Source: Terriglobia bacterium
GTDB taxonomy: Bacteria > Acidobacteriota > Terriglobia > UBA7540
Assembly (NCBI GenBank): GCA_020072655.1
Contig: JAIQGH010000001.1
Span: 1-64,000, forward strand
Length of the DNA: 64,000 nt
Direction: 5' to 3'
The notes under the pieces were generated by a model. That model ran no database searches. It was not told the origin of the DNA and saw only the letters and a list, made by a program, of their open reading frames with translations. Below, one piece after another: positions 1 through 64,000 of this stretch. Numbering within the stretch: the stretch's first letter is position 1; each line of letters begins with the position of its first letter. The translations under genes and the position numbers were made by a program.

Positions 1-83
1 TCGCGCATTACAGCCGCGAAGGAATGATCTGGGACCGCCCGATGCTGGAACAAGGGCCTCAGCCGACCCGCTATACGCGGTAG
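1..83 (+). CDS. nuoI: NADH-quinone oxidoreductase subunit I, C-terminal end only
   Basis: Only the last 26 codons are present; the frame starts at base 3 and ends with TAG at 81-83. The readable tail contains SREGMIWDRPMLEQGPQPTR. NuoI is the complex I subunit that carries two 4Fe-4S clusters, but its cluster-binding cysteines lie outside the window. The call rests on position, directly upstream of nuoJ in the usual I-J-K-L-M-N order, and on a tail like the short basic ends of NuoI proteins. The stop codon is part of the GTAG that opens a hairpin repeat. Another short protein cannot be excluded. Confidence 0.6.
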   Translation, partial: AHYSREGMIWDRPMLEQGPQPTRYTR

Positions 84-102
84 CGCCGCCCTTCAGAGCG
101 GC
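80..102 (+). repeat. GTAG-headed REP-like hairpin
   Basis: GTAG at 80-83 is followed by GCCGC (85-89) and GCGGC (98-102) around a CTTCAG-centred loop; with one C/A mismatch the stem continues inward. The GTAG includes the nuoI stop codon. The CTTCAG centre is also seen in the hairpins flanking the transposase gene at 33.7 kb, so this copy links the two hairpin groups. The rest of the 84-238 gap holds no gene. Confidence 0.55.
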
Positions 103-209
103 AGGTGGAGTGCCGGGACTCAGGATTCAGAAGGCAGAGTGCTTCTTGGATGGCTCACTTGAAGAATCAAGAACCGCCGCGACTGACGGAACGAAATTCG
201 TTGCTGGAA

Positions 210-237
210 ACTGACGACTGATAACTGACGACTTTCC
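210..237 (+). repeat. Heptad tandem array upstream of nuoJ
   Basis: Four 7-base units in a row: ACTGACG, ACTGATA, ACTGACG, ACTTTCC. The array ends one base before the nuoJ ATG, and there is no purine-rich ribosome binding site in between. It uses the ACTG-type heptamer also seen at 3258, 7067, 7937 and 31954. Confidence 0.85.
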
Positions 238-238
238 C

Positions 239-751
239 ATGACGCTTCTTCAGATCGCATTTTTCTTCCTCTCCGCCCTGGCGCTTGCCTCGGCGATCCT
301 GGTGATCACGCGGCGCAACGCCGTCCACAGCGTCATCTGGCTGATCGTCACGCTTTTTTCGGTTGGCGGTATTTTCTTACTGCTGCACGCGGAGTTTCTT
401 TTTGCCGTCCAGGTGATCCTCTATGTGGGCGGCATTATGGTGTTGTTCCTGTTCGTCGTGATGCTCGTTAACCTCGACGTGGCGGTGAAACAGGCGCAGT
501 TCAGCCGGCAGTGGCAGCTCGCATTGGCGACGGCAATCATACTTATGGCTGAGCTTGCTTACGGCATCTATCGCGGCCACCAAGGCTTCACGTTGGCGCA
601 GACCTCGGCTGTGCCTCCGACGATAGGCAATACCCAAGCTGTCGCTCTGGCGCTTTACCAGGACTACATGCTGCCCGTCGAAATCGCCTCGGTTCTGCTG
701 CTCGTGGCGATGGTCGGCGCGGTGGTAATGGCGAAGAGAAAACTGGAATGA
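239..751 (+). CDS. nuoJ: NADH-quinone oxidoreductase subunit J (copy 1)
   Basis: This is a membrane-arm subunit of proton-pumping complex I. The 170-residue protein has about five hydrophobic segments. The central block [20 protein letters not shown], near residues 59-78, is the family hallmark in transmembrane helix 3. The start ATG lies one base after a heptad array with no Shine-Dalgarno sequence. The stop overlaps nuoK by four bases (ATGA), suggesting translational coupling. It belongs to the plus-strand nuoI-N cluster; a second nuoJ lies at 13.7-14.2 kb on the other strand. Length and motif are normal for the family. Confidence 0.93.
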
Positions 752-1050
752 TTCCGATCCACTGGTACCTGATGCTCGGAACGGCGCTCTTCACGGTCGG
801 CGTGATCGGCGTGCTCACGCGCCGCAACGTGATCGTGATTCTGATGTCCATCGAGCTGATCCTGAACGCCGTCAACGTGAACTTGGTGGCGTTCTCGGAT
901 TACTTTCGCTCCGTCGATGGCCAGGTCTTTGTGATTTTCGTGATTACCGACGCGGCGGCCGAGGCGGCCATCGGCTTGGCGCTGATTATTGCCCTCTTCC
1001 GCAACAAGGAGACGGTGAACGCGGATGAGATCGATCTCCTCAAGTGGTGA
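748..1050 (+). CDS. nuoK: NADH-quinone oxidoreductase subunit K (copy 1)
   Basis: NuoK is a small proton-channel subunit of the complex I membrane arm. The 100 residues form three transmembrane helices, which is the normal size. The two buried glutamates of the family are present: in [11 protein letters not shown] (helix 2) and in [11 protein letters not shown] (helix 3). The start overlaps the nuoJ stop as ATGA. The 98-base gap to nuoL holds a heptad array and no gene. Confidence 0.94.
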
Positions 1051-1121
1051 AAAAGCCGCGGAGCGAGTGTGAGCGGGAAAGGGTTAGGTATGAAGGATGA
1101 GATGCCGCCGGAGCGTTCAGC

Positions 1122-1148
1122 CTTTAGACTTTACACTTTAAACTTCTT
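1122..1148 (+). repeat. Heptad tandem array touching the nuoL start codon
   Basis: Units CTTTAGA, CTTTACA, CTTTAAA and a partial CTTCTT run directly into the ATG at 1149 with no intervening base. There is no Shine-Dalgarno sequence. The heptamer is unlike the ACTG type but has the same 7-base period. Confidence 0.85.
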
Positions 1149-3174
<2,026 letters not shown>

Positions 3175-3177
<3 letters not shown>

Positions 3178-3202
3178 TTTTGGATTTGCGATTTTGGATT
3201 TG
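3175..3202 (+). repeat. Heptad tandem array containing the nuoL stop
   Basis: Units TGATTTT, GGATTTG, CGATTTT, GGATTTG. The first three bases are the nuoL stop codon. The same heptamer family follows atpB at 7867. Confidence 0.85.
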
Positions 3203-3257
3203 TCACTAGTGGTCAAAGCGATCGGACAGGCGCGGCCGACAAGGCGGGTTGCCTTTA

Positions 3258-3292
3258 ACTGTCGACTGTTGACTGTCAACTGTTAACTGCTG
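3258..3292 (+). repeat. Heptad tandem array upstream of nuoM
   Basis: Five units: ACTGTCG, ACTGTTG, ACTGTCA, ACTGTTA, ACTGCTG. It ends 14 bases before the nuoM ATG; a short GAGG lies between. Nearly the same array occurs at 7937-7971. Confidence 0.87.
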
Positions 3293-3306
3293 TTCCGAGG
3301 TCAACG

Positions 3307-4926
3307 ATGCAATTCTTTCACAACCACATCCTGAGCATCATCCTCTTTACACCGCTCCTCGGGCTGGTGGTGTTGCTGTTCATCCCGGGCGAGAAGAAGG
3401 ACGCCGTCCGCTGGTGGGGCAACATCGCCATGTTCGCCGGCTTCCTCGTCTCGTTGCCCCTGGTGTTCTGGTTCAACAGTGAAGCTCCGGATCAGCAGTT
3501 CAAGTTTATCGAGCGGACGGATTGGATTCCTTCCATCGGCGCGCAGTACTTCCTCGGCATCGACGGCATCAGCTTTCTGCTCATCATGCTGACCACGGTG
3601 CTCGGCTTCCTCTCCGTGCTTTCTTCCTGGACGGCGATTCAGGAGCGGATGAAAGAGTATTACGCGATGTTCCTGCTGCTCCAGGCGGGAATGCTGGGCG
3701 TCTTCATGTCGCTCGACTTTTTCCTCTTCTACGTCTTCTGGGAAGTCATGCTCGTGCCCATGTATTTCATCATCGGCGTGTGGGGCGGGCCGCGCAAGCT
3801 TTACGCCGCGATCAAGTTCTTCCTCTACACCCTCGCCGGTTCCGTGCTGATGCTGCTCGGCATCCTGACGCTTTACTTCCGCTATCACACCGACACCGGG
3901 ATCTACACCTTCAACGTGCTTACCCTGATGCAGCACGGCTGGCCCGCCAACCTGCAATTCTGGGTTTTCTGGGCCTTCATGGTCGGCTTTGCCATCAAGG
4001 TGCCGATGTTCCCCTTCCACACCTGGTTGCCGGACGCGCACGTCGAGGCGCCCACGGCCGGTTCGGTGATTCTGGCGGGCGTCCTGCTGAAGATGGGGAC
4101 GTACGGCTTCGTCCGTTTCTCGCTGCCGCTGTTGCCCCAGGCCAGCGCCAGCCCGGCGATCGTCAAGGTCATGGTGACGCTCTCCATCATTGCCATCATT
4201 TATGGCGCGCTGGTTTCGATGATGCAGCGCGACATGAAGAAGCTGATCGCGTATTCTTCCGTCAGCCACCTGGGCTTCTGCACGCTCGGCATCTTTGCGC
4301 TCAATCCGCATGGACTTTCGGGCAGCGTCCTCCAGCAGATCAACCACGGGATCTCGACGGGAGCGCTCTTTTTGATCGTGGGCCTCATCTACGAGCGCCG
4401 CCACACCCGCGAGATTAAAGAGCTCAGCGGCCTCTCGAACGTCATGCCGGTCTATGCCACGTTGTTCATGATCGTTATGCTGTCGTCGATCGGATTGCCG
4501 TTGCTTAATGGCTTCATCGGCGAATTCACCATCTTGCAGGGCGCTTTCGAGGTGACCTGGCACTGGGCGGCTTGGGCGGTGGTCGGCATTGTGCTGGGCG
4601 CGGCCTACATGCTGTGGCTCTACCAGCGGACGATGTTCGGCACCTGCGATAATCCCAAGAATCAGATCCTCAAGGACCTGAATCTCCGCGAAATCGTCAC
4701 GCTCGTGCCGCTGGTGATCTGGGCGTTCTGGATCGGCCTCTATCCCAAGCCGTTCTTCCACGTCCTGGAGAAGCCGGTCGCGGCGATCGTCCAGCGGGTG
4801 AATCCGAGTTTCTACGCGGCGGCGCCGGCGGTGAGTGCGGCCATCCCGGCCGGGACCCCGATTCCGGCCGCTCCGGCTGAGCCTTCCAGCGGACCCACAA
4901 ATCCTGCGCCGGGAGTCGCCCACTGA
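3307..4926 (+). CDS. nuoM: NADH-quinone oxidoreductase subunit M (copy 1)
   Basis: NuoM is an antiporter-like proton-pumping subunit of complex I with about 14 transmembrane helices. The 539-residue protein shows the family blocks: the conserved glutamate in YVFWEVMLVPMYFIIGVWGG, the lysine/histidine stretch KVPMFPFHTWLPDAHVEAP, and DMKKLIAYSSVSHLG. The C-terminus carries an unusual Pro/Ala-rich tail of about 35 residues after the last helix (AAAPAVSAAIPAGTPIPAAP), which copy 2 lacks. The stop overlaps nuoN as TGATG. Confidence 0.95.
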   Translation: MQFFHNHILSIILFTPLLGLVVLLFIPGEKKDAVRWWGNIAMFAGFLVSLPLVFWFNSEAPDQQFKFIERTDWIPSIGAQYFLGIDGISFLLIMLTTVLGFLSVLSSWTAIQERMKEYYAMFLLLQAGMLGVFMSLDFFLFYVFWEVMLVPMYFIIGVWGGPRKLYAAIKFFLYTLAGSVLMLLGILTLYFRYHTDTGIYTFNVLTLMQHGWPANLQFWVFWAFMVGFAIKVPMFPFHTWLPDAHVEAPTAGSVILAGVLLKMGTYGFVRFSLPLLPQASASPAIVKVMVTLSIIAIIYGALVSMMQRDMKKLIAYSSVSHLGFCTLGIFALNPHGLSGSVLQQINHGISTGALFLIVGLIYERRHTREIKELSGLSNVMPVYATLFMIVMLSSIGLPLLNGFIGEFTILQGAFEVTWHWAAWAVVGIVLGAAYMLWLYQRTMFGTCDNPKNQILKDLNLREIVTLVPLVIWAFWIGLYPKPFFHVLEKPVAAIVQRVNPSFYAAAPAVSAAIPAGTPIPAAPAEPSSGPTNPAPGVAH

Positions 4927-6410
4927 TGGGGACCACATTCTTCCAGCGCGCTGACTACGTCGCCATCACGCCCGAGGTCGTGTTGGCGCTCTTCGGGCTG
5001 GGCATCCTGCTGATTGACTTCCTCATCGAGGAGAAGCGCGACAAGTATCTGAACGCGGTCACGGCGCTGATCGGGCTGGCGATGGCCTTCGTGCAACTGC
5101 TGCGATTCTGGCGCGGCACGCTGCTCCCCATGCCTTACAGCGGCTTCGGCGGAACCCTCGTCCTCGATTCGTTTGCGATTTATTTCCAGTCTCTCATCGT
5201 GGTCGCTACCGCGGTTGTGGTGCTCATCTCCGCGAAGTATCTCGAAATCGAGGAGGCGCACTTCGGCGAGTACTACGCGCTGCTCCTGTTCTCGGCCGTG
5301 GGCATGATGTTCATGGCCTCGGGCCGCGATCTCATCGTGCTCTTCATCGCGCTCGAGCTCATGGCGCTGTGCGAATACGTTCTCACGGGCTTCCTGCGCG
5401 GCGACCGGCGGTCGAACGAAGCGGCGATGAAATTCTTCCTGCTGGGGGCGTTTTCCTCGGGACTGCTGCTTTATGGGATGTCGCTGCTCTACGGGCTTAG
5501 CGGTTCGACGAATCTGGCAGTCATTGCGGAACGGCTTGCCGACCGCCCCGCTGGCGATCCGCTTTCCTGGATGGCCATGACTACGCTGCTCGCCGGGCTC
5601 TTCTTCAAGGTCGCCGCCGTGCCGTTTCATCAGTGGACGCCCGACGCTTACGAAGGCGCGCCAACATCGATCACCGCGTTCATTTCCGTGGCGCCCAAGG
5701 CGGCATCCTTCGCGATCCTGTTGCGTATTTTGATGGCAGGACTTTGGCCGATGCGCGAGGACTGGAAACTGCTCACGATCGGCGTGGCGGTCGCCACGAT
5801 GACGCTGGGTAACCTCGCGGCCATCACGCAAACCAACATCAAGCGTTTCTTCGGCTACTCCACGATTTCCCACGTGGGCTACCTGCTGCTTGGCTTGATC
5901 GCTGCGGCGGACGGCAACCCGGAAGGCCTGACCGCGATCGCGATTTACCTGCTCGTCTACACCTTCATGAACCTCGGCGCGTTCGCCGTGATCATCATGA
6001 TGCGGCGGCAGAACCTGATCGGCGACGAGATTGACGACCTCTCGGGCCTCATGACCCGCGCGCCAGGCCTGGCGATTCTGATGCTCATCTTCCTGCTTTC
6101 CCTCGCCGGCATTCCGCCCACGGCAGGCTTCATCGGCAAGTATTTCATCTTTCTCTCGCTCATCCAGACCCAGCACTACGTTCTCGCGGTCGTGGCGGTG
6201 TTGTACGCCGTCGTGGCGCTGTACTATTATTTCCGGATCGTGGTGGCGATGTTCATGAAGAACCCGCTGGATAGCGTGCCGCTCGCGACCAGCACGGGCC
6301 TCTCGGTGGCCCTCGGAGTTACCTTGACGTTGACCTTGGTCGTGGGAGTCTATCCGCAGCCGTTTATTCTCTTCGCGCGCGAGGCGGTTCGGCCGTTCTT
6401 CTCTTTTTAG
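4926..6410 (+). CDS. nuoN: NADH-quinone oxidoreductase subunit N (copy 1)
   Basis: NuoN is an antiporter-like subunit of the complex I membrane arm. The 494-residue protein has about 14 helices. Family landmarks include the helix with the conserved glutamate (LIVLFIALELMALCEYVLTG), FFKVAAVPFHQWTPDAYEGAP, and NIKRFFGYSTISHVGYLLLG. The ATG shares its A with the nuoM stop. It ends the plus-strand nuo cluster, 12 bases ahead of the atp genes, so nuo and atp may be co-transcribed. Confidence 0.95.
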   Translation: MGTTFFQRADYVAITPEVVLALFGLGILLIDFLIEEKRDKYLNAVTALIGLAMAFVQLLRFWRGTLLPMPYSGFGGTLVLDSFAIYFQSLIVVATAVVVLISAKYLEIEEAHFGEYYALLLFSAVGMMFMASGRDLIVLFIALELMALCEYVLTGFLRGDRRSNEAAMKFFLLGAFSSGLLLYGMSLLYGLSGSTNLAVIAERLADRPAGDPLSWMAMTTLLAGLFFKVAAVPFHQWTPDAYEGAPTSITAFISVAPKAASFAILLRILMAGLWPMREDWKLLTIGVAVATMTLGNLAAITQTNIKRFFGYSTISHVGYLLLGLIAAADGNPEGLTAIAIYLLVYTFMNLGAFAVIIMMRRQNLIGDEIDDLSGLMTRAPGLAILMLIFLLSLAGIPPTAGFIGKYFIFLSLIQTQHYVLAVVAVLYAVVALYYYFRIVVAMFMKNPLDSVPLATSTGLSVALGVTLTLTLVVGVYPQPFILFAREAVRPFFSF

Positions 6411-6422
6411 CCGGGAGGAATT

Positions 6423-6689
6423 GTGGCCCCCCGTGGGGGCAAGAGATCGGACCTCTGGGCGAAAGTCGGCTTCTATTCCAGCCTGGGTTTTATCCTCCCG
6501 GGCGCAGTTGTGGGAGGTTTGGCGCTCGGCTGGTATCTGGACGAGAAGCTGCATTCAAAGCCGCTTCTGACCCTGGTTCTGGCCGCGCTGGGCGCGGTGG
6601 CGGGATTCATTGAGATTCTGCGCTTGATGACCCGCGAGGAGAAACGTGAAGCCCGAAACGATGCTGACAACCGGGATCAGCCGAGCTGA
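6423..6689 (+). CDS. AtpZ/AtpQ-type small membrane protein of the ATP synthase operon
   Basis: An 88-residue protein with two transmembrane helices (about residues 16-36 and 45-65) joined by a short loop, then a charged tail. This is the layout of the AtpZ/AtpI (AtpQ) proteins found at the head of atp operons, thought to help assembly or Mg2+ handling. It starts with GTG at 6423 behind a clear GGAGG (6415-6419). It overlaps the next gene by 44 bases. The assignment rests on topology and position rather than a strong motif. Confidence 0.7.
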   Translation: MAPRGGKRSDLWAKVGFYSSLGFILPGAVVGGLALGWYLDEKLHSKPLLTLVLAALGAVAGFIEILRLMTREEKREARNDADNRDQPS

Positions 6690-7047
6690 AGAACGTCTCC
6701 CGCGCTGGATGCTGGCGCTGGGGGCGCTGGCCACGATCGTGGCCTTCGTGGCCGGGCAGCCACACTTTGCCGCCGGATTCGTGCTTGGCGCAGGGCTGGC
6801 GCTGGTGAACTATTTCTGGCTGCACCAGGCCGTCGAGCACCTTATGGCAACCGGCAAGGAGCGCCTGCCCCGCCTCTTATTCGCCAAGTTCTTGCTTCGC
6901 TACCCGCTCGTCATAGGTGGCGTCTATCTGCTTTATCGGACGGGGTGGGTGTCTGTCCCCGGCTTGCTCGCCGGCCTCTTCGTTCCCGTCGGCGGCGTGC
7001 TTCTGGAGTCGTTCGTCCAGATCCGTGAGGGTTTGCGTAGTCCGTAG
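6646..7047 (+). CDS. atpI: ATP synthase subunit I-like membrane protein
   Basis: A 133-residue protein with four hydrophobic segments. These include ALGALATIVAFVAGQ and FAAGFVLGAGLALVNYFWLH near residues 25-60, the hairpin with a small-residue pattern seen in the ATP synthase I family, which helps assemble the c-ring. The GTG start at 6646 lies inside atpZ after GAGGAGA; an ATG at 6661 is an alternative. Its place between atpZ and atpB is the usual one for AtpI. Confidence 0.7.
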   Translation: MKPETMLTTGISRAEERLPRWMLALGALATIVAFVAGQPHFAAGFVLGAGLALVNYFWLHQAVEHLMATGKERLPRLLFAKFLLRYPLVIGGVYLLYRTGWVSVPGLLAGLFVPVGGVLLESFVQIREGLRSP

Positions 7048-7066
7048 CGCGGTGGCCTGTGGTTTC

Positions 7067-7101
7067 ACTGAGAACTGACGACTGATAACTGAAGACTGGT
7101 T
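7067..7101 (+). repeat. Heptad tandem array touching the atpB start codon
   Basis: Units ACTGAGA, ACTGACG, ACTGATA, ACTGAAG, ACTGGTT end at 7101, and the atpB ATG begins at 7102 with no gap. No Shine-Dalgarno sequence is present. Confidence 0.87.
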
Positions 7102-7866
7102 ATGGAACACGAACTCTGGTTTACGATTTTGCTAAACAAACTGCTGGCGGGCGTGGTGACGCCGTTGCTCGCTGCCATCGGGCTTCCACCCGCCGATCCC
7201 ACGCACCCGATTCCGGATTACATCTCCATGGAGATTCTGGTCATCCTGGTCATCCTCGCCGGCGTCCTGGTCCTTCGCGGCAGGCTTTCCGTTGAGAATC
7301 CGGGCAAGTTCCAGCACATCATGGAAGGAATTCTGGGATTTGTGCAGGGAACCGCCGACGAGATCATCGGCCACGGCGCGCGGCGCTACGTGCCCATGCT
7401 GGGAACGCTTTTTATCTTCGTCGCCCTGTGCAATCTTCTGAGCGTTTTCCCCACACTCGGGGTACCGAATTCCGCATTGAAAATCGAGGTGAGCCCGACC
7501 GGTTTGATTCAGGCGACGCTCGGCTGCGCTGTGGCAGCGTTTCTTTATTATAACTACCAGGGGCTCCGCCAGCACGGCGTGATTGGTTACCTGAAGCATT
7601 TGTGCGGCCCGATGTTGGCCATTGCGATCCTCATGTTCCCCATCGAGGTCATTGGGAACCTGGGCCGGCTGCTCTCGTTGAGTGTTCGTCTTTACGCCAA
7701 CATGCTTGTGGGTGGCATCTTGGAGCGTGTCTTCGGAGGTCTCGTTCCGATCGGCGTTCCTGTTGTCTTCATGGCGCTGCACATTTTCGTGTCGCTGCTG
7801 CAGGCCTATATCTTCTTGCTGCTGCCGGCGATCTATATCAGCATGGCCGTGGCCGAGGAGCACTGA
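7102..7866 (+). CDS. atpB: F-type ATP synthase subunit a
   Basis: Subunit a forms the two ion half-channels of Fo next to the c-ring. The 254-residue membrane protein has the essential arginine in LSLSVRLYANMLVGG, about residue 197. Further conserved polar residues follow in the last helix (FVSLLQAYIFLLLPAIYI). The length is normal for the short bacterial form. It starts directly on a heptad array. It is followed by atpE after 215 bases of arrays and leader. Genes for b, delta, alpha, gamma, beta and epsilon are not here, so the operon is split. Confidence 0.95.
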   Translation: MEHELWFTILLNKLLAGVVTPLLAAIGLPPADPTHPIPDYISMEILVILVILAGVLVLRGRLSVENPGKFQHIMEGILGFVQGTADEIIGHGARRYVPMLGTLFIFVALCNLLSVFPTLGVPNSALKIEVSPTGLIQATLGCAVAAFLYYNYQGLRQHGVIGYLKHLCGPMLAIAILMFPIEVIGNLGRLLSLSVRLYANMLVGGILERVFGGLVPIGVPVVFMALHIFVSLLQAYIFLLLPAIYISMAVAEEH

Positions 7867-7894
7867 CGATTTTCGATTTGGGATTTTGGATTGG
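7867..7894 (+). repeat. Heptad tandem array directly after the atpB stop
   Basis: Units CGATTTT, CGATTTG, GGATTTT, GGATTGG start on the base after the atpB TGA. The heptamer matches the array behind nuoL copy 1 (3175-3202). Confidence 0.85.
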
Positions 7895-7936
7895 CAAGCG
7901 GATGATTCATGGTTTGCGACGAAATGCTGGTTTTGG

Positions 7937-7971
7937 ACTATTAACTGTGGACTGTTGACTGTCAACTGCTT
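7937..7971 (+). repeat. Heptad tandem array between atpB and atpE
   Basis: Units ACTATTA, ACTGTGG, ACTGTTG, ACTGTCA, ACTGCTT. Three of the five units match the order in the array at 3258-3292, about 4.7 kb away. Confidence 0.85.
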
Positions 7972-8018
7972 TTCACCGCCAGCGTGAGTCCCGCCTGTAC
8001 GAGGGAAGGGGGGAAACC

Positions 8019-8078
8019 ACCTCCTGGCGGAAATTCATCAGGCTCGACCCCGTTCCTCAGGGGAAGGGCAGAGGAGGT
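8019..8078 (+). promoter_or_regulatory. atpE leader with strong Shine-Dalgarno and matching anti-Shine-Dalgarno
   Basis: AGGAGGT at 8072-8078 sits three bases before the atpE ATG and is one of the best ribosome binding sites in the window. ACCTCCT at 8019-8025 is its exact 7-base complement. A small CCCC/GGGG hairpin (8048-8051 with 8060-8063) lies between. The leader could fold to hide or expose the site; this is inferred from base pairing only. Confidence 0.45.
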
Positions 8079-8081
8079 AGA

Positions 8082-8411
8082 ATGAGACGCTACTGGTTGA
8101 TGGGTCTGACGACGCTCGGAGTGCTGCTGGTTGCGGCTCCGGTGTTCGCCCAAGGCGCGGCTCCGGAGAAAGCGGGTTCAATGGACGCCGTAACGTGGGT
8201 AGCGATTACGTCGGGTTTTGCCATGGCCATCGCCTCGGCAGCTTGCGGGTACGCTCAGTCCAAGGCGACCGCGGCGGCCTGCGAAGGGTTGGCACGGAAT
8301 CCCGGAGCAAGGCCGGGCATTCAGTTCGCTCTGATTCTGGCTCTGGTACTGATCGAGTCGATGGCACTCTACACCTTCGCCATCATCTTTCTGAAAGTCA
8401 CAGTCACCTAA
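8082..8411 (+). CDS. atpE: F-type ATP synthase subunit c with N-terminal signal-like extension
   Basis: Subunit c forms the ion-carrying rotor ring of Fo. The 109-residue protein is longer than the usual 75-90 because it begins with a signal-peptide-like helix (GLTTLGVLLVAAPVFAQ). The hairpin follows with loop ARNPGARPG and the ion-binding glutamate in LVLIESMALYTF (about residue 93). Aligned by eye on the ARxP loop without gaps, the Gln of helix 1, the Glu-Ser pair and the Tyr four residues after Ser fall where Na+-binding c subunits have Gln32, Glu65, Ser66 and Tyr70. H+-type proteins usually have Ala in place of that Ser, although the helix 1 Pro of the Na+ type is Cys here. A strong terminator follows immediately. 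Confidence 0.93.
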   Translation: MRRYWLMGLTTLGVLLVAAPVFAQGAAPEKAGSMDAVTWVAITSGFAMAIASAACGYAQSKATAAACEGLARNPGARPGIQFALILALVLIESMALYTFAIIFLKVTVT

Positions 8412-9876
8412 CCTGCGCCAGTTTAGTGTGACGGGGGGAGGCTTCGGCCTCCCCCTTTTTCTTCAGTAACAGCGGGAAAAGCCCCAGGACGAAAATCCCA
8501 ATGACGCTGGTCGCCAGCGCCACGCGCAACGCCAAGGGCAGCGGCTCCGACGTCGCTTGCGGTTGCCCTTCGCGCATGTACATCACCACGACGAGCCGCA
8601 GGTAGTAGTACACGGACACGACGCTGGTCAGCACGGCGACGATGACGAGACCGATCAGGTGGGCGTGGATGGCGGCGCGGAAGAGATAAAACTTGCCAAG
8701 AAAACCCGCCGTCGTAGGAATTCCGCCGAGTGAAAGCATGAAGACCGTCAGGCAGGCGGCGACACCCGGGCGCGTGTAGCCAAGACCGGTATAGTCCTCC
8801 ACACGTAGCGCGCGCTCGCCCGTGCCCGCAATGGGGGCAATGAGGATGAAAGCTCCCACATTCATCAGCGCGTAGACGGTAAGGTAGAAGAGGACCGCGG
8901 ATACCCCTTCGGCGCTGCCCGCGGCAATTCCCACCAGCACATAACCCGCATGGGCGATGGCTGAATAGGCCAGCAGCCGCTTGACGTTGGATTGCCAGAG
9001 CGCGGCGAGATTGCCCACCACCATGGTCAGGATGGCAGAGAGCCAGAGCATCTGGAAGCTCACCGAGCCGACCGCGTGGAAAGCTCCGAGGAAGATCCGC
9101 AGGATAACGGCGAAGGCCGCGGCCTTCGGCCCCACGGAGAGGAACGCTGTCACCGGTGCCGGGGCGCCCTGATAAACGTCCGGAGTCCAAACGTGGAATG
9201 GTGCCGTCGAGACTTTGAAACCCAGGCCGATGAACATCAGGACAATCGCCACCCAGAGCAAGGGAGTTCCGCCCGTGCCGGTGCGGCTCAGACGCTCGCT
9301 GAGGGTCATCAGGTTTGTCGTGCCCGTCAGCCCGTAGACGAAGGCGATGCCGTAGAGGAAGAAAGCTGTGGCGAACGAGCCAAGCAAGAAATACTTTAAG
9401 GAGGCCTCGTTGGAGAGGCCGTCATGACGTTTGAAGCCCGCCAGCACATAAGTGGAGAGCGATGAGATCTCGAGCCCGAGGAAAATCATGATCAGTTCCG
9501 TCGAGGCCGCCATGAAGCACATGCCGACAGTTCCCATCAGGATGAGCGCATAGAACTCCCCGTGGTTGATGTTGTCGCGCTGCAAGTAGTTGAACGAACC
9601 CAGCAGGCAGAGCGCCGCAACCAGCAAAAAAAGGGCGATGAAATAGATGCTAAATGGGTCCGCGGCGATGCTGGCGTTGAAGGCCGGGCCGAGCGAGTAC
9701 GACGTGCGGACCGCTGCGGCGCCCGCGGCGACCACTCCGAGGAGCGAGAACCAGCCGAGCACGACCTTCCGGCTGGAGGGCAGAAACGGTTCAAACACCA
9801 TCACCAGGATGGCAAAGGCCGAGAGGATCTCTTGCGGAAGAATGCGTATAAAGTCGCTGGCTTGAACAGTGATCAT
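8404..9876 (-). CDS. nuoN: NADH-quinone oxidoreductase subunit N (copy 2)
   Basis: NuoN is an antiporter-like complex I membrane subunit. The 490-residue protein shows ELIMIFLGLEISSLSTYVLA, GLGFKVSTAPFHVWTPDVYQ and NVKRLLAYSAIAHAGYVLVG. It is the last gene of the minus-strand cluster, and its 3' end overlaps atpE by eight bases tail to tail. Its charged C-terminus (KKKGEAEASPRH) is encoded across the atpE terminator stem read on the opposite strand. The ATG overlaps the nuoM stop (ATGA). It is clearly diverged from copy 1, so this is not a recent duplication. Confidence 0.95.
   Translation of the reverse strand: MITVQASDFIRILPQEILSAFAILVMVFEPFLPSSRKVVLGWFSLLGVVAAGAAAVRTSYSLGPAFNASIAADPFSIYFIALFLLVAALCLLGSFNYLQRDNINHGEFYALILMGTVGMCFMAASTELIMIFLGLEISSLSTYVLAGFKRHDGLSNEASLKYFLLGSFATAFFLYGIAFVYGLTGTTNLMTLSERLSRTGTGGTPLLWVAIVLMFIGLGFKVSTAPFHVWTPDVYQGAPAPVTAFLSVGPKAAAFAVILRIFLGAFHAVGSVSFQMLWLSAILTMVVGNLAALWQSNVKRLLAYSAIAHAGYVLVGIAAGSAEGVSAVLFYLTVYALMNVGAFILIAPIAGTGERALRVEDYTGLGYTRPGVAACLTVFMLSLGGIPTTAGFLGKFYLFRAAIHAHLIGLVIVAVLTSVVSVYYYLRLVVVMYMREGQPQATSEPLPLALRVALATSVIGIFVLGLFPLLLKKKGEAEASPRHTKLAQVR
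8433..8460 (+). terminator. Intrinsic terminator of the nuo/atp transcript
   Basis: A perfect GC stem, GGGGGAGGC (8434-8442) with GCCTCCCCC (8447-8455), closes a TTCG tetraloop and is followed by TTTTT. It lies 22 bases after the atpE stop, inside the last codons of the oppositely oriented nuoN copy 2. It explains why no further atp genes follow. Confidence 0.9.
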
Positions 9877-11417
9877 CGAGCCGGCTCCGCGGGCGGAGGC
9901 GTTCTCTGGAGCGCGTAGGACGCCGGCCCGTGCTTGACGCGGTGGATCACGTGCGCCGTGCTCAAGTCGAGCCGGCGCAGGAAGGGCTGGGGATAGACTC
10001 CCATCCAGAGAATGACGAACACGACGCTGACCAATATGACCTTCTCCCGGTCCGTGAGGTCGGGGAGTTTCCGGTTCTTCTCATTCGTGACTTCGCCGAA
10101 AAACACGCGCTGGTACATCCAGAGCAGATAGACGGCCGCGAGCACGACACCCACCGCCGCCAGGACGGCATAGATTACCCGCACGTGAAACGCTCCCAAG
10201 ATGATGAGGAATTCCCCGACGAAGCCGTTCAACATCGGTAATCCAAGCGAGGATAGAGCAACAATCATGAAGAAGGCGCTATAGATGGGCAGCGTCGTGG
10301 CCAGTCCACCGAATTCCTTGATCTGACGGGTATGCCGGCGATCGTAAAGCATCCCGACCAGAATGAAGAGCGCACCCGTCGAGACGCCATGATTGCACAT
10401 CTGGTAGATCGCGCCCTGGATACCCGCCATCGTGAAGGTGAAGATGCCCAGCACGACAAAACCCAGGTGGGCCACGGAGGAATAGGCAACCAGCTTCTTC
10501 ATGTCGGGCTGGACCATGGCGACGAGCGCGCCGTAGAGAATTCCGACGATGGCCAGCACGACGATCAACGGGGCGAATTCCCGCGACGCCTGGGGGAAAA
10601 GCGGCAGGCAGAAGCGCAACATGCCGTACGTTCCCATCTTGAGCAGCACGCCGGCCAGAATCACGGAGCCCGCGGTGGGCGCCTCGACGTGCGCGTCCGG
10701 GAGCCAAGTGTGGAACGGGAACATCGGAACCTTAATGGCAAAGGCGAGGAAAAAGGCCAGGAACAGCCACGTCTGCGCCGACCCGGAGAGCCCGGCAAAT
10801 CCACCCGCCACCAGGCCCTCGATGACTTCCAGGTCGAAGGTTCCGGTTACGGTGTAGAGATAAATGATGCCGACCAGCATCAGCGCAGAGCCGGCCATGG
10901 TGTAGAGAATGAATTTGACCGCCGCATAAACGCGCCGCTCGTGCCCCCACACGCCGATCAGGAAATACATGGGGATGAGCATCGCTTCCCAGAAGATGAA
11001 GAAAAGGAAGAGGTCCAGCGAGACGAAGACACCGATCATGCCGGTTTCGAGCGCCAGAAGGAAAAGGAAGAACTCCTTCACGTGGCTGGTGATGCTTGCC
11101 CATGAGGCGAGGATGGCGAGCGGCGTCAGGAAGGCCGACAGCAGGATCAACAATACGCTCAGGCCGTCGATGCCGAGGTGATAACCGATGGGCGGCGAGG
11201 AAATCCACGGCCGGTATTCGACGAACTGCATGCCAGGCTGATTGGGGCTGAAAGCCAGGAAGAGTTTTAGCGCCAGGGCGAACGTGGCCAGGGAAAACGC
11301 CAGCGCCACGCCGCGGATCCGGTCCGCCGACTCGCGCCGCAGGAAGGCGATCACCGCCGCCCCTGCAAGCGGCAGGAACGTTAGGACGCTCAGCGGATGT
11401 TGGGAAAGCCAGATCAT
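9873..11417 (-). CDS. nuoM: NADH-quinone oxidoreductase subunit M (copy 2)
   Basis: NuoM is a proton-pumping antiporter-like subunit of complex I. The 514-residue protein has FIFWEAMLIPMYFLIGVWGH, KVPMFPFHTWLPDAHVEAP and DMKKLVAYSSVAHLGFVVLG. The ATG at 11415-11417 is separated from nuoL by 37 bases without repeats. Compared with copy 1 it lacks the Pro/Ala-rich tail. The conserved pumping residues visible in copy 1 are kept. Confidence 0.95.
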   Translation of the reverse strand: MIWLSQHPLSVLTFLPLAGAAVIAFLRRESADRIRGVALAFSLATFALALKLFLAFSPNQPGMQFVEYRPWISSPPIGYHLGIDGLSVLLILLSAFLTPLAILASWASITSHVKEFFLFLLALETGMIGVFVSLDLFLFFIFWEAMLIPMYFLIGVWGHERRVYAAVKFILYTMAGSALMLVGIIYLYTVTGTFDLEVIEGLVAGGFAGLSGSAQTWLFLAFFLAFAIKVPMFPFHTWLPDAHVEAPTAGSVILAGVLLKMGTYGMLRFCLPLFPQASREFAPLIVVLAIVGILYGALVAMVQPDMKKLVAYSSVAHLGFVVLGIFTFTMAGIQGAIYQMCNHGVSTGALFILVGMLYDRRHTRQIKEFGGLATTLPIYSAFFMIVALSSLGLPMLNGFVGEFLIILGAFHVRVIYAVLAAVGVVLAAVYLLWMYQRVFFGEVTNEKNRKLPDLTDREKVILVSVVFVILWMGVYPQPFLRRLDLSTAHVIHRVKHGPASYALQRTPPPAEPAR

Positions 11418-11454
11418 TGTTAACTCAACAAAGGTTCGTGCATCCTCCGTGCAT

Positions 11455-13387
11455 TCAGCGAATCAGAACGTATCCCAACCAGAGCACTGCGCCGAGCAGG
11501 ACCCAGGCGGCGTAGCTGCGCAGGTTGCCGGATTGAATCCGGCGCAGAATCCCGCCGGCGCTGGCCGTGGCGTCGGCGCTTCCCTCGACCATCAGACCGT
11601 CGATGGCCCCGGCGTCGACGGCTTGCCAGAAGACTCTCTCGGAAACGCGCTCGATGGGCCGGACGATCAACCAGCCGTAAAACTCGTCGACATAGTATTT
11701 CCGAACGAGCAACTGATAGAGCCCGGCAAAGCGCGCGGCGAGCTGCGTTGGGCGCTCAGGCGACTTCAGGTAGAGCCACCAGGCGACGATGATTCCAACG
11801 AGGGCGAAGAGGGCCGAAGCGCCCATCAAGCCGAGTTCGCTCAGGCCATGGACGGCGGGGTGCATCGCCTCGGAGCGGAGCAATGCTTCGGAGCGTCCGA
11901 ATACAGGCTCGAGGTATCGGTCAAAGCGCTCCGTGCCGCCCCACGCTTTCGGCCAGCTCAAGTAGCCGGCGACGACCGAGAAGAATGCCAGCGCGACGAG
12001 CGGCCGCGTCATTTTCGCGCCGCTCTCGTGAGCGTGGTGTTCGACCTCTGGCTCCAGGCGCGACTTCCCGTGGAAAGTGAGGAACAGCGCACGAAACATG
12101 TAAAACGCCGTAAGCCCAGCCGTCAGCGTGCCCAGCCAGTAGAGCCACGACTGGCCCAGCGGTCCTTCGTACGCCCCGACCAGGATTTCGTCCTTACTGA
12201 AGAACCCGGAGAGCATCGGGACACCGCTGATGGCCAACGTGGCGATGAAAAAAGTGGCCCAGGTCACCGGCATCTTGTGCCGAAGGCTTCCCATCTTTTG
12301 CATGCTGAGTTCGCCGCATCACGCTGCCCGCCGCGAGGAAGAGCAGGGACTTGAAGAACGCGTGCGTGACGAGGTGGAAAATCCCCGCCGCAAACACGCC
12401 CGCGCCGCAGCCGACGAACATGTAGCCGAGCTGACTGATCGTGGAGTAGGCGAGCATCCGCTTGAGGTCGTTCTGCGTGAGCGCGATGGTGGCGGCGAAA
12501 AACGCCGTTAAAACACCGACGGCTCCCACAGCCGCGAGCGCCATAGGAGCATGCGCATAAATGATGCTGGAGCGCGCGACGAGGTAAACGCCGGCGGTGA
12601 CCATCGTGGCGGCATGAATCAGCGCGCTGACGGGCGTGGGGCCTTCCATGGCGTCCGGCAGCCAGACGTAAAGGGGCAATTGCGCAGATTTGCCCGCCGC
12701 CCCGAGGAAGAACAGAAGCCCGGCCGCGGTCAGGGGGGCTTGGAAGTATCCCGGTGTCACTTCATTCAAGCGCGCGAAGACGTAGCTAAAGTCCACGGAA
12801 CCGAACGTCCAAAAGATTAGCGTCACCGCCAGGGTAAACCCCACGTCGCCGATGCGGGTCACGATGAAGGCTTTCTTACCGGCGTCGGAGGCCGACTTTC
12901 TGGGGAAGTAGAAACCGATGAGCAGATACGAGCACAGCCCCACGCCTTCCCACCCGACGAACATCAGCGGGTAATTCCCCGCAGTGACGAGGGTGAGCAT
13001 CATGAAGAGGAACAGGTTGAGATAAGCGAAGAAGCGATAGTACCCGCCCTCGTGTTCCATGTACCCGCGGGAGTAAAGGTGGATGAGGAAGGAGACGACG
13101 GTGACCGTCACCGTCATCACCAACGTCAGGCGGTCGTAGTAGAGCGTGAAATCAGCGCGAAAAGGGCCTGACTCGATCCAGGTGAAGTAGCTATGGACGA
13201 AGGGGACGGGGTCGGTCGGCGAGTGGGAATACGTCCAGGCGGCGAGAAGGGCGAAGAGCGTCGCGAGCCCCGAGGCCCCGCAGGCGAGGACCGAGACCAG
13301 CGCATGCGGGAACCGCCGGCCGAAGACGCCGTTCAGAAAGGCGCCGGCAAGCGGTGGGATCAGAATGAGCAAGAGAAGAAGTTCCAT
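11455..13387 (-). pseudogene. nuoL: NADH-quinone oxidoreductase subunit L (copy 2), frameshifted
   Basis: NuoL is the distal proton pump of complex I. From the ATG at 13387 the frame runs through GGYYRFFAYLNLF and MFVGWEGVGLCSYLLIGFY to FFKSLLFLAAGSVM. It is then lost near 12320, and MQKMGSLRHKMP onward is read in another frame to 11455. Aligned with copy 1 (GSVIHALSGEQDMRKMG), 11 bases are missing, the ones that encode HAL and part of the next codon. Everything else is conserved, including the C-terminal lateral-helix region. This is the same deletion length as in copy 1 but at a different position. Confidence 0.85.
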
Positions 13388-13419
13388 GCCGATGGCCAGG
13401 CGTCCAATTTCCTCTTGGA

Positions 13420-13722
13420 CTACAGTTTCATCGAATCAAGGTCGTCGATGCTTAAAGTCTGGCGATTGCGTTGTACCGCGATAATAATGGCGAGTCCCAT
13501 GGCCGCCTCGGCCGCCGCCACGACGATCACAAAGAAGACAAAAATCTGCCCATCCGGATCGCCCAGATAGCGCGAGAAGGCGATAAACGCCAGGTTCACC
13601 GCGTTCAGCATCAATTCAATGCACATGAAAATGGTGATGATGTTGCGGCGTACGATGAATCCGGCGGCGCCCAGGCCAAACAGGATCACGCTCAAAGCCA
13701 GCACGTGCGAGACGGGAACCAT
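13420..13722 (-). CDS. nuoK: NADH-quinone oxidoreductase subunit K (copy 2)
   Basis: A 100-residue, three-helix membrane subunit of complex I. The buried glutamates are present in MCIELMLNAVN and AAAEAAMGLAI. It lies 10 bases downstream of nuoJ and 32 bases ahead of nuoL. Size and motifs are normal. Confidence 0.95.
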   Translation of the reverse strand: MVPVSHVLALSVILFGLGAAGFIVRRNIITIFMCIELMLNAVNLAFIAFSRYLGDPDGQIFVFFVIVVAAAEAAMGLAIIIAVQRNRQTLSIDDLDSMKL

Positions 13723-13732
13723 CGAGTCAACC

Positions 13733-14227
13733 TCAAAGCTGTTTCTTCGCCAGCACTACCGCGCCCATCACGGCCACAAGGATCAGGATCGACGTGACCT
13801 CGAAGGGCAGGACGTAATTGCGAAAGAGCAGACCGCCCACGGCGCCCGGTCCGCCATCGAAGGTTGCGCCGGCGGCAAAGACGGTGCCTGAAAAGTGACC
13901 GACGACTACAAAGATCACTTCGGCCAGGAAAACCGCCAGCAGTGGCAAACCCAGCCGCCGCGCGAAAAGGCTGTGGTCGGTGGGCGACTCCTGCCGGGCG
14001 TTGAGAAGCATGATGACGAAGACGAAGAGCACCATGATCGCCCCTGCGTAAACAATTACCTGAATCACCGCGAGGAACTGCGCCCCGAGCAGCAAATAGA
14101 TCACCGCCAACGAGCACAGCACCAGGATCAGGGAGAGCGCGCTGTATACGGGCGTCCGCTGAAGGACCACGCTCAAGGCCGCGACGATGGCCAGTCCCGC
14201 GAAGATGTAGAACAGGGGCGCAATCAT
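13733..14227 (-). CDS. nuoJ: NADH-quinone oxidoreductase subunit J (copy 2)
   Basis: A 164-residue membrane subunit of complex I with the family block VIQVIVYAGAIMVLFVFVIM near residues 55-74. Its ATG begins on the base after the nuoH stop. In ordinary nuo operons nuoI separates nuoH from nuoJ; here nuoI is absent. Confidence 0.94.
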   Translation of the reverse strand: MIAPLFYIFAGLAIVAALSVVLQRTPVYSALSLILVLCSLAVIYLLLGAQFLAVIQVIVYAGAIMVLFVFVIMLLNARQESPTDHSLFARRLGLPLLAVFLAEVIFVVVGHFSGTVFAAGATFDGGPGAVGGLLFRNYVLPFEVTSILILVAVMGAVVLAKKQL

Positions 14228-15256
14228 TTACACGCTCCTCCAGGCCACGATCAGGCTCGTCCCCAGGACGTTTAACAGTGCCACCGGCAGCATGACCCTC
14301 CAGCCGAATCCCATGAGCTGGTCGTAACGGAATCGCGGGAGTGTTCCGCGAATCCAGATGTAGACGAACAAGAACGCGAGCACCTTGAGGGCAAACCACA
14401 AAACCGGCAGCAGCGACCGCACGAGGGGCGGGCCGAAGACCGGACCGAGCCATCCGCCGAAGAAGAGCGATGTCGCCAGGCACGAGACCGTAACCATGTT
14501 GGCGTACTCCGCCATGAAGAACATGGCGAATTTGAAGCTGCTATATTCGGTGTGATAGCCACCCACTAACTCCGCCTCCGCCTCCGGCAGGTCGAACGGG
14601 GTGCGATTGGTCTCCGCGACTGCCGCGGTGAAATAGAGCAGGAAGCCGAGCGGCTGCTTGCAGATGTTCCAGAGCCCGCGCTGCTGTTCGACAATCTCGC
14701 GCAGGCTCAGGCTGCCGGCGATCAGCACCACGCTCACTACCGCAAGCCCCAGTGAAAGCTCGTAGCTTATGAGCTGAGCTGAAGATCGCAAGCCGCCGAA
14801 CAGCGGGAACTTGCTGTTCGACGACCAGCCGGCCAGCGCCACGCCATAGACGCCCAGCGAGGTTACGGCCAGGACGAAGAGCAGTCCCACGTTCAGGTCG
14901 GTGATCTGCAATGGAATCGTGTGGCCGGCGATGGTGATGGACTCACCGAAAGGGATTACGGAAATCGAGAGAAAGGCCAGCGTGAAGGCCAGCAGCGGGG
15001 CGAGCCAGAAGATGGGCCGATCAACCTCGTCGGGAACGATGTCCTCCTTGAAAAGAAACTTGAGCGCGTCGGCGAGCGGTTGCAGCAGGCCGTGCGGTCC
15101 GACGAGGTAAGGCCCCCAACGCGACTGAATGTGCGCGACAACCTTCCTTTCCATCCACACGATGTAGGCGATAGCAGTGAGCAAGACCCCTAAGACCACG
15201 ACCACCTTGGCGAGCGTCATGAGCAAAAGGAGCGGCAAATCAGAATGCGTGGCCAT
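14228..15256 (-). CDS. nuoH: NADH-quinone oxidoreductase subunit H
   Basis: NuoH links the quinone site to the membrane arm of complex I. The 342-residue protein has eight or so helices and the family signatures RWGPYLVGPHGLLQPLADALK near the N-terminus and RTPFDLPEAEAELVGGYHTE around residue 205. The latter carries the cluster of conserved acidic residues. The ATG lies inside the end of nuoG, with a 17-base overlap. Confidence 0.96.
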   Translation of the reverse strand: MATHSDLPLLLLMTLAKVVVVLGVLLTAIAYIVWMERKVVAHIQSRWGPYLVGPHGLLQPLADALKFLFKEDIVPDEVDRPIFWLAPLLAFTLAFLSISVIPFGESITIAGHTIPLQITDLNVGLLFVLAVTSLGVYGVALAGWSSNSKFPLFGGLRSSAQLISYELSLGLAVVSVVLIAGSLSLREIVEQQRGLWNICKQPLGFLLYFTAAVAETNRTPFDLPEAEAELVGGYHTEYSSFKFAMFFMAEYANMVTVSCLATSLFFGGWLGPVFGPPLVRSLLPVLWFALKVLAFLFVYIWIRGTLPRFRYDQLMGFGWRVMLPVALLNVLGTSLIVAWRSV

Positions 15257-17471
15257 AGGGTTTCTTGGCTTCGTCCACCGAATTCAGCGCCCAACTGTAA
15301 CGGCTGAGCGTCCCGGAAGTGAAGAGCGAATCGCGCGAAGAGAAGACGAGGTCCGGGCGTTCGAGCGCCGGCGGTCGGCCCTCCGGGTGGGTCGGCACGG
15401 CGCGTCCCACGAGCAAGCTGGGCAGGGGAATGTCGTAACCAGGGACCAGGGCAATGATCTCGCGCAGCACATCTTCGGGAGATTGATAGGTCCACCTCTG
15501 GCCAAACAAACGCGCCAGGGCAAGAAGGATTTCCAGATCGCTGCGGGTTCCGGCCTGGCGCATGGTTCGCTTGAGTGCCTGAACCTCGCCGCAGGTGTTG
15601 GTTACGGTCCCGGACTTCTCGGCGAAACTGGCGGCGGGAACCACGACATTTGCGAGCTCCGCCGTCTCCGTGCGAAAGAGCTCGGCGACGAAGAGCAACT
15701 GCAATCCGGTCAGCGCAGCGTTGTCAAGCCCGAAGGTTTTCACGGGATTCGCCCCGAAGACCAGCAGCGCCTTGATTTCACCGGCGCGAATTCCCTCGAA
15801 GATCGAGCGGATGTTCCTGCCGGGAGCCGCGGGAATCTTGGCTGCCCATGCGGACTCCATCCGCTCCCTTGCCTTTTCGTTGGACAAGGGCTGGTAACCG
15901 GGCAGCGTGTCGGGCAGCAAGCCCATATCCGCCGCACCGCGCGAGTTGGCGTAATCGCCGAGCGCCACAAAGCGCGTCTTGCCGGGGAGCGTCAGCCCGC
16001 AGGTCACAAGATCGTTGACGGTTTGGCCCTGGATTTCATCGCCGAAAAGGATGACCGTATCGCTCTCTTTCTTGAGGGCGTCGGCCAATGCGGTGAGCGC
16101 TCCGGTTCCGCCCGCGCACAAGTCTTGCGCCGCGGGCGCTTGGCCGGCGAGAGCGCGGACCGCTTCGGCTTCACCTTGCGGCTTGACCTGAAGATATTGG
16201 CTTGATTGCCGGCGGAGCTTGATCTCACGGCTGTTCACGATGTAGAGCCGCGCGCCATGTTGGCGGACAGCCTGGCGGATCTGGTAGGCAATTAGAGGAT
16301 GTTGATGTGTGGGATCGTTGCCGATGAGCAATAGGCTCTTCGCTGCGGAGATGTCCTCGATGGTCGCGTAGCGGTCCGTTGCCCCGGCTTCGGTCAGTGC
16401 ACGCACCAGCGATGAAAAGTCCGCCGTGCGGTGGTGATCGATGTCGTTCGTGCCGAGCACCGTACGCGCGAACCGCTGAAGAAGGTAATCTTCCTCGTTC
16501 GTCGTGCGGTTCGAGCCGATCACGGCCACAGCGCCCGGGCCGTGCTCGGCGAGGATCGTCTTCAAACGCTCGACGGTGAACGTTAGCGCCTCTTCCCAGC
16601 TTGCCTCTTCCTGCTTTCCGTTCTTGCGGAGCAGCGGTGACTTCAGCCGTCGTTCGCTATTCACGAAATCCCAGCCGAAGCGCCCTTTGACACAGAGGAA
16701 CTCGCCGTTCAAACCGGAATGGTCACGGTTGTTGGCGCGAATGACCACGTTGTTGCGAACGGAAAGCGTCGTCCTGCAGCCGTCGCCGCAATGGTTGCAG
16801 ATTGTGCCTGTGTAGGTCACCTCCCACGGGCGCGTTTTGTAGCGATACGTACCGCTCGTGAGTGCGCCAACGGGACAAATATCGATACACATCCCGCATT
16901 CTTCGCATTCGAGTTGTTCGCCGCGATTGGGAATGATCTCGCTGTGTGCGGCGCGGAAGCCGATGCCGTAAGCGTTGACGTCCATTCCTTCGTCGCAGAC
17001 GCGGATGCAGCGGAAGCAGAGAATGCAGCGGGGACGGTCGTAATAGACGAGGTTTGAGAATTTCTTCTCCTCTTCATGCAGCTTGCCTTCCAGGAAGCGC
17101 GTTTCGGCCGCGCCGTAGCGGAAGACGGCGTCCTGCAGTTCGCACTCGCCGCCCTTGTCGCAGACGGGGCAATCCAGCGGATGGTTGGTGAGCAGGAATT
17201 CCAGCATCGACTTGCGAGTGTTCGCGACTTCCGGCGTGTCGGTGTGAACGACCATACCGTTCGTCACGACCGTCGTGCAAGCGGTCTGCAGCTTGGGCAT
17301 CTTTTCGATGGCGACCAGACACATCCGGCAGGCGCCCTGCAGCGAAAGCCCCGGATAATAGCAGAAAGAGGGGACTTCGATCCCCACTTGCTTGGCAGCC
17401 TCGATGAGCAGCGTCCCTGGGGGAACCGTCACCGGCTTTCCGTCGATGCTGAGTTTAATTGGTTCTGCCAT
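15240..17471 (-). CDS. nuoG: NADH-quinone oxidoreductase subunit G
   Basis: NuoG is the large iron-sulfur subunit of the complex I peripheral arm. The 743 residues hold a 2Fe-2S ferredoxin domain (CYYPGLSLQGACRMC) and the His/Cys cluster motif (HPLDCPVCDKGGECELQD). Two 4Fe-4S motifs follow (RCILCFRCIRVC and CEECGMCIDICPVGAL), then a molybdopterin-oxidoreductase-like domain starting at CNHCGDGC. The ATG at 17471 is preferred over a TTG two codons upstream because the family begins at the MAEPIKLSIDG block. A heptad array lies 9 bases upstream. Confidence 0.95.
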   Translation of the reverse strand: MAEPIKLSIDGKPVTVPPGTLLIEAAKQVGIEVPSFCYYPGLSLQGACRMCLVAIEKMPKLQTACTTVVTNGMVVHTDTPEVANTRKSMLEFLLTNHPLDCPVCDKGGECELQDAVFRYGAAETRFLEGKLHEEEKKFSNLVYYDRPRCILCFRCIRVCDEGMDVNAYGIGFRAAHSEIIPNRGEQLECEECGMCIDICPVGALTSGTYRYKTRPWEVTYTGTICNHCGDGCRTTLSVRNNVVIRANNRDHSGLNGEFLCVKGRFGWDFVNSERRLKSPLLRKNGKQEEASWEEALTFTVERLKTILAEHGPGAVAVIGSNRTTNEEDYLLQRFARTVLGTNDIDHHRTADFSSLVRALTEAGATDRYATIEDISAAKSLLLIGNDPTHQHPLIAYQIRQAVRQHGARLYIVNSREIKLRRQSSQYLQVKPQGEAEAVRALAGQAPAAQDLCAGGTGALTALADALKKESDTVILFGDEIQGQTVNDLVTCGLTLPGKTRFVALGDYANSRGAADMGLLPDTLPGYQPLSNEKARERMESAWAAKIPAAPGRNIRSIFEGIRAGEIKALLVFGANPVKTFGLDNAALTGLQLLFVAELFRTETAELANVVVPAASFAEKSGTVTNTCGEVQALKRTMRQAGTRSDLEILLALARLFGQRWTYQSPEDVLREIIALVPGYDIPLPSLLVGRAVPTHPEGRPPALERPDLVFSSRDSLFTSGTLSRYSWALNSVDEAKKPYGHAF

Positions 17472-17480
17472 ATTCAAACA

Positions 17481-17515
17481 GGTGCTAGGTGCTGGGGGCT
17501 GGGTGCTGGGCTGAC
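17481..17515 (-). repeat. Heptad tandem array upstream of nuoG
   Basis: On the plus strand the units are GGTGCTA, GGTGCTG, GGGGCTG, GGTGCTG, GGCTGAC. It lies 9 bases before the nuoG ATG on the coding strand. Confidence 0.83.
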
Positions 17516-17539
17516 CCCGGGCTTGCCCAGTTAACCATT

Positions 17540-17560
17540 CCCGAGTCCCGAGCCCCGAGG
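17540..17560 (-). repeat. Short heptad array between nuoF and nuoG
   Basis: Three plus-strand units: CCCGAGT, CCCGAGC, CCCGAGG. It is 13 bases past the nuoF stop, and the heptamer resembles that of the arrays at 30256-30346. Confidence 0.7.
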
Positions 17561-17573
17561 ACCTGCCGTCAGC

Positions 17574-18893
17574 TCAGGCCACGTTCACAGCTCTCTTCTC
17601 ATATGGACACGAACCCAGCTTCAGGTGCTCTTCGAATTCGTGCCGAAACTTCTTCAGGATACTGATCATGGGCATGGCGGCGGCGTCTCCGAGCGGGCAG
17701 AGGGTCTTCCCCAGAATGTTATAGGAGACGTCGAGCGCCGTGTCCGGATCGTCAGGCATTCCCCCGTCCGAATGGAAACGTTCGAGCAGCGTTTTCAGCC
17801 AGTGGGTGCCTTCGCGGCAGGGAACGCACCAGCCGCATGACTCGTGCGCGTAGAACTTCATGATCCGCCAGGCGGCTTTCACCATGCAGGTGTCCTCGTC
17901 GAGGATGACGACGCCGCCTGAGCCGAGCATCGAGCCGATTCGGGCGAGCGAATCGAAGTCCATCGGGACATCAATCTCATCCGCCGTGAGGACCGGGCAC
18001 GATGAGCCCCCCGGAATCACGCACTTCAGCTTCTTGCCATGCCAGACGCCGCCGCCGACATCTTCAATCATCTGGCGCAGGGGAAATCCCATGGGCAGTT
18101 CGTAAATGCCCGGCCGTTCGATATGTCCGCTCAGGCAGAAGAGGCGCGTCCCGCCGTTATTGGGCGTGCCGAGCTTGGCGTACCAGTCGCCACCGTGCGA
18201 AATGATGTGCGGGACGTTTGAAAGCGTCTCGACGTTGTTGATGATGGTCGGGCAACCGTAAAGGCCGATGAGGGCAGGGAAGGGAGGTTTGACGCGCGGA
18301 TAACCGCGCAGACCCTCGAGCGAATTGAGCAGCGCGGTCTCTTCTCCGCATTCGTAGGCGCCCGCGCCCGTGTGCGTGGCGAGATCAAAATCGAATCCCG
18401 ACCCGAGGATGTTCTTACCCAGGTAGCCCTGCGCGTACGCTTCTTCAATCGCGCGGTCCAGGATATCCATCAGATAGCGGTACTCGCCACGGATGTAGAT
18501 GTAACCCTGATGAGACTGGATCGCGTACCCGGCAATGACGATGCCTTCGATGAGTTGGTGGGGGTCATACTCCATGAGCACGCGGTCCTTGCAGGTTCCG
18601 GGCTCGCTTTCGTCGGCATTCGAGACCACGTACTTCGGCTTGGTCGTTTGCCCGGGGACAAAACTCCACTTCATCCCGGCGTTGAACCCCGCTCCGCCGC
18701 GGCCGCGCAAGTTGGATTTCTTCACCTCATTGATCACTTCGTCGGGTTTCATCCCGAAGGCCTTCTTCAACGCCTGATAGCCCTCATGGGCCACGTACAC
18801 AGCGATCGAGGCCGAGTTCGCAAGGTCGAACCGCCGCGTGAGGACTTTTACCTCGAGCGGGCTGCCGAGCATGGGATTGCGGTAGTCTGCCAT
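17574..18893 (-). CDS. nuoF: NADH-quinone oxidoreductase subunit F
   Basis: NuoF binds NADH and FMN and carries a 4Fe-4S cluster in complex I. Of its 439 residues, RGRGGAGFNAGMKWSF is the glycine-rich nucleotide/FMN site, GAGAYECGEETALLNSLEG the second flavin motif, and ESCGWCVPCREG with TLCPLGDAA the cluster cysteines. ATG at 18893 (MADYRNP) is chosen; a longer frame to 18914 would add only MILLLLK, toward a heptad array. Confidence 0.95.
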   Translation of the reverse strand: MADYRNPMLGSPLEVKVLTRRFDLANSASIAVYVAHEGYQALKKAFGMKPDEVINEVKKSNLRGRGGAGFNAGMKWSFVPGQTTKPKYVVSNADESEPGTCKDRVLMEYDPHQLIEGIVIAGYAIQSHQGYIYIRGEYRYLMDILDRAIEEAYAQGYLGKNILGSGFDFDLATHTGAGAYECGEETALLNSLEGLRGYPRVKPPFPALIGLYGCPTIINNVETLSNVPHIISHGGDWYAKLGTPNNGGTRLFCLSGHIERPGIYELPMGFPLRQMIEDVGGGVWHGKKLKCVIPGGSSCPVLTADEIDVPMDFDSLARIGSMLGSGGVVILDEDTCMVKAAWRIMKFYAHESCGWCVPCREGTHWLKTLLERFHSDGGMPDDPDTALDVSYNILGKTLCPLGDAAAMPMISILKKFRHEFEEHLKLGSCPYEKRAVNVA

Positions 18894-18906
18894 TTTGAGA
18901 AGCAGC

Positions 18907-18934
18907 AGGATCAAGAATTAAGGATCAAGGGCAG
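18907..18934 (-). repeat. Heptad array, left arm of an inverted pair (nuoE-nuoF gap)
   Basis: Plus-strand units AGGATCA, AGAATTA, AGGATCA, AGGGCAG. Bases 18907-18924 are complementary to 18981-18998 at 17 of 18 positions, so the nuoE-nuoF junction of the transcript can fold into a long hairpin. Confidence 0.8.
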
Positions 18935-18973
18935 AAAGCCTTGCTTTCCCGGTGCCGCCTGTATTTGATACGG

Positions 18974-19008
18974 TCCTTAATCCTTAATCCTTGATCCTTG
19001 ATCCTTCT
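18974..19008 (-). repeat. Heptad array containing the nuoE stop, right arm of the pair
   Basis: Plus-strand units TCCTTAA, TCCTTAA, TCCTTGA, TCCTTGA, TCCTTCT. The nuoE stop (18977-18979) lies inside, so the array encodes the last residues of NuoE (KDQGSRIKD). Confidence 0.87.
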
Positions 19009-19471
19009 TTCTTAGATCTGCAAGCAACGCGTCAAGCTTCTCCGGTGTCACGTTCTCGTAGAAATCGTAGTTCACCTGCATCGCCGGCGCGCCGCAGCAG
19101 GCACCCAGACACTCGACCTCCTCGAGCGAAAACAGTCCGTCCGGTGTGGTCTGTTTGTGTTCGATGCCCAGCTCCTTGGCGCAATGCTCGAAGATCTTCT
19201 CGCCGCCGCGCAGCATGCAAGAAATGTTCGTGCACACCTGGAGATGAAACTTGCCCACCGGCTGGCGATGCAACATCGAGTAGTAGCCGATGTCCTCGAT
19301 AACTTCGATCGGGTTGACGCCCACGCGCCGAGCGATCTCCTCGACGGCTTCGTCCGAGACGTACCCGATTTCGTCCTGCGCGAACAGCAGGAGCGGCACG
19401 ATGGCCGAGCGCTTGAGAGGGTAGCGGGCAATGACCGAATCGAATTTGGCCTTCAACCTGTCGGACAGCAT
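18977..19471 (-). CDS. nuoE: NADH-quinone oxidoreductase subunit E
   Basis: NuoE is a thioredoxin-fold 2Fe-2S subunit of the NADH-oxidising module of complex I. The 164 residues include CTNISCMLRGG and ECLGACCGAPAM, which supply the four cluster cysteines. The ATG at 19471 (MLSDRLKAKF) is preferred. The longer frame to 19525 would translate a heptad array into the N-terminus and overlap nuoD. The C-terminus is also array-derived, ending in KKDQGSRIKD, an addition past the usual family end. Confidence 0.93.
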   Translation of the reverse strand: MLSDRLKAKFDSVIARYPLKRSAIVPLLLFAQDEIGYVSDEAVEEIARRVGVNPIEVIEDIGYYSMLHRQPVGKFHLQVCTNISCMLRGGEKIFEHCAKELGIEHKQTTPDGLFSLEEVECLGACCGAPAMQVNYDFYENVTPEKLDALLADLRKKDQGSRIKD

Positions 19472-19478
19472 CGGCGGT

Positions 19479-19513
19479 GGAAACTGGAAACTCGATAGTC
19501 GAGACTCGCAATA
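19479..19513 (-). repeat. Heptad tandem array between nuoD and nuoE
   Basis: Plus-strand units GGAAACT, GGAAACT, CGATAGT, CGAGACT, CGCAATA fill the space between the nuoE ATG (19471) and the nuoD stop (19515-19517) almost exactly. Confidence 0.8.
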
Positions 19514-19514
19514 C

Positions 19515-20711
19515 CTACCGGTCAACTTCTCCGAGCACCGTATCCAGGCTGGCGATGCAGGCTACGACATCGGCGAGCAGGTGACCTTCGACAATCTTGA
19601 GGAGCGTCTGCAAATTCGCGAACGACGGCGCCCGGACGTGGCACCGATAGGGCTTCGGCGAGCCGTCGCTGACAATGTAGAAACCGATCTCGCCGCGCGG
19701 TGACTCGATGGTCTGGTAGACCTCGCCGACCGGCGGGTGAAATCCCTCGGTCACCAACTTGAAGTGATAAATCAACGCTTCAATCGAAGTTTTCATACTC
19801 TCCCGGTCGGGAAGCACAAAGTGCGGCGCATTGGCCTTGATCGGCCCGCCGGGCATTCCTTCCATAGCCTGCCGCACGATCTTGAGTGATTCGCGCATCT
19901 CATCCATGCGCACCAGATAGCGGGCGTAGACATCGCCCTCGGGGCGCGTGGGTACGTTGAACTGAAACTTGTCGTAACTCGAATAGGGTTCGGCCTTGCG
20001 GATGTCCCACTTGACGCCCGAGGCGCGCAAGGAAGGTCCGGAAAGGCTCAGCGCGACAGCGTCCTCAGTAGAGATATGCCCAACCCCTACCGTGCGCTTC
20101 AGCCAGATGGGATTCCGGGTCAGCAAGCCCTCGTATTCCTCCAGGCGCGGCGGAAACATCTCGACGAACTTTTCGACGCGGCGCAGCCAGCCGAGGGGCG
20201 GTTCGAGCGCCAGCCCGCCCACGCGGAAGTAGCTGGTCATCATCCGTTGGCCGGACACGAGCTCAAAAATGCGCAGGATATCTTCCCGCTCGCGGAAGCA
20301 ATATAGGAACACCGACATCGCCCCCAGTTCGAGGGCGTGTGTCCCGAGCCACACGAGATGGCTTTGGATGCGCGTGAGTTCGGTGAGCAGAACCCGCGTC
20401 CATTGCGCGCGGGGCGGAACCTCCAGGCCGAGCAATTTCTCGATCGCCAGGCAAAACCCCAGATTGTTGGAGAGCGGGGCCAGATAGTCCATTCGATCCG
20501 TCAGCGTAATGCCCTGCGAGTAGGTGAGAGCTTCAAAGGACTTCTCGAAGCCGGTGTGCAGATAACCGATGTCAAAAAGAGCGCGAACAACGGTTTCGCC
20601 CTCGAGTTCCAGAACGAGGCGGAGCACCCCGTGCGTAGAAGGGTGCTGGGGGCCCATGCTCAGGATGACCCGTTCTTCCTGTCCCGGAATTTTCTCGAGC
20701 GTGACAGCCAT
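19515..20711 (-). CDS. nuoD: NADH-quinone oxidoreductase subunit D
   Basis: NuoD is the 49-kDa-type subunit of complex I that helps form the quinone site. The 398 residues open with the family block RVILSMGPQHPSTHGVLRL and end with SFANLQTLLKIVEGHLLADV and SLDTVLGEVDR, the conserved C-terminus. The ATG at 20711 shares its first base with the last base of the nuoC stop (TAATG). A longer open frame upstream is the shadow of nuoC. It is not fused to NuoC. Confidence 0.96.
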   Translation of the reverse strand: MAVTLEKIPGQEERVILSMGPQHPSTHGVLRLVLELEGETVVRALFDIGYLHTGFEKSFEALTYSQGITLTDRMDYLAPLSNNLGFCLAIEKLLGLEVPPRAQWTRVLLTELTRIQSHLVWLGTHALELGAMSVFLYCFREREDILRIFELVSGQRMMTSYFRVGGLALEPPLGWLRRVEKFVEMFPPRLEEYEGLLTRNPIWLKRTVGVGHISTEDAVALSLSGPSLRASGVKWDIRKAEPYSSYDKFQFNVPTRPEGDVYARYLVRMDEMRESLKIVRQAMEGMPGGPIKANAPHFVLPDRESMKTSIEALIYHFKLVTEGFHPPVGEVYQTIESPRGEIGFYIVSDGSPKPYRCHVRAPSFANLQTLLKIVEGHLLADVVACIASLDTVLGEVDR

Positions 20712-21184
20712 TAGCGATAGCCTGTGGTCGGGTAGTCCTTGCGCAGCGGATGGCCCTCCCAGTCTTCGGGCATGAGGATCCGGCTCAAATTGGGGTGTCC
20801 CTCGAAACGAATCCCCAGCAGGTCGAAAACTTCCCGCTCGAAGGCGTTGGCCCCCGGCCAAACCGGCACCACAGAGTTCACCCGAGGGTCGTCGCCCGGA
20901 ACTCGCACTTTCAGGCGAAGGCGACGGAACGATTCGAGGGATAAAAGGTGGTAAACAACTTCGAACCGCGGCTCGTTCGGAAAGAGATCGACGGCCGTCA
21001 CATCCGATAAGTACTTGAAGTTGAGCCCCGGCGCGTCCCGCAGAAACTCGCAGGCGCTTCGCAGGCGGCCTTTGCGGATGTACAAAGATATTTCGCCGCG
21101 GAACTCCCGCGCCTCCTCGACGGCGTCGGGGTCGAATTGCCTCAGTTGCTGGAGGATGATGTCGCTCGCGAGTGGTTGCGGCAT
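20711..21184 (-). CDS. nuoC: NADH-quinone oxidoreductase subunit C
   Basis: NuoC is the 30-kDa-type peripheral subunit of complex I. The 157-residue form from ATG 21184 carries the family signature FEREVFDLLGIRFEGHPNLSR followed by DWEGHPLRKDYPTTGYR at the C-terminus. A TTG at 21277 would extend it by 31 residues into nuoA and is less likely. NuoB normally lies between nuoA and nuoC; here the gap is only 59 bases and holds no gene. Confidence 0.92.
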   Translation of the reverse strand: MPQPLASDIILQQLRQFDPDAVEEAREFRGEISLYIRKGRLRSACEFLRDAPGLNFKYLSDVTAVDLFPNEPRFEVVYHLLSLESFRRLRLKVRVPGDDPRVNSVVPVWPGANAFEREVFDLLGIRFEGHPNLSRILMPEDWEGHPLRKDYPTTGYR

Positions 21185-21243
21185 AGTCAGGATTGGCTTC
21201 TGGCCGGCAGGAGGCCCCTCTCTGCAATCGCCTTGAGTGTTGC

Positions 21244-21603
21244 CTATCGGCTCCAGTCCAAAGCGCCCTTCTTCCAAATGTAGAGATAGCCGGCCAGCAG
21301 GATGGCGATGTACAGGAACATCTCAAGGAAGCCAGGCCACTTTAGGCTTTTGTAAACGACCGCCCAAGGGAAAAGGAACGCGACTTCCACGTCGAAAAGG
21401 ATGAAGAGCATGCCGACCAGATAGAAACTGATGGAGAACCTCTCGCGCGCATCGCCGACGGGCGGCATCCCGCACTCGTACGGCGCGAGTTTCTCGGGCG
21501 AGGGGCGCTTCACGCCGACCCAGGCCGAAAGGCCCAGGATGATCAGGCCCAAGGCCAGGACGACCAGGAAGTGCACCAGCACTGGCAGATAAGCCTCTAG
21601 CAT
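21244..21603 (-). CDS. nuoA: NADH-quinone oxidoreductase subunit A
   Basis: NuoA is a three-helix membrane subunit of complex I at the quinone end. The 119-residue protein contains PYECGMPPVGDARERFSISF and FILFDVEVAFLFPWAVV, the two family signatures. It is the first gene of the minus-strand cluster, with an ATG at 21601-21603, 33 bases or so from the predicted transcription start. Confidence 0.95.
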   Translation of the reverse strand: MLEAYLPVLVHFLVVLALGLIILGLSAWVGVKRPSPEKLAPYECGMPPVGDARERFSISFYLVGMLFILFDVEVAFLFPWAVVYKSLKWPGFLEMFLYIAILLAGYLYIWKKGALDWSR

Positions 21604-21644
21604 TTCAATCTCTTAGCGGCAGCCCAGGTACCTCTTAAGTTTTC

Positions 21645-21674
21645 ACTATACGAAGCGCAAAATGAGCGTGTCAA
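21645..21674 (-). promoter_or_regulatory. Sigma-70-type promoter of the second nuo cluster
   Basis: On the minus strand TTGACA (21674-21669) and TATAGT (21650-21645) are separated by 18 bases, about 40 bases before the nuoA ATG. An imperfect inverted repeat (GTGTCAAG, six T, CTTGCCAC, read on the plus strand from about 21668) overlaps the -35 box and could be an operator. Confidence 0.7.
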
Positions 21675-21758
21675 GTTTTTTCTTGCCACACGCGCGGGGA
21701 GCCATTAACATCTTCGGCAGCGAGCAGAATCAACTCCACCGGCGGCTGGACACGGCCC

Positions 21759-22031
21759 ATGGTTACTGGCTTTAATACCGATATCAAGCATAACGGCGTG
21801 GTGTACCACATCCAGACGGAACCGAGGAAAGAAGCGGGCATCGAGACGACCGTTTACATGCGCGGGGCTGTTATCCATTCTCTAAAGACCTCCTTCCAGG
21901 ATTTTGTCAAATCCCCCGAATATACGGACGAGAAGTTCAAGCGTTTGCTGGAGGATCAGCACCGGCAGGTGATCGCGCGGATCCGTGCCGGCGAGATCAA
22001 GCCCCCCACGCCTTCTGCCGCGAAGCCTTAG
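21759..22031 (+). CDS. Conserved small protein of unknown function
   Basis: A 90-residue soluble protein starting at ATG 21759. It opens with TGFNTDIKHNGVVYHIQTEP, a beta-strand-rich block that looks conserved, and ends in a Pro/Ala tail (KPPTPSAAKP). It has no signal peptide or metal motif. It lies 15 bases ahead of thiS and may share its transcript. I do not recognise a function. Confidence 0.65.
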   Translation: MVTGFNTDIKHNGVVYHIQTEPRKEAGIETTVYMRGAVIHSLKTSFQDFVKSPEYTDEKFKRLLEDQHRQVIARIRAGEIKPPTPSAAKP

Positions 22032-22046
22032 CGTGGAGACCGGCTC

Positions 22047-22250
22047 TTGATTACCATTCAACTCAACGGCGAGCGACGCGAAATCCCTGAAGGTCTGACC
22101 GTCACGGGTCTTCTGAAGTTCTTGCAGTTTCCCGCGGACCGCGTGGCGGTCGAACGCAATCTGGAAATCGTCCCCCGTGGGCAGTGGGACGCGACGGCGA
22201 TCGAGGCCGGAGACCGCCTGGAAGTGGTACACTTTGTGGGCGGCGGCTGA
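22047..22250 (+). CDS. thiS: Sulfur carrier protein ThiS
   Basis: ThiS is a ubiquitin-fold protein whose C-terminal Gly-Gly is adenylated and thiocarboxylated to donate sulfur for the thiazole ring of thiamine. The 67 residues begin with the family pattern of an LNG turn and PEG..V..LL, and end in [12 protein letters not shown] start at 22047 is used, 13 bases behind GTGGAG. No thiG, thiF or other thiamine gene is nearby, so it is an orphan copy here; a generic MoaD/ThiS-type carrier is the alternative. Confidence 0.82.
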
Positions 22251-22300
22251 GCTGGCCGCTCGGGTGCACACGCCCCACGACCGGTGGCCGCAATTTCACA

Positions 22301-23644
22301 ATGAACCCCGCCCTTTACAATCCGCCTCCCCTCCTGGTTACCCTGCTCATCAAGCTGGGCGTGATCGCCTCGCTGGCCAGCATCATCGCCCGCTTTGGCC
22401 AGTTTCGGCGACTGCTCTTCGAAGAACAGCGATCGCCGCGGCAAAAGCTGGTTTTTGCGGCATTCCTGGGCGTGCCGTTCATGCTGGGTGTTTTGACACG
22501 CTTGCTGGCGCACTATGAGGGCATCGACCTGAGTTTGGAGATGACCGTCGTGGCGGGGCTGCTCGGCGGCACGATTGTGGGGCTGGTGGTCGGGATGATG
22601 GTGAGCCTGCCTGCCGTACTCATCGGCCACGAAATTCTCGCGGCCCCGTTGGCGGTGCTCTGGGCAGTAGCGGCCGGCTCGGCTCGCTGGGTCTGCCCCG
22701 ACAAGGAAGAGGTTTGGAAATTCTCCCCCTTCATCGATCTCAGCCTCTATCGCTCCATTAAGCGCCGCTTCCAGCATCCGGCGATGGACTGGCAGGTGCT
22801 GTTTTTCCTCATCTGCGTGATCCTCGAGATTACCAACATGACCTTCGGCCACATGGCCCACGGCAGGCTCTTCTACCTGGACGCCCCGCAATGGTGGGGC
22901 AAGGCTCTTATTGTTCTGGGCACCGTCATCGGCGTCGGCCTTCCGGTGCGCATTTGGAACAACACGCGCATCGAACGCAAGCTCGAAGAACAGGAGCGCC
23001 TGCTTATGCAGGCTCGGGTGGACGCGCTGATCAGCCAGATCAACCCGCACTTCCTTTTCAACACGCTGAACACGGTTTCTTCGCTAGTGCGCTTCGATCC
23101 CGACACGGCGCGCACGGTAGTCCTCAAGCTCTCCAACATTCTGCGCCGGAGGCTGAAGACCCAGGTGCATTTCGTGCCCTTCAAGCAGGAGCTCGATTTC
23201 ATTGACGACTACCTGGATATCGAAGTGGTGCGCTTCGGCAAGGACAAACTGCGAGTCCGCAAGAACATTGAGCCCGACACGCTCGACTTGGTTGTGCCCA
23301 GCATGATTCTGCAGCCTCTGGTGGAGAACGCTATCCGGCATGGGATCGGGCCCAAGATTGACGGGGGCACAATCACGCTCGGCTCGCACCGGCAGAACGG
23401 CCGCTTGGTCGTGCAAGTGATTGACGACGGCTTGGGATTCCCGGACGTGCGCCGGCCGGAAGGGCTCGATTCCGGAATTGGCATTCGCAACGTGCGCGAG
23501 CGCCTCAAGGCCTTGTACGGCGAGGATTTTGGCTTCACTATTACGAGCCCGCCGGGAAAGGGTACGGTCATCCGCCTGGAGATTCCCGAGGTAGCCGCCC
23601 CCGAGAAAGCCGCCCCCATCGAAGCGACCACCGTCGAGCGCTGA
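22301..23644 (+). CDS. LytS-type membrane sensor histidine kinase
   Basis: A sensor kinase of the LytS/YpdA class. The 447-residue protein has about six hydrophobic segments in residues 10-225, with a polar stretch in the middle. The His-kinase domain carries the phospho-acceptor histidine in QINPHFLFNTLNTV. The ATPase domain follows, with N-box LVENAIRHGI and glycine boxes DDGLGFP and GIGIRNVRERL. ATG 22301 fits the first hydrophobic segment; the open frame extends upstream only as a shadow of thiS. No LytTR response regulator is adjacent, so its partner lies elsewhere. Confidence 0.87.
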   Translation: MNPALYNPPPLLVTLLIKLGVIASLASIIARFGQFRRLLFEEQRSPRQKLVFAAFLGVPFMLGVLTRLLAHYEGIDLSLEMTVVAGLLGGTIVGLVVGMMVSLPAVLIGHEILAAPLAVLWAVAAGSARWVCPDKEEVWKFSPFIDLSLYRSIKRRFQHPAMDWQVLFFLICVILEITNMTFGHMAHGRLFYLDAPQWWGKALIVLGTVIGVGLPVRIWNNTRIERKLEEQERLLMQARVDALISQINPHFLFNTLNTVSSLVRFDPDTARTVVLKLSNILRRRLKTQVHFVPFKQELDFIDDYLDIEVVRFGKDKLRVRKNIEPDTLDLVVPSMILQPLVENAIRHGIGPKIDGGTITLGSHRQNGRLVVQVIDDGLGFPDVRRPEGLDSGIGIRNVRERLKALYGEDFGFTITSPPGKGTVIRLEIPEVAAPEKAAPIEATTVER

Positions 23645-23831
23645 GAACCGCCTTTCCACAGGTGGACATTAAGCGGCGAACCGCCATTGCGCAGCACGGT
23701 CGGGGTGTGGTGCGCGCACATTCGATCCTGCTGCCCGTCGCGGCTGTGTTAATATAAAATGTTCAGGCAGCAATTCAGGAATCAGCGTTCAATCCTGTGG
23801 AGTTTGCATCCCCGAGGAGCGAGGACCCGCT
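23645..23831 (+). other. Intergenic region ahead of the AhpD-like gene
   Basis: No gene is seen. It has an AT-rich TTAATATAAAATG near 23748-23762 that could supply a -10 box. A weak 7-base periodicity (CAATTCA, GGAATCA, GCGTTCA) near 23769-23789 may be a decayed heptad array. A GAGGAGCGAGGA stretch before the ATG supplies the ribosome binding site. Confidence 0.35.
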
Positions 23832-24170
23832 ATGGCGACCAAGAAGCGCGGGAAGGTGAAGAGACCTCCGCGTTCCATGAGCATGCTCGAGCCACGTTTG
23901 CGCAACATTTACTTGAAATTCTACAAACAGAGTTATTTCGAGCCGAGCGCCCTCGATCTGAAGACCAAGGAGTTGATTGCCATCGGCTGCTCGCTTATCG
24001 CCAAATGTGAGGGATGTATCGAGGGGCATATCCGGAAGGCATTGGAGCTGGGCCTGAGCAAAGCAGAGATCAGTGACGCGATCGCCGTTGCTATTGGCAT
24101 CGCGGGCGCGAGCGTGCTCGACAAGTCGGACAAAGCCGCCATCAAGTTGGATCTCCACCACTTCGAGTAG
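23832..24170 (+). CDS. Carboxymuconolactone decarboxylase / AhpD-like protein
   Basis: A 112-residue helical protein of the AhpD/CMD fold. The redox motif KCEGCIEGHIRKALELG, near residues 58-74, has the CxxCxxxH pattern used by alkylhydroperoxidase-type members. It was chosen with ATG 23832 behind a purine-rich site. It may work in peroxide defence or as a thiol oxidoreductase; BshA, a low-molecular-weight thiol synthase, is encoded about 3 kb away. The exact substrate cannot be told. Confidence 0.83.
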   Translation: MATKKRGKVKRPPRSMSMLEPRLRNIYLKFYKQSYFEPSALDLKTKELIAIGCSLIAKCEGCIEGHIRKALELGLSKAEISDAIAVAIGIAGASVLDKSDKAAIKLDLHHFE

Positions 24171-24274
24171 CCGGTCGGGGCAGGCGCTCGGATTCACGTT
24201 TGGGGAAAGAAGCTGTTGGCGTGCGCTTGCCGGTGGGGTCGGATCGAGTGGTTACATTCCCTGGAGCACAGTGA

Positions 24275-25453
24275 GTGGGCTACCGAGTTACCGCTAACCT
24301 TTTCTTGCTGCTCTTTCTGGGGGTAGCGGACAACCAAGTCCTCGCTGCGCTCATTCCCTCATTCGTTAAATCTCTTGGTATTACGGTCGGGGCGGCGGGG
24401 CTGCTGGTGACGGTCTATGCCTTGGCGGCGGCCCTGGCGTCGTTCATTTCGGGGGCGCTTTCGGACCATTACGGCCGCCGACGGTTTCTCCTGGGCGGAG
24501 TCCTTGTCTTCGCGGTGGCTTCCTGGCTTTCCGCGCGGAGTCCGAATTACCCGGCGTTAATGATGGCCCGAGTGCTGACCGGTCTTGCCGCCGGCACGAT
24601 TTCCACTTGCTCGATTGCCTTCGCCGGTGATTGGTTCCCCTACGCCGTCCGAGGCCGAGCCATCGGCCTGATTTCCTCCGCCTATTTTGCCGCGCCGATT
24701 CTGGGTGTCCCGCTGGCAACCCAGATCGCCGACCGCTACGGCTGGCGACAAGCGTTCCTTCTGTTCGCGGCGCTGGCGGTGGTTGTCGCTCTGAGTTCGC
24801 TGACGCTGCCGGGCGACCAGGGGACTGCGGAATCTTCAGCGAGCAAACTGGACTCCACAGCCCGGGCGTTTCGGTCCTTCCTCCACCGGCGCGATACGGC
24901 CGCCGCCTTGGTGATTGCATTCCTGGTTTCAGCCGGGCTGGTGGGATTCCTGACCTACATCGCGCAGTGGTTGAATAATCAGTTTGGTGTGGCGACGCGA
25001 ACGATCGGGTGGGTTTTCATGTTGGGAGGACTGGTGGCGGTGGCAGGCGCACCGTTTGGCGGAGTGATCTCCGACCGGTTGGGCAAGCGCACGGTTTCGA
25101 TTGCCAGCAACCTGCTGCTGGCGGTCTCCGTGGCCGCTATCCCGCTGCTGAGTTGGGGTGTGGGGTTGCTGGTGGTCTTCGGTTTGACGAGCCTCGGCGC
25201 GGCGTTTCGCCAAGGTCCGCTGACGGCCCTGATGACGGAAATGGTGCCTCCTGCCCAACGGGGATCATTCATTGCGCTGCGCAATATCTGCTCACAATTG
25301 GGAATTGGCTCGATCGCCTTCGTGGGAGGAGTGCTCTATCAGCGCCATGACTATGTGGCGGTTACGACGCTCTGCGCTCTCATGACCGCGACCGTGGCGG
25401 TGCTGCTCGCCACGCACATCATGGAACCTCAGCCGGTGGGTGAGAGGGCATGA
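24275..25453 (+). CDS. MFS drug/metabolite permease
   Basis: A major facilitator superfamily transporter, 392 residues with 12 predicted helices. The cytoplasmic loop 2-3 signature is GALSDHYGRRRFLLGG, and its echo in the second half is GGVISDRLGKRTV. It has the MFS helix 4 stretch of small residues (RVLTGLAAGTIS), typical of drug:H+ antiporter type members. It starts at GTG 24275. Substrate unknown. Confidence 0.85.
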   Translation: MGYRVTANLFLLLFLGVADNQVLAALIPSFVKSLGITVGAAGLLVTVYALAAALASFISGALSDHYGRRRFLLGGVLVFAVASWLSARSPNYPALMMARVLTGLAAGTISTCSIAFAGDWFPYAVRGRAIGLISSAYFAAPILGVPLATQIADRYGWRQAFLLFAALAVVVALSSLTLPGDQGTAESSASKLDSTARAFRSFLHRRDTAAALVIAFLVSAGLVGFLTYIAQWLNNQFGVATRTIGWVFMLGGLVAVAGAPFGGVISDRLGKRTVSIASNLLLAVSVAAIPLLSWGVGLLVVFGLTSLGAAFRQGPLTALMTEMVPPAQRGSFIALRNICSQLGIGSIAFVGGVLYQRHDYVAVTTLCALMTATVAVLLATHIMEPQPVGERA

Positions 25454-25540
25454 ACGAGCGAGCGCGTTCTGCCTCCGGCCCGAGATAGAACTGGTCCAGC
25501 ACGGCGAACCAGATACGAGCTTGCAGCGACGGGATTAAAC

Positions 25541-25568
25541 TCTTGATCCGAGGATCGAGAATCTTGAG
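25541..25568 (+). repeat. Possible decayed heptad array
   Basis: Units TCTTGAT, CCGAGGA, TCGAGAA, TCTTGAG keep a 7-base phase with weak identity. The TTG start of the next gene lies inside it. Confidence 0.35.
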
Positions 25569-26487
25569 CATCGCTTGGCACGTACTCGCCATCCTGGGCG
25601 TGCTCCTCGCTATCTTCCTCTTTGGCGTCGTGCCGTGGTTTTTCACGAACCTCGCGACGCGTGGCCACTTTCACTATCCCGATCCCAACGACGGGAAGAC
25701 GCCCGTATCCTACGGCCTCAATTTCCGCTGGGTTGAGTTTCCATCCACGGATGGCATACCGCTCCGAGGCTGGTACATCCCCGCGCCGCGTAGACCGCAG
25801 GGAACCATCATCTATTGTCATGGCCTCAACCGGACGCGAACGGAAATGCTTCCCATGGCCGCGTTCGCAAACGCCTTGGGCTATGACGGTCTGCTCTTCG
25901 ATTTCCGCCACTCCGGGCAAAGCGGCGGCGACATCACCACCCTCGGCTATCAGGAACGCTACGATGTGCTCGGGGCGGTGCGCTTTGCTCTGGCCGAGGA
26001 GAAGGCGGCCCGGCCCGTGGTGGTTTGGGGAGTTTCGATGGGCGCCGCGGCGGCTCTTATGGCGGCCGCCGATTCGGAGGAAATTGCGGGCGTCATCTCC
26101 GACAGCACATTCCGGTCCTTCTCCGACACAGTTAAACATCACTTGAAGCTCTTCCTGCACTTGCCGGCTTTTCCCCTCGCCTACGAGGTTATCTACTGGG
26201 TAGCCTGGCGAGGCGGTTTCTCTGCTTCCGACTTCGACCTGGAAAAGGCTGTAGACCGGATCAGTCCACGGCCCATTCTGTTCGTTGCTGTCGAGGGCGA
26301 TCGGCGCATGCCCCCCTCAATTGCCGAAGCGCTCTATGCTCGTGCCTCGGGTCGGGGGAAGAGGATACTGATCGTTCCCGGCCGCCGGCACGGCGAGGGC
26401 TTTAACGAAGCGAGGGAGCCTTACGAGAAGGCGGTCGAGGAATTCCTGAAGAGTCTTGGCCCCGATGAAGTCCATCGGGGGGAATAA
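25543..26487 (+). CDS. Membrane-anchored alpha/beta hydrolase
   Basis: A 314-residue serine hydrolase of the alpha/beta fold. One N-terminal helix (residues 9-33) anchors it in the membrane. The nucleophile elbow is GVSMG (about residue 167), the oxyanion region YCHGLNRTRTEM, and a late acid/base pair is suggested by EGDRRMP and GRRHGEGF. It resembles bacterial relatives of ABHD/BEM46-type esterases. A TTG at 25543 is the predicted start; TTG 25564 is an alternative. The last residues (GPDEVHRGE) are encoded by a palindromic repeat. Confidence 0.83.
   Translation: MIRGSRILSIAWHVLAILGVLLAIFLFGVVPWFFTNLATRGHFHYPDPNDGKTPVSYGLNFRWVEFPSTDGIPLRGWYIPAPRRPQGTIIYCHGLNRTRTEMLPMAAFANALGYDGLLFDFRHSGQSGGDITTLGYQERYDVLGAVRFALAEEKAARPVVVWGVSMGAAAALMAAADSEEIAGVISDSTFRSFSDTVKHHLKLFLHLPAFPLAYEVIYWVAWRGGFSASDFDLEKAVDRISPRPILFVAVEGDRRMPPSIAEALYARASGRGKRILIVPGRRHGEGFNEAREPYEKAVEEFLKSLGPDEVHRGE
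26460..26480 (+). repeat. Palindromic hairpin inside the hydrolase 3' end
   Basis: CCCCGATG (26460-26467), loop AAGTC, CATCGGGG (26473-26480). The same palindrome with loop AAGTG occurs at 62661-62683 next to a GTAG-headed hairpin, so it belongs to a dispersed family. Here it forms the last codons of the gene. Confidence 0.65.
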
Positions 26488-26580
26488 GAGCAGGGGAAGG
26501 TGGCCCCGGCTTCGACTGACGAGGCGGGCGTCAACCGTCGCAGCCGGTCGATACACCGACGGGTTCGCCGGCCGCGGCGC

Positions 26581-27705
26581 TCATTGTGAGTTGAGCACCG
26601 ACTCATAGAGCTTTTCGTAACGGGCGATGATCTTGGGGGCGCAGAATTCCCTGGACGCGCGGTCGCGAGCGGCTTTGCCCATTGCCTCGCGCCGGCCGGG
26701 CTCCGCGAGGATCTTGAGCGTGCGCTCGGCCATGGTCCTCACGTCGCGCGGCGGAACCAGATAACCTTCGACGCCATCCGTAATGACCTCGCCCACCCCC
26801 CCCTCCCGCGAGCAGACGCAGGGCACGCCGCACGCCATCGCTTCCAGCGCCGCCAAGCCGAACGATTCCAGATCGCTCGGCAGAAGCAAGACGTCGGCGA
26901 GACCCAGCAGGTTCTGAACCTGGTTCTGCTTTCCCATGAACACCACGTCGCGCACGAGACCCTTCTCGTGGACCATCCATTCTGCGACCGTGCGCTCCGG
27001 CCCATCGCCGATAAGGAGGAGCTTAGCGGGGATCTCCTTCCGCACGATGTCGAAAATCTCGATGACGTCGGGCACTCGCTTGACCGGCCGGAAATTCGAG
27101 AGGTGGACAAGCAGCTTCTCGTGGGGGGCGGCGAACTCCCCCCGGCGTTCATGGTCCTCGGGCGGCTGGAAAACGTCGAAGTTGACAAAGTTGGGAATCA
27201 CCTCGACCGGCCGCTTGAGGTCGAATTCCTGCAGGGTGACTTCCCGCAGGTAGCGGGAGATGGCCGTCACGGCGTCGCTCTCCTCGATGGAAAAGCGCGT
27301 AATGGGAAGAAACGAGCGGTCGGCACCCACGAGCGTAATATCGGTTCCGTGAAGCGTGGTGACGAAAGGCAACCGGCGCGGCGCGAGCATGGCACGCGCC
27401 AGATAGGCGCTCACCGAATGGGGTATGGCGTAGTGGACGTGGAGTAGGTCCAAAGACTCATTGGCCGCCACGTTGCGCATCTTGGTGGCGAGCGCGAGCG
27501 TGTACGGCGGGTGGTCGAAGAGCGGGTAATCGAGCATCTCTACTTCGTGGAAGTGGATGCGCTCCGAAGCCGCGCTCATCCGCACGGGTACGGCGTAACT
27601 GATGAAGTGGATCTCATGGCCGCGCGCCGCGAGCTCCAGACCGAGCTCGGTGGCGACCACGCCGCTTCCGCCATAGGTGGGATAACAAGTGATGCCGATG
27701 CGCAT
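26581..27705 (-). CDS. bshA: N-acetyl-alpha-D-glucosaminyl L-malate synthase (BshA)
   Basis: BshA is a GT4 glycosyltransferase that joins GlcNAc from UDP-GlcNAc to L-malate, the first step of bacillithiol synthesis. The 374 residues start with the family block GITCYPTYGGSGVVATELGL. They contain LHVHYAIPHSVSAYLAR, TTLHGTDITLVGAD, the GT4 acceptor-side motif NFRPVKRV and the donor-binding ESFGLAALEAMACGVP. Length and motifs match BshA rather than generic GT4 enzymes. bshB and bshC are not in the window. Confidence 0.9.
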   Translation of the reverse strand: MRIGITCYPTYGGSGVVATELGLELAARGHEIHFISYAVPVRMSAASERIHFHEVEMLDYPLFDHPPYTLALATKMRNVAANESLDLLHVHYAIPHSVSAYLARAMLAPRRLPFVTTLHGTDITLVGADRSFLPITRFSIEESDAVTAISRYLREVTLQEFDLKRPVEVIPNFVNFDVFQPPEDHERRGEFAAPHEKLLVHLSNFRPVKRVPDVIEIFDIVRKEIPAKLLLIGDGPERTVAEWMVHEKGLVRDVVFMGKQNQVQNLLGLADVLLLPSDLESFGLAALEAMACGVPCVCSREGGVGEVITDGVEGYLVPPRDVRTMAERTLKILAEPGRREAMGKAARDRASREFCAPKIIARYEKLYESVLNSQ

Positions 27706-27734
27706 GAAGCCTGAACAGTCCGCCTGCGGGAAAA

Positions 27735-28274
27735 CTAAGAAGGGGGTCCCGATTTCTTCTTCTCTTTGGTGTCGGGTTCTTTTGCGTCGCTGCCCAACCC
27801 AAGGACCATGATCTGGGAGACGCTGCGGCGGTCCTCCTTGACATCGTAATAGACGATGACGTTCGTTCCCGGCGCCAGTTCTTTGAGCCCCAGCCGCGCG
27901 CCGGTCGCACTCTGGATGTCCATGTCCTTCTTGATCGGGAAGAACTCGGTCCCTTCACCTTCGACGGTCCTGACGGTCAAGAGTTTGCGTTTGAGATCAA
28001 GGGCCAGGACCTTGCCGCTGAACGCCTGGCGTGTCGAACCTCCCGCGATTTTGCCGATGACCGGCACTTTGGTTCGACGCTCGTCCTGCGCCCGCGCGGG
28101 GCGCCCCACGATGAAGAGGAAGAGATTCAGAATCAGGAAGCTGATCGCGACGACGCCCAGGCCGATCGAGGTAGGAAGCGTTGGCGGGCCCGGCTGGATC
28201 GGGCCGGCGATTTTCGCGCCGCCTTCTGGAGTGGGGGTGTCTGGGTTGGCAGCGTAGATCCCGGGTTGAGGCAT
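27735..28274 (-). CDS. Membrane-anchored protein of unknown function
   Basis: A 179-residue protein: a Pro-rich N-terminal stretch, one transmembrane helix (about residues 37-58), then a small beta-rich domain. That domain (FSGKVLALDLKRKLLTVRTV, ELAPGTNVIVYYDVKEDRR) resembles an OB-like or DUF5666-type fold in pattern only. The tail is Lys/Glu-rich. ATG at 28274. It lies between hfq and bshA on the same strand. Confidence 0.6.
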   Translation of the reverse strand: MPQPGIYAANPDTPTPEGGAKIAGPIQPGPPTLPTSIGLGVVAISFLILNLFLFIVGRPARAQDERRTKVPVIGKIAGGSTRQAFSGKVLALDLKRKLLTVRTVEGEGTEFFPIKKDMDIQSATGARLGLKELAPGTNVIVYYDVKEDRRSVSQIMVLGLGSDAKEPDTKEKKKSGPPS

Positions 28275-28425
28275 CGCAAGCCTCCTCTAATAGAATTCGG
28301 TCATGCCGGGTCTTGACGTGGTGATCGGAATCCCCTGCGACCGCCGCATCGGAGATCACGGATCAGCCCGGCCCCGCGAAGCCTGGGCGCAGCCGTCGGG
28401 CGTACCTCGCGGGCGCGATGCTCGA

Positions 28426-28764
28426 TTATTGGCCAATCTCCGCAGGGAACCCATTCCCGTTGCCGGGCTCCCGGGCTTCGGGGTCCTTGTACATGTACCG
28501 GACCGCCGATTTCATGATCAGGAGGTTGGGCTCGTTGGGGCGATGCACCTTGATGCAGTTTTTGTCATACCACTCGATGACGCCGCGAATGAACTCGCCG
28601 CCGTCGAGCACCACGACCATAGGGCTGCGTGCTTGCATCTGCTTCAGGTAGTAGAAGCTCTCGGCGTTGGTTTGCTCGGGGGGTACGGGCTTCTTCCGTG
28701 GCACGCGTACGCCTATCTGATCCTGGATTTCAGACAGGGTGGGACGAATGAGTTTGCGGTTCAC
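28426..28764 (-). CDS. hfq: Hfq-like Sm RNA-binding protein
   Basis: An Sm-fold RNA chaperone of the Hfq type, 112 residues. After a basic N-terminal arm comes the Sm1-like block [20 protein letters not shown]. The Sm2-like end is [13 protein letters not shown], where E. coli Hfq has a KHAISTVVP-type motif. The Sm core spans roughly residues 44-94. It is more divergent than proteobacterial Hfq and has a longer N-terminal arm. GTG 28764 follows AAGGAG by nine bases and is preferred to a TTG at 28803. Hfq pairs small RNAs with mRNAs; no partner RNA is identified. Confidence 0.78.
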
Positions 28765-28863
28765 TGTTTGACGCTCCTTGCGACCCCCACCAAGAGGGGT
28801 CAAAAGTTTGGGTTCCGCCCGAAGAGCCCTTGCTGACCGGACGCCCGCTTTCTTGACAAGCGA

Positions 28864-28982
28864 CGGCCCGTCTCGGTTTCTCGCGTATCAGGACAACCCT
28901 GCGCGGGAACTGACTGCAACTGGCTGATAGTGTACCACGGCCTTTCCCCCGACGGCAATCCTGATTGGGGCGAGACGGGCCG
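28864..28982 (-). promoter_or_regulatory. Long inverted repeat upstream of hfq
   Basis: CGGCCCGTCTCG (28864-28875) and CGAGACGGGCCG (28971-28982) are a perfect 12-base inverted repeat 95 bases apart in the 386-base gap upstream of hfq. On the minus strand a TACACT box preceded 18 bases earlier by TTGCCG lies inside. The region may be a structured leader or a small RNA. Nothing else is seen between 28983 and 29150. Confidence 0.4.
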
Positions 28983-29150
28983 GGGGAGCCCCTATGCTAG
29001 CTACTTTTTCGACAACAGCGTTTCAGGCAGGCTCACGCTCCTCAGCCTGGTTTGTTAGATGCGGAAACGGCAGAGTGGGGTTTCTATCCCCGATGCTTTT
29101 TCTGGGATAGCTCGTTCGCCGAGAAAAGCTCGAGACTCGAGGGGCAGGGC

Positions 29151-30251
29151 TCATTGGCTGCCGTCGAGGGCGGCGGGCGGGGTCAGGAGCTCGATAGCCA
29201 CGGTGTCAAGTCCCAGTTGCTGGTTTACGTTTCGGATCTGCAGGCGGCGCGCTTGATCGAGGCCGTCCTTCAGCAGTTCGAGGCCTCGAAGTCCCAGCTT
29301 TCCGGCCCAGACTTTGAGACGGGGCCGAACATCGACGTTCATCACCGCCGCATCAGAGCCAGCCTCCAGGACTTCCACCAGGTCACGAAGCAGGCTGTAT
29401 CCGGTCCGGAGAGTTTCCTCGAAGGTGTCACGGTCTTCGGAAAGCGCTTTGGTGGCATCGAAGAGCGCCTTCCAGTCAGGTGCGTGCGCCGAGCCGCGAG
29501 GGCCACTCACTGCCTCGAGAAAATCCAGCCAGGGGGCTCGCCGGCGTTCGAACTCGGTAGAGTCAAAGGCTTTTGCTTTCGCCACACTTCCGGCTGCCAT
29601 TCGCACCGCAAGCGCGCGCTGCGATTTCGGCACCTTGCCTTCTCCCGCCAAGAGTTCGTCGATCAGGGAGTCTTGAACCGGTTGGAAGTGGATCCGACGA
29701 CAGCGCGAGCGGATCGTGGGGCGAAGCTCGAAGGCGTTGGGGCAGACCAGAATCAGCGTGGTCGTGTCGGGGGGCTCTTCCAGAACCTTCAGCAGCAGAT
29801 CGATGGCCTGCCAGTGGATCGTCTGGGCATCGTCGATGACAAAAACGCGCCGGGGAAACTCAAACGCCCGGCTATAGGCCACGCGGCGCAGTTCCCGGAT
29901 CTGTTCGGTCAGGATGAAGCGCGTAAGGGGCTCGATCAGTTGCAGGTCGAAATAGACGAGGCCTTCGACGCGGCGCTGAGGGTCTTTTGCTTCGCGTCGG
30001 CGGGCCAAGTCTTCCCGCGTTGCCGCAAGCATCTCGTCGGCCTTGCGGCAGCGGGGGCACTCGCCGCAGAAGTCCCCCTCCGCCCCACGCCGCTCGCAGT
30101 TCAGCGCCTTGGCGAGCATCAGCGCGAGGGTCTTCTTGCCGACGCCGTCCGGTCCAGTGAAGAGCAGAGCCCCGGGCACTCGTCCGCTCGCCGCCATGGC
30201 GCGCGCGGCTTCGACAGCCTTCATGTTGCCGAGGAATGATTCGAAGCCCAT
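29151..30251 (-). CDS. holB: DNA polymerase III subunit delta' (HolB)
   Basis: The clamp-loader ATPase-fold subunit of DNA polymerase III. The 366 residues include a Walker A-like GPDGVGKKT (about residue 34), the zinc-binding cysteines CERR...CGECPRC (residues 52-68), VFVIDDAQTIHWQAIDLLLK as Walker B region and LEEPPDTTTLILV, the clamp-loader sensor region. The length is slightly above E. coli HolB. It lies downstream of tmk, the usual tmk-holB order, separated by an inverted pair of heptad arrays. Confidence 0.9.
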   Translation of the reverse strand: MGFESFLGNMKAVEAARAMAASGRVPGALLFTGPDGVGKKTLALMLAKALNCERRGAEGDFCGECPRCRKADEMLAATREDLARRREAKDPQRRVEGLVYFDLQLIEPLTRFILTEQIRELRRVAYSRAFEFPRRVFVIDDAQTIHWQAIDLLLKVLEEPPDTTTLILVCPNAFELRPTIRSRCRRIHFQPVQDSLIDELLAGEGKVPKSQRALAVRMAAGSVAKAKAFDSTEFERRRAPWLDFLEAVSGPRGSAHAPDWKALFDATKALSEDRDTFEETLRTGYSLLRDLVEVLEAGSDAAVMNVDVRPRLKVWAGKLGLRGLELLKDGLDQARRLQIRNVNQQLGLDTVAIELLTPPAALDGSQ

Positions 30252-30255
30252 ATTC

Positions 30256-30290
30256 TTCGGGACTCGGGATTCGGATTTCGGGGTTCGGGG
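30256..30290 (-). repeat. Heptad array upstream of holB, left arm of inverted pair
   Basis: Plus-strand units TTCGGGA, CTCGGGA, TTCGGAT, TTCGGGG, TTCGGGG. It begins four bases from the holB ATG. Bases 30277-30289 pair with 30321-30333 (12 of 13, plus one G-T). Confidence 0.86.
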
Positions 30291-30311
30291 AAGAAAGATG
30301 GCTTCGCGCTC

Positions 30312-31037
30312 TCAGCGAATCCCGGACCCCGAAACCCGAGACCCTCGCGCCCGCTGACGACGCGCCAGAAATGCATCAACTATTTCTTGTATCTCCGTCT
30401 GAACCTCAGCGACGGCCCGGTCGGCTTTCACCACCTTCACGCGCCGAGGGTCCTGTCGCGCGATGGCCAGATATCCGGCACGCACGCGCTGGTGGAATTC
30501 GAGCCCCGCGGCTTCAAACCGGCCGCGGGCGGAGTTGCGGCGGATTTCGCGGCCCTGCGCGCGCGCCAGCGCCACGCGCGGATCAAGATCAAGCACAACC
30601 GTGAGGTCGGCTTGAGTCCGGCCGCAGACAAGGCGATCGAACGCGCGCACGGTCTGAACGCCCAGTTTCCGCCCGTATCCCTGGTAGGCCAAAGAGGCGT
30701 GATTGAAGCGGTCGCTCACGACGATCTCTTTGCGAGCGAGTGCCGGCCGCACAACCTCTTCCAGGTGCTGTGCTCGCGCCGCATAAATCAGAGCGAGTTC
30801 GGCGAGCGGCGCAAGGTGCCCTGTTCGCGAGGCCAGGAGGATGCTCCGCACCTGCTCGCCCACACGAGTTCCGCCCGGCTCGCGGGTCGAGACGACGGTG
30901 AGACCCCGATTCCGCAAGTGGCGAACGAGCAGCCGCTGCTGGGTGCTCTTGCCCGTGCCGTCGATTCCTTCCAGCGTGATAAGCAGTCCGCGGCGTCTCA
31001 ACTTCGGAGCGTTTCCAGAGGAGTGATTTGATCTCAA
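30312..31037 (-). CDS. tmk: Thymidylate kinase
   Basis: Thymidylate kinase phosphorylates dTMP to dTDP. The 241 residues hold the P-loop LEGIDGTGKSTQ (about residue 28), the DRX motif SDRFNHASLAYQG, and a LID region REIRRNSARGRFE. It is about 30 residues longer than usual: the C-terminus after AFLARRQR is encoded by a heptad array, and the N-terminus may be over-extended. The TTG at 31037 is the longest start; a TTG at 31001 would give a more normal N-terminus. Confidence 0.9.
   Translation of the reverse strand: MRSNHSSGNAPKLRRRGLLITLEGIDGTGKSTQQRLLVRHLRNRGLTVVSTREPGGTRVGEQVRSILLASRTGHLAPLAELALIYAARAQHLEEVVRPALARKEIVVSDRFNHASLAYQGYGRKLGVQTVRAFDRLVCGRTQADLTVVLDLDPRVALARAQGREIRRNSARGRFEAAGLEFHQRVRAGYLAIARQDPRRVKVVKADRAVAEVQTEIQEIVDAFLARRQRARGSRVSGSGIR
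30319..30346 (-). repeat. Heptad array inside the tmk 3' end, right arm of inverted pair
   Basis: Plus-strand units ATCCCGG, ACCCCGA, AACCCGA, GACCCTC. It encodes the C-terminal ARGSRVSGSGIR of the kinase and is the inverted match of the array at 30256. Confidence 0.8.
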
Positions 31038-31162
31038 TCGAGCGAGTCATCATATCATCCTGGCTTTCATCCGAACAGCCTGCAAGGGTCGCACGCGGAG
31101 TCCGCGCACCGCGCGCTATGTCAGGATGGTAGAATGGCTGGCCGGCATCGGGGGGTAGCGCC

Positions 31163-31853
<691 letters not shown>

Positions 31854-31855
<2 letters not shown>

Positions 31856-31874
31856 GGCAGAAGGCAGAAGGCAA
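31854..31874 (+). repeat. Short heptad array over the yggS-type stop codon
   Basis: Units GAGGCAG, AAGGCAG, AAGGCAA. The stop TGA (31853-31855) overlaps the first unit. Confidence 0.7.
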
Positions 31875-31953
31875 CAACCCTTCGATGATGTCTGTTCTCG
31901 CGCGCGGGTCCGCGCGGAGGCCAGGTACAGCAGGTTTGAAACGTTCATTAAGC

Positions 31954-32003
31954 TCTGAGAACTGGCAACTGAAAGCTGAAAACTGAAAAACTGACTACTA
32001 CAG
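31954..32003 (+). repeat. Heptad array touching the YggU-type start codon
   Basis: Units TCTGAGA, ACTGGCA, ACTGAAA, GCTGAAA, ACTGAAA, then one inserted base and ACTGACT, ACTACAG. The next base starts the ATG at 32004. No Shine-Dalgarno sequence is present. Confidence 0.83.
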
Positions 32004-32324
32004 ATGCCCGAATTCAAGATCGAGCGAGAGAACGTTTCCTTCTGGCTAAAGGTGAAGCCACGCTCGTCGCGCGAGCGGTTGACGGTGGACTCCTCGGGCG
32101 AGCTACGGCTTGAACTTCAGGCGCCGCCCGCCGAGGGCGAGGCGAATGAAGCTTGTCTGCGTTTCTTCGCGCGTCAGCTCCGTTTGCCGCAAGCCTGCAT
32201 AGTTCTCCTCGCCGGCGAAAAGGCGCGCCGCAAGCTGCTTCGTATCACCGGGCATTCGGCGGAAGAAACGGTGACAAAACTCAAAGCGCTGGCGGGGCAG
32301 GGAAGAGGCAGGGGGACCTCATGA
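32004..32324 (+). CDS. YggU/DUF167 family protein
   Basis: A small alpha/beta protein of the DUF167 (YggU) family, function unknown. The 106 residues show WLKVKPRSSRERL, LRLELQAPPAEGEANEACLRFFA and GEKARRKLLRITG, the conserved basic and acidic pattern. In many bacteria it follows a yggS-type gene, as here. The stop overlaps the next gene (ATGA). Confidence 0.87.
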   Translation: MPEFKIERENVSFWLKVKPRSSRERLTVDSSGELRLELQAPPAEGEANEACLRFFARQLRLPQACIVLLAGEKARRKLLRITGHSAEETVTKLKALAGQGRGRGTS

Positions 32325-33613
32325 GCCTGCGCGAGCGGGTGAACGAAATCCGCACGGGGTTCGAGCGCTCTTTCTGGGTGGCCAACTTCACGGAAGTATT
32401 CGAGCGCATCGCCTATTACGGGGCGAGCGCGGTCCTTGCCATCTACCTGAGCGAACAGCTTCACTTCTCGAAGGAACTCACCGGCTGGATGGTGGGGATC
32501 TTTGGTTTTGTGGTGTGGTTTCTGCCGGTGCTGGGCGGAACGTTAGCTGATCGCTTCGGCTTTCGCCGCGCGCTCATGTTCGCCTACTTGGTGATGACGA
32601 TCGGTTATTTTCTCCTCGGCTCGCTCTCCGCTCCTTGGATGCAGGGGATTCGTCACGCCCTGACGGACAAGTGGCTCGTGCTTGCCATCCTGATGATCCC
32701 CGCGTTGGGGCCTGCGGTTGTGAAACCGTGCGTGGCGGGGACAACGGCGCGCGCGTCCAAGGACAATGTGCGCTCCATCGGCTATTCGATTTACTACACC
32801 CTGGTGAATATCGGGGGCACGTTAGGGCCTGTCGTCGCCTGGCTGGTACGCAAGCCGCTGGGGCTGGGCATGGAAAACGTCTTTCGCGTATCCGCTCTGA
32901 GTGTCTTCTTAATGTTCCTGGTGACACTCCTCTTCTTCCGGGAGCCGAAGCAGGCGGGCGAACAGCAGGTGGCGAGCGTTGCCGCGGCGATCAAAAACAT
33001 GTTTGTGGTGCTGGCGAATTTCCGCTTCGTGCTCTTTCTCATCATTTGGTCGAGCTTCTTCGTGGTTTTCTGGCAAGAATTCGTTTCCGCGCCGCTGTTC
33101 CTGCGCGGCTACGTGGATCCGAATGCCAACGCCGACCTGCTGCTTTCGGTTGACGCGCTCACGGTCATCTGCTTCCAGATCCTGGTCAGCTACCTGACCC
33201 GGAACATTCCGGCTTTCTCCGCGATGACGCTGGGGCTCCTCATCTCGAGCCTGTCCTGGCTGATTCTGGCCATTCATCCGAGCACAGCGGGATTCGTCGC
33301 GGCGCTCGTTGTCCTGGCGCTCGGGGAGATCACGCAGTCAGCGCGTTACTATGAATACATCTCGCGACTGGCCCCCTCCGGCCAGCAGGGGCTTTACATG
33401 GGCTACGCCTTTCTGCCCATCGCCATCGGCTACTTCATTGCCGGGCCGCTGGGCGGTTATCTGCTCCATTATTTTGGCGATGTCCTCGGCCAGCCGCAGC
33501 AAATGTGGTGGGTGGTGACGGGAGTCGGCATCAGTGGCGCTGTGCTGATGGTCGTTTACGACAAAGTCTTCAAGCCGGGGGAAGCGAAGAGCGAAACACG
33601 TATCTCGGCTTGA
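32321..33613 (+). CDS. POT/PTR-type peptide or solute transporter of the MFS
   Basis: A 430-residue transporter with about 12 helices. The first helix carries NFTEVFERIAYYGASAVLAIYL, which matches the ExxERFxYYG proton-coupling motif of proton-dependent oligopeptide transporters. The loop GTLADRFGFRRALMFAYL is the MFS signature. Other features are PCVAGTTARASKD and the tail helices. ATG 32321 overlaps the DUF167 stop; the open frame extending to 32153 is a shadow. A di/tripeptide substrate is inferred from the family. Confidence 0.83.
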   Translation: MSLRERVNEIRTGFERSFWVANFTEVFERIAYYGASAVLAIYLSEQLHFSKELTGWMVGIFGFVVWFLPVLGGTLADRFGFRRALMFAYLVMTIGYFLLGSLSAPWMQGIRHALTDKWLVLAILMIPALGPAVVKPCVAGTTARASKDNVRSIGYSIYYTLVNIGGTLGPVVAWLVRKPLGLGMENVFRVSALSVFLMFLVTLLFFREPKQAGEQQVASVAAAIKNMFVVLANFRFVLFLIIWSSFFVVFWQEFVSAPLFLRGYVDPNANADLLLSVDALTVICFQILVSYLTRNIPAFSAMTLGLLISSLSWLILAIHPSTAGFVAALVVLALGEITQSARYYEYISRLAPSGQQGLYMGYAFLPIAIGYFIAGPLGGYLLHYFGDVLGQPQQMWWVVTGVGISGAVLMVVYDKVFKPGEAKSETRISA

Positions 33614-33625
33614 GCCGATGCGGAA

Positions 33626-34223
33626 GGGCACGACTTCAGTCGCGCCTCCAAATCCCTTGTGCTTAGGACACTTCCGGGGCTTCAGCCCCTGAGCTGTTGA
33701 TGTGGTGAAACCCTCCCATCCTGGGGCCTGGCGGACATTCTTCGTGACATCCGCTACTTGGGAGAGACGCTCACTGTTTCAGTCGGAGCGAATGGCGAAT
33801 TTGTTCCTCGACGTGCTTTTCCATTATCGAACCCGCGGCTGCTATCATCTCCACGAATTCGTGCTCATGCCCGACCATTTTCACTTGCTCATTTCGCTGG
33901 AACCGGGGATGAGTGTCGAGCGCGCTGTGCAATTTCTGAAGGGCGGCTTTTCATTCCGTGCCGGAAAGGAGCTGGGGCTCAAGGGTGAATTGTGGCAGCG
34001 GGGGTTTACGGACCATTTCGTTAAGGACTCGCATGACTTCCAAAACCATGCGACGTATATTCGGGATAATCCGGTTGAGGGCGGGTTAGTGGCGCGGGCG
34101 GAGGAGTATCCTTACTCGTCGGCTTGCCACACTTTTGATTTGGATGCGCCGCCTCCGCACCTCAGGGGCTGAAGCCCCGGGGTGAGCTTCGAGAGAGCTT
34201 TGTGGCACGACTGAAGTCGTGCC
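33626..34223 (+). mobile_element. REP/RAYT element: transposase gene inside nested inverted hairpins
   Basis: Four palindromes surround one gene in mirror order. The outer left hairpin is at 33626-33646 (CACGACT, TC, AGTCG core) and the inner left at 33676-33689 (GGGGCT, TC, AGCCCC). The inner right is at 34165-34178 (GGGGCT, GA, AGCCCC) and the outer right at 34204-34223 (GGCACGACT, GA, AGTCGTGCC). Left and right copies are inverted with respect to each other. The right inner hairpin contains the transposase stop codon in its loop. This is the layout of a BIME with its RAYT. Confidence 0.82.
33702..34172 (+). CDS. REP-associated tyrosine transposase (RAYT)
   Basis: A Y1-type HUH single-strand DNA transposase related to IS200. 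The 156 residues carry the HUH motif in EFVLMPDHFHLLISLEPG (about residue 64). The catalytic tyrosine is most likely in NHATYIRDNPVEGG (about residue 123), with KGELWQRGFTDHFVKD between. The N-terminus WRTFFVTSATWERRSLF fits the family. RAYTs are single-copy domesticated transposases thought to mobilise REP hairpins, and such hairpins flank it directly. GTG 33702 is used; GTG 33705 is equally possible. The gene looks intact. Confidence 0.88.
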   Translation: MVKPSHPGAWRTFFVTSATWERRSLFQSERMANLFLDVLFHYRTRGCYHLHEFVLMPDHFHLLISLEPGMSVERAVQFLKGGFSFRAGKELGLKGELWQRGFTDHFVKDSHDFQNHATYIRDNPVEGGLVARAEEYPYSSACHTFDLDAPPPHLRG

Positions 34224-34321
34224 CTTCCACCAAGTGCTGAAGCCCGCTCGAGAAGGAGGGAGAGGCATGGCGCCTGACCTCCTCTCGGGAGCGGCAAGTG
34301 ACTCGCTGAAGAGGTGAGATT

Positions 34322-35497
34322 ATGGACCTACCTGCGATCCAATCCGCGCTGTCTGCAGCAAAACTCGATGGCTGGCTGTTCTACGACCACCACCGCCGCG
34401 ACCCGATTGCCTATCGTGTGCTGGGCATCAATCCGGCGATGTGCACGCGGCGGTGGTACTACCTGATCCCCGCTTCCGGAGAGCCGTTCAAGCTGGTCCA
34501 CCGCATCGAACGCGGGACGTTGGACGCTCTGCCGGGTGCAGTCCATGAATACTCTTCGTGGCGCGAACAGCGCGGAGAACTGGCATTGATGCTGGAGGGG
34601 AAGAAAAAGCTGGCGATGCAGTATTCGCGGCTGAACGACATTCCTTACATCGGCCTTGTCGATGCGGGAACTGTGGAGCTCGTCAAGAGCCATGGGGTGG
34701 AAGTGGTCTCCTCCGCCGACCTCGTGCAGCTCTTTGAGGCTCGCTGGTCCGAGGCCGCCCTGGAATCGCACCTCGAAGCCGGCAAGGCGGTGCACTTATT
34801 GGTGCGCCAGGCCTTCGAATACATTCGGGATTCTGTGCGGGCGGGCAAATCCACGGGAGAGTACGAAGTGCAGCAGGAGATCTTCCATCTTTATGAGAGC
34901 TGCGGAATCCAGTCTGACGAGCCGCTGGCCGTGTCCGTGAACGAAAACACCGGCAACCCGCATTACTCGCCCACGGCGGCGAGCTCGCGTCCCATTCGGC
35001 AGAACGATTTTGTTCTCATCGACGCTTGGGCAAAGTTGCGGATGCCCGGCGCCGTGTACTTTGACATTACATGGACCGGATATGTCGGAGAGCAGGTGCC
35101 TGCGCGCTACACGGAGATCTTCGATGTCGTGAAAGAAGCCCGCGACACCGCCGTGGACTTCGTTCAGCAAGCGGTGCGCCAAGGCCGCCCGATCCGCGGC
35201 TACCAGGTCGATGACGCGGCGCGTGGGGTGATCACTCGCCACGGGTACGGCGAATACTTCATTCACCGCACCGGCCACTCCATTGGGGAAGACGTTCACG
35301 GCAACGGCGCCAATATGGACAATTTCGAGATGCACGACGAGCGCCGCATCATTCCCTGCACGGGTTTTTCGATTGAGCCGGGAATCTATCTTCCCGAGTT
35401 TGGCGTCCGCAGCGAGGTGAATGCTTACGTGGAAGAGCACGAGGCCCGCGTCACCGGAGAGATTCAGCAGGCGATTATCCCGATCATGTCGCTTTAG
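34322..35497 (+). CDS. M24 family metallopeptidase (Xaa-Pro aminopeptidase/dipeptidase-like)
   Basis: A pita-bread-fold peptidase of 391 residues with a creatinase-like N-terminal domain (1-160). The dinuclear metal ligands are Asp in VLIDAWAK, Asp in YFDITWTG, His in FIHRTGHSIGEDVHG, and Glu in FSIEPGIYLPEFG and VRSEVNAYV. All five positions are filled, so it should be active. It starts at ATG 34322 behind GAAGAGGTGAG. The substrate is probably a proline-containing di- or tripeptide. Confidence 0.87.
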   Translation: MDLPAIQSALSAAKLDGWLFYDHHRRDPIAYRVLGINPAMCTRRWYYLIPASGEPFKLVHRIERGTLDALPGAVHEYSSWREQRGELALMLEGKKKLAMQYSRLNDIPYIGLVDAGTVELVKSHGVEVVSSADLVQLFEARWSEAALESHLEAGKAVHLLVRQAFEYIRDSVRAGKSTGEYEVQQEIFHLYESCGIQSDEPLAVSVNENTGNPHYSPTAASSRPIRQNDFVLIDAWAKLRMPGAVYFDITWTGYVGEQVPARYTEIFDVVKEARDTAVDFVQQAVRQGRPIRGYQVDDAARGVITRHGYGEYFIHRTGHSIGEDVHGNGANMDNFEMHDERRIIPCTGFSIEPGIYLPEFGVRSEVNAYVEEHEARVTGEIQQAIIPIMSL

Positions 35498-35512
35498 CTC
35501 GGTGGGACGGAC

Positions 35513-36835
35513 CTAACGCGGGGGTTCCGCGCTGGCCACCGGCGCGATCTTGGGGATCAGCCGATGGATTACGCCCATCGCCAGCGGATGCATCACGCCG
35601 GTGATGATAAACAACGGAACATAGGTGTGAAACCATTGGAGCGTGTAGCCCGCCACGGGCGCGATCACCATCCCTCCCACAGCGCCCGCTGCCCCGCCTA
35701 ATCCCACCACGAGCCCGACGTCCTTCTTGGGGAACATGTCGGAGGCCAGAGTAAAAACATTGGCTGACCAGCCCTGGTGGGCCGAGGTCGCGATGGAGAT
35801 CAGCGCCAGCGCCATCCACGCCGTGGGGGCGAATACGGCGACAATCCCCGTAGGCATACAGAAGGCGCAGATCAGCATGGCCGTCTTGCGCGCCCGGCTC
35901 AGCGGCCACCCACGCTTCATGAGGAAGCCGGAGAGCCATCCGCCCAGAACGCTGCCAGCGTCAGCGGCCAAAAAGGGAATCCAGGCGAAGTAGGCGATTT
36001 CCTGGAGCGTGAAACCGCGGCCTTGCGTCAGGTAAGAGGGAAGCCAGAAAATGTAGAACCACCAGATCGGGTCGGTCATGCCCTTGCCGAGGATGAATCC
36101 CCACGCCTGGCGATAAGCAAGGATCTTCTGCCAGGGCAACTTTGGCGCGTTCTCGGAAGCTGGATGTAACTCGCCGCTTCGGATGTGCTCGAGCTCTCTG
36201 GAAGTGATGCGGGGATGCTGCTCGGGCAGCCGATAGAACAACAGCCAGAACACCAGCCATACAAAACCCAACGCGCCAGTGACGACAAACGCTTCCTGCC
36301 AGCCATACCGGAGGGTCAGCCACACAACCAGCGGGGGAGTCGCGACCGCGCCGATATTGGTGCCGGCATTGAAAATGCCCGTGGCCAGGGCGCGCTCGCG
36401 CGGGGGAAACCATTCGGCCACGGCCTTGATGGCGGCCGGAAAGTTTCCGGCTTCGCCCGCACCCAAAAGAAAGCGGGCGACTCCGAACGAAAAGGCGCTG
36501 CGCGCCAAGGCGTGCCCCATGGCCGCCAGCGACCACCAGGCCATGGCGATCGCATAGCCCAACTTCGTGCCGACCCGGTCAATGAGGTGGCCCGACACCA
36601 TCATCATGAGGGCGTAGGCCACCTGAAAGGCAAAGACCATCCACCCGTAGTCGCTTTCCGTCCAGTGGAGCTGATCCTGAAGATGCGGTTTCAGAACTGC
36701 TACAGTCTGACGATTGATGTAATTGATCGTGCAGGCAGCAAATAAAAGAGCGCAAATGAACCAGCGCAAATGCGGCAGCTGGAATCGCGAGGAAGGTGAC
36801 ACGTCGCTGGCGGTGAATGTGGGTGGGCCGTCCAT
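35513..36835 (-). CDS. MFS permease of the anion:cation symporter type (hexuronate-like)
   Basis: A 440-residue, 12-helix MFS protein. The family marks are INYINRQTVAVLKPHLQ in helix 1, SGHLIDRVGTKLGYAIAM in the first loop, ARFLLGAGEAGNFPAAIKAVAEWFP in helix 4 and GTNIGAVATPPLV in helix 5. This set is typical of hexuronate/galactarate transporters. It lies downstream of iolB on the same strand with an array in between, so a sugar-acid or inositol-related substrate is plausible. Confidence 0.82.
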   Translation of the reverse strand: MDGPPTFTASDVSPSSRFQLPHLRWFICALLFAACTINYINRQTVAVLKPHLQDQLHWTESDYGWMVFAFQVAYALMMMVSGHLIDRVGTKLGYAIAMAWWSLAAMGHALARSAFSFGVARFLLGAGEAGNFPAAIKAVAEWFPPRERALATGIFNAGTNIGAVATPPLVVWLTLRYGWQEAFVVTGALGFVWLVFWLLFYRLPEQHPRITSRELEHIRSGELHPASENAPKLPWQKILAYRQAWGFILGKGMTDPIWWFYIFWLPSYLTQGRGFTLQEIAYFAWIPFLAADAGSVLGGWLSGFLMKRGWPLSRARKTAMLICAFCMPTGIVAVFAPTAWMALALISIATSAHQGWSANVFTLASDMFPKKDVGLVVGLGGAAGAVGGMVIAPVAGYTLQWFHTYVPLFIITGVMHPLAMGVIHRLIPKIAPVASAEPPR

Positions 36836-36985
36836 CTTATCCTCAAGGATCGAATTGGGCGTGTGATTCTACGATGAGTGCGGATTGGTGTCCAGGTCGG
36901 GTGACCGATGCGTCGGGTATTGATTCGAAGGACTTGACCCTCAGTTTGCGCTCCAGATTATCAATCGCCTCATGTCTTTCTGCTT

Positions 36986-37013
36986 GTCACTCGTCACTGG
37001 TCACTGGTCACTG
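36986..37013 (-). repeat. Heptad array containing the iolB stop
   Basis: Plus-strand units GTCACTC, GTCACTG, GTCACTG, GTCACTG. The last three are identical, making this the least degenerate array. The iolB stop (37008-37010) lies inside. Confidence 0.87.
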
Positions 37014-37823
37014 CCCTTTGACCCAAGCGTGGCGTGGATCGTCGGCCCAGGCGCCGTAACGGCGCTCCTCGCCCGCCAGCACCCAGGTGTAATGGAGTCG
37101 GTAGCCCGGAGCGGCGACGACGGGGTGATAGCCTTTGGGGAGAAGCACCGTGTCGCCGTCTTCAACCACGAAAACCGTTGAAAATCCCTCGGGATCGTCG
37201 GGTGCCGTGTAGGTCCAGATGAGCCCATAGCCCTGGGCAGGCCGAAGGCGGAAGAAATAGATTTCTTCCATCACGGCCTCCTTCGGCGGGTTCGCCCGAT
37301 CGTGCTTGTGTGGTGGGTAGCTGGACCAGTTCCCGGGCGGGTTGAGGGTTTCACCAGCGAGCAAGCGGTCGGCGGGGGCGTTCTCCGCCAGGGCAGAGTA
37401 AACAGTCCGTTGCCAGTTGTCGCGGCCCACTTCGCGGGTCACGACGTCCGAGCCCGCCAGCAGGCGCGGTTGAGCGGCGGAGTGGGAAGGGGCAGAGAAA
37501 ATGCCCATATCGAGGTTATCCGTGGAGGCTTCAATTTCGTACGCCGCGTGCGGGGGGAGGAACACCATCGTCGGCGGCCCCGAGAAGACATCGGCGCGTT
37601 CGCCGGCGGACGGGAAGGTGTGCTCGTCCCCGCTGCCGGACTTGATGCGCATGTCGGCACACCCGGAAAAGACGTCCAGGACGTACTCACGGGATCCGGT
37701 CTCACCGGTGTGTTTCTCCCCCTTGGCCAGAGTGAGACGGGCGAAGTCGAGGAAGCGCATCGTTCCCGGCGCAACCACCTGCTGAAGCCCCCCTCCCTTT
37801 TGCGCTTTGATGTGTCGATTCAT
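37008..37823 (-). CDS. iolB: 5-deoxy-glucuronate isomerase
   Basis: IolB converts 5-deoxy-glucuronate to 2-deoxy-5-keto-gluconate in myo-inositol breakdown. The 271-residue bicupin holds the metal-site motif GNWSSYPPHKHD (about residue 164) with EEIYFFRLRPAQGYG downstream and LLPKGYHPVVAAPGY. These are IolB hallmarks and separate it from KduI in the same superfamily. No other iol gene is in the window. The adjacent sugar-acid permease probably works with it. Confidence 0.88.
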   Translation of the reverse strand: MNRHIKAQKGGGLQQVVAPGTMRFLDFARLTLAKGEKHTGETGSREYVLDVFSGCADMRIKSGSGDEHTFPSAGERADVFSGPPTMVFLPPHAAYEIEASTDNLDMGIFSAPSHSAAQPRLLAGSDVVTREVGRDNWQRTVYSALAENAPADRLLAGETLNPPGNWSSYPPHKHDRANPPKEAVMEEIYFFRLRPAQGYGLIWTYTAPDDPEGFSTVFVVEDGDTVLLPKGYHPVVAAPGYRLHYTWVLAGEERRYGAWADDPRHAWVKGQ

Positions 37824-38353
37824 GATGGCCTCATCGAGTTTTTCTTGGGGGCGGAATTATATGACATATGTGGGTGGGAGGAGCAGACTCCTTTTCCCCG
37901 GTGAGCGGAGGGCGTCGCGGAGATGTGTGCAAAGGATTCTAAGGCAGTCGAGATCGAGGCCCGGCTAAATGCCGCACAACAGTTGGAAACCTGCTGCGCG
38001 TCCAGCCATTCTTTGGCGTGGGTCATGTAGCGCTTCCGATAGGATAGTAGGCCAATTTGATGTAGCGGGAGCTTTGCGCCGTTCGCCCACGAGCGGACGA
38101 GGTCAACTTGCCGCTGCAAATTGCAACAGCAGCCAGCACTTTGCCCTGAGGTACTCACGGCGGGATTTCCTCCTCTTTTAATGACCAAAGCGGTCATTGC
38201 CTCAGCCCCCCGAGTGCTGTCATAAACTACCGCTGGCGCGCCTGCGAGGATTTGGATTATAGTCAACATTACCAAAGTTTAAGCGCCCGCCTCCTGGCCG
38301 GTCACACAGGAAACCGGCCTAGGAGAATTCCGGGCAACGGAATTGACTCAGCC
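37824..38353. other. Intergenic region between iolB and the XRE regulator
   Basis: About 530 bases without a convincing gene; the one minus-strand frame here has no recognisable composition or motif. It holds the palindrome at 38180-38198, a pyrimidine-rich CCTCCTC stretch beside it, and AT-rich blocks near 37855-37875 and 38250-38285 that could be promoters of the divergent genes. Confidence 0.5.
38180..38198. promoter_or_regulatory. Candidate operator palindrome
   Basis: AATGACC (38180-38186), AAAGC, GGTCATT (38192-38198) is a perfect 7-base inverted repeat with a 5-base spacer, the geometry of a dimeric repressor site. It lies between divergent iolB and the XRE regulator gene. Confidence 0.5.
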
Positions 38354-39163
38354 ATGAACGGATCCTCGGGGTTGATTCCTCCCACGGCACCAGGAGCTCT
38401 TGGCAACCGCGCTGGACAGAAACTCAGGCAGATTCGCGAGCGGCTCAACCTCACGCTGCGTCTCGTGGAAGAGGCCAGCCTGGAAATCGCGGAAGCACAG
38501 GGCAGCTCGGAATACGTCGTTTCCACCGGACGTCTGAACCAGATCGAGAACGACGGATCCCTGCCCAGTATCTATAAGTTATATAGCCTCGCAGTAATAT
38601 TCCACCTCACCGTGGAAGAAACCCTGGCGCTCTATGGCATTCCGGTCGGCCGAACGGAGGAACTCCGGCTGAAAAGCCAGCAGGCGCGAACCCACCGATT
38701 TGCGGTGGAACTCGGCGACCCCCGTCGGCAGATCCACTTCCCCATCCGCTTCGACCCCGGATTCCGGCCGGAGGAAACGGTTTTCCTCTCTCGCGTGATT
38801 CAAGAGTGGGGGGAGATCCCGGTCGGGCTCCTCGCCACGCTCAACCTGAAGAGATATCTCTACGGTTACATCGGCCTGGAAGACCGGACGATGGCCCCCT
38901 TGCTGCGTCCCGGGTCCATCGTCCAGATTGACGAGTCCCGGCGCCGTGTCGCGAACGAAGGTTGGACGACGGAGTCTGACCGGCCGATCTACTTCCTTGA
39001 GCTTCGTTACAGTTACGAGTGCTGCTGGTGCTTTCAGAAAGGGCGAGAGTTGACCCTGATTCCTCATCCCCTTTCCAACCACGGTCCCCGCACCATCCGT
39101 GTTCCTGACGAGGGGGAAGTGCTAGGGCAGGTCGTGGGGGTCGCGATGCGGATCGTCCAGTAA
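38354..39163 (+). CDS. XRE-type helix-turn-helix regulator with S24-like C-terminal domain
   Basis: A 269-residue putative transcription regulator from ATG 38354. The N-terminal half has an XRE-type helical block (QKLRQIRERLNLTLRLVEEA, then RLNQIENDGSLPSIYKLYSL). The C-terminal half resembles LexA/CI-type S24 domains in pattern: MAPLLRPGSIVQIDESRR, a beta-rich middle, and a closing GEVLGQVVGVAMRI. An S24 protease Ser/Lys pair is not obvious, so it is probably non-cleaving. A TTG at 38252 would lengthen it by 34 residues of unlikely sequence. It overlaps the next gene tail to tail by 42 bases. Confidence 0.72.
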   Translation: MNGSSGLIPPTAPGALGNRAGQKLRQIRERLNLTLRLVEEASLEIAEAQGSSEYVVSTGRLNQIENDGSLPSIYKLYSLAVIFHLTVEETLALYGIPVGRTEELRLKSQQARTHRFAVELGDPRRQIHFPIRFDPGFRPEETVFLSRVIQEWGEIPVGLLATLNLKRYLYGYIGLEDRTMAPLLRPGSIVQIDESRRRVANEGWTTESDRPIYFLELRYSYECCWCFQKGRELTLIPHPLSNHGPRTIRVPDEGEVLGQVVGVAMRIVQ

Positions 39164-39631
39164 CTCCCAAAGGTCGGTCTGCCGCAAAACCTCCAGGATT
39201 ACCTCTACATTCTTGCTGAACAGCTCCCGAGCCAAGGGATGACAGTTCTGTGGGGGGAGGATCTGGTAGGCGCGCAATTGCTGCCAGGCCTGCACGAGGC
39301 GAGCTCTCTCGGCTTTGAGGGACTCGAAGAATCGCAGCAAATCCTGCGTTTGTTCCTGCAAACTCAAGGAGAGGAGATCCGCAAAGGCTTCGGCGTGGCA
39401 GTGCCGCAGGCCCTCGTCGACGGCCTCGCTGGAATACCGGGCCTCAAGGCCGTAATGATGGTAACGCCCCGTATTGTGATCGCGGAGTGACGCCAGGTAG
39501 ATCAAGCGGCTGAACCGTCCCGGGATGGCGTCGAGCGTGCGCTGTTCGAAGTCCTCGACGAGCAGATCAGCCTCGGCGCGATTCGCCTCTGGCTCGTCAT
39601 AGCTTCCGACTGGTTCTCCCATCGTTGCCAC
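39122..39631 (-). CDS. Conserved protein of unknown function
   Basis: A 169-residue, largely helical soluble protein. The block RFSRLIYLASLRDHNTGRYH followed by HYGLEARYSSEAV looks like a conserved core, and a long acidic helix follows (residues 90-165). It has no signal peptide. Start is GTG 39631 or ATG 39622. Its 3' end overlaps the XRE gene by 42 bases. I do not recognise a function. Confidence 0.65.
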   Translation of the reverse strand: MATMGEPVGSYDEPEANRAEADLLVEDFEQRTLDAIPGRFSRLIYLASLRDHNTGRYHHYGLEARYSSEAVDEGLRHCHAEAFADLLSLSLQEQTQDLLRFFESLKAERARLVQAWQQLRAYQILPPQNCHPLARELFSKNVEVILEVLRQTDLWELLDDPHRDPHDLP

Positions 39632-39645
39632 CGTCGCCTCGGATG

Positions 39646-39734
39646 GTAGCCTCGGTCAATTCGTTATTTGAATTGACCGTGGGTTCTTAAACGCCCAGAG
39701 GGCGCCCGGTCAGCAAAAGCCTGACCGTGGCTAC
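39646..39734. repeat. Paired GTAG-headed REP hairpins (BIME-like)
   Basis: Left unit: GTAG (39646-39649), stem CGGTCAATTC (39653-39662), loop GTTATTT, stem GAATTGACCG (39670-39679). Right unit, on the minus strand: GTAG (39734-39731), stem CGGTCAG (39727-39721), loop, stem CTGACCG (39713-39707). The heads read GTAGCCTCGGTCA and GTAGCCACGGTCA and face each other, giving a mirror-image pair 89 bases long. Confidence 0.78.
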
Positions 39735-39827
39735 CTCCTCTCCCGGGAGGAAGATGCAAACCATCATCCTCTCCGGCAAATCATACCATCTTGCCCTCAA
39801 TCTATTGCGAGGAATGCGCGGTGCGGA

Positions 39828-39854
39828 GTAGGGGAGGGCCTTTATGGCCCTCCC
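39828..39854 (+). repeat. GTAG-headed REP-like hairpin
   Basis: GTAG (39828-39831) directly precedes GGGAGGGCC (from 39832), loop TTTAT, GGCCCTCCC (39846-39854). The stem is perfect. No gene lies in the 39632-39932 gap besides these repeats. Confidence 0.68.
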
Positions 39855-39932
39855 GCGCGTAGAACGGCATGGGGAAGGGTATGCACCCGCCGAATGGTCA
39901 CGACAAGCGTGTCGCGCATGCCACGGATTGCC

Positions 39933-41093
39933 CTACCCGAGTCTAAACAGACCGACCGCGTTTGCCCCGAGGATCTTCAGCTTATCGCTCTCGGGTATCT
40001 CAAGGCTCCGTACGTAGTCGGGCCCATTCATGAACCAGTCACGCCGGATTGGATAGGATCCGCCATAGAGAATGTGATCGGCTCCGAGAACCTTCACTGC
40101 GCACTCCAACTGTGCTTTGCCCCACTGCGGCGCGCCCGAAAGATCAAAATAGAGGTTGTTGCGGAGGTAACCTCGAATCCGCTCCGTCTGATCCTGGAAA
40201 CGGTCCACAGCGTCACTGAAATTGGCACGCTCCGGAACCAACATGTTCGCAAAGGCGAAGAACCCGCCACCCAGCATCGAGTGGACAAGTTTCAGGTTTG
40301 GGAATTCCCCGAACATGCCACCGAACAACTCCCTCCCCACTGCGGTCCCCTGTGCGATACAACGGCCGTACTGACGCCTCTGGTTGGCGTATTTACTGAT
40401 CGACCGGTAGTCCACCGGCAGAGGCGTATGATGCACGACGACGGGCACGCCGAGTTGATTCAAGAAACTGAAATACGGCCTGAACTCCTCCTCATCCAGA
40501 TAAAGTTCTCCATAGTGTGCCGCCATCTGCACCCCTCGAAAACCAAGGCCGGTGATGCACCGCTCGACCTCCTTCAGGCTCTCTTTGGAGCCCCAGGGCG
40601 GCGCTACGGCCAGGGCGTAGAATCGCCCGGGGTACCGCTTCGTGTGCTCAGCCAAACCGTTGTTGATCAACTTGCAGGTCTCGAGGTCAACCCATTCCTG
40701 CCAGCACGGTAAGCGCAGCACGGCCTTATCGACTCTCGCTCGATCCATGTCCGCCACTTGGTCCCTGGAACTGTACTGGTTCTCTGCGTAGTTGAGCACC
40801 TCGTAGCCCTTCGGCATTTCAATCACGATTTGCCGCAGCTCTTTGCCTGGGATCCCCATCACCTTGGCATGAATCCCGTACTCCCTCGGAACTGCTCCGA
40901 TGAACCTCTCAAGCAGCGCGCTGTCCGAGAAAAGTGTCTCCGGAAGCCAGTGCATGTTGGCATCGACGACGATGGAAGAGGACAATCCGGACGCAACTGT
41001 TTCGCTTGACCGGGCGTTCGCAGCCACGCTGGCTCCGATTGTACCCGCTATTCCCAGTCTCATCACCTCTCGGCGGGTCATTTGCTGAGTCAT
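39933..41093 (-). CDS. Tat-exported amidohydrolase-2 (ACMSD-type) family protein
   Basis: A TIM-barrel protein of the amidohydrolase 2 group, 386 residues from ATG 41093, which has a clear AAAGGAGG upstream. The N-terminus MTQQMTRREVMRLGIAGTIG has the twin-arginine pattern of a Tat signal. The N-terminal metal motif, normally DxHxH, reads VVDANMHWLP, so the first His is Asn. The central His residues are kept (VVVHHTPLP and HSMLGGG). The late Asp of GSDYP reads GGSYP, so it is Ser. It may have lost or changed its catalytic metal. The substrate is unknown. Confidence 0.78.
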   Translation of the reverse strand: MTQQMTRREVMRLGIAGTIGASVAANARSSETVASGLSSSIVVDANMHWLPETLFSDSALLERFIGAVPREYGIHAKVMGIPGKELRQIVIEMPKGYEVLNYAENQYSSRDQVADMDRARVDKAVLRLPCWQEWVDLETCKLINNGLAEHTKRYPGRFYALAVAPPWGSKESLKEVERCITGLGFRGVQMAAHYGELYLDEEEFRPYFSFLNQLGVPVVVHHTPLPVDYRSISKYANQRRQYGRCIAQGTAVGRELFGGMFGEFPNLKLVHSMLGGGFFAFANMLVPERANFSDAVDRFQDQTERIRGYLRNNLYFDLSGAPQWGKAQLECAVKVLGADHILYGGSYPIRRDWFMNGPDYVRSLEIPESDKLKILGANAVGLFRLG

Positions 41094-41213
41094 TTCGCTG
41101 CCTCCTTTCCGTTGGGAGACGAAGCTGCCATGACTTTCGTTACAGGTTGAGCGAGGGTTCTCTGGCCCAGTTTGGATAGAGTCGGGCCGGCTGGGTTCTT
41201 CCCCGGCCAGAGC

Positions 41214-41244
41214 CGCAGACCTCAACGGCGGAGGTCTGCGCTAC
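41214..41244 (-). repeat. GTAG-headed REP-like hairpin
   Basis: On the minus strand GTAG (41244-41241) precedes CGCAGACCTC, a 7-base loop, and GAGGTCTGCG, a perfect 10-base stem. It lies between the DHS-like gene end and the amidohydrolase start. Confidence 0.72.
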
Positions 41245-41248
41245 GTTT

Positions 41249-42286
41249 CTATTTGGGAAACGAGAACCTGAGCTCAGGGCCCATCTCGAACGCCGGTTTT
41301 TTGCGTTTGCGGCTCAGACCCACATTTTCGGACAGCGCCGTCACCAAAATGGGCATGGCGATAGTGGAATCGCAATGCACGGTAACCATGCTGGCGTCGT
41401 GGGCAATCTTGCCCCAGCTTTGTGCCTCTTCGAAGGTGCACCCGGAAAGGCCACCCCAATGGGGAGCATCGGTCACGACCTGCAGGGCGTACTTATGGCC
41501 GTTGTTGGCCTGGCGCATGAAGGTGGCGGTGACTTCGCTCTGCTGGATGAAATTCTTAGGGGTTCCGCCGCCGAAGTAGATTACCCCACTCGACGGAGAC
41601 TCGCCCGCCAGCCGCGCCGTCTCCAGCACATCGCCGATTACGTCGAAGGTCAGCCGGTTCTTGCCCAGGAACCGATTCTCGGCAATTCCGATGCCGATCG
41701 AGGAATCGCCGATGGCGGGGCAATAGAGAGGAATGCTCGCCCTGTAGGCTGCCGTGACGATGCCGTCTTCCTTTGCCCGCTTGGAGATGTCCTTGCCCAG
41801 GAGGTACAGGAACTCTCGCGTCGTGTAAGGTCGCGACGCGTCAAGGGTCGAGGCGAAACGCCCGATGTAGGCATCCTCCTCGCGGAATTCCTCCTCGTCC
41901 GCCAGCGTGTCGTACATGCGGTCGATGAGATATTTCTGCAGGTCCACATCGTTGACGTTGGGCGAGCACTGGTAATGCCGCCGCCCCAGGCTTTCATGGA
42001 TGTCGTGGAAGAAATTGGCGCCCGTCGAGACCAGGCAGTCGATGAGCCGGTTCTTGATGACATACACCAGCAAGCGGCGCATCCCCGCGGGGACCATAGC
42101 CCCGGCGACGCCCATCATGATCATGGTGCGGTCGCGCAGCATCCGCTGCCAGACCTCGTAAGCCGTGGCCAGATTGCGCCCCTGGAAGGAGATGCCCTGC
42201 ATCTTCGCAAGCAGGCTGGCAACGTTCTTGCGGCGGTCGATCTCAAACGGCCGTGTCGGCCTTGACAGCATCTCCTGCTTGCGCAT
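41249..42286 (-). CDS. Deoxyhypusine synthase-like enzyme
   Basis: A member of the deoxyhypusine synthase family, 345 residues. In eukaryotes and archaea this NAD-dependent enzyme moves an aminobutyl group from spermidine to a lysine of eIF5A. Bacterial members are thought to act in polyamine synthesis, for example on putrescine-like acceptors. Visible family blocks are STGANFFHDIHESLG, YCPAIGDSSIGIGIAE, and FGGGTPKNFIQQSEV with the position of the active-site lysine, then TDAPHWGGLSGCTFEEAQSW. It lies 91 bases after pyruvoyl arginine decarboxylase, which supports a polyamine role. Confidence 0.85.
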   Translation of the reverse strand: MRKQEMLSRPTRPFEIDRRKNVASLLAKMQGISFQGRNLATAYEVWQRMLRDRTMIMMGVAGAMVPAGMRRLLVYVIKNRLIDCLVSTGANFFHDIHESLGRRHYQCSPNVNDVDLQKYLIDRMYDTLADEEEFREEDAYIGRFASTLDASRPYTTREFLYLLGKDISKRAKEDGIVTAAYRASIPLYCPAIGDSSIGIGIAENRFLGKNRLTFDVIGDVLETARLAGESPSSGVIYFGGGTPKNFIQQSEVTATFMRQANNGHKYALQVVTDAPHWGGLSGCTFEEAQSWGKIAHDASMVTVHCDSTIAMPILVTALSENVGLSRKRKKPAFEMGPELRFSFPK

Positions 42287-42377
42287 GGCAGCCCCCTTGA
42301 GGTTCGGTCTTCCGAATCACCGGTCGTGGCAGATTCCGCGGGGTAGCGAGGTAAGGTGGGAGATACGGTGCGGGGCG

Positions 42378-42932
42378 CTATTCCCCGATGCCCAGGAGAA
42401 TCGACGCGGCCAGGACCGTCGTCCACAGCCCCCGCTTGTCCCCGATGGCGGACTGGGTAATGTGCATCGTCCGGACGATCTTGTTGGAGATGCGATAGAT
42501 CTCCTTTTTTTCGTCCCAGCTCCGATCCGGATCGAATTCCACGCCCTGGGTCGTGGCGAGCATCTCGGCGGCCAGTTCCTCCGCGTACTCCCCGGCCACT
42601 TCTTCGGTCTCTCCGAACGAGTGGTGCTCGGAGAGATAGCCGAAGGCGTTGCGGTCCGTCGGGATGGCCACGCCCACCGACGCGGCGATCAGCCGATGCG
42701 GCTCGCGCGTCGAGTTCTCGCTCATCACGACGAAGGTGACTTGGCCGGGTTTGAGTTCTTTGATGCCTTCCGAACGGGAGACCAGCTTGCAGCGCGGCGG
42801 AAAGATGCTGGAGACGCGGACCAGATTGCAGGACGCAATCCCCGCGGAGCGCAGCGCCAACTCGAAACTCGTCAGCTTCTCGCGGTGCTTGCCGACGCCT
42901 TTGGTCAGAAACATCCGCTTCGGTACAAACAT
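42378..42932 (-). CDS. pdaD: Pyruvoyl-dependent arginine decarboxylase
   Basis: PdaD converts arginine to agmatine. The proenzyme cleaves itself at a Ser-Ser bond, and the new N-terminal serine becomes the pyruvoyl cofactor. The 184 residues include [14 protein letters not shown] at the start and the cleavage site [13 protein letters not shown] (about residue 42). The later block [16 protein letters not shown] and [13 protein letters not shown] fit the family. ATG at 42932. It probably forms an operon with the DHS-like gene, behind a promoter at 43041-43069. Confidence 0.92.
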
Positions 42933-43040
42933 CCTGCGCCGTCCGCCCCTTCTCCGCTTTTACGAGATGACCGGCTGGTGCCGCGCCTCAACTCCGGCGA
43001 GGCAACATCAATCTGTGCCTGGGCAGTAAACAGTCTCGTA

Positions 43041-43069
43041 ACGTAACAAAAAGCCGAGAATAGTGTCAA
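43041..43069 (-). promoter_or_regulatory. Candidate promoter of the polyamine operon
   Basis: Minus-strand TTGACA (43069-43064), a 17-base spacer and TTACGT (43046-43041). The -35 box is perfect, the -10 weaker. It is about 110 bases upstream of the pdaD ATG. Confidence 0.5.
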
Positions 43070-43164
43070 CGTGATTTTTGTTCCTCGCCGCGCGGTTGCG
43101 GCGCCGCGTGGAACCACCGTGCGAGGCTGGGGCGACAGCGCTGGGAACACGCGCCAAGCGAGGC

Positions 43165-43193
43165 TTGACTAATCTGGCAGGGGGGGATATTGT
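43165..43193 (+). promoter_or_regulatory. Sigma-70-type promoter of glnA
   Basis: TTGACT (43165-43170), 17 bases, TATTGT (43188-43193), about 60 bases before the glnA ATG, which has its own GGAGG (43246-43250). The 42933-43255 gap holds this and the divergent polyamine promoter but no gene. Confidence 0.62.
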
Positions 43194-43255
43194 GAATTGC
43201 GGAGATCCCCGCAACAGGATTTATCGTCACAAGAAATTCAATTTATGGAGGTTCC

Positions 43256-44665
43256 ATGAACCCGAAGGCCGTCTTGGAGTTTGCCGCCGCCAACAACGTG
43301 AAGGTTGTGGACATTCGCTTTACCGACCTTCCCGGCATTTGGCATCACGTCTCGTTCCCCATCCACGAACTGCAAGAGAGCTCCTTTGAAGACGGGTTTG
43401 GGATGGACGGTTCCAGCATTCGCGGCTGGGCCGCCATTCATGAAAGCGACATGCTGCTCGTTCCCGACCCGAGCTGGTACATGCTCGATCCCTTCACCGA
43501 TGTCCCCACACTGGTCATGATCGGAGACATCATCGACCCCATCACCAAGCAGCACTACGTGAAGGACCCGCGCCACGTGGCCAAGAAGGCGGAGACCTAC
43601 CTGGCCTACACCGGTCTCGCCGACACGGCCTATTTCGGCGCAGAGGCCGAGTTCTTCATTTTTGACAATGTCCGCTTCGATCAGGCGCAACAACACGGCT
43701 ACTACTTTATCGACGCCGAGGAAGGCCGGTGGAATTCCGGGCGGGAGAAGGACAACCTCGGGTATCGCCCGCGTTACAAGGAAGGCTATTTCCCCGTTCC
43801 GCCCACCGACCATTATCAGGACCTGCGCACCGAAATGGTGCTGGCCATGGAAAAGGCCGGTCTGAACATCGAGTGCCATCACCATGAGGTGGCCACCGGT
43901 GGTCAGAGCGAAATCGACCAACGCTTTAACTCGCTGGTGAAATCCGCTGACGGGATGCTGATCTACAAGTACATCATCCGCAACGTCGCGTACCAGTACG
44001 GCAAGACCGTCACCTTCATGCCCAAGCCGCTCTTTCAGGACAATGGCTCCGGCATGCACACCCACCAGAGCCTGTGGAAGAGCGGCCAGCCACTCTTCGC
44101 GGGCGACAAATACGCGGGCCTCAGCCAGATGGCGCTCTGGTACATTGGGGGCTTGCTGAAGCATTCCCCCGCGCTGGCCGCGTTGATCGCTCCGACGACC
44201 AACTCGTACAAACGGCTTGTCCCGGGATTCGAGGCGCCGGTCAACTTGGCCTACTCGCGCCGGAATCGCAGCGCCGCCTGCCGCATCCCCATGTATTCCG
44301 CCAGCCCCAAGGCCAAGCGCGTCGAGTACCGCCCGCCCGACCCGTCGTGTAATCCGTACCTGGCGTTCGCGGCCATGATGATGGCCGGTGTCGATGGTGT
44401 GGAAAACAAGATCGACCCCGGCGAACCGCTCGACAAGGACATCTACGATCTCGGTCCGGAGGAGTTGAAGAAAGTCCCGTCGCTTCCGGGGTCACTCGAG
44501 GAATCGCTTCGGGCGCTCGAGAGAGACCACGACTTCCTTATGAAGGGTGATGTCTTCAGCGAGGAACTGCTCGAGACTTGGATTGACTACAAGATGAAGA
44601 ACGAAGTCCAGGCGGTCGGGCAGCGCCCGCACCCCTACGAGTTTGCGCTTTACTACGACATCTAG
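43256..44665 (+). CDS. glnA: Glutamine synthetase type I
   Basis: Glutamine synthetase makes glutamine from glutamate, ammonia and ATP. The 469 residues are the usual length for GSI. Visible motifs are [28 protein letters not shown], the ammonia/metal block [20 protein letters not shown], the ATP site [10 protein letters not shown] and the glutamate-site flap NRSAACRIP. The adenylylation tyrosine sits in [12 protein letters not shown] (about residue 400), so activity can be turned down by GlnE, encoded 1.4 kb downstream. Confidence 0.97.
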
Positions 44666-44675
44666 AAACGTTTTG

Positions 44676-44699
44676 GGGGCAGATCCGCCGGTCTGCCCC
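44676..44699 (+). terminator. Hairpin after glnA, probable terminator
   Basis: GGGGCAGA (44676-44683), loop of 8, TCTGCCCC (44692-44699), 11 bases after the stop. The stem is perfect but no T-run follows, so termination may be weak or factor-assisted. Confidence 0.5.
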
Positions 44700-44737
44700 G
44701 TTGCCGTTCAAGGTGTTTGTACGCCCGTGCTCTCTGA

Positions 44738-44769
44738 GCCCGCTTCGGGTCCCGCAGGGCGGGCCCTAC
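44738..44769 (-). repeat. GTAG-headed REP-like hairpin
   Basis: Minus-strand GTAG (44769-44766) followed by GCCCGC and, 15 bases later, GCGGGC. The stem is shorter and the loop larger than in the other copies. Confidence 0.5.
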
Positions 44770-45858
44770 TTACTTCTTTCCCCCCACGAGGAAGATTAGG
44801 TCAATGATCAGGATAATCACTACAATGAGTTCCAGGACGAACGCCCGGCCCTGGTGGAATTGCTCAACCATGAACTGGTAGAGTCCCTCGGCCGTGCGCA
44901 GCTTATCGTGGACGAGCTTCTTGTAATCCGGGACACCGACTTTCTCGGCCGCCAGGCGGTAGAGGCGCGCGGAAAACATATCACTCAGGAATTTCAGCGC
45001 GTTGTCGGAGCGTTCGGTCAGCTCGGTGACTTCCAGTAACAGCGTGTAAAGGCGCGCCGACACCCGCGCCAGCCGCCACCGGGCGAGAAATCCGGTCCCC
45101 TTTTCGAGCGATTGATAGGCGGTCTGGAGCTGCCGCGTCAGAACCTCATCATAGTGGCGAAACTCGAGGAGCTGCGAGTTGGCATATTCCAGCAACTGCA
45201 CCGTGGCCTCGGCGCCGGCGGCGGTATCGTACACGAAGGCAGCGTTCCAGCCGACGACCGCGAGGTCGTTGGGATAATAGGACATGCTGTTGGCAAGGAT
45301 CTCGTGCCGTTCGCCGTCCGAAAGCCGCGTGCTCTCGCCCCGCACGATTTGCGCAATCCGGTCGCCATACTGAGCCAGGAGATCGGCCGCGGAGGGGTGG
45401 CCTTCGACTTCCCGCACATGAATGATGCAGTAGTCCTCGGAGAGCCAGTTGGGGAGGGGCTTGATAAGCGCCCTCGCCACCCGCTCTACCTTTTGGCAGG
45501 CGATCGTATAGGCTTGGCGCCCGACTTCGGTCCCCGCCAGGTATTGGCAGGCCAGGTCCAGCAGCGCGTCCCATCCGCCCTCGAAAGGAAGCTCGAATTG
45601 CACGCTGACCACGCCGTAGTCGTAGTATTTCACGCGTCCACCCAGGCGTGCGCCGTTCGCCAGCGTGACCGCCTCCAGAGGTTCGACCACCGGTGGCCGC
45701 TCGAAACCCACGTACTCGGGCGCGGGGTGCCGAAACCAAGTTTCCCGGCCGACGGACGCGAGGCCCAGCAGGCGGTGGAGCTCTGCCAGCCGCATCTCAT
45801 CGCACACATCGTAAAGAGTGAAAAACAGGAACGAACCGCAAAGTGACGGCTGGGACAT
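44770..45858 (-). CDS. C-terminally membrane-anchored protein of unknown function
   Basis: A 362-residue protein with a soluble, mixed alpha/beta N-terminal two thirds, a long helical stretch (residues 235-335) and one C-terminal transmembrane helix (FVLELIVVIILIIDLIFLVG). The tail-anchored layout is like the RMD1/DUF155 proteins, but the sequence match is weak. ILANSMSYYPNDLAVVGWN is a distinctive central motif. It sits between glnA and glnE on the opposite strand. Confidence 0.6.
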   Translation of the reverse strand: MSQPSLCGSFLFFTLYDVCDEMRLAELHRLLGLASVGRETWFRHPAPEYVGFERPPVVEPLEAVTLANGARLGGRVKYYDYGVVSVQFELPFEGGWDALLDLACQYLAGTEVGRQAYTIACQKVERVARALIKPLPNWLSEDYCIIHVREVEGHPSAADLLAQYGDRIAQIVRGESTRLSDGERHEILANSMSYYPNDLAVVGWNAAFVYDTAAGAEATVQLLEYANSQLLEFRHYDEVLTRQLQTAYQSLEKGTGFLARWRLARVSARLYTLLLEVTELTERSDNALKFLSDMFSARLYRLAAEKVGVPDYKKLVHDKLRTAEGLYQFMVEQFHQGRAFVLELIVVIILIIDLIFLVGGKK

Positions 45859-46088
45859 TGATCCCTCTCCATTGAACGGGAGGACGCTCGCGCGTCCGAG
45901 ACCACCTGAGCCCTGTACCCCAATCTAACACAAACCCAACGGTGATGCCTTGGCGCCAAGACCGAACTCGCGGCGGATAGCGGATGCGCAGCGTCCTCGC
46001 ATTTCTCCGCTTGAAAATTCCCCCAGACCTGTGCATGTTATCCGGCACCGCTCCTTGGGGCCTCTCATTGGAGGGTATAATCGACCCG
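45859..46088 (+). other. Intergenic region upstream of glnE
   Basis: The open frame of glnE continues upstream here, but the sequence codes for an implausible N-terminus and holds no domain. It probably carries the glnE promoter; no clear -35/-10 pair was found. Confidence 0.4.
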
Positions 46089-49058
46089 ATGCGGCCTGAG
46101 TTCGCTAAAGTTCCTTTCGAGGACGACGCCAAAGCCCAGGGGAATCTGGCGCGATTGGAGCAACACTTCGCTGGCAGCCTCCTGGCCCCGCTGGCCTCCC
46201 TGCTCGCCCAGTCTCCGGACCCGGACGGCGCGCTCAATCTTCTCGAGCGATACACGCAAGCCGCCACGCCCGAGCACTTGCGTGAACTGGAGCGCTACCC
46301 GACCGCCTTGACCTACCTCGTGGCGATTTTCGGATACAGCGCCTTTCTGGCCGAAACCTTCCTGGCTGAGCCGGCCTTGCCGTTGCTGTTCGCGCGCGAC
46401 CGAAACTTCACCAAGCTCAAGTCGAAGGAAGACTTGATGGAGGACTACGCGCGATTTGCCACCACCAATCCCGACCCCTGGCTCTCGGCCCAACTGGCTC
46501 GCTTCAAGCGCCGCAACTACCTGCGCATCGTGCTCAAGGATGTTTTGCGGCTTTCGACGCTCGGCGAGACGACGGCGGAGCTCTCCGCGCTGGCCGACGT
46601 CATCCTCACGAACGTCCTCCTTTTCTGCGACCAGGAACTCGAGAAACGGTACGGCCAGCCGCAGTACCGCGACCTCGAAGGGCGGATTGTCCGCGCCGGC
46701 CTCAGCATCATTTCTCTCGGCAAGCTGGGCGGCAACGAGCTCAACTACAGTTCGGACATCGATCTGTTGTTTCTCTATTCTCACGATGGCACGACCGCCG
46801 GCGGCAGCGAATCGGATTCGGTCGTGAGCAACAAGGAGTACTTCGTACGCCTTGCGCACGCCATCACCCGGACCATTACTCAGGTGACGCCGCAGGGCGC
46901 GGTCTTCCGTGTCGACCTCCGACTGCGCCCGGAGGGCGAGCAGGGTGATCTGGCGATCTCGCTGAAGTCAGCGCTCGAGTATTACGAGCACCGGGCGCGC
47001 GACTGGGAACTGCAAATGCTCATCAAGGCGCGGCATTCGGCCGGCGACACAAAGCTGACGCGGGAATTTCTGAGAGGGGTCGAGCCTTACATTTACGGTG
47101 CGCCGGGTGATTTCGAGGCGATCGAAAGCGTGCTCTTGGCGCGGGAGAAGATCTCGCGCCGGTTGCGCGAGAGCCGTGACGAAACCACGGACGTGAAGCT
47201 TCATCAAGGCGGCATCCGCGACATCGAATTTCTTACCCAGTGCCTGCAGCGTCTCCACGGCAGCGAAGACCCGTGGGTGCGCTCTGGAGGAACGCTCTTC
47301 GCGCTGCGCAAGCTGAACGACAAGGGACGCCTTTCGGATCGCGATTATGCCGCCCTGACTTCCGCCTACGAGTTCCTCCGCCGGATCGAGCACCGCATCC
47401 AGCTCGACATGGGCCACCAGAGCCATCGGCTGCCGGCGGGCCACCGGGCGCTGGACCGGCTGGCACGCCGCGTGGGCGTCGAGACTGGACGTCAGGAGCC
47501 GCCGGGTGAGGCGCTCAACCGCCAGATCGAGGAGGCCTTCGGCCACGTCGCGGAGATCTACCAGCGCACGATTCGTCCCCGGCCGGCAAGCGTCGGGGGC
47601 GCGGCTTTCGACCTGCGGTCGCCACCCACTTTCCCCAGCGATCACAGCGTGTCTTCGCTCGACCCCATTCTCGCTTTCCTCGATGCCCAGGCTGCGGACA
47701 TTGCCCGGCAGGTCCGGTCGGTTCCCATCCCCGAACGGGCGCGGCGCAGCGTGGCCCGGTTCTTCGGCTCGCTGCTCGCCTCCGCGGAACAGTTCGAAGG
47801 CGTGCGTAAACAACCCGAACGCCTCGGCTCGGCGCTGGAGATCCTGCGGGCGAGCGACTACCTGGGCGAATTGCTCATCCACCATCCCGAAGATCTGGCG
47901 TCCATCGAGGCCCTCGCGCCTGCCTCGCCGACGCCGGGGGCCGCCGCCCAGATGGAAATGCCCCTCCTTGCGATGGATGCTCGGCAGCAGTTGTCTCCCG
48001 ATCCTTGGGCGATCGAGACGGGGCTTGGCACGCCGGAGAAAATGGCGTTGCTGCGACGGCTGTTTCGAGCGCGTGTGCTCTCGCTGGGAGCTTCCGATCT
48101 CAAGGGCCTGGACGGCATTTTTGCGGCTCTGCATCGCTGGTCGGCCCTCGCGGCCCGCTCCGTCGCCACGGCGCTCGCCATTGCCGCGCAGGCCCAGAAT
48201 CAAAGAATCGCGGACTCACCCCTGATGGTTTTGGGGCTCGGCCGCTTGGGTTTGCGCGAGTTCGATCTGGCCTCCGACGCGGACTTGGTTTTCGTCGCCG
48301 CTCCCGGCACATCGCGCGAAAAGATGATTGAGTGCACGCGCCTGGCGGAGAAGACGATCGAGGTGCTTTCGAGCTACACCCGCGACGGCACGATCTTCGC
48401 CGTCGATACACGCCTCCGGCCGCGTGGCCAGGAGGGCGAACTGGTCGTGAACGCGGACGCACTCGTCAACTACATCCACGACGCCGCCCATGTTTGGGAA
48501 GCCTTGACCTACTTGAAGGTTTCGGCCGTGGCGGGTGAGGCCTCGCGCGCCCAGGCCACGGTCGAGCGAATCGCCGCCGCGGTCTGGCAACGCTTCGCGG
48601 AGCATCCCGGCCTGGAGGCGGAATTGCGCGAGATGCGACGCCGCCTGGAGAGGGAAGTTCTGGTCCCACCCTCCAACACCAAGACCGCACCGGGCGGCTA
48701 CTACGATATCGACTTCGCCGTGTCGTACTTGCGCCTGCGCAACCGCGTGCCGCTCCCGCCCGGTACGAATATGCCAGGGCAGATTTCAGCATTGAACGGG
48801 GCGGGGCTGATGAGCGACCAGGACGCCGCGGTGCTCGGCGAAGGCGCGGCCTTCCTGCGCTCCCTGGATCACGCCGTTCGGTTGGTCACCGGCAAGGCAG
48901 CGGACGGCCTGCCGGAACATGTTGGTCACGCTGAGGCCGTCGAATCGCTGGCGGCTCACTGGCGCCTGATCGGCGCTGGTCAGACGCTCGCCCAGCGTCT
49001 CCTCGAAACCCAAAAACAAGTTCGCTCCGTCTATCGGCGGCTTGTCGGGGCAGAGTAG
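46089..49058 (+). CDS. glnE: Bifunctional glutamine synthetase adenylyltransferase/deadenylase
   Basis: GlnE adds AMP to, or removes it from, the regulatory tyrosine of glutamine synthetase. The 989 residues form two nucleotidyltransferase halves. The first (deadenylase) has LGKLGGNELNYSSDIDLLFL and DLRLRPEGEQGD; the second (adenylylase) has LGLGRLGLREFDLASDADLVF and DTRLRPRGQEGELV. Both keep the paired aspartates. ATG 46089 (MRPEFAKVPF) gives the usual length; the upstream extension to 45984 is rejected. The glnA product has the target tyrosine. Confidence 0.94.
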   Translation: MRPEFAKVPFEDDAKAQGNLARLEQHFAGSLLAPLASLLAQSPDPDGALNLLERYTQAATPEHLRELERYPTALTYLVAIFGYSAFLAETFLAEPALPLLFARDRNFTKLKSKEDLMEDYARFATTNPDPWLSAQLARFKRRNYLRIVLKDVLRLSTLGETTAELSALADVILTNVLLFCDQELEKRYGQPQYRDLEGRIVRAGLSIISLGKLGGNELNYSSDIDLLFLYSHDGTTAGGSESDSVVSNKEYFVRLAHAITRTITQVTPQGAVFRVDLRLRPEGEQGDLAISLKSALEYYEHRARDWELQMLIKARHSAGDTKLTREFLRGVEPYIYGAPGDFEAIESVLLAREKISRRLRESRDETTDVKLHQGGIRDIEFLTQCLQRLHGSEDPWVRSGGTLFALRKLNDKGRLSDRDYAALTSAYEFLRRIEHRIQLDMGHQSHRLPAGHRALDRLARRVGVETGRQEPPGEALNRQIEEAFGHVAEIYQRTIRPRPASVGGAAFDLRSPPTFPSDHSVSSLDPILAFLDAQAADIARQVRSVPIPERARRSVARFFGSLLASAEQFEGVRKQPERLGSALEILRASDYLGELLIHHPEDLASIEALAPASPTPGAAAQMEMPLLAMDARQQLSPDPWAIETGLGTPEKMALLRRLFRARVLSLGASDLKGLDGIFAALHRWSALAARSVATALAIAAQAQNQRIADSPLMVLGLGRLGLREFDLASDADLVFVAAPGTSREKMIECTRLAEKTIEVLSSYTRDGTIFAVDTRLRPRGQEGELVVNADALVNYIHDAAHVWEALTYLKVSAVAGEASRAQATVERIAAAVWQRFAEHPGLEAELREMRRRLEREVLVPPSNTKTAPGGYYDIDFAVSYLRLRNRVPLPPGTNMPGQISALNGAGLMSDQDAAVLGEGAAFLRSLDHAVRLVTGKAADGLPEHVGHAEAVESLAAHWRLIGAGQTLAQRLLETQKQVRSVYRRLVGAE

Positions 49059-49101
49059 TCCGCGCGTTGCGGCGCGTGGCAAGCGATGCAGCTCGGAGGT
49101 C

Positions 49102-49851
49102 CTATCCCTTGCGCTTCGCCTGCTCCGCGACGGCCTTGGCGGCGCGGGCCACGGCCTCGGGGTCGCCCAGGTAGTAGTGGCGGAGGGGTTTCAGGTCGTC
49201 ATCCAGCTCGTAAACGAGCGGGATTCCCGTGGGGATGTTCAGTTCGACGATAGCCTGGTCCGAGACATTGTCGAGGTACTTGACGAGACCGCGCAGGCTG
49301 TTGCCGTGGGCGGCGACGATCACGCGCAGGCCGGAGCGCACCGCGGGCGCGATCGTGTCGTGCCAGTAGGGAAGCGTGCGCGCTACGGTGTCTTTGAGGC
49401 ACTCGGTCAACGGCAGTTCCTCGGGCTTCATATCGGCGTAGCGTGGGTCCTTGCCCGGAAAGCGTTCGTCCTCAGGAGTCAGAGCCGGGGGCTGGATGTC
49501 GTAACTGCGGCGCCAGATTTTGACTTGCGCCTCGCCGTATTTCTCGGCGGTCTGCGCCTTGTTGAGCCCTTGCAGCGCGCCGTAGTGGCGCTCGTTCAGC
49601 CGCCAACTGTTGTGGACCGGGATCCACATCTGGTCCATTTCCTCCATCGCCAGCCACAGCGTTTTGATGGCGCGCTTCAAGACCGACGTGTAGGCCACAT
49701 CGAAAATATAGCCTTCCTTGCGCAGCAGCCTGCCGCTTTCGATGGCCTCCTCAGCGCACTTCTCGCTCAGGCCTACATCCGTCCAGCCCGTGAAGAGATT
49801 CTCCTTGTTCCAGATGCTCTCTCCGTGTCGAAGTAGTACTAACCTGTGCAT
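49102..49851 (-). CDS. gpmA: 2,3-bisphosphoglycerate-dependent phosphoglycerate mutase
   Basis: GpmA interconverts 3- and 2-phosphoglycerate in glycolysis. The 249 residues start with the catalytic histidine motif [20 protein letters not shown]. They include [20 protein letters not shown] with the acid residue, and the second histidine in [21 protein letters not shown] 49851 is chosen; the frame continues to 49932 but would translate a heptad array. Confidence 0.96.
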
Positions 49852-49869
49852 GAGTGCAGATTCCTCCTC

Positions 49870-49917
49870 TGAAATCTTGAATCTGGCTTTGAAATCTTGA
49901 ATCTGAAATGTGAAATG
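49870..49917 (-). repeat. Heptad array upstream of gpmA
   Basis: Plus-strand units TGAAATC, TTGAATC, a 6-base interruption TGGCTT, then TGAAATC, TTGAATC, TGAAATG, TGAAATG. It starts 18 bases from the gpmA ATG. The repeat of the first pair shows an interrupted duplication. Confidence 0.82.
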
Positions 49918-49936
49918 CGAACCCAAGGGCAACGCC

Positions 49937-49959
49937 CCGCCCCTTCTTGGCAGGGGCGG
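49937..49959 (-). terminator. GC hairpin between alaS and gpmA
   Basis: CCGCCCC (49937-49943), 9-base loop, GGGGCGG (49953-49959), 15 bases past the alaS stop. There is no T-run, so it is a weak terminator candidate or a repeat. Confidence 0.4.
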
Positions 49960-49973
49960 TTCGCGAATCGCCC

Positions 49974-52796
<2,823 letters not shown>

Positions 52797-52799
52797 TGC

Positions 52800-52827
52800 G
52801 AATTCTGAATTATGAATTCTGAATTAA
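52800..52827 (-). repeat. Heptad array, left arm of a 24-base inverted repeat
   Basis: Plus-strand units GAATTCT, GAATTAT, GAATTCT, GAATTAA. Bases 52803-52826 are the exact reverse complement of 53260-53283. It lies between the alaS start and the four-helix-bundle gene. Confidence 0.9.
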
Positions 52828-52837
52828 GTCCTCTGGT

Positions 52838-53260
52838 TCAGAGTCGCCGTTTTGATTTGGTGCTGACGATAATCGACGTGATCACTGCAATCAACTCCTC
52901 CGTCTCGTTTGTGAGGCGGCTGAATCGATCTCGGGGCACGAGGTCAGATTCTGACAGCAGGCGGAGCCAGTACAAGCTTTCTCTTGCTTCCTTTTGTGCG
53001 ATGCCGAGCTTATGCACGAAATCCGGCCGACTCTCCGCTGACTGCGCTTCCTCGATGTTTGCACCAACCGAACATGCGGCGCGCAAGAACTGCTTTCCGA
53101 GGATCCAGCTAGCCCCGTCCCTTTGCTTTTGAAGATACTGATAGCGCCTCACTGCGCGAAGCGAGTATTTGAATGATCGCGCCCTTATGTCACTGGGTTG
53201 TAAGCGCAATCGAGAGCCTGGATCGAGAACGGTTCTATCCGCGAGCGTTTTTTCATTCAT
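52838..53260 (-). CDS. Four-helix-bundle protein of the 23S rRNA intervening-sequence family
   Basis: A 140-residue helical protein of the S23/IVP family, first known from insertions within 23S rRNA genes and also found free-standing. The marks are a basic N-terminal helix, then LRAACSVGANIEEAQSAESR (about residue 60) and LGIAQKEARESLYWLRLL (about residue 85). It is not in an rRNA gene here. Its ATG lies inside a heptad array, and the whole gene is bracketed by a 24-base inverted repeat. It separates alaS from recX. Its role is unknown. Confidence 0.88.
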   Translation of the reverse strand: MNEKTLADRTVLDPGSRLRLQPSDIRARSFKYSLRAVRRYQYLQKQRDGASWILGKQFLRAACSVGANIEEAQSAESRPDFVHKLGIAQKEARESLYWLRLLSESDLVPRDRFSRLTNETEELIAVITSIIVSTKSKRRL

Positions 53261-53287
53261 AATTCAGAATTCATAATTCAGAACTGA
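53253..53287 (-). repeat. Heptad array, right arm of a 24-base inverted repeat
   Basis: Plus-strand units TCATTCA, TAATTCA, GAATTCA, TAATTCA, GAACTGA. It contains the start codon of the four-helix-bundle gene and ends four bases before the recX stop. Confidence 0.9.
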
Positions 53288-53290
53288 CCC

Positions 53291-53812
53291 CTAGTCGGGC
53301 TCAGCATCAATCAACTCCGCACCTTGTGCGACGGGGTGAAGCTCCGGCCGGGACCGCACCGCTTTCATAATATCATCCGCGCGGAAGCCGCGGCGCAGCA
53401 AACTCTGGCAGAGCGACGCCAGCCTGGCCGGCGTGACGGGGAGGCGCAAGGTGCGGATCTTCTTTTCCAGCACTTGCGCGAGCAATTTCCGCTCATCGGT
53501 ATCTTCATAGGCCCGCTCGAGGGCCGGCTCGATGAACTTGTAGTTGACGAGTTTGGCTTTCAGTTCGCGCCGCACGCGGTAGCGGCCGAAGGATTTGTTG
53601 CGGGCGAGCGACGCCGCGTACTGCTCGGCGAACTTCTTGTCGTCCAGGTAACGAAGCTCGCGCAGGCGGGCAATGGCCGCGGCAACGGCGGGGTCGGCGG
53701 GAAAGCGGCGCTCGAGGGCCCGGCGGAGTTCGGCCACGGAATACGGGCGCCGGGCCAGCAGGCGGAGGGCGACCGAATACGCCTCCCGTGGTTCTCTCTT
53801 ATCTCTTCGCAA
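53291..53812 (-). CDS. recX: RecX-family regulator of RecA
   Basis: RecX binds RecA filaments and limits their activity. The 173 residues are helical repeats with the family pattern: AYSVALRLLARRPYSVAELR, LRELRYLDDKKFAEQYAASL and GRYRVRRELKAKLV. The end LCQSLLRRGFRADDIMKAVR matches the third helical repeat. It starts with TTG 53812 within the end of pilT (14-base overlap), suggesting coupling. recA is not in the window. Confidence 0.86.
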   Translation of the reverse strand: MRRDKREPREAYSVALRLLARRPYSVAELRRALERRFPADPAVAAAIARLRELRYLDDKKFAEQYAASLARNKSFGRYRVRRELKAKLVNYKFIEPALERAYEDTDERKLLAQVLEKKIRTLRLPVTPARLASLCQSLLRRGFRADDIMKAVRSRPELHPVAQGAELIDAEPD

Positions 53813-54935
53813 AGCGGTCCGTCTGGCTGGCCCGCTCCATTTCTTCGCGGGCTGCGTCCGCGGTCGAGCGAATGCCGGCGATGCGGAGCTTAAACTCGTC
53901 GGGATTGGACGAGTTGAGGAGCGCCTCCTCCAGCGTGATCAGTCCCTGCGTGTAGAGGTCATAGAGCGACTGATCGAAAGTCTGCATGCTGTACTGCGAG
54001 ACGCCGGCCGCGATGGCGTCGTGGATCAGACGTGTCTTCTCAGGGTTGATAACGCAATCCCGGATATACTCCGTGGCGATGAGGACTTCCACGGCGGGCA
54101 CGCGCCCGATGCCGTCGGACTTGCGGACCAGGCGCTGCGAGATGACCGCCTTGAGCGTCGTGGCCATCTGCAGGCGGATCTGTTTCTGCTCCGGCGGAGG
54201 AAAAACGGCAATGATGCGCTGAATCGTCTCCGTGGCGTCGAGGGTGTGCAAGGTGGAGAAAACCAGGTGGCCGGTTTCGGCGGCCAGCAGCGCGGTCTGA
54301 ATCGTTTCCAGGTCACGCATTTCGCCGACCAGGATGACATCCGGGTCCTGGCGCAAGGCGGCGCGCAACGCCGACCCGAAGCTGGGCGTGTCCACTTCGA
54401 CCTCGCGCTGGTTGACGAACGCCTTCTTGTCACGGTGCAGGAACTCGATGGGGTCCTCGATGGTAATGATATGGTCGGTCCGCGAAGAGTTGATGCGGTC
54501 CACCATGGCGGCGAGCGTCGTGGACTTGCCGCTGCCAGTCGTGCCGGTAACGAGCACGATGCCGCGCTGCTCCTCGCAGATATTGTCGATGACCCTGGGC
54601 AGATAGAGCTCCTCGAGTGTCCGAATCTTGGTGGGGATGACGCGCAACACCATGCCGACGTTGCCGCGCTGCTGGAAGACGTTGACGCGGAAGCGTCCGA
54701 GGCCCGCCACGCCGTAGGCCATGTCCAGCTCGGTGTTCTCCTTGAACTTCTGCTTCTGGCGGTTGGTCATGATGCTGAACGCCATGTTCAGCATGTCCTC
54801 GCTCGAGACGCGCTGGAACTGCTGGAGCGGACGCAGCTCGCCATCGACGCGGATGTAGGGATAGTTCCCGACCTTCAAATGCAGGTCGGAGGCCTTGCTC
54901 TCACAAGCTACCCGGAGCAGATCATCAATATTCAT
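53799..54935 (-). CDS. pilT: Type IV pilus twitching motility ATPase PilT
   Basis: PilT is the hexameric ATPase that drives pilus retraction at the inner membrane. The 378 residues show the N-terminal PAS-like part (SKASDLHLKVGNYPYIRVDG) and Walker A VTGTTGSGKSTTLAAM (about residue 130). The Asp box IITIEDPIEFLH, Walker B LRQDPDVILVGEMRDLET and His box TGHLVFSTLHT follow. PilU is a close alternative. No other pilus gene is in the window. Ahead of it lies a divergent TetR gene. Confidence 0.93.
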   Translation of the reverse strand: MNIDDLLRVACESKASDLHLKVGNYPYIRVDGELRPLQQFQRVSSEDMLNMAFSIMTNRQKQKFKENTELDMAYGVAGLGRFRVNVFQQRGNVGMVLRVIPTKIRTLEELYLPRVIDNICEEQRGIVLVTGTTGSGKSTTLAAMVDRINSSRTDHIITIEDPIEFLHRDKKAFVNQREVEVDTPSFGSALRAALRQDPDVILVGEMRDLETIQTALLAAETGHLVFSTLHTLDATETIQRIIAVFPPPEQKQIRLQMATTLKAVISQRLVRKSDGIGRVPAVEVLIATEYIRDCVINPEKTRLIHDAIAAGVSQYSMQTFDQSLYDLYTQGLITLEEALLNSSNPDEFKLRIAGIRSTADAAREEMERASQTDRFAKR

Positions 54936-55148
54936 TTCCCACCTTCACGGGAAGGCTTCCCTAGTGCTGTGGAAAACTAGCATACCGCCGCGCAGGTGTC
55001 AAAGGTGGAAGTCAGGTAGAACACGCAAAGCAGGACGTGGAGTGGGATGGGGGACGCAGGCTTCGTCAACGGGTTCTCGCATCTTATGCTTCGCTCCCTT
55101 TCGAACTGTGGTAGACTTTCCGCCCGACGGACTCCGTCGGTCGCGTCC

Positions 55149-55745
55149 ATGGCTCCTACTGGGGAATCCAAGCAGAAACTGCGCGAAATCTGCCGCGTCG
55201 CCGCGCGCGTTTTCTACGAGAAGGGTTACGACGGCGCCTCCATGCAGGATATCGCCGAGGCGGTCGGCCTGACCAAAGCCGGGCTCTATCACCACGTCGA
55301 GAGCAAGGATCGGCTGCTCTTCGAGATTATGAATTACGGCATGGACATCCTCGACGAGACGGTTCTGGAGCGAGTCAAAAACATCGCCGACCCGCGGGAA
55401 AAGCTCCGTCAGACCATCATTGGACACATCGACCTCGTGGTGAGAGCGCGGGACCAGGAAATCACGGTGATCCTGCACGAGAACCGCTCGCTGAAGGGCT
55501 CGCTGCGGAAGAGGATCAACGCCCGCAAGCGAAAATACATCGACTATCTGGAAGGATTGATCGGGCAGGTGCAGGAACGCGCCGAAAGGCGCCCGGCCAT
55601 CACGCCTCGCCTGGCGGCCTTCGCGCTGCTGGGGATGATCAACTGGCTTTATCAGTGGTTCCGTCCTGAGGGTGCCATCTCTCAGAATGAGCTCGCCGAG
55701 GCCTACGTCGACTTCTTTTTCCGCGGCCTGCTAGGAACCCCCTAG
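55149..55745 (+). CDS. TetR family transcriptional regulator
   Basis: A 198-residue TetR regulator. The N-terminal HTH is plain: ICRVAARVFYEKGYDGASMQ, DIAEAVGLTKAGLYHHVESK, DRLLFEIMNYG. The C-terminal part matches the KstR2/FadR-like lipid-sensing group in pattern (HIDLVVRARDQEITVILHE). ATG 55149 (MAPTGESKQK) is chosen over a longer frame. The ligand and target genes cannot be told. Confidence 0.88.
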   Translation: MAPTGESKQKLREICRVAARVFYEKGYDGASMQDIAEAVGLTKAGLYHHVESKDRLLFEIMNYGMDILDETVLERVKNIADPREKLRQTIIGHIDLVVRARDQEITVILHENRSLKGSLRKRINARKRKYIDYLEGLIGQVQERAERRPAITPRLAAFALLGMINWLYQWFRPEGAISQNELAEAYVDFFFRGLLGTP

Positions 55746-55904
55746 TTCTCGACTATCGGACATGACGACGCTGAGTAGCGGCTCGTGCGGCGGCCTATCG
55801 GTCCCGCCGCCTATTGTCGGGATGACTCTCGGCCCGCGCGGTCGTGCCGCGAATTGTCGAGCTGCGGGCGGCGTGCTAGCATCCGCTGGAACCCCGGAGG
55901 TTCC

Positions 55905-56732
55905 ATGACCTATCCCACAGTGGCGTTTCAGGGCGAACGTGGCTCGTTCAGTGAGGAGGCGGCTTACAAGCTGCTCGGCTCCCGCATCCGCGTTCACCCT
56001 TGCGAGACATTCGCGGAGACCTTCGAGTCGGTGGTGCGCGGCCGGACGAAGTTCTGCCTCGTCCCCATCGAAAACACCCTGGCGGGTTCGGTTTATGAAA
56101 ATTACGATCTGCTGCTCAAACACGACCTGCATATCATCGGCGAGGTGAATCTCCGCGTTGTCCACAACCTGATCGCCTTTCCCGGCACGACGCTGCAGAA
56201 CCTCCGTCAGGTTTACTCGCATCCCGTGGCGCTTGCCCAATGCGGCCGGTTTTTCAACCGCCACCCGAAAGTCAAAAAGGAGCCGTTCTATGACACCGCC
56301 GGAGGCGTCAAGATGCTCGCCGAGCGGCGCCCGGCGGCCGCCGCCGCCATAGCCAGCCGCGTTGCCGCGGAGGTCTACCACGCGCGAATTCTCCAGACTC
56401 ACCTCGAAGACCACCACGAGAATTTCACGCGTTTCCTGTTGCTTTCCAAGACTGCTGTCGTTTCCCGCAGGGCGAACAAGGTCTCGATTGTGTTCTCAAC
56501 TCGCAACGTTCCGGGCGCGCTCTTCAAGTGCCTGAGTGTCTTCGCGCTGCGCGAGATCGACCTGACGAAGATGGAATCCCGTCCTCTGCGCGGCCGGCCC
56601 TGGGAGTATTTCTTCTATCTGGATTTCATCGGGAACGTTGAGGACAAACTCTGCCGGAACGCCCTCGCCCACCTCTCGGAAGTGACGAATTTCCTTCGCG
56701 TCCTCGGCTGCTATGAAAGCGGGAAACGGTGA
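55905..56732 (+). CDS. pheA: Prephenate dehydratase
   Basis: PheA converts prephenate to phenylpyruvate in phenylalanine synthesis. The 275 residues begin with VAFQGERGSFSEEAAYKLLG and include the substrate motif CLVPIENTLAGSVYENYDLL and ENFTRFLLLSK (TRF motif). The C-terminal ACT domain has the Phe-binding FKCLSVFALREIDLTKMESR with ESRP. The form is monofunctional, without chorismate mutase. ATG 55905 sits behind CCGGAGG. Feedback control by phenylalanine is expected from the ACT domain. Confidence 0.95.
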   Translation: MTYPTVAFQGERGSFSEEAAYKLLGSRIRVHPCETFAETFESVVRGRTKFCLVPIENTLAGSVYENYDLLLKHDLHIIGEVNLRVVHNLIAFPGTTLQNLRQVYSHPVALAQCGRFFNRHPKVKKEPFYDTAGGVKMLAERRPAAAAAIASRVAAEVYHARILQTHLEDHHENFTRFLLLSKTAVVSRRANKVSIVFSTRNVPGALFKCLSVFALREIDLTKMESRPLRGRPWEYFFYLDFIGNVEDKLCRNALAHLSEVTNFLRVLGCYESGKR

Positions 56733-56874
56733 GGACGGCCCGACGTGCCGCTTGCCGCTCGGAGCAGCCGCTATTAGACTGGTGGAGGGCAGGGGATGAA
56801 TCGTTGAGCCTGCCAGAACCGCGGCCCGCATGATAGCCCTTCTGACCGAGAGTGAGCCCTGCCGAGGATTGCGG

Positions 56875-57372
56875 ATGCCCTCTGTTCTCGGAAGGCAGAA
56901 GTTGAGCGGCGTGCGACCCGTGCTTCTTTTCCTGCCGCTTGTGCTCCTCGTGTCCGGCGTTTCGCGTGGTCAGGAGCAAAGCGAGGCGGCGGATGACGTT
57001 ACGGGAACCTACCAGTTTCTCACTGCTGACGACACCCTGGGCCTGTTGGACGAGGAGGGCATACTCAAGGGATATATCGACGTCTTTCAGGGCGAGGAAG
57101 AGTCGGACGCGATCTTGAGTTATCCCCTCCTGAGCGGCTCGCACAAGAAGAACCAGGTCGAGTTCAGGACCGCGAAGATTCACCAGAAGTATTACCGGTT
57201 TAGCGGGACCGTGGAGCGGGGGACGGGACATGAGGGGCGCGACCCCGATTACTTGCGTCTCGTCGGCGACCTCGAGATCGTCACCGTCAACAGCGAAACC
57301 GGCAAGGAATCAACCGAACGAAGGCACGTGATCTTCAAATCGCGCGGCAATGAAGGCGAGAGAGGCCAGTAG
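56875..57372 (+). CDS. Exported protein of unknown function
   Basis: A 165-residue protein from ATG 56875. Residues 1-32 form a signal peptide (VRPVLLFLPLVLLVSGVSRG). The mature part is beta-rich and reads like a small lipocalin-type or barrel domain (VTGTYQFLTADDTLGLLDEE, KKNQVEFRTAKIHQKYYRFS). An upstream ATG at 56830 would add 15 residues ahead of the signal. No known family recognised. Confidence 0.62.
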   Translation: MPSVLGRQKLSGVRPVLLFLPLVLLVSGVSRGQEQSEAADDVTGTYQFLTADDTLGLLDEEGILKGYIDVFQGEEESDAILSYPLLSGSHKKNQVEFRTAKIHQKYYRFSGTVERGTGHEGRDPDYLRLVGDLEIVTVNSETGKESTERRHVIFKSRGNEGERGQ

Positions 57373-57488
57373 CCCCTCACCGGGCCGCATCGCTCCGAAC
57401 GCCGTCTCCTCACCGTCCGGATTCCAATCTCGCCGCGGCAATCCCCACGCATTCCCTCGTCTTGCACTCGTTTCTGTTGGAAAGTCGC

Positions 57489-57511
57489 TCCGCACAGGAG
57501 TGAGGCGCTAC
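57489..57511 (-). repeat. GTAG-headed REP-like hairpin (weak)
   Basis: Minus-strand GTAG (57511-57508), then CGCCTCACTCCTGTGCGGAG with a CTCC/GGAG core. It lies in the 57373-57547 gap between two converging genes, which holds nothing else visible. Confidence 0.4.
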
Positions 57512-57547
57512 GCAGCGTTCATCAGGATGGGTTCTCGCGGCGCCCCT

Positions 57548-58957
57548 TCAAATCTTCTTCTTGGGAGCGAAGTGGAGCGGCTTGCCGACGAGCACGTGCG
57601 CAGCTTCCAGCCAAGCCTCGGAGAGCGTGGGGTGGGCGTGGGTCGTGTCCGCGAGTTCCTCGGCGGTCAATTCGGCACGAATAGCCGCCGTCGCTTCGGC
57701 AATGAGTTCGGTGGCGTGCGGGCCGACGGCCTGGGCGCCAAGTAGTTGATCCGTCGACGCGTCCGCGATCCATTTGACAAAACCTGGCGCATGGCCCAAT
57801 GCCAGACCCTTACCGAGAGCGGCAAACCGGTACTTGCCGGTTTTGATTTCGAGATCCTTCTCGCGCGCTTCCCGCTCGCTGAGCCCAACGGTCCCGATCT
57901 CAGGTGAAGTAAAGATGCAGACGGGGACGGCCTTCTCGTTCTTGCGGAGCCGTCGGTTGCAAGCGTTTTCAGCGGCGGTCAGCCCCTGCGAAGTGGCGGC
58001 ATGGGCCAACTGAACGCCTCCGGTGACGTCGCCAATCGCATAGACGGTCGCCACTTGGGTTCTCCCATATTCGTCCACTTCAATGAAGCCCTGTGAGTTC
58101 GCGGTCAAACCCGCGTTGGCGAGATGCAATGCTGCAGTTACCGGCTTTCGGCCTAGGGCTGCGAGCAAAAGATCCGCTTCCAGCCATTCCTGGCCGGCTT
58201 GGGCACGAACCTGGCGGTCGTCAGGCACAAGATTGCTGAGACTCGTGCCGGTGATGACGCGAATTCCCAGAGCTTGTTCCATGTGCTGGCGAACCGTGCG
58301 GCGGACATCAGCGTCCAGGGTCCACAGGATATCTTCCAGAAGCTCAACGACAGTCACGCGCACATCGAGCTGCGCCAGCATGCAAGCGAACTCGCATCCG
58401 ATGAGCCCGCCTCCGAGGACGAGCACGCGCGAAGGCAGCAACTTCAGATCGAGAAAGGCCCGGCTTTCGACGACGCGCTCGTGTCGTGGCAGGAAGTCGG
58501 GCATAGCCGAGGCGGCTCCCGTAGCGATGATCGTTCTTTCGGCTCCAATGACCGTTGTCGGCGAGCCGCCAGGCGATTGTTGGGAATTTACGACGATGCG
58601 GTTCCGCCCCTCAAAGGACGCTGTGCCTTTGAAGACCTTTACGCCGTTGGCGGCCAGCAACTGCTGGACGCCGGTGCGCAGTGTCTGGACCGTCCGGTCC
58701 TTTCGGCCGACCATCGCTCGGTAGTCGAAGGAAACCTTCTCGGCGCTCAGCCCCAGGTCCTGGCAGGATTTCATCTGGGCATAGAGGTCCGAGGAGGCGA
58801 TGAGCGTCTTGGTGGGAATGCATCCCCAATTCAGACACGTCCCGCCGAGCTCCTCCTTTTCGACCAGCGCCACGGATGCCCCAAGCTGCGCGGCCCGGAT
58901 CGCCGCGGGATAGCCGCCGGGACCCGCGCCGATCACCACTACGCTAAACGTTTCCAC
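57548..58957 (-). CDS. lpdA: Dihydrolipoamide dehydrogenase (E3)
   Basis: E3 reoxidises the lipoyl groups of 2-oxoacid dehydrogenase complexes using FAD and NAD+. The 469 residues show the FAD site VVVIGAGPGGYPAAIRAAQLG, the redox pair GGTCLNWGCIPTKTL, the NAD site VLVLGGGLIGCEFA and YAIGDVTGG. The C-terminal His-Glu of THAHPTLSEAWLEAA forms the active-site base. GTG start at 58957, overlapping the E2 gene by 19 bases. It is the last gene of the pdh operon. Confidence 0.95.
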   Translation of the reverse strand: METFSVVVIGAGPGGYPAAIRAAQLGASVALVEKEELGGTCLNWGCIPTKTLIASSDLYAQMKSCQDLGLSAEKVSFDYRAMVGRKDRTVQTLRTGVQQLLAANGVKVFKGTASFEGRNRIVVNSQQSPGGSPTTVIGAERTIIATGAASAMPDFLPRHERVVESRAFLDLKLLPSRVLVLGGGLIGCEFACMLAQLDVRVTVVELLEDILWTLDADVRRTVRQHMEQALGIRVITGTSLSNLVPDDRQVRAQAGQEWLEADLLLAALGRKPVTAALHLANAGLTANSQGFIEVDEYGRTQVATVYAIGDVTGGVQLAHAATSQGLTAAENACNRRLRKNEKAVPVCIFTSPEIGTVGLSEREAREKDLEIKTGKYRFAALGKGLALGHAPGFVKWIADASTDQLLGAQAVGPHATELIAEATAAIRAELTAEELADTTHAHPTLSEAWLEAAHVLVGKPLHFAPKKKI

Positions 58958-60312
58958 AGAATCGTCTCCTCGAGTCTTTGCCTGACAGCGTTGATGAACC
59001 GAGCGGCCACGGCCCCGTCGATCAGGCGGTGATCCGACGCGAGAGTCATCTTCATGATGGTGCGGATCACGACTTGCTCGTCCTTGACGACCGGCTTCTG
59101 CTGGGCGCTCGAAACCGCCAGAATCGCGCTTTCTCCGGGGTTGATAATGGCCGTAAAATTCTCAACGTCCATCATACCCATGTTTGAAATGGTGAACGTG
59201 CTTCCCGTCATGTCGGCCGGATTGAGCCTCCCCGCGCGGGCTCTGGCCGTCAGTTCCGTGGCGGCCGCGTGGATTTCCTCCAGGCTCAACTGGTCCGCGT
59301 CGCGAATGACCGGAACCACCAACCCTTGTTCCATCGACGCCGCTAAACCGACGTCAACCCTGCTGTGCCACCGCAGGCTCTTGCCGTCCGTGGTGCTGTT
59401 GACCACCGGGAAATCAACCAACGTCAGCGCCACCGCTTTCACGATGAAATCTGTCAACGTGTAAGCTTTTCCCTGAGCCTTCAGCTCCGCTCGGAACGCG
59501 GCGAGATCCGTGACGTCGACCGAGACAGTGACGAAGTAGTGTGGCGCGGTTCGATAGCTCTGGGACAGACGTTCAGCGATCACCTGCCTCATCCGGTTCA
59601 GGGGCGTCGGGCGTTCCGCCATCGCGGCGCGGACGTCAGCGACCGTGATCCGGCCCTGACCCTGGCTCGGGAGTTTGAGAATGTCGATATTCTCTCGGAC
59701 AGCCAACTTCTTCGCCGCAGGGGTGAGCCGGAGCTGATCGTAGCCTTGAGCCTTCAGGTAGGCCGTGACATCCCTCTCCACGACCCTCCCGCCCGGACCC
59801 GTTCCGGCGATGGGCGAAGGGTCGATCCCCGCCTCCTTGGCAAGCCGGGCGGCGCGGGGGCTGATTCTGAAAATGCTCAGAGCTTCCTTTGTCGTGGGCA
59901 GGGGAGCTTCTAGAGCAGCCTGCTCGGCGCTCGGCGCCTCGACCACCTCCCGCGATGGCCGAGATCGAATTCCACCCGCCGGGCGGCTAATCTCCGCTGC
60001 CTCGGCTGGATGCTCCGGCGCTGAAACCTTCTTCGCCGGCTTGGCAAGGGCCGGCGCCACGGGGATGGGCTCGCCCGGCTCGCCGATATAGCCGATGGTG
60101 CTCTGAACGGGGACGGTCTCTCCCTCGGGCACCAGGATCTTGAGCAGCGTCCCTTCCTGGAAGCTCTCCACTTCGAGCAAGGCCTTGTCCGTCTCGATCT
60201 CGAAGAGGATTTCGCCTTTGGTGACACGCTCTCCTTCCTTCTTGAACCAGCGCACAATCGTGGCTTCCTCTTCGGACTGTCCCAGTTTGGGCATGGCAAC
60301 AGGTCGAACCAT
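58939..60312 (-). CDS. pdhC: Dihydrolipoamide acyltransferase (E2) of pyruvate-type dehydrogenase complex
   Basis: E2 is the core acyltransferase. The 457 residues have one lipoyl domain (lysine in FEIETDKALLEVES, about residue 43), a Pro/Ala linker, and two peripheral-subunit-binding-like domains in tandem. The first is ISPRAARLAKEAGIDPSPIA, the second LTPAAKKLAVRENIDILKLP. The catalytic domain ends with TLASDHRLIDGAVAARF. The double binding domain is unusual. ATG at 60312, 15 bases after the E1 gene. Whether it serves pyruvate or a branched-chain oxoacid cannot be settled here. Confidence 0.93.
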   Translation of the reverse strand: MVRPVAMPKLGQSEEEATIVRWFKKEGERVTKGEILFEIETDKALLEVESFQEGTLLKILVPEGETVPVQSTIGYIGEPGEPIPVAPALAKPAKKVSAPEHPAEAAEISRPAGGIRSRPSREVVEAPSAEQAALEAPLPTTKEALSIFRISPRAARLAKEAGIDPSPIAGTGPGGRVVERDVTAYLKAQGYDQLRLTPAAKKLAVRENIDILKLPSQGQGRITVADVRAAMAERPTPLNRMRQVIAERLSQSYRTAPHYFVTVSVDVTDLAAFRAELKAQGKAYTLTDFIVKAVALTLVDFPVVNSTTDGKSLRWHSRVDVGLAASMEQGLVVPVIRDADQLSLEEIHAAATELTARARAGRLNPADMTGSTFTISNMGMMDVENFTAIINPGESAILAVSSAQQKPVVKDEQVVIRTIMKMTLASDHRLIDGAVAARFINAVRQRLEETILWKRLA

Positions 60313-60327
60313 CGCGGCGGTCCTTCC

Positions 60328-62622
60328 TTACAACACGGCCTTGGCGGCCTGAACGATGTCGCTTACTTTCGGCAGGAAGACGGCCTCCAGGACGTGCGAC
60401 TGCGGGGCGATCCCGTTCTTAGCGCCCACGCGCAAGATCGGCGCGTCCAGGTAGTCGAACACCTGCTCCTGGATGGTCGAGACAATCTCGCCCATGTAAC
60501 TGCCGATGGTCACGCACTGACTGGCGACCACGCATCGTCCTGTCTTCTCGACGGAAGCAAGAACCGTCTCCGTATCGAGGGGCACGAGACTTCGTAGGTC
60601 GACAACCTCGGCGCTCACTCCCAACTCCTGCTGCAATTGGTCGGCGGCCTTCAGGGCGTCGAGGACAGCCGGTCCCCACGCGACCAAGGTAATATCGTTG
60701 CCCCGTCGCTTGATGTCGGCCACGCCGAGCGGGACCATGTATTCTTCCTCCGGAACGACTCCCTTTTCACCGTACAGGAGCTGCGACTCCAGGTACATGA
60801 CGGGGTTGTTGTCGCGGATCGCGGATTTGATGAGACCTTTGGCATCGTAAGGCGTCGCGGGGTAGACGACGTACATCCCCGGAACGTGGGCGACCAGGGA
60901 TTCGAGGGTCTGCGAGTGCTGACCGCCGTATCCCTTGCCGCCTCCAATCGACGCGCGGATGACCATCGGGATCTCGACCTGCGCGCCCGACATGTAATGC
61001 CACTTCGACGCCTGGTTCGAAACCTGGTCTCCCGCCATCAGCAGAAAGTCCATGTACATCAGTTCGACGACGGGCCGCGTTCCGACCATGGCCGCGCCCA
61101 CGGCCGTCCCGCAGATCGCAGCTTCGGAAATAGGCGTGTTGAAAACTCGAGCGCGGCCAAAGGCTTCCAGGAGTCCTTTGGTCAACTTGAAGGCTCCGCC
61201 GTATTCGGCGACGTCTTCCCCATACAAAATCACCCGGGCGTCGCGCTGCATTTCTTCGATCAGGCCCTCTTTAATCGCGTCGCGGTAAGAGATTTCACCA
61301 TTCACTCTCTTGATAACGGGCAACTCACCGGGAATCGCGGGCGTTTTATATTGAGGCGGAACCTCTTCCGCGGAGGTGTCCGTGTACATGTACTTGATGA
61401 CGTCTGCCGGGTGAGGATCAGGCGAGGCCGCGGCGCGGATTGCCGCGCGGGCGTTCCGTTCCACGACCCTGGCCCTTACAGCCTCCAACTTTTCCTGATC
61501 GACGATTCCGCATTCCAGCAGTTGCGCTTCGAAGGTGCGAATCGGGTCAACGGCCTTCCAGGCTTCCTCCTCCTCGCGCGTGCGGTACTCGTTGCGGGGA
61601 TCGCTGAGGGAGTGGCCGTAGTAGCGATAGGTGTTGACGTCCACGAGGCACGGGCCTTCCCCGCTGCGGCATGCTGCGCCCATCCGCCGGACGGCGTCAC
61701 GGACAGCCAAAACGTCCATACCGTTCACAATTTCGGCGTGCATGTTGCAGTCGGAAAAGCCTGCCGCACGGCGCGCCAGCTCGCGGACGCCCGAGACTTC
61801 TTTTTCCGCGCGCCCGGTCATCCCGTAGTGGTTGTTGAGAATCAAGAAGATGATGGGCATGCCGAAGCGGTAGTCGCCTGCCAGCTCGTTCGTGAACTGG
61901 TACTGCGCGGCGAAATTCAAAGATTCGAGCACCACGCCATTCGAGAAGGCTCCGTCCCCCGCAAAGCAGCAGACGATTCCCCCGGTGCGGAGATAGCGGA
62001 TTCCCAGGGCAGCGCCGGTGGCGATCGGGACGCTTCCGCCGACGATCGCATTGGCTCCCAGGTGGCCCACCGTGAAGTCGGCGATGTGCATGCTGCCGCC
62101 GCGGCCTTTGCAGTAACCCTCCTCCTTGCCGAAGAGTTCGGCGAGCGTGCGGTAGACATGCTCTTCGAGCGCTTCCTCCAGGAGTTCCGCGTGGGAGGAC
62201 GCCTGGGAGTGCGGAATGCGCCGGAGCAATCGCTCCTCGTCCATGGCGCGAAGGGCGCCGCAACCCCGCGCCACAGCGTCGCCATGTCCGCGGTGCGTGC
62301 TGGTGATGTGATCCTTGAGCGTCAACGCGCCGCAGGCTCCCACCGACGCCGCCTCCTGGCCGATCGATACGTGGGTCGGGCCGCGATAGTTGAAATCGCC
62401 AAGCGGCTCGTAGGCTCCCGTCCGCAGCTTCACGATCATCTCCTCCATCTCGCGGACCATCAGCATGTCCTCGAGGAGATCGGCCGCCGTTTGAGGGTTG
62501 ATGCGGCCGGCGGCAAGCTCGGACTGGAGGTTCCCCTGGAAGCTGTAAGCGCGGATCTTTCCACAGTCCAGCTCAAAAGGAGTGAAGTCCGGTCTTAGGT
62601 TGCTAAGGTAGCTGGCGTTCAT
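60328..62622 (-). CDS. pdhA: Fused E1 alpha-beta subunit of a pyruvate/2-oxoacid dehydrogenase
   Basis: E1 decarboxylates the 2-oxoacid with thiamine diphosphate. The 764 residues join both subunits. The alpha part (about residues 40-410) has the ThDP motif GDGAFSNGVVLESLNFAAQY with LNNHYGMTGR, and the HRGHGDAVARG region. The beta part (about 435-764) starts at KRVNGEISYRDAIKEG and contains LYGEDVAEYGGAF, FNTPISEAAICGTAVGAAMVG and GGKGYGGQHSQ. Most bacteria use separate alpha and beta chains. ATG 62622 is preferred over an extension to 62697 that would cross a hairpin repeat. Confidence 0.93.
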   Translation of the reverse strand: MNASYLSNLRPDFTPFELDCGKIRAYSFQGNLQSELAAGRINPQTAADLLEDMLMVREMEEMIVKLRTGAYEPLGDFNYRGPTHVSIGQEAASVGACGALTLKDHITSTHRGHGDAVARGCGALRAMDEERLLRRIPHSQASSHAELLEEALEEHVYRTLAELFGKEEGYCKGRGGSMHIADFTVGHLGANAIVGGSVPIATGAALGIRYLRTGGIVCCFAGDGAFSNGVVLESLNFAAQYQFTNELAGDYRFGMPIIFLILNNHYGMTGRAEKEVSGVRELARRAAGFSDCNMHAEIVNGMDVLAVRDAVRRMGAACRSGEGPCLVDVNTYRYYGHSLSDPRNEYRTREEEEAWKAVDPIRTFEAQLLECGIVDQEKLEAVRARVVERNARAAIRAAASPDPHPADVIKYMYTDTSAEEVPPQYKTPAIPGELPVIKRVNGEISYRDAIKEGLIEEMQRDARVILYGEDVAEYGGAFKLTKGLLEAFGRARVFNTPISEAAICGTAVGAAMVGTRPVVELMYMDFLLMAGDQVSNQASKWHYMSGAQVEIPMVIRASIGGGKGYGGQHSQTLESLVAHVPGMYVVYPATPYDAKGLIKSAIRDNNPVMYLESQLLYGEKGVVPEEEYMVPLGVADIKRRGNDITLVAWGPAVLDALKAADQLQQELGVSAEVVDLRSLVPLDTETVLASVEKTGRCVVASQCVTIGSYMGEIVSTIQEQVFDYLDAPILRVGAKNGIAPQSHVLEAVFLPKVSDIVQAAKAVL

Positions 62623-62660
62623 GTTCGGGCTCTTCAACCTTCTTCCTTCTTCGGAATCGC

Positions 62661-62710
62661 GCCCCGATGAAGTGCATCGGGGCAAATGCCGGGCCAAGGC
62701 CCGGCGCTAC
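62661..62710 (-). repeat. GTAG-headed double hairpin upstream of the pdh operon
   Basis: Minus-strand GTAG (62710-62707) precedes GCCGGGCC, TT, GGCCCGGC (62705-62688), then a 4-base gap and GCCCCGATG, a 5-base loop and CATCGGGGC (62683-62661). Both stems are perfect. The second palindrome also occurs at 26460-26480. It lies in the pdh leader, between the DeoR gene and the E1 start. Confidence 0.75.
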
Positions 62711-62737
62711 ATATCGAATTGAGCACCCTGTCAGAAA

Positions 62738-63517
62738 TCAAGCCTTGATGACCTCGACACCTCGTTTGCGCAGCCGGCCTGCAAAACCGCGATCAATCAA
62801 GCTGTCGGTAATCAAGGCGCGAACCTTTTCGAGCCGGCCCGCGCGCGTGAAGGAAACCTTCCCGGCTTTGCTGTGGTCGGCGAGGAGGTAGACCTCGCGC
62901 GCCCGCTCCATGACCAGTTCCTTGGTATAGGCTTCGCCGGGATCGGTGGTGGTCAGTCCTTCTTCAAGGGTCAGGCCAATCGTCCCCATGAACGCCTTGT
63001 CAATGTGCAGTTCTTCCAGGGTGAGGCGGGTGAGGGGGCCCACGAGCGTCTGGCTGAGCCGGCGCAGTTCTCCGCCGATCAGCATCAGCCGCGACCCTTG
63101 CGCTGCCAACTCGATGGACGCGCGCAAGGAGTTCGTGACGATGGTGATATTAGTCCGGTCTCTCAGCAGCCGGGCCAGCTCCAGGACGGTACTGCCACCG
63201 TCGAGATAAATGGTGTCGTTCGGTTTAATAAACTTCAAAGCCGCGCGGGCAATGCGCTGCTTCTCTTTGGCGGCAATGGCGGTCTTGTCGTCAAAAAGGG
63301 GTTCCTCGAGACGGCTCTCGACCCCGACGGCGCCGCCATGGACGCGGCGAATCTCGCCCAGGCTTTCCAGTTCCTCCAGATCGCGCCGGATCGTGGCCGG
63401 AGACACATTGAGTTGTTGTGCGAGATCTTCCACCCGCACCACGTGGTCTTTCCTCAAGATGCGGCGCAGTTCCTCGTGGCGTTGGGGAGCGAGCTCCTTT
63501 GGTTTCGACAAGTGCAC
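62738..63517 (-). CDS. DeoR/GlpR family transcriptional regulator
   Basis: A sugar-phosphate-type repressor, 259 residues. The N-terminal HTH shows RHEELRRILRKDHVVRVEDL and QQLNVSPATIRRDLEELESLGEIRRVHGGA, the DeoR signature. The C-terminal phosphosugar domain has YLDGGSTVLELARLL, VTNSLRASIELA and HSKAGKVSF. GTG 63517 start. It is upstream of the pdh genes on the same strand and may share or control their expression; the ligand is unknown. Confidence 0.9.
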   Translation of the reverse strand: MHLSKPKELAPQRHEELRRILRKDHVVRVEDLAQQLNVSPATIRRDLEELESLGEIRRVHGGAVGVESRLEEPLFDDKTAIAAKEKQRIARAALKFIKPNDTIYLDGGSTVLELARLLRDRTNITIVTNSLRASIELAAQGSRLMLIGGELRRLSQTLVGPLTRLTLEELHIDKAFMGTIGLTLEEGLTTTDPGEAYTKELVMERAREVYLLADHSKAGKVSFTRAGRLEKVRALITDSLIDRGFAGRLRKRGVEVIKA

Positions 63518-63556
63518 GCCTCGGCCGTGCTCAATTATGATTGATTATATGTAAAT

Positions 63557-63574
63557 GTTGATTTGAGTCAATCA
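63557..63574. promoter_or_regulatory. Candidate DeoR operator
   Basis: TTGATT (63557-63562), TGAGTC, AATCAA (63569-63574), an inverted repeat 40 bases upstream of the DeoR GTG, with a further TGATTGATT copy at 63540-63548. AT-rich, unlike the surroundings; probably an autoregulatory site. Confidence 0.5.
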
Positions 63575-63629
63575 AATTCTTTCAGACCGGACTCGAAGGC
63601 GTCCAGGCCGGATTTGGGCGGGACAAGGC

Positions 63630-64000
63630 TCACTCCGCAGGCGGCGGAGGGGAGGGCGGCAAGCGCTTCAACTTTTCCCTGGCGGCCCGGAAGGCCGCGC
63701 TGTTGCGGGCCAGGCCGGCGCGCGGAGGGTGCTCCTGCAACTCATTTTTCAGGGTTTCGACGCGCTCTTCGGGGAGGGGATGGCGGCGCAAAAGGAGTTT
63801 GACAATGTCGCGATCAGCGCCGAACTCCGTCAGGCGATTCAGGAAATCGACCAGCCCCTGCGGATCCCATCCCGCGCGCTCCGTGTTATAGAGGCCCAGC
63901 AGGTCCGCCTCGTTCTCCTCTTCGCGGTTGAACTTCCGGTTGACGAAAAGCAGGGCCGTGCCGCCGTAGTGCTCGATCATGTCGTGGATCTGCTGGTCGC
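63630..64000 (-). CDS. M48 family metalloprotease, C-terminal part
   Basis: The gene runs off the right edge. The visible C-terminal part (about 122 residues) has the third zinc ligand region EEENEADLLGLYNTERAGWD, where the M48 family has ExxxD, and the closing block HPLPEERVETLKNEL. The HExxH motif lies outside the window. It is followed by a Pro-rich tail (PPSPPPP). It is probably a periplasmic or membrane-associated quality-control protease. Confidence 0.8.
   Translation of the reverse strand, partial: DQQIHDMIEHYGGTALLFVNRKFNREEENEADLLGLYNTERAGWDPQGLVDFLNRLTEFGADRDIVKLLLRRHPLPEERVETLKNELQEHPPRAGLARNSAAFRAAREKLKRLPPSPPPPAE

Follow-up and report, generated by a model that had tools for sequence, protein, structure and literature searches.

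A putative, rarely moving element composed of an IVP-type four-helix-bundle gene and inverted heptad arrays at the recX-alaS junction of a Terriglobia bacterium

The spacer between recX and alaS of a Terriglobia bacterium is filled by a small gene of the 23S rRNA intervening-sequence protein (IVP) family, which is bracketed by two inverted arrays of 7-bp units. This feature probably represents a single copy of an IVP/heptad element that is free-standing, seldom moves, has gene-less relatives, and is organized like REP-RAYT systems; its movement as well as binding of the heptad by the protein would have to be assumed. As indicated by sequence comparison, the gene is inherited together with its arms as a unit, each IVP subfamily having its own heptad, and copies of one subfamily are found in more than one phylum and at sites that are unrelated. 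Similar hairpins without a gene are scattered through the genome and occur at the same operon junctions. The distribution among relatives further indicates old residence at some sites, yet absence from the same sites in close relatives.

The cassette at the recX-alaS junction

The window, that is, the whole stretch of 64,000 nucleotides analysed (contig JAIQGH010000001.1, positions 1 to 64,000), contains a perfect inverted repeat of 24 nt, positions 52803-52826 being the exact reverse complement of positions 53260-53283, as claimed in the earlier note, with 433 nt between the arms. It is the longest perfect inverted repeat spanning at most 2 kb in the whole window; in 30 dinucleotide shuffles of the window, the corresponding length averaged 13.8 and never exceeded 16. 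According to a repeat search and a period-7 scan, both arms are built of heptads with the units ATTCTGA/ATTATGA. The left array (about 52795-52826) faces alaS and, relative to the coding strand of the IVP gene, lies downstream of it; the right array (about 53255-53283) faces recX and lies upstream. The gene itself (52838-53260, reverse strand) encodes a 140-amino acid protein whose sole Pfam match is PF05635 (23S_rRNA_IVP; E 2e-20, 73.2 bits, curated cut-off 33.8) and which also matches TIGR02436 (four helix bundle protein; E 2e-25, 89.2 bits, cut-off 24), so that the assignment as a 23S-IVS-type four-helix-bundle gene, previously made from the letters, is upheld. Its closest solved structure by sequence is 2rld (E 1e-23). 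The ATG (53260-53258) falls within the extended right array, and one of its bases also belongs to the perfect arm, in agreement with the proposed position of the start codon in one arm. Both flanking genes of the open reading frame list, alaS downstream (49974-52796) and recX upstream (53291-53812), are encoded on the same, reverse strand, and the cassette makes up the entire spacer between them, at the site where it had been placed. A match to alaS was obtained in 25/25 genomes searched, and recX adjoins alaS in 16 of the genomes searched. An Rfam search of positions 45000-60000 returned no family match, so no rRNA is located there.

Inverted arms at IVP genes

For the scoring of arms, the left flank of a gene was aligned to the reverse complement of its right flank, with a threshold of at least 30. 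It had been considered earlier that further copies of the gene might exist and that arms might flank other four-helix-bundle genes, and both proved to be the case. Six IVP paralogs were found in the genome of the window (G000) in an initial search and 17 in a later family search, with more in relatives and in other phyla; among relatives, the copy number ranges from 0 to 23 (G020). Each of the first six paralogs of G000 has inverted short arrays on both sides, every unit being different, while four divergent copies in the same genome carry 8-mers or imperfect 7-mers of the ATTGA type. The threshold was reached by 21/22 copies of the genus and by 25/28 copies in relatives, and in an enlarged set of class relatives arms were present at 89% of 89 IVP copies. 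Arms are far commoner here than at PIN-domain genes, none of 29 of which had them, or in random windows, of which 0.3% of 3000 reached the score, so that an equal frequency at other genes, which would have spoken against the earlier note, was not what was seen; permuted flank pairing within the genus and relatives gave 5-10%, a value inflated by copies with a common unit. In class relatives the period of 7 is sharp, arm identity being 0.69 at lag 7 and 0.67 at lag 14 as opposed to about 0.25 off-period (lags 4-6 and 8-13).

In other phyla, 54% of 80 IVP loci reach the same score versus 1.9% of permuted pairs, the arm-bearing loci including Planctomycetota, Acidobacteria, Chloroflexi, Bacteroidota, WOR-3, Kaiserbacteria, and gammaproteobacteria. 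The remaining 46% have weak or no arms by this score, which counts against the element reading. All six IVPs of the cultured bacterium Adhaeribacter soli are armed, with scores of 47 or more. Arms also occur at 27/34 IVP loci of viral-set contigs, which may include host DNA; four IVP-like genes of that set (L461, L462, L463, L472) are devoid of heptad arms and may represent a different family branch.

When the cargo of period-7 array pairs with loops of more than 150 nt was inspected (n = 63), 44 were flagged as IVP and 3 more contained IVP-like ORFs missed by the profile. Other cargo classes were rejected, since the non-IVP loops were host genes or noise. At L186 (11527-12344), a DUF5615 (PIN-like) gene lies in a weak inverted array pair with a loop of 779, possibly by chance. 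At L072 (6633-8104) the inverted arrays are nested: a host gene shares its CTGGGTG-type arms with an IVP cassette, and a compound element may have formed there.

Relation of the heptad to the IVP subfamily

Among copies with different neighbours, unit similarity was 0.611 at an IVP identity of 55-65% (215 pairs) and 0.676 at 65-90% (82 pairs), compared with a baseline of 0.447 for unrelated IVP copies (n = 4303). In a Mantel permutation of unit against protein, the observed association was exceeded in 0/2000 cases overall and likewise in 0/2000 when restricted to class relatives versus other-phyla loci. As an example, AGAAGTC/AGAATTC arms are common to L071 (G000), L381 (G020), L266 in a Bacteroidetes genome, and L287 in an Ignavibacteriales genome. 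The tie between the heptads and this protein family, raised as a possibility in the earlier note, therefore holds across phyla and is subfamily-specific. Since the arm units track the IVP subfamily despite differing neighbours and phyla, gene and arms descend together as one element.

Gene-less arrays and hairpins

In 707 kb of G000, 85 period-7 arrays were counted versus 0-10 for each other period between 5 and 11 (none for period 11), and no period-7 array was obtained from a shuffled subset of the sequence; the excess of intergenic period-7 arrays over other periods is that of heptameric simple sequence repeats. Arrays of the GAATTCTGAATT type are present at about 13 places. About 18 inverted heptad pairs occur in the 707 kb, mostly gene-less and with loops of 16-125 nt. 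Within the window, probable gene-less relatives of the cassette are a compact hairpin with the inverted heptads GGATCAA/CCTTAAT (18898-19009, loop of about 41 nt) and a compact inverted pair of TTCGGGG (30270-30339, loop of about 31 nt). A further compact, gene-less pair at 17479-17565 is weak, and unpaired heptad arrays are found at 1119, 31853, 31967, 36983, and 49900.

The units of the gene-less arrays of G000 match those of its resident IVPs at 0.742, compared with 0.663 ± 0.027 for the units of relatives (equal numbers), 0.625 for other phyla, and 0.619 for shuffled units. This contrast was not reproduced in G020, where 8/23 resident units are known: the match to resident units was 0.648, better than shuffled, but no higher than the 0.65-0.67 of relatives' units. 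Array density and IVP number over 31 genomes gave a non-significant correlation from small samples (rho 0.26, p 0.16). Both results count against the element reading.

An independent test was offered by the GGGAATC heptads of Xanthomonas genomes, of which 70-75 inverted pairs per genome are described and for which the available portion of the report draws no link to IVP genes (PMC4692102). The solved IVP XCC0516 (2GSC) is from Xanthomonas campestris. In a blind test, 369 genomes of the class of Thiohalocapsa were searched for (GGGAATC)3 and IVP was sought thereafter. The repeat was found in 1/369 genomes (G410), and the single PF05635 match of this genome has a GGGAATC array 17 bp upstream, one of 21 array sites; the chance of such proximity is estimated at about 7 in 10,000 (21 sites, 200-bp target, 5.7 Mb). 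In G410, compact inverted pairs are formed by several further GGGAATC sites, and gene-less units match resident IVP units in this genome as well as in G000.

Comparison of two operon junctions

At recX-alaS and at sucC-sucD, relatives alternate between a plain spacer, a gene-less hairpin, and a hairpin with an IVP gene. Three other genera carry an IVP at recX-alaS, and in every one of them the gene has its own complementary arms, so that an IVP standing there without arms in distant relatives, which would have spoken against the cassette, was not encountered; together with the window copy, the IVPs of the four genera form one clade (100/100). The question whether alaS-recX neighbours may lack the cassette is answered by G001, which is of the same genus, and by G008, both with a compact heptad hairpin only, and by several genomes with a plain short spacer. 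In G003 and G010, the junction is occupied by a GxxExxY (PF13366) gene with CACAGAG-type repeats. A second IVP cassette of G000 (L078, 8619-9197, contig C180) splits sucC from sucD, which encode two subunits of one enzyme. At this junction a related IVP is present in G004 and G008 and a decayed one in G010; a hairpin only is found in G001, G009, and G014, and almost nothing in G003, G011, G002, and others. G033, of another family, has an unrelated IVP with other arms, and in G006 a different, unrelated insertion is seen.

In 5/6 genomes at recX-alaS and in 4/6 at sucC-sucD, the best pairing partner of an arm is the other arm of the same species, which argues that the two arms change together. 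The downstream arm stops just before the alaS start codon and likewise before that of sucD. No recent within-genome IVP duplicates were detected, which counts against the element reading; taken together with the single recX-alaS clade over four genera, this would mean that the element is stationary for long periods.

Alternative explanations

The arms might act in RNA. In that case they would pair in the operon transcript and fold the inserted gene away as in a 23S IVS, RNase III would cut the stem, and pairing would be kept to spare the flanking genes. The precedent is the 23S rRNA IVS of Coxiella, Leptospira, and others, in which a 28-bp terminal stem is cut by RNase III (PMC4990558). The cassette transcript is predicted to fold so that the gene is enclosed by a terminal stem of 26 bp (z -3.2), and both recX-alaS and sucC-sucD place the cassette between same-strand genes. 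In an RNA helix under selection, G.U mismatches are expected in strong excess. Over 126 cassettes, however, the arm mismatches comprised 187 G.T and 180 A.C, and the subsets lean in opposite directions at p of about 0.04 (130 versus 98 in class relatives, 57 versus 82 in other phyla). As there is no wobble excess, pairing looks to be at the DNA level; RNA-level selection on the arms is therefore not favoured, which speaks indirectly against excision by RNase III as well, and the RNA reading as a whole, the first of the rivals, is considered unlikely. Favoured instead is a role of the arms in DNA, where they may be terminal inverted repeats or form a single-stranded-DNA hairpin, or else copying between the arms.

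It is more improbable still that heptad hairpins arise spontaneously in spacers, by polymerase slippage and copying between arms, and that IVP genes merely insert or survive best there. All but a few of the inverted pairs of G000 are indeed gene-less, the period-7 excess in many bacteria is blamed on slippage in the available parts of two reports (PMC4679880, PMC4692102), and the junctions are hairpin-only in G001 and G009 (sucC-sucD) and in G001 and G008 (recX-alaS). The match of unit and subfamily at unrelated sites and across phyla, however, already argues against IVP genes having fallen into unrelated local hairpins; moreover, PIN genes are never bracketed (0/29), and the GxxExxY genes at the same junction bear another kind of repeat. 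Least probable, and by our estimate very much so, is a domesticated host regulator, in which IVP would bind the flanking arms as operators and control the host operon, its spread being incidental. Long residence at recX-alaS in four genera, purifying selection, and the end of the downstream arm right before the alaS and sucD start codons would suit such a role, but not the repeated absence in close relatives, including G001, where the hairpin alone remains, nor neighbours that are unrelated from copy to copy, nor a copy number that varies from none to 23.

The element reading, which we prefer, would be carried by the following steps. The two inverted arrays of 7-bp units would act as the terminal inverted repeats of the element. 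In DNA, an IVP multimer would recognize the heptad of its own element, most likely when replication exposes it as a single strand or a hairpin; with host enzymes, the multimer would promote rare excision or insertion at gene junctions. Gene-less arrays and hairpins would be non-autonomous relatives or remnants. Orthologous IVPs are under purifying selection (dN/dS about 0.05-0.11 in the three pairs with estimable dS), hence the protein matters. To our knowledge, IVP has no catalytic, nuclease, or transposase motif, which counts against the element reading. A reverse transcriptase (PF00078) was not detected in G000 or G020, with 17 and 23 IVPs, respectively, and an Avd-like reverse transcriptase partner was accordingly rejected for these two genomes. 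From the suggestion of a free-standing mobile or stem-loop cassette in the earlier note, the free-standing state and the heptad ends can be retained. Mobility would follow from arms that are common to copies at unrelated sites and across phyla, and a stem-loop in the 23S-IVS sense of an RNA stem is not favoured, given the unbiased arm mismatches and the position of the element outside rRNA.

Relation to known systems

With the 23S rRNA IVS the cassette shares a PF05635 protein, a single small gene, complementary ends, here a perfect 24 nt with a predicted terminal RNA stem, and a size of about 430-450 nt (PMC4990558). It differs in lying at recX-alaS instead of inside a 23S rRNA helix, in having tandem heptads as ends, in occurring as many differing copies per genome at protein-gene junctions, and in showing no RNA pairing signature. 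REP/REPIN-RAYT systems consist of a Y1_Tnp tyrosine transposase gene between inverted repeats, with gene-less hairpins dispersed in the genome. The single gene with inverted repeats and the gene-less dispersal of the same repeat type are found here as well; IVP, however, is no tyrosine transposase, and its tandem 7-mer is private to each subfamily. Classical IS elements and MITEs have a fixed terminal inverted repeat and a target-site duplication, while the arms of IVP genes, being degenerate arrays, end without a sharp boundary, because of which element ends and target duplications are not definable; empty sites do exist.

Intergenic tandem 7-mers are likewise described as GGGAATC in Xanthomonas and GGGGAYT in Nostoc (PMC4692102) and as TAACTGA in Beggiatoaceae (PMC4679880), and period-7 arrays are over-represented in many bacteria, which the text available from both reports attributes to polymerase slippage. 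In so far as that text extends, these heptads are without a link to a gene family, whereas here the heptad belongs to the resident IVP. The P6b stem of the Nostoc tRNA-Leu intron resembles the window arms in being a hairpin of degenerate heptads (TDNGATT or NNTGAGT) and their complement, with whole-unit changes, but lies within a group I intron and contains no gene (PMC4476775). Avd of diversity-generating retroelements has a fold homologous to IVP and shares its family neighbourhood, but works with a reverse transcriptase (PMC10053308), of which none was detected in G000 or G020.

Implications and a parallel class

Provisionally, and measured against the open-access literature, stand-alone IVP/heptad cassettes would represent an undescribed kind of low-activity mobile element. 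The IVP gene, so far known mainly from rRNA inserts, is met here as a stand-alone gene across many phyla, and rRNA intervening sequences would be placed within a much larger family. Two long-known features would be linked, namely the dominance of period 7 among intergenic repeats in many bacteria and the role of the very common IVP genes; if true, both puzzles share one answer. A testable rule results: the heptad of the dispersed arrays of a genome should be readable from its resident IVP genes. The findings also suggest a mobile-element plan that is based on a structural protein instead of a transposase. In a wider proposal, to which we give slightly less than an even chance, these cassettes would make up a class of mobile element that is new and spans phyla, its private 7-bp tandem repeat being recognized and maintained by a four-helix-bundle protein that acts as a multimer and is no transposase. 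The arrays dispersed in many bacterial genomes would be its gene-less progeny and the rRNA IVSs rare landings in rRNA, while GxxExxY genes with 8-11-base repeats would form a parallel class built on the same plan.

The GxxExxY proteins (PF13366), which by family we take to be PD-(D/E)XK proteins, are encoded by genes bracketed by inverted repeats in 19/26 cases, with a broad period of 8-11, not 7. A same-orientation control gave a high score in 23%, the arms being more self-similar. The loci comprise L117 and L119 (recX-alaS of G010 and G003) and L118-L144, with repeats such as ACACAGAG, GCAGATTAAC, and CACGAAGG. That two small genes without relation to each other each have their own kind of inverted short tandem array suggests a common plan. 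As a contrast case, the window itself holds a REP-RAYT-like unit (33622-34228), in which a Y1_Tnp gene of the IS200-like, RAYT type (33702-34172) is located between inverted REP-like ends.
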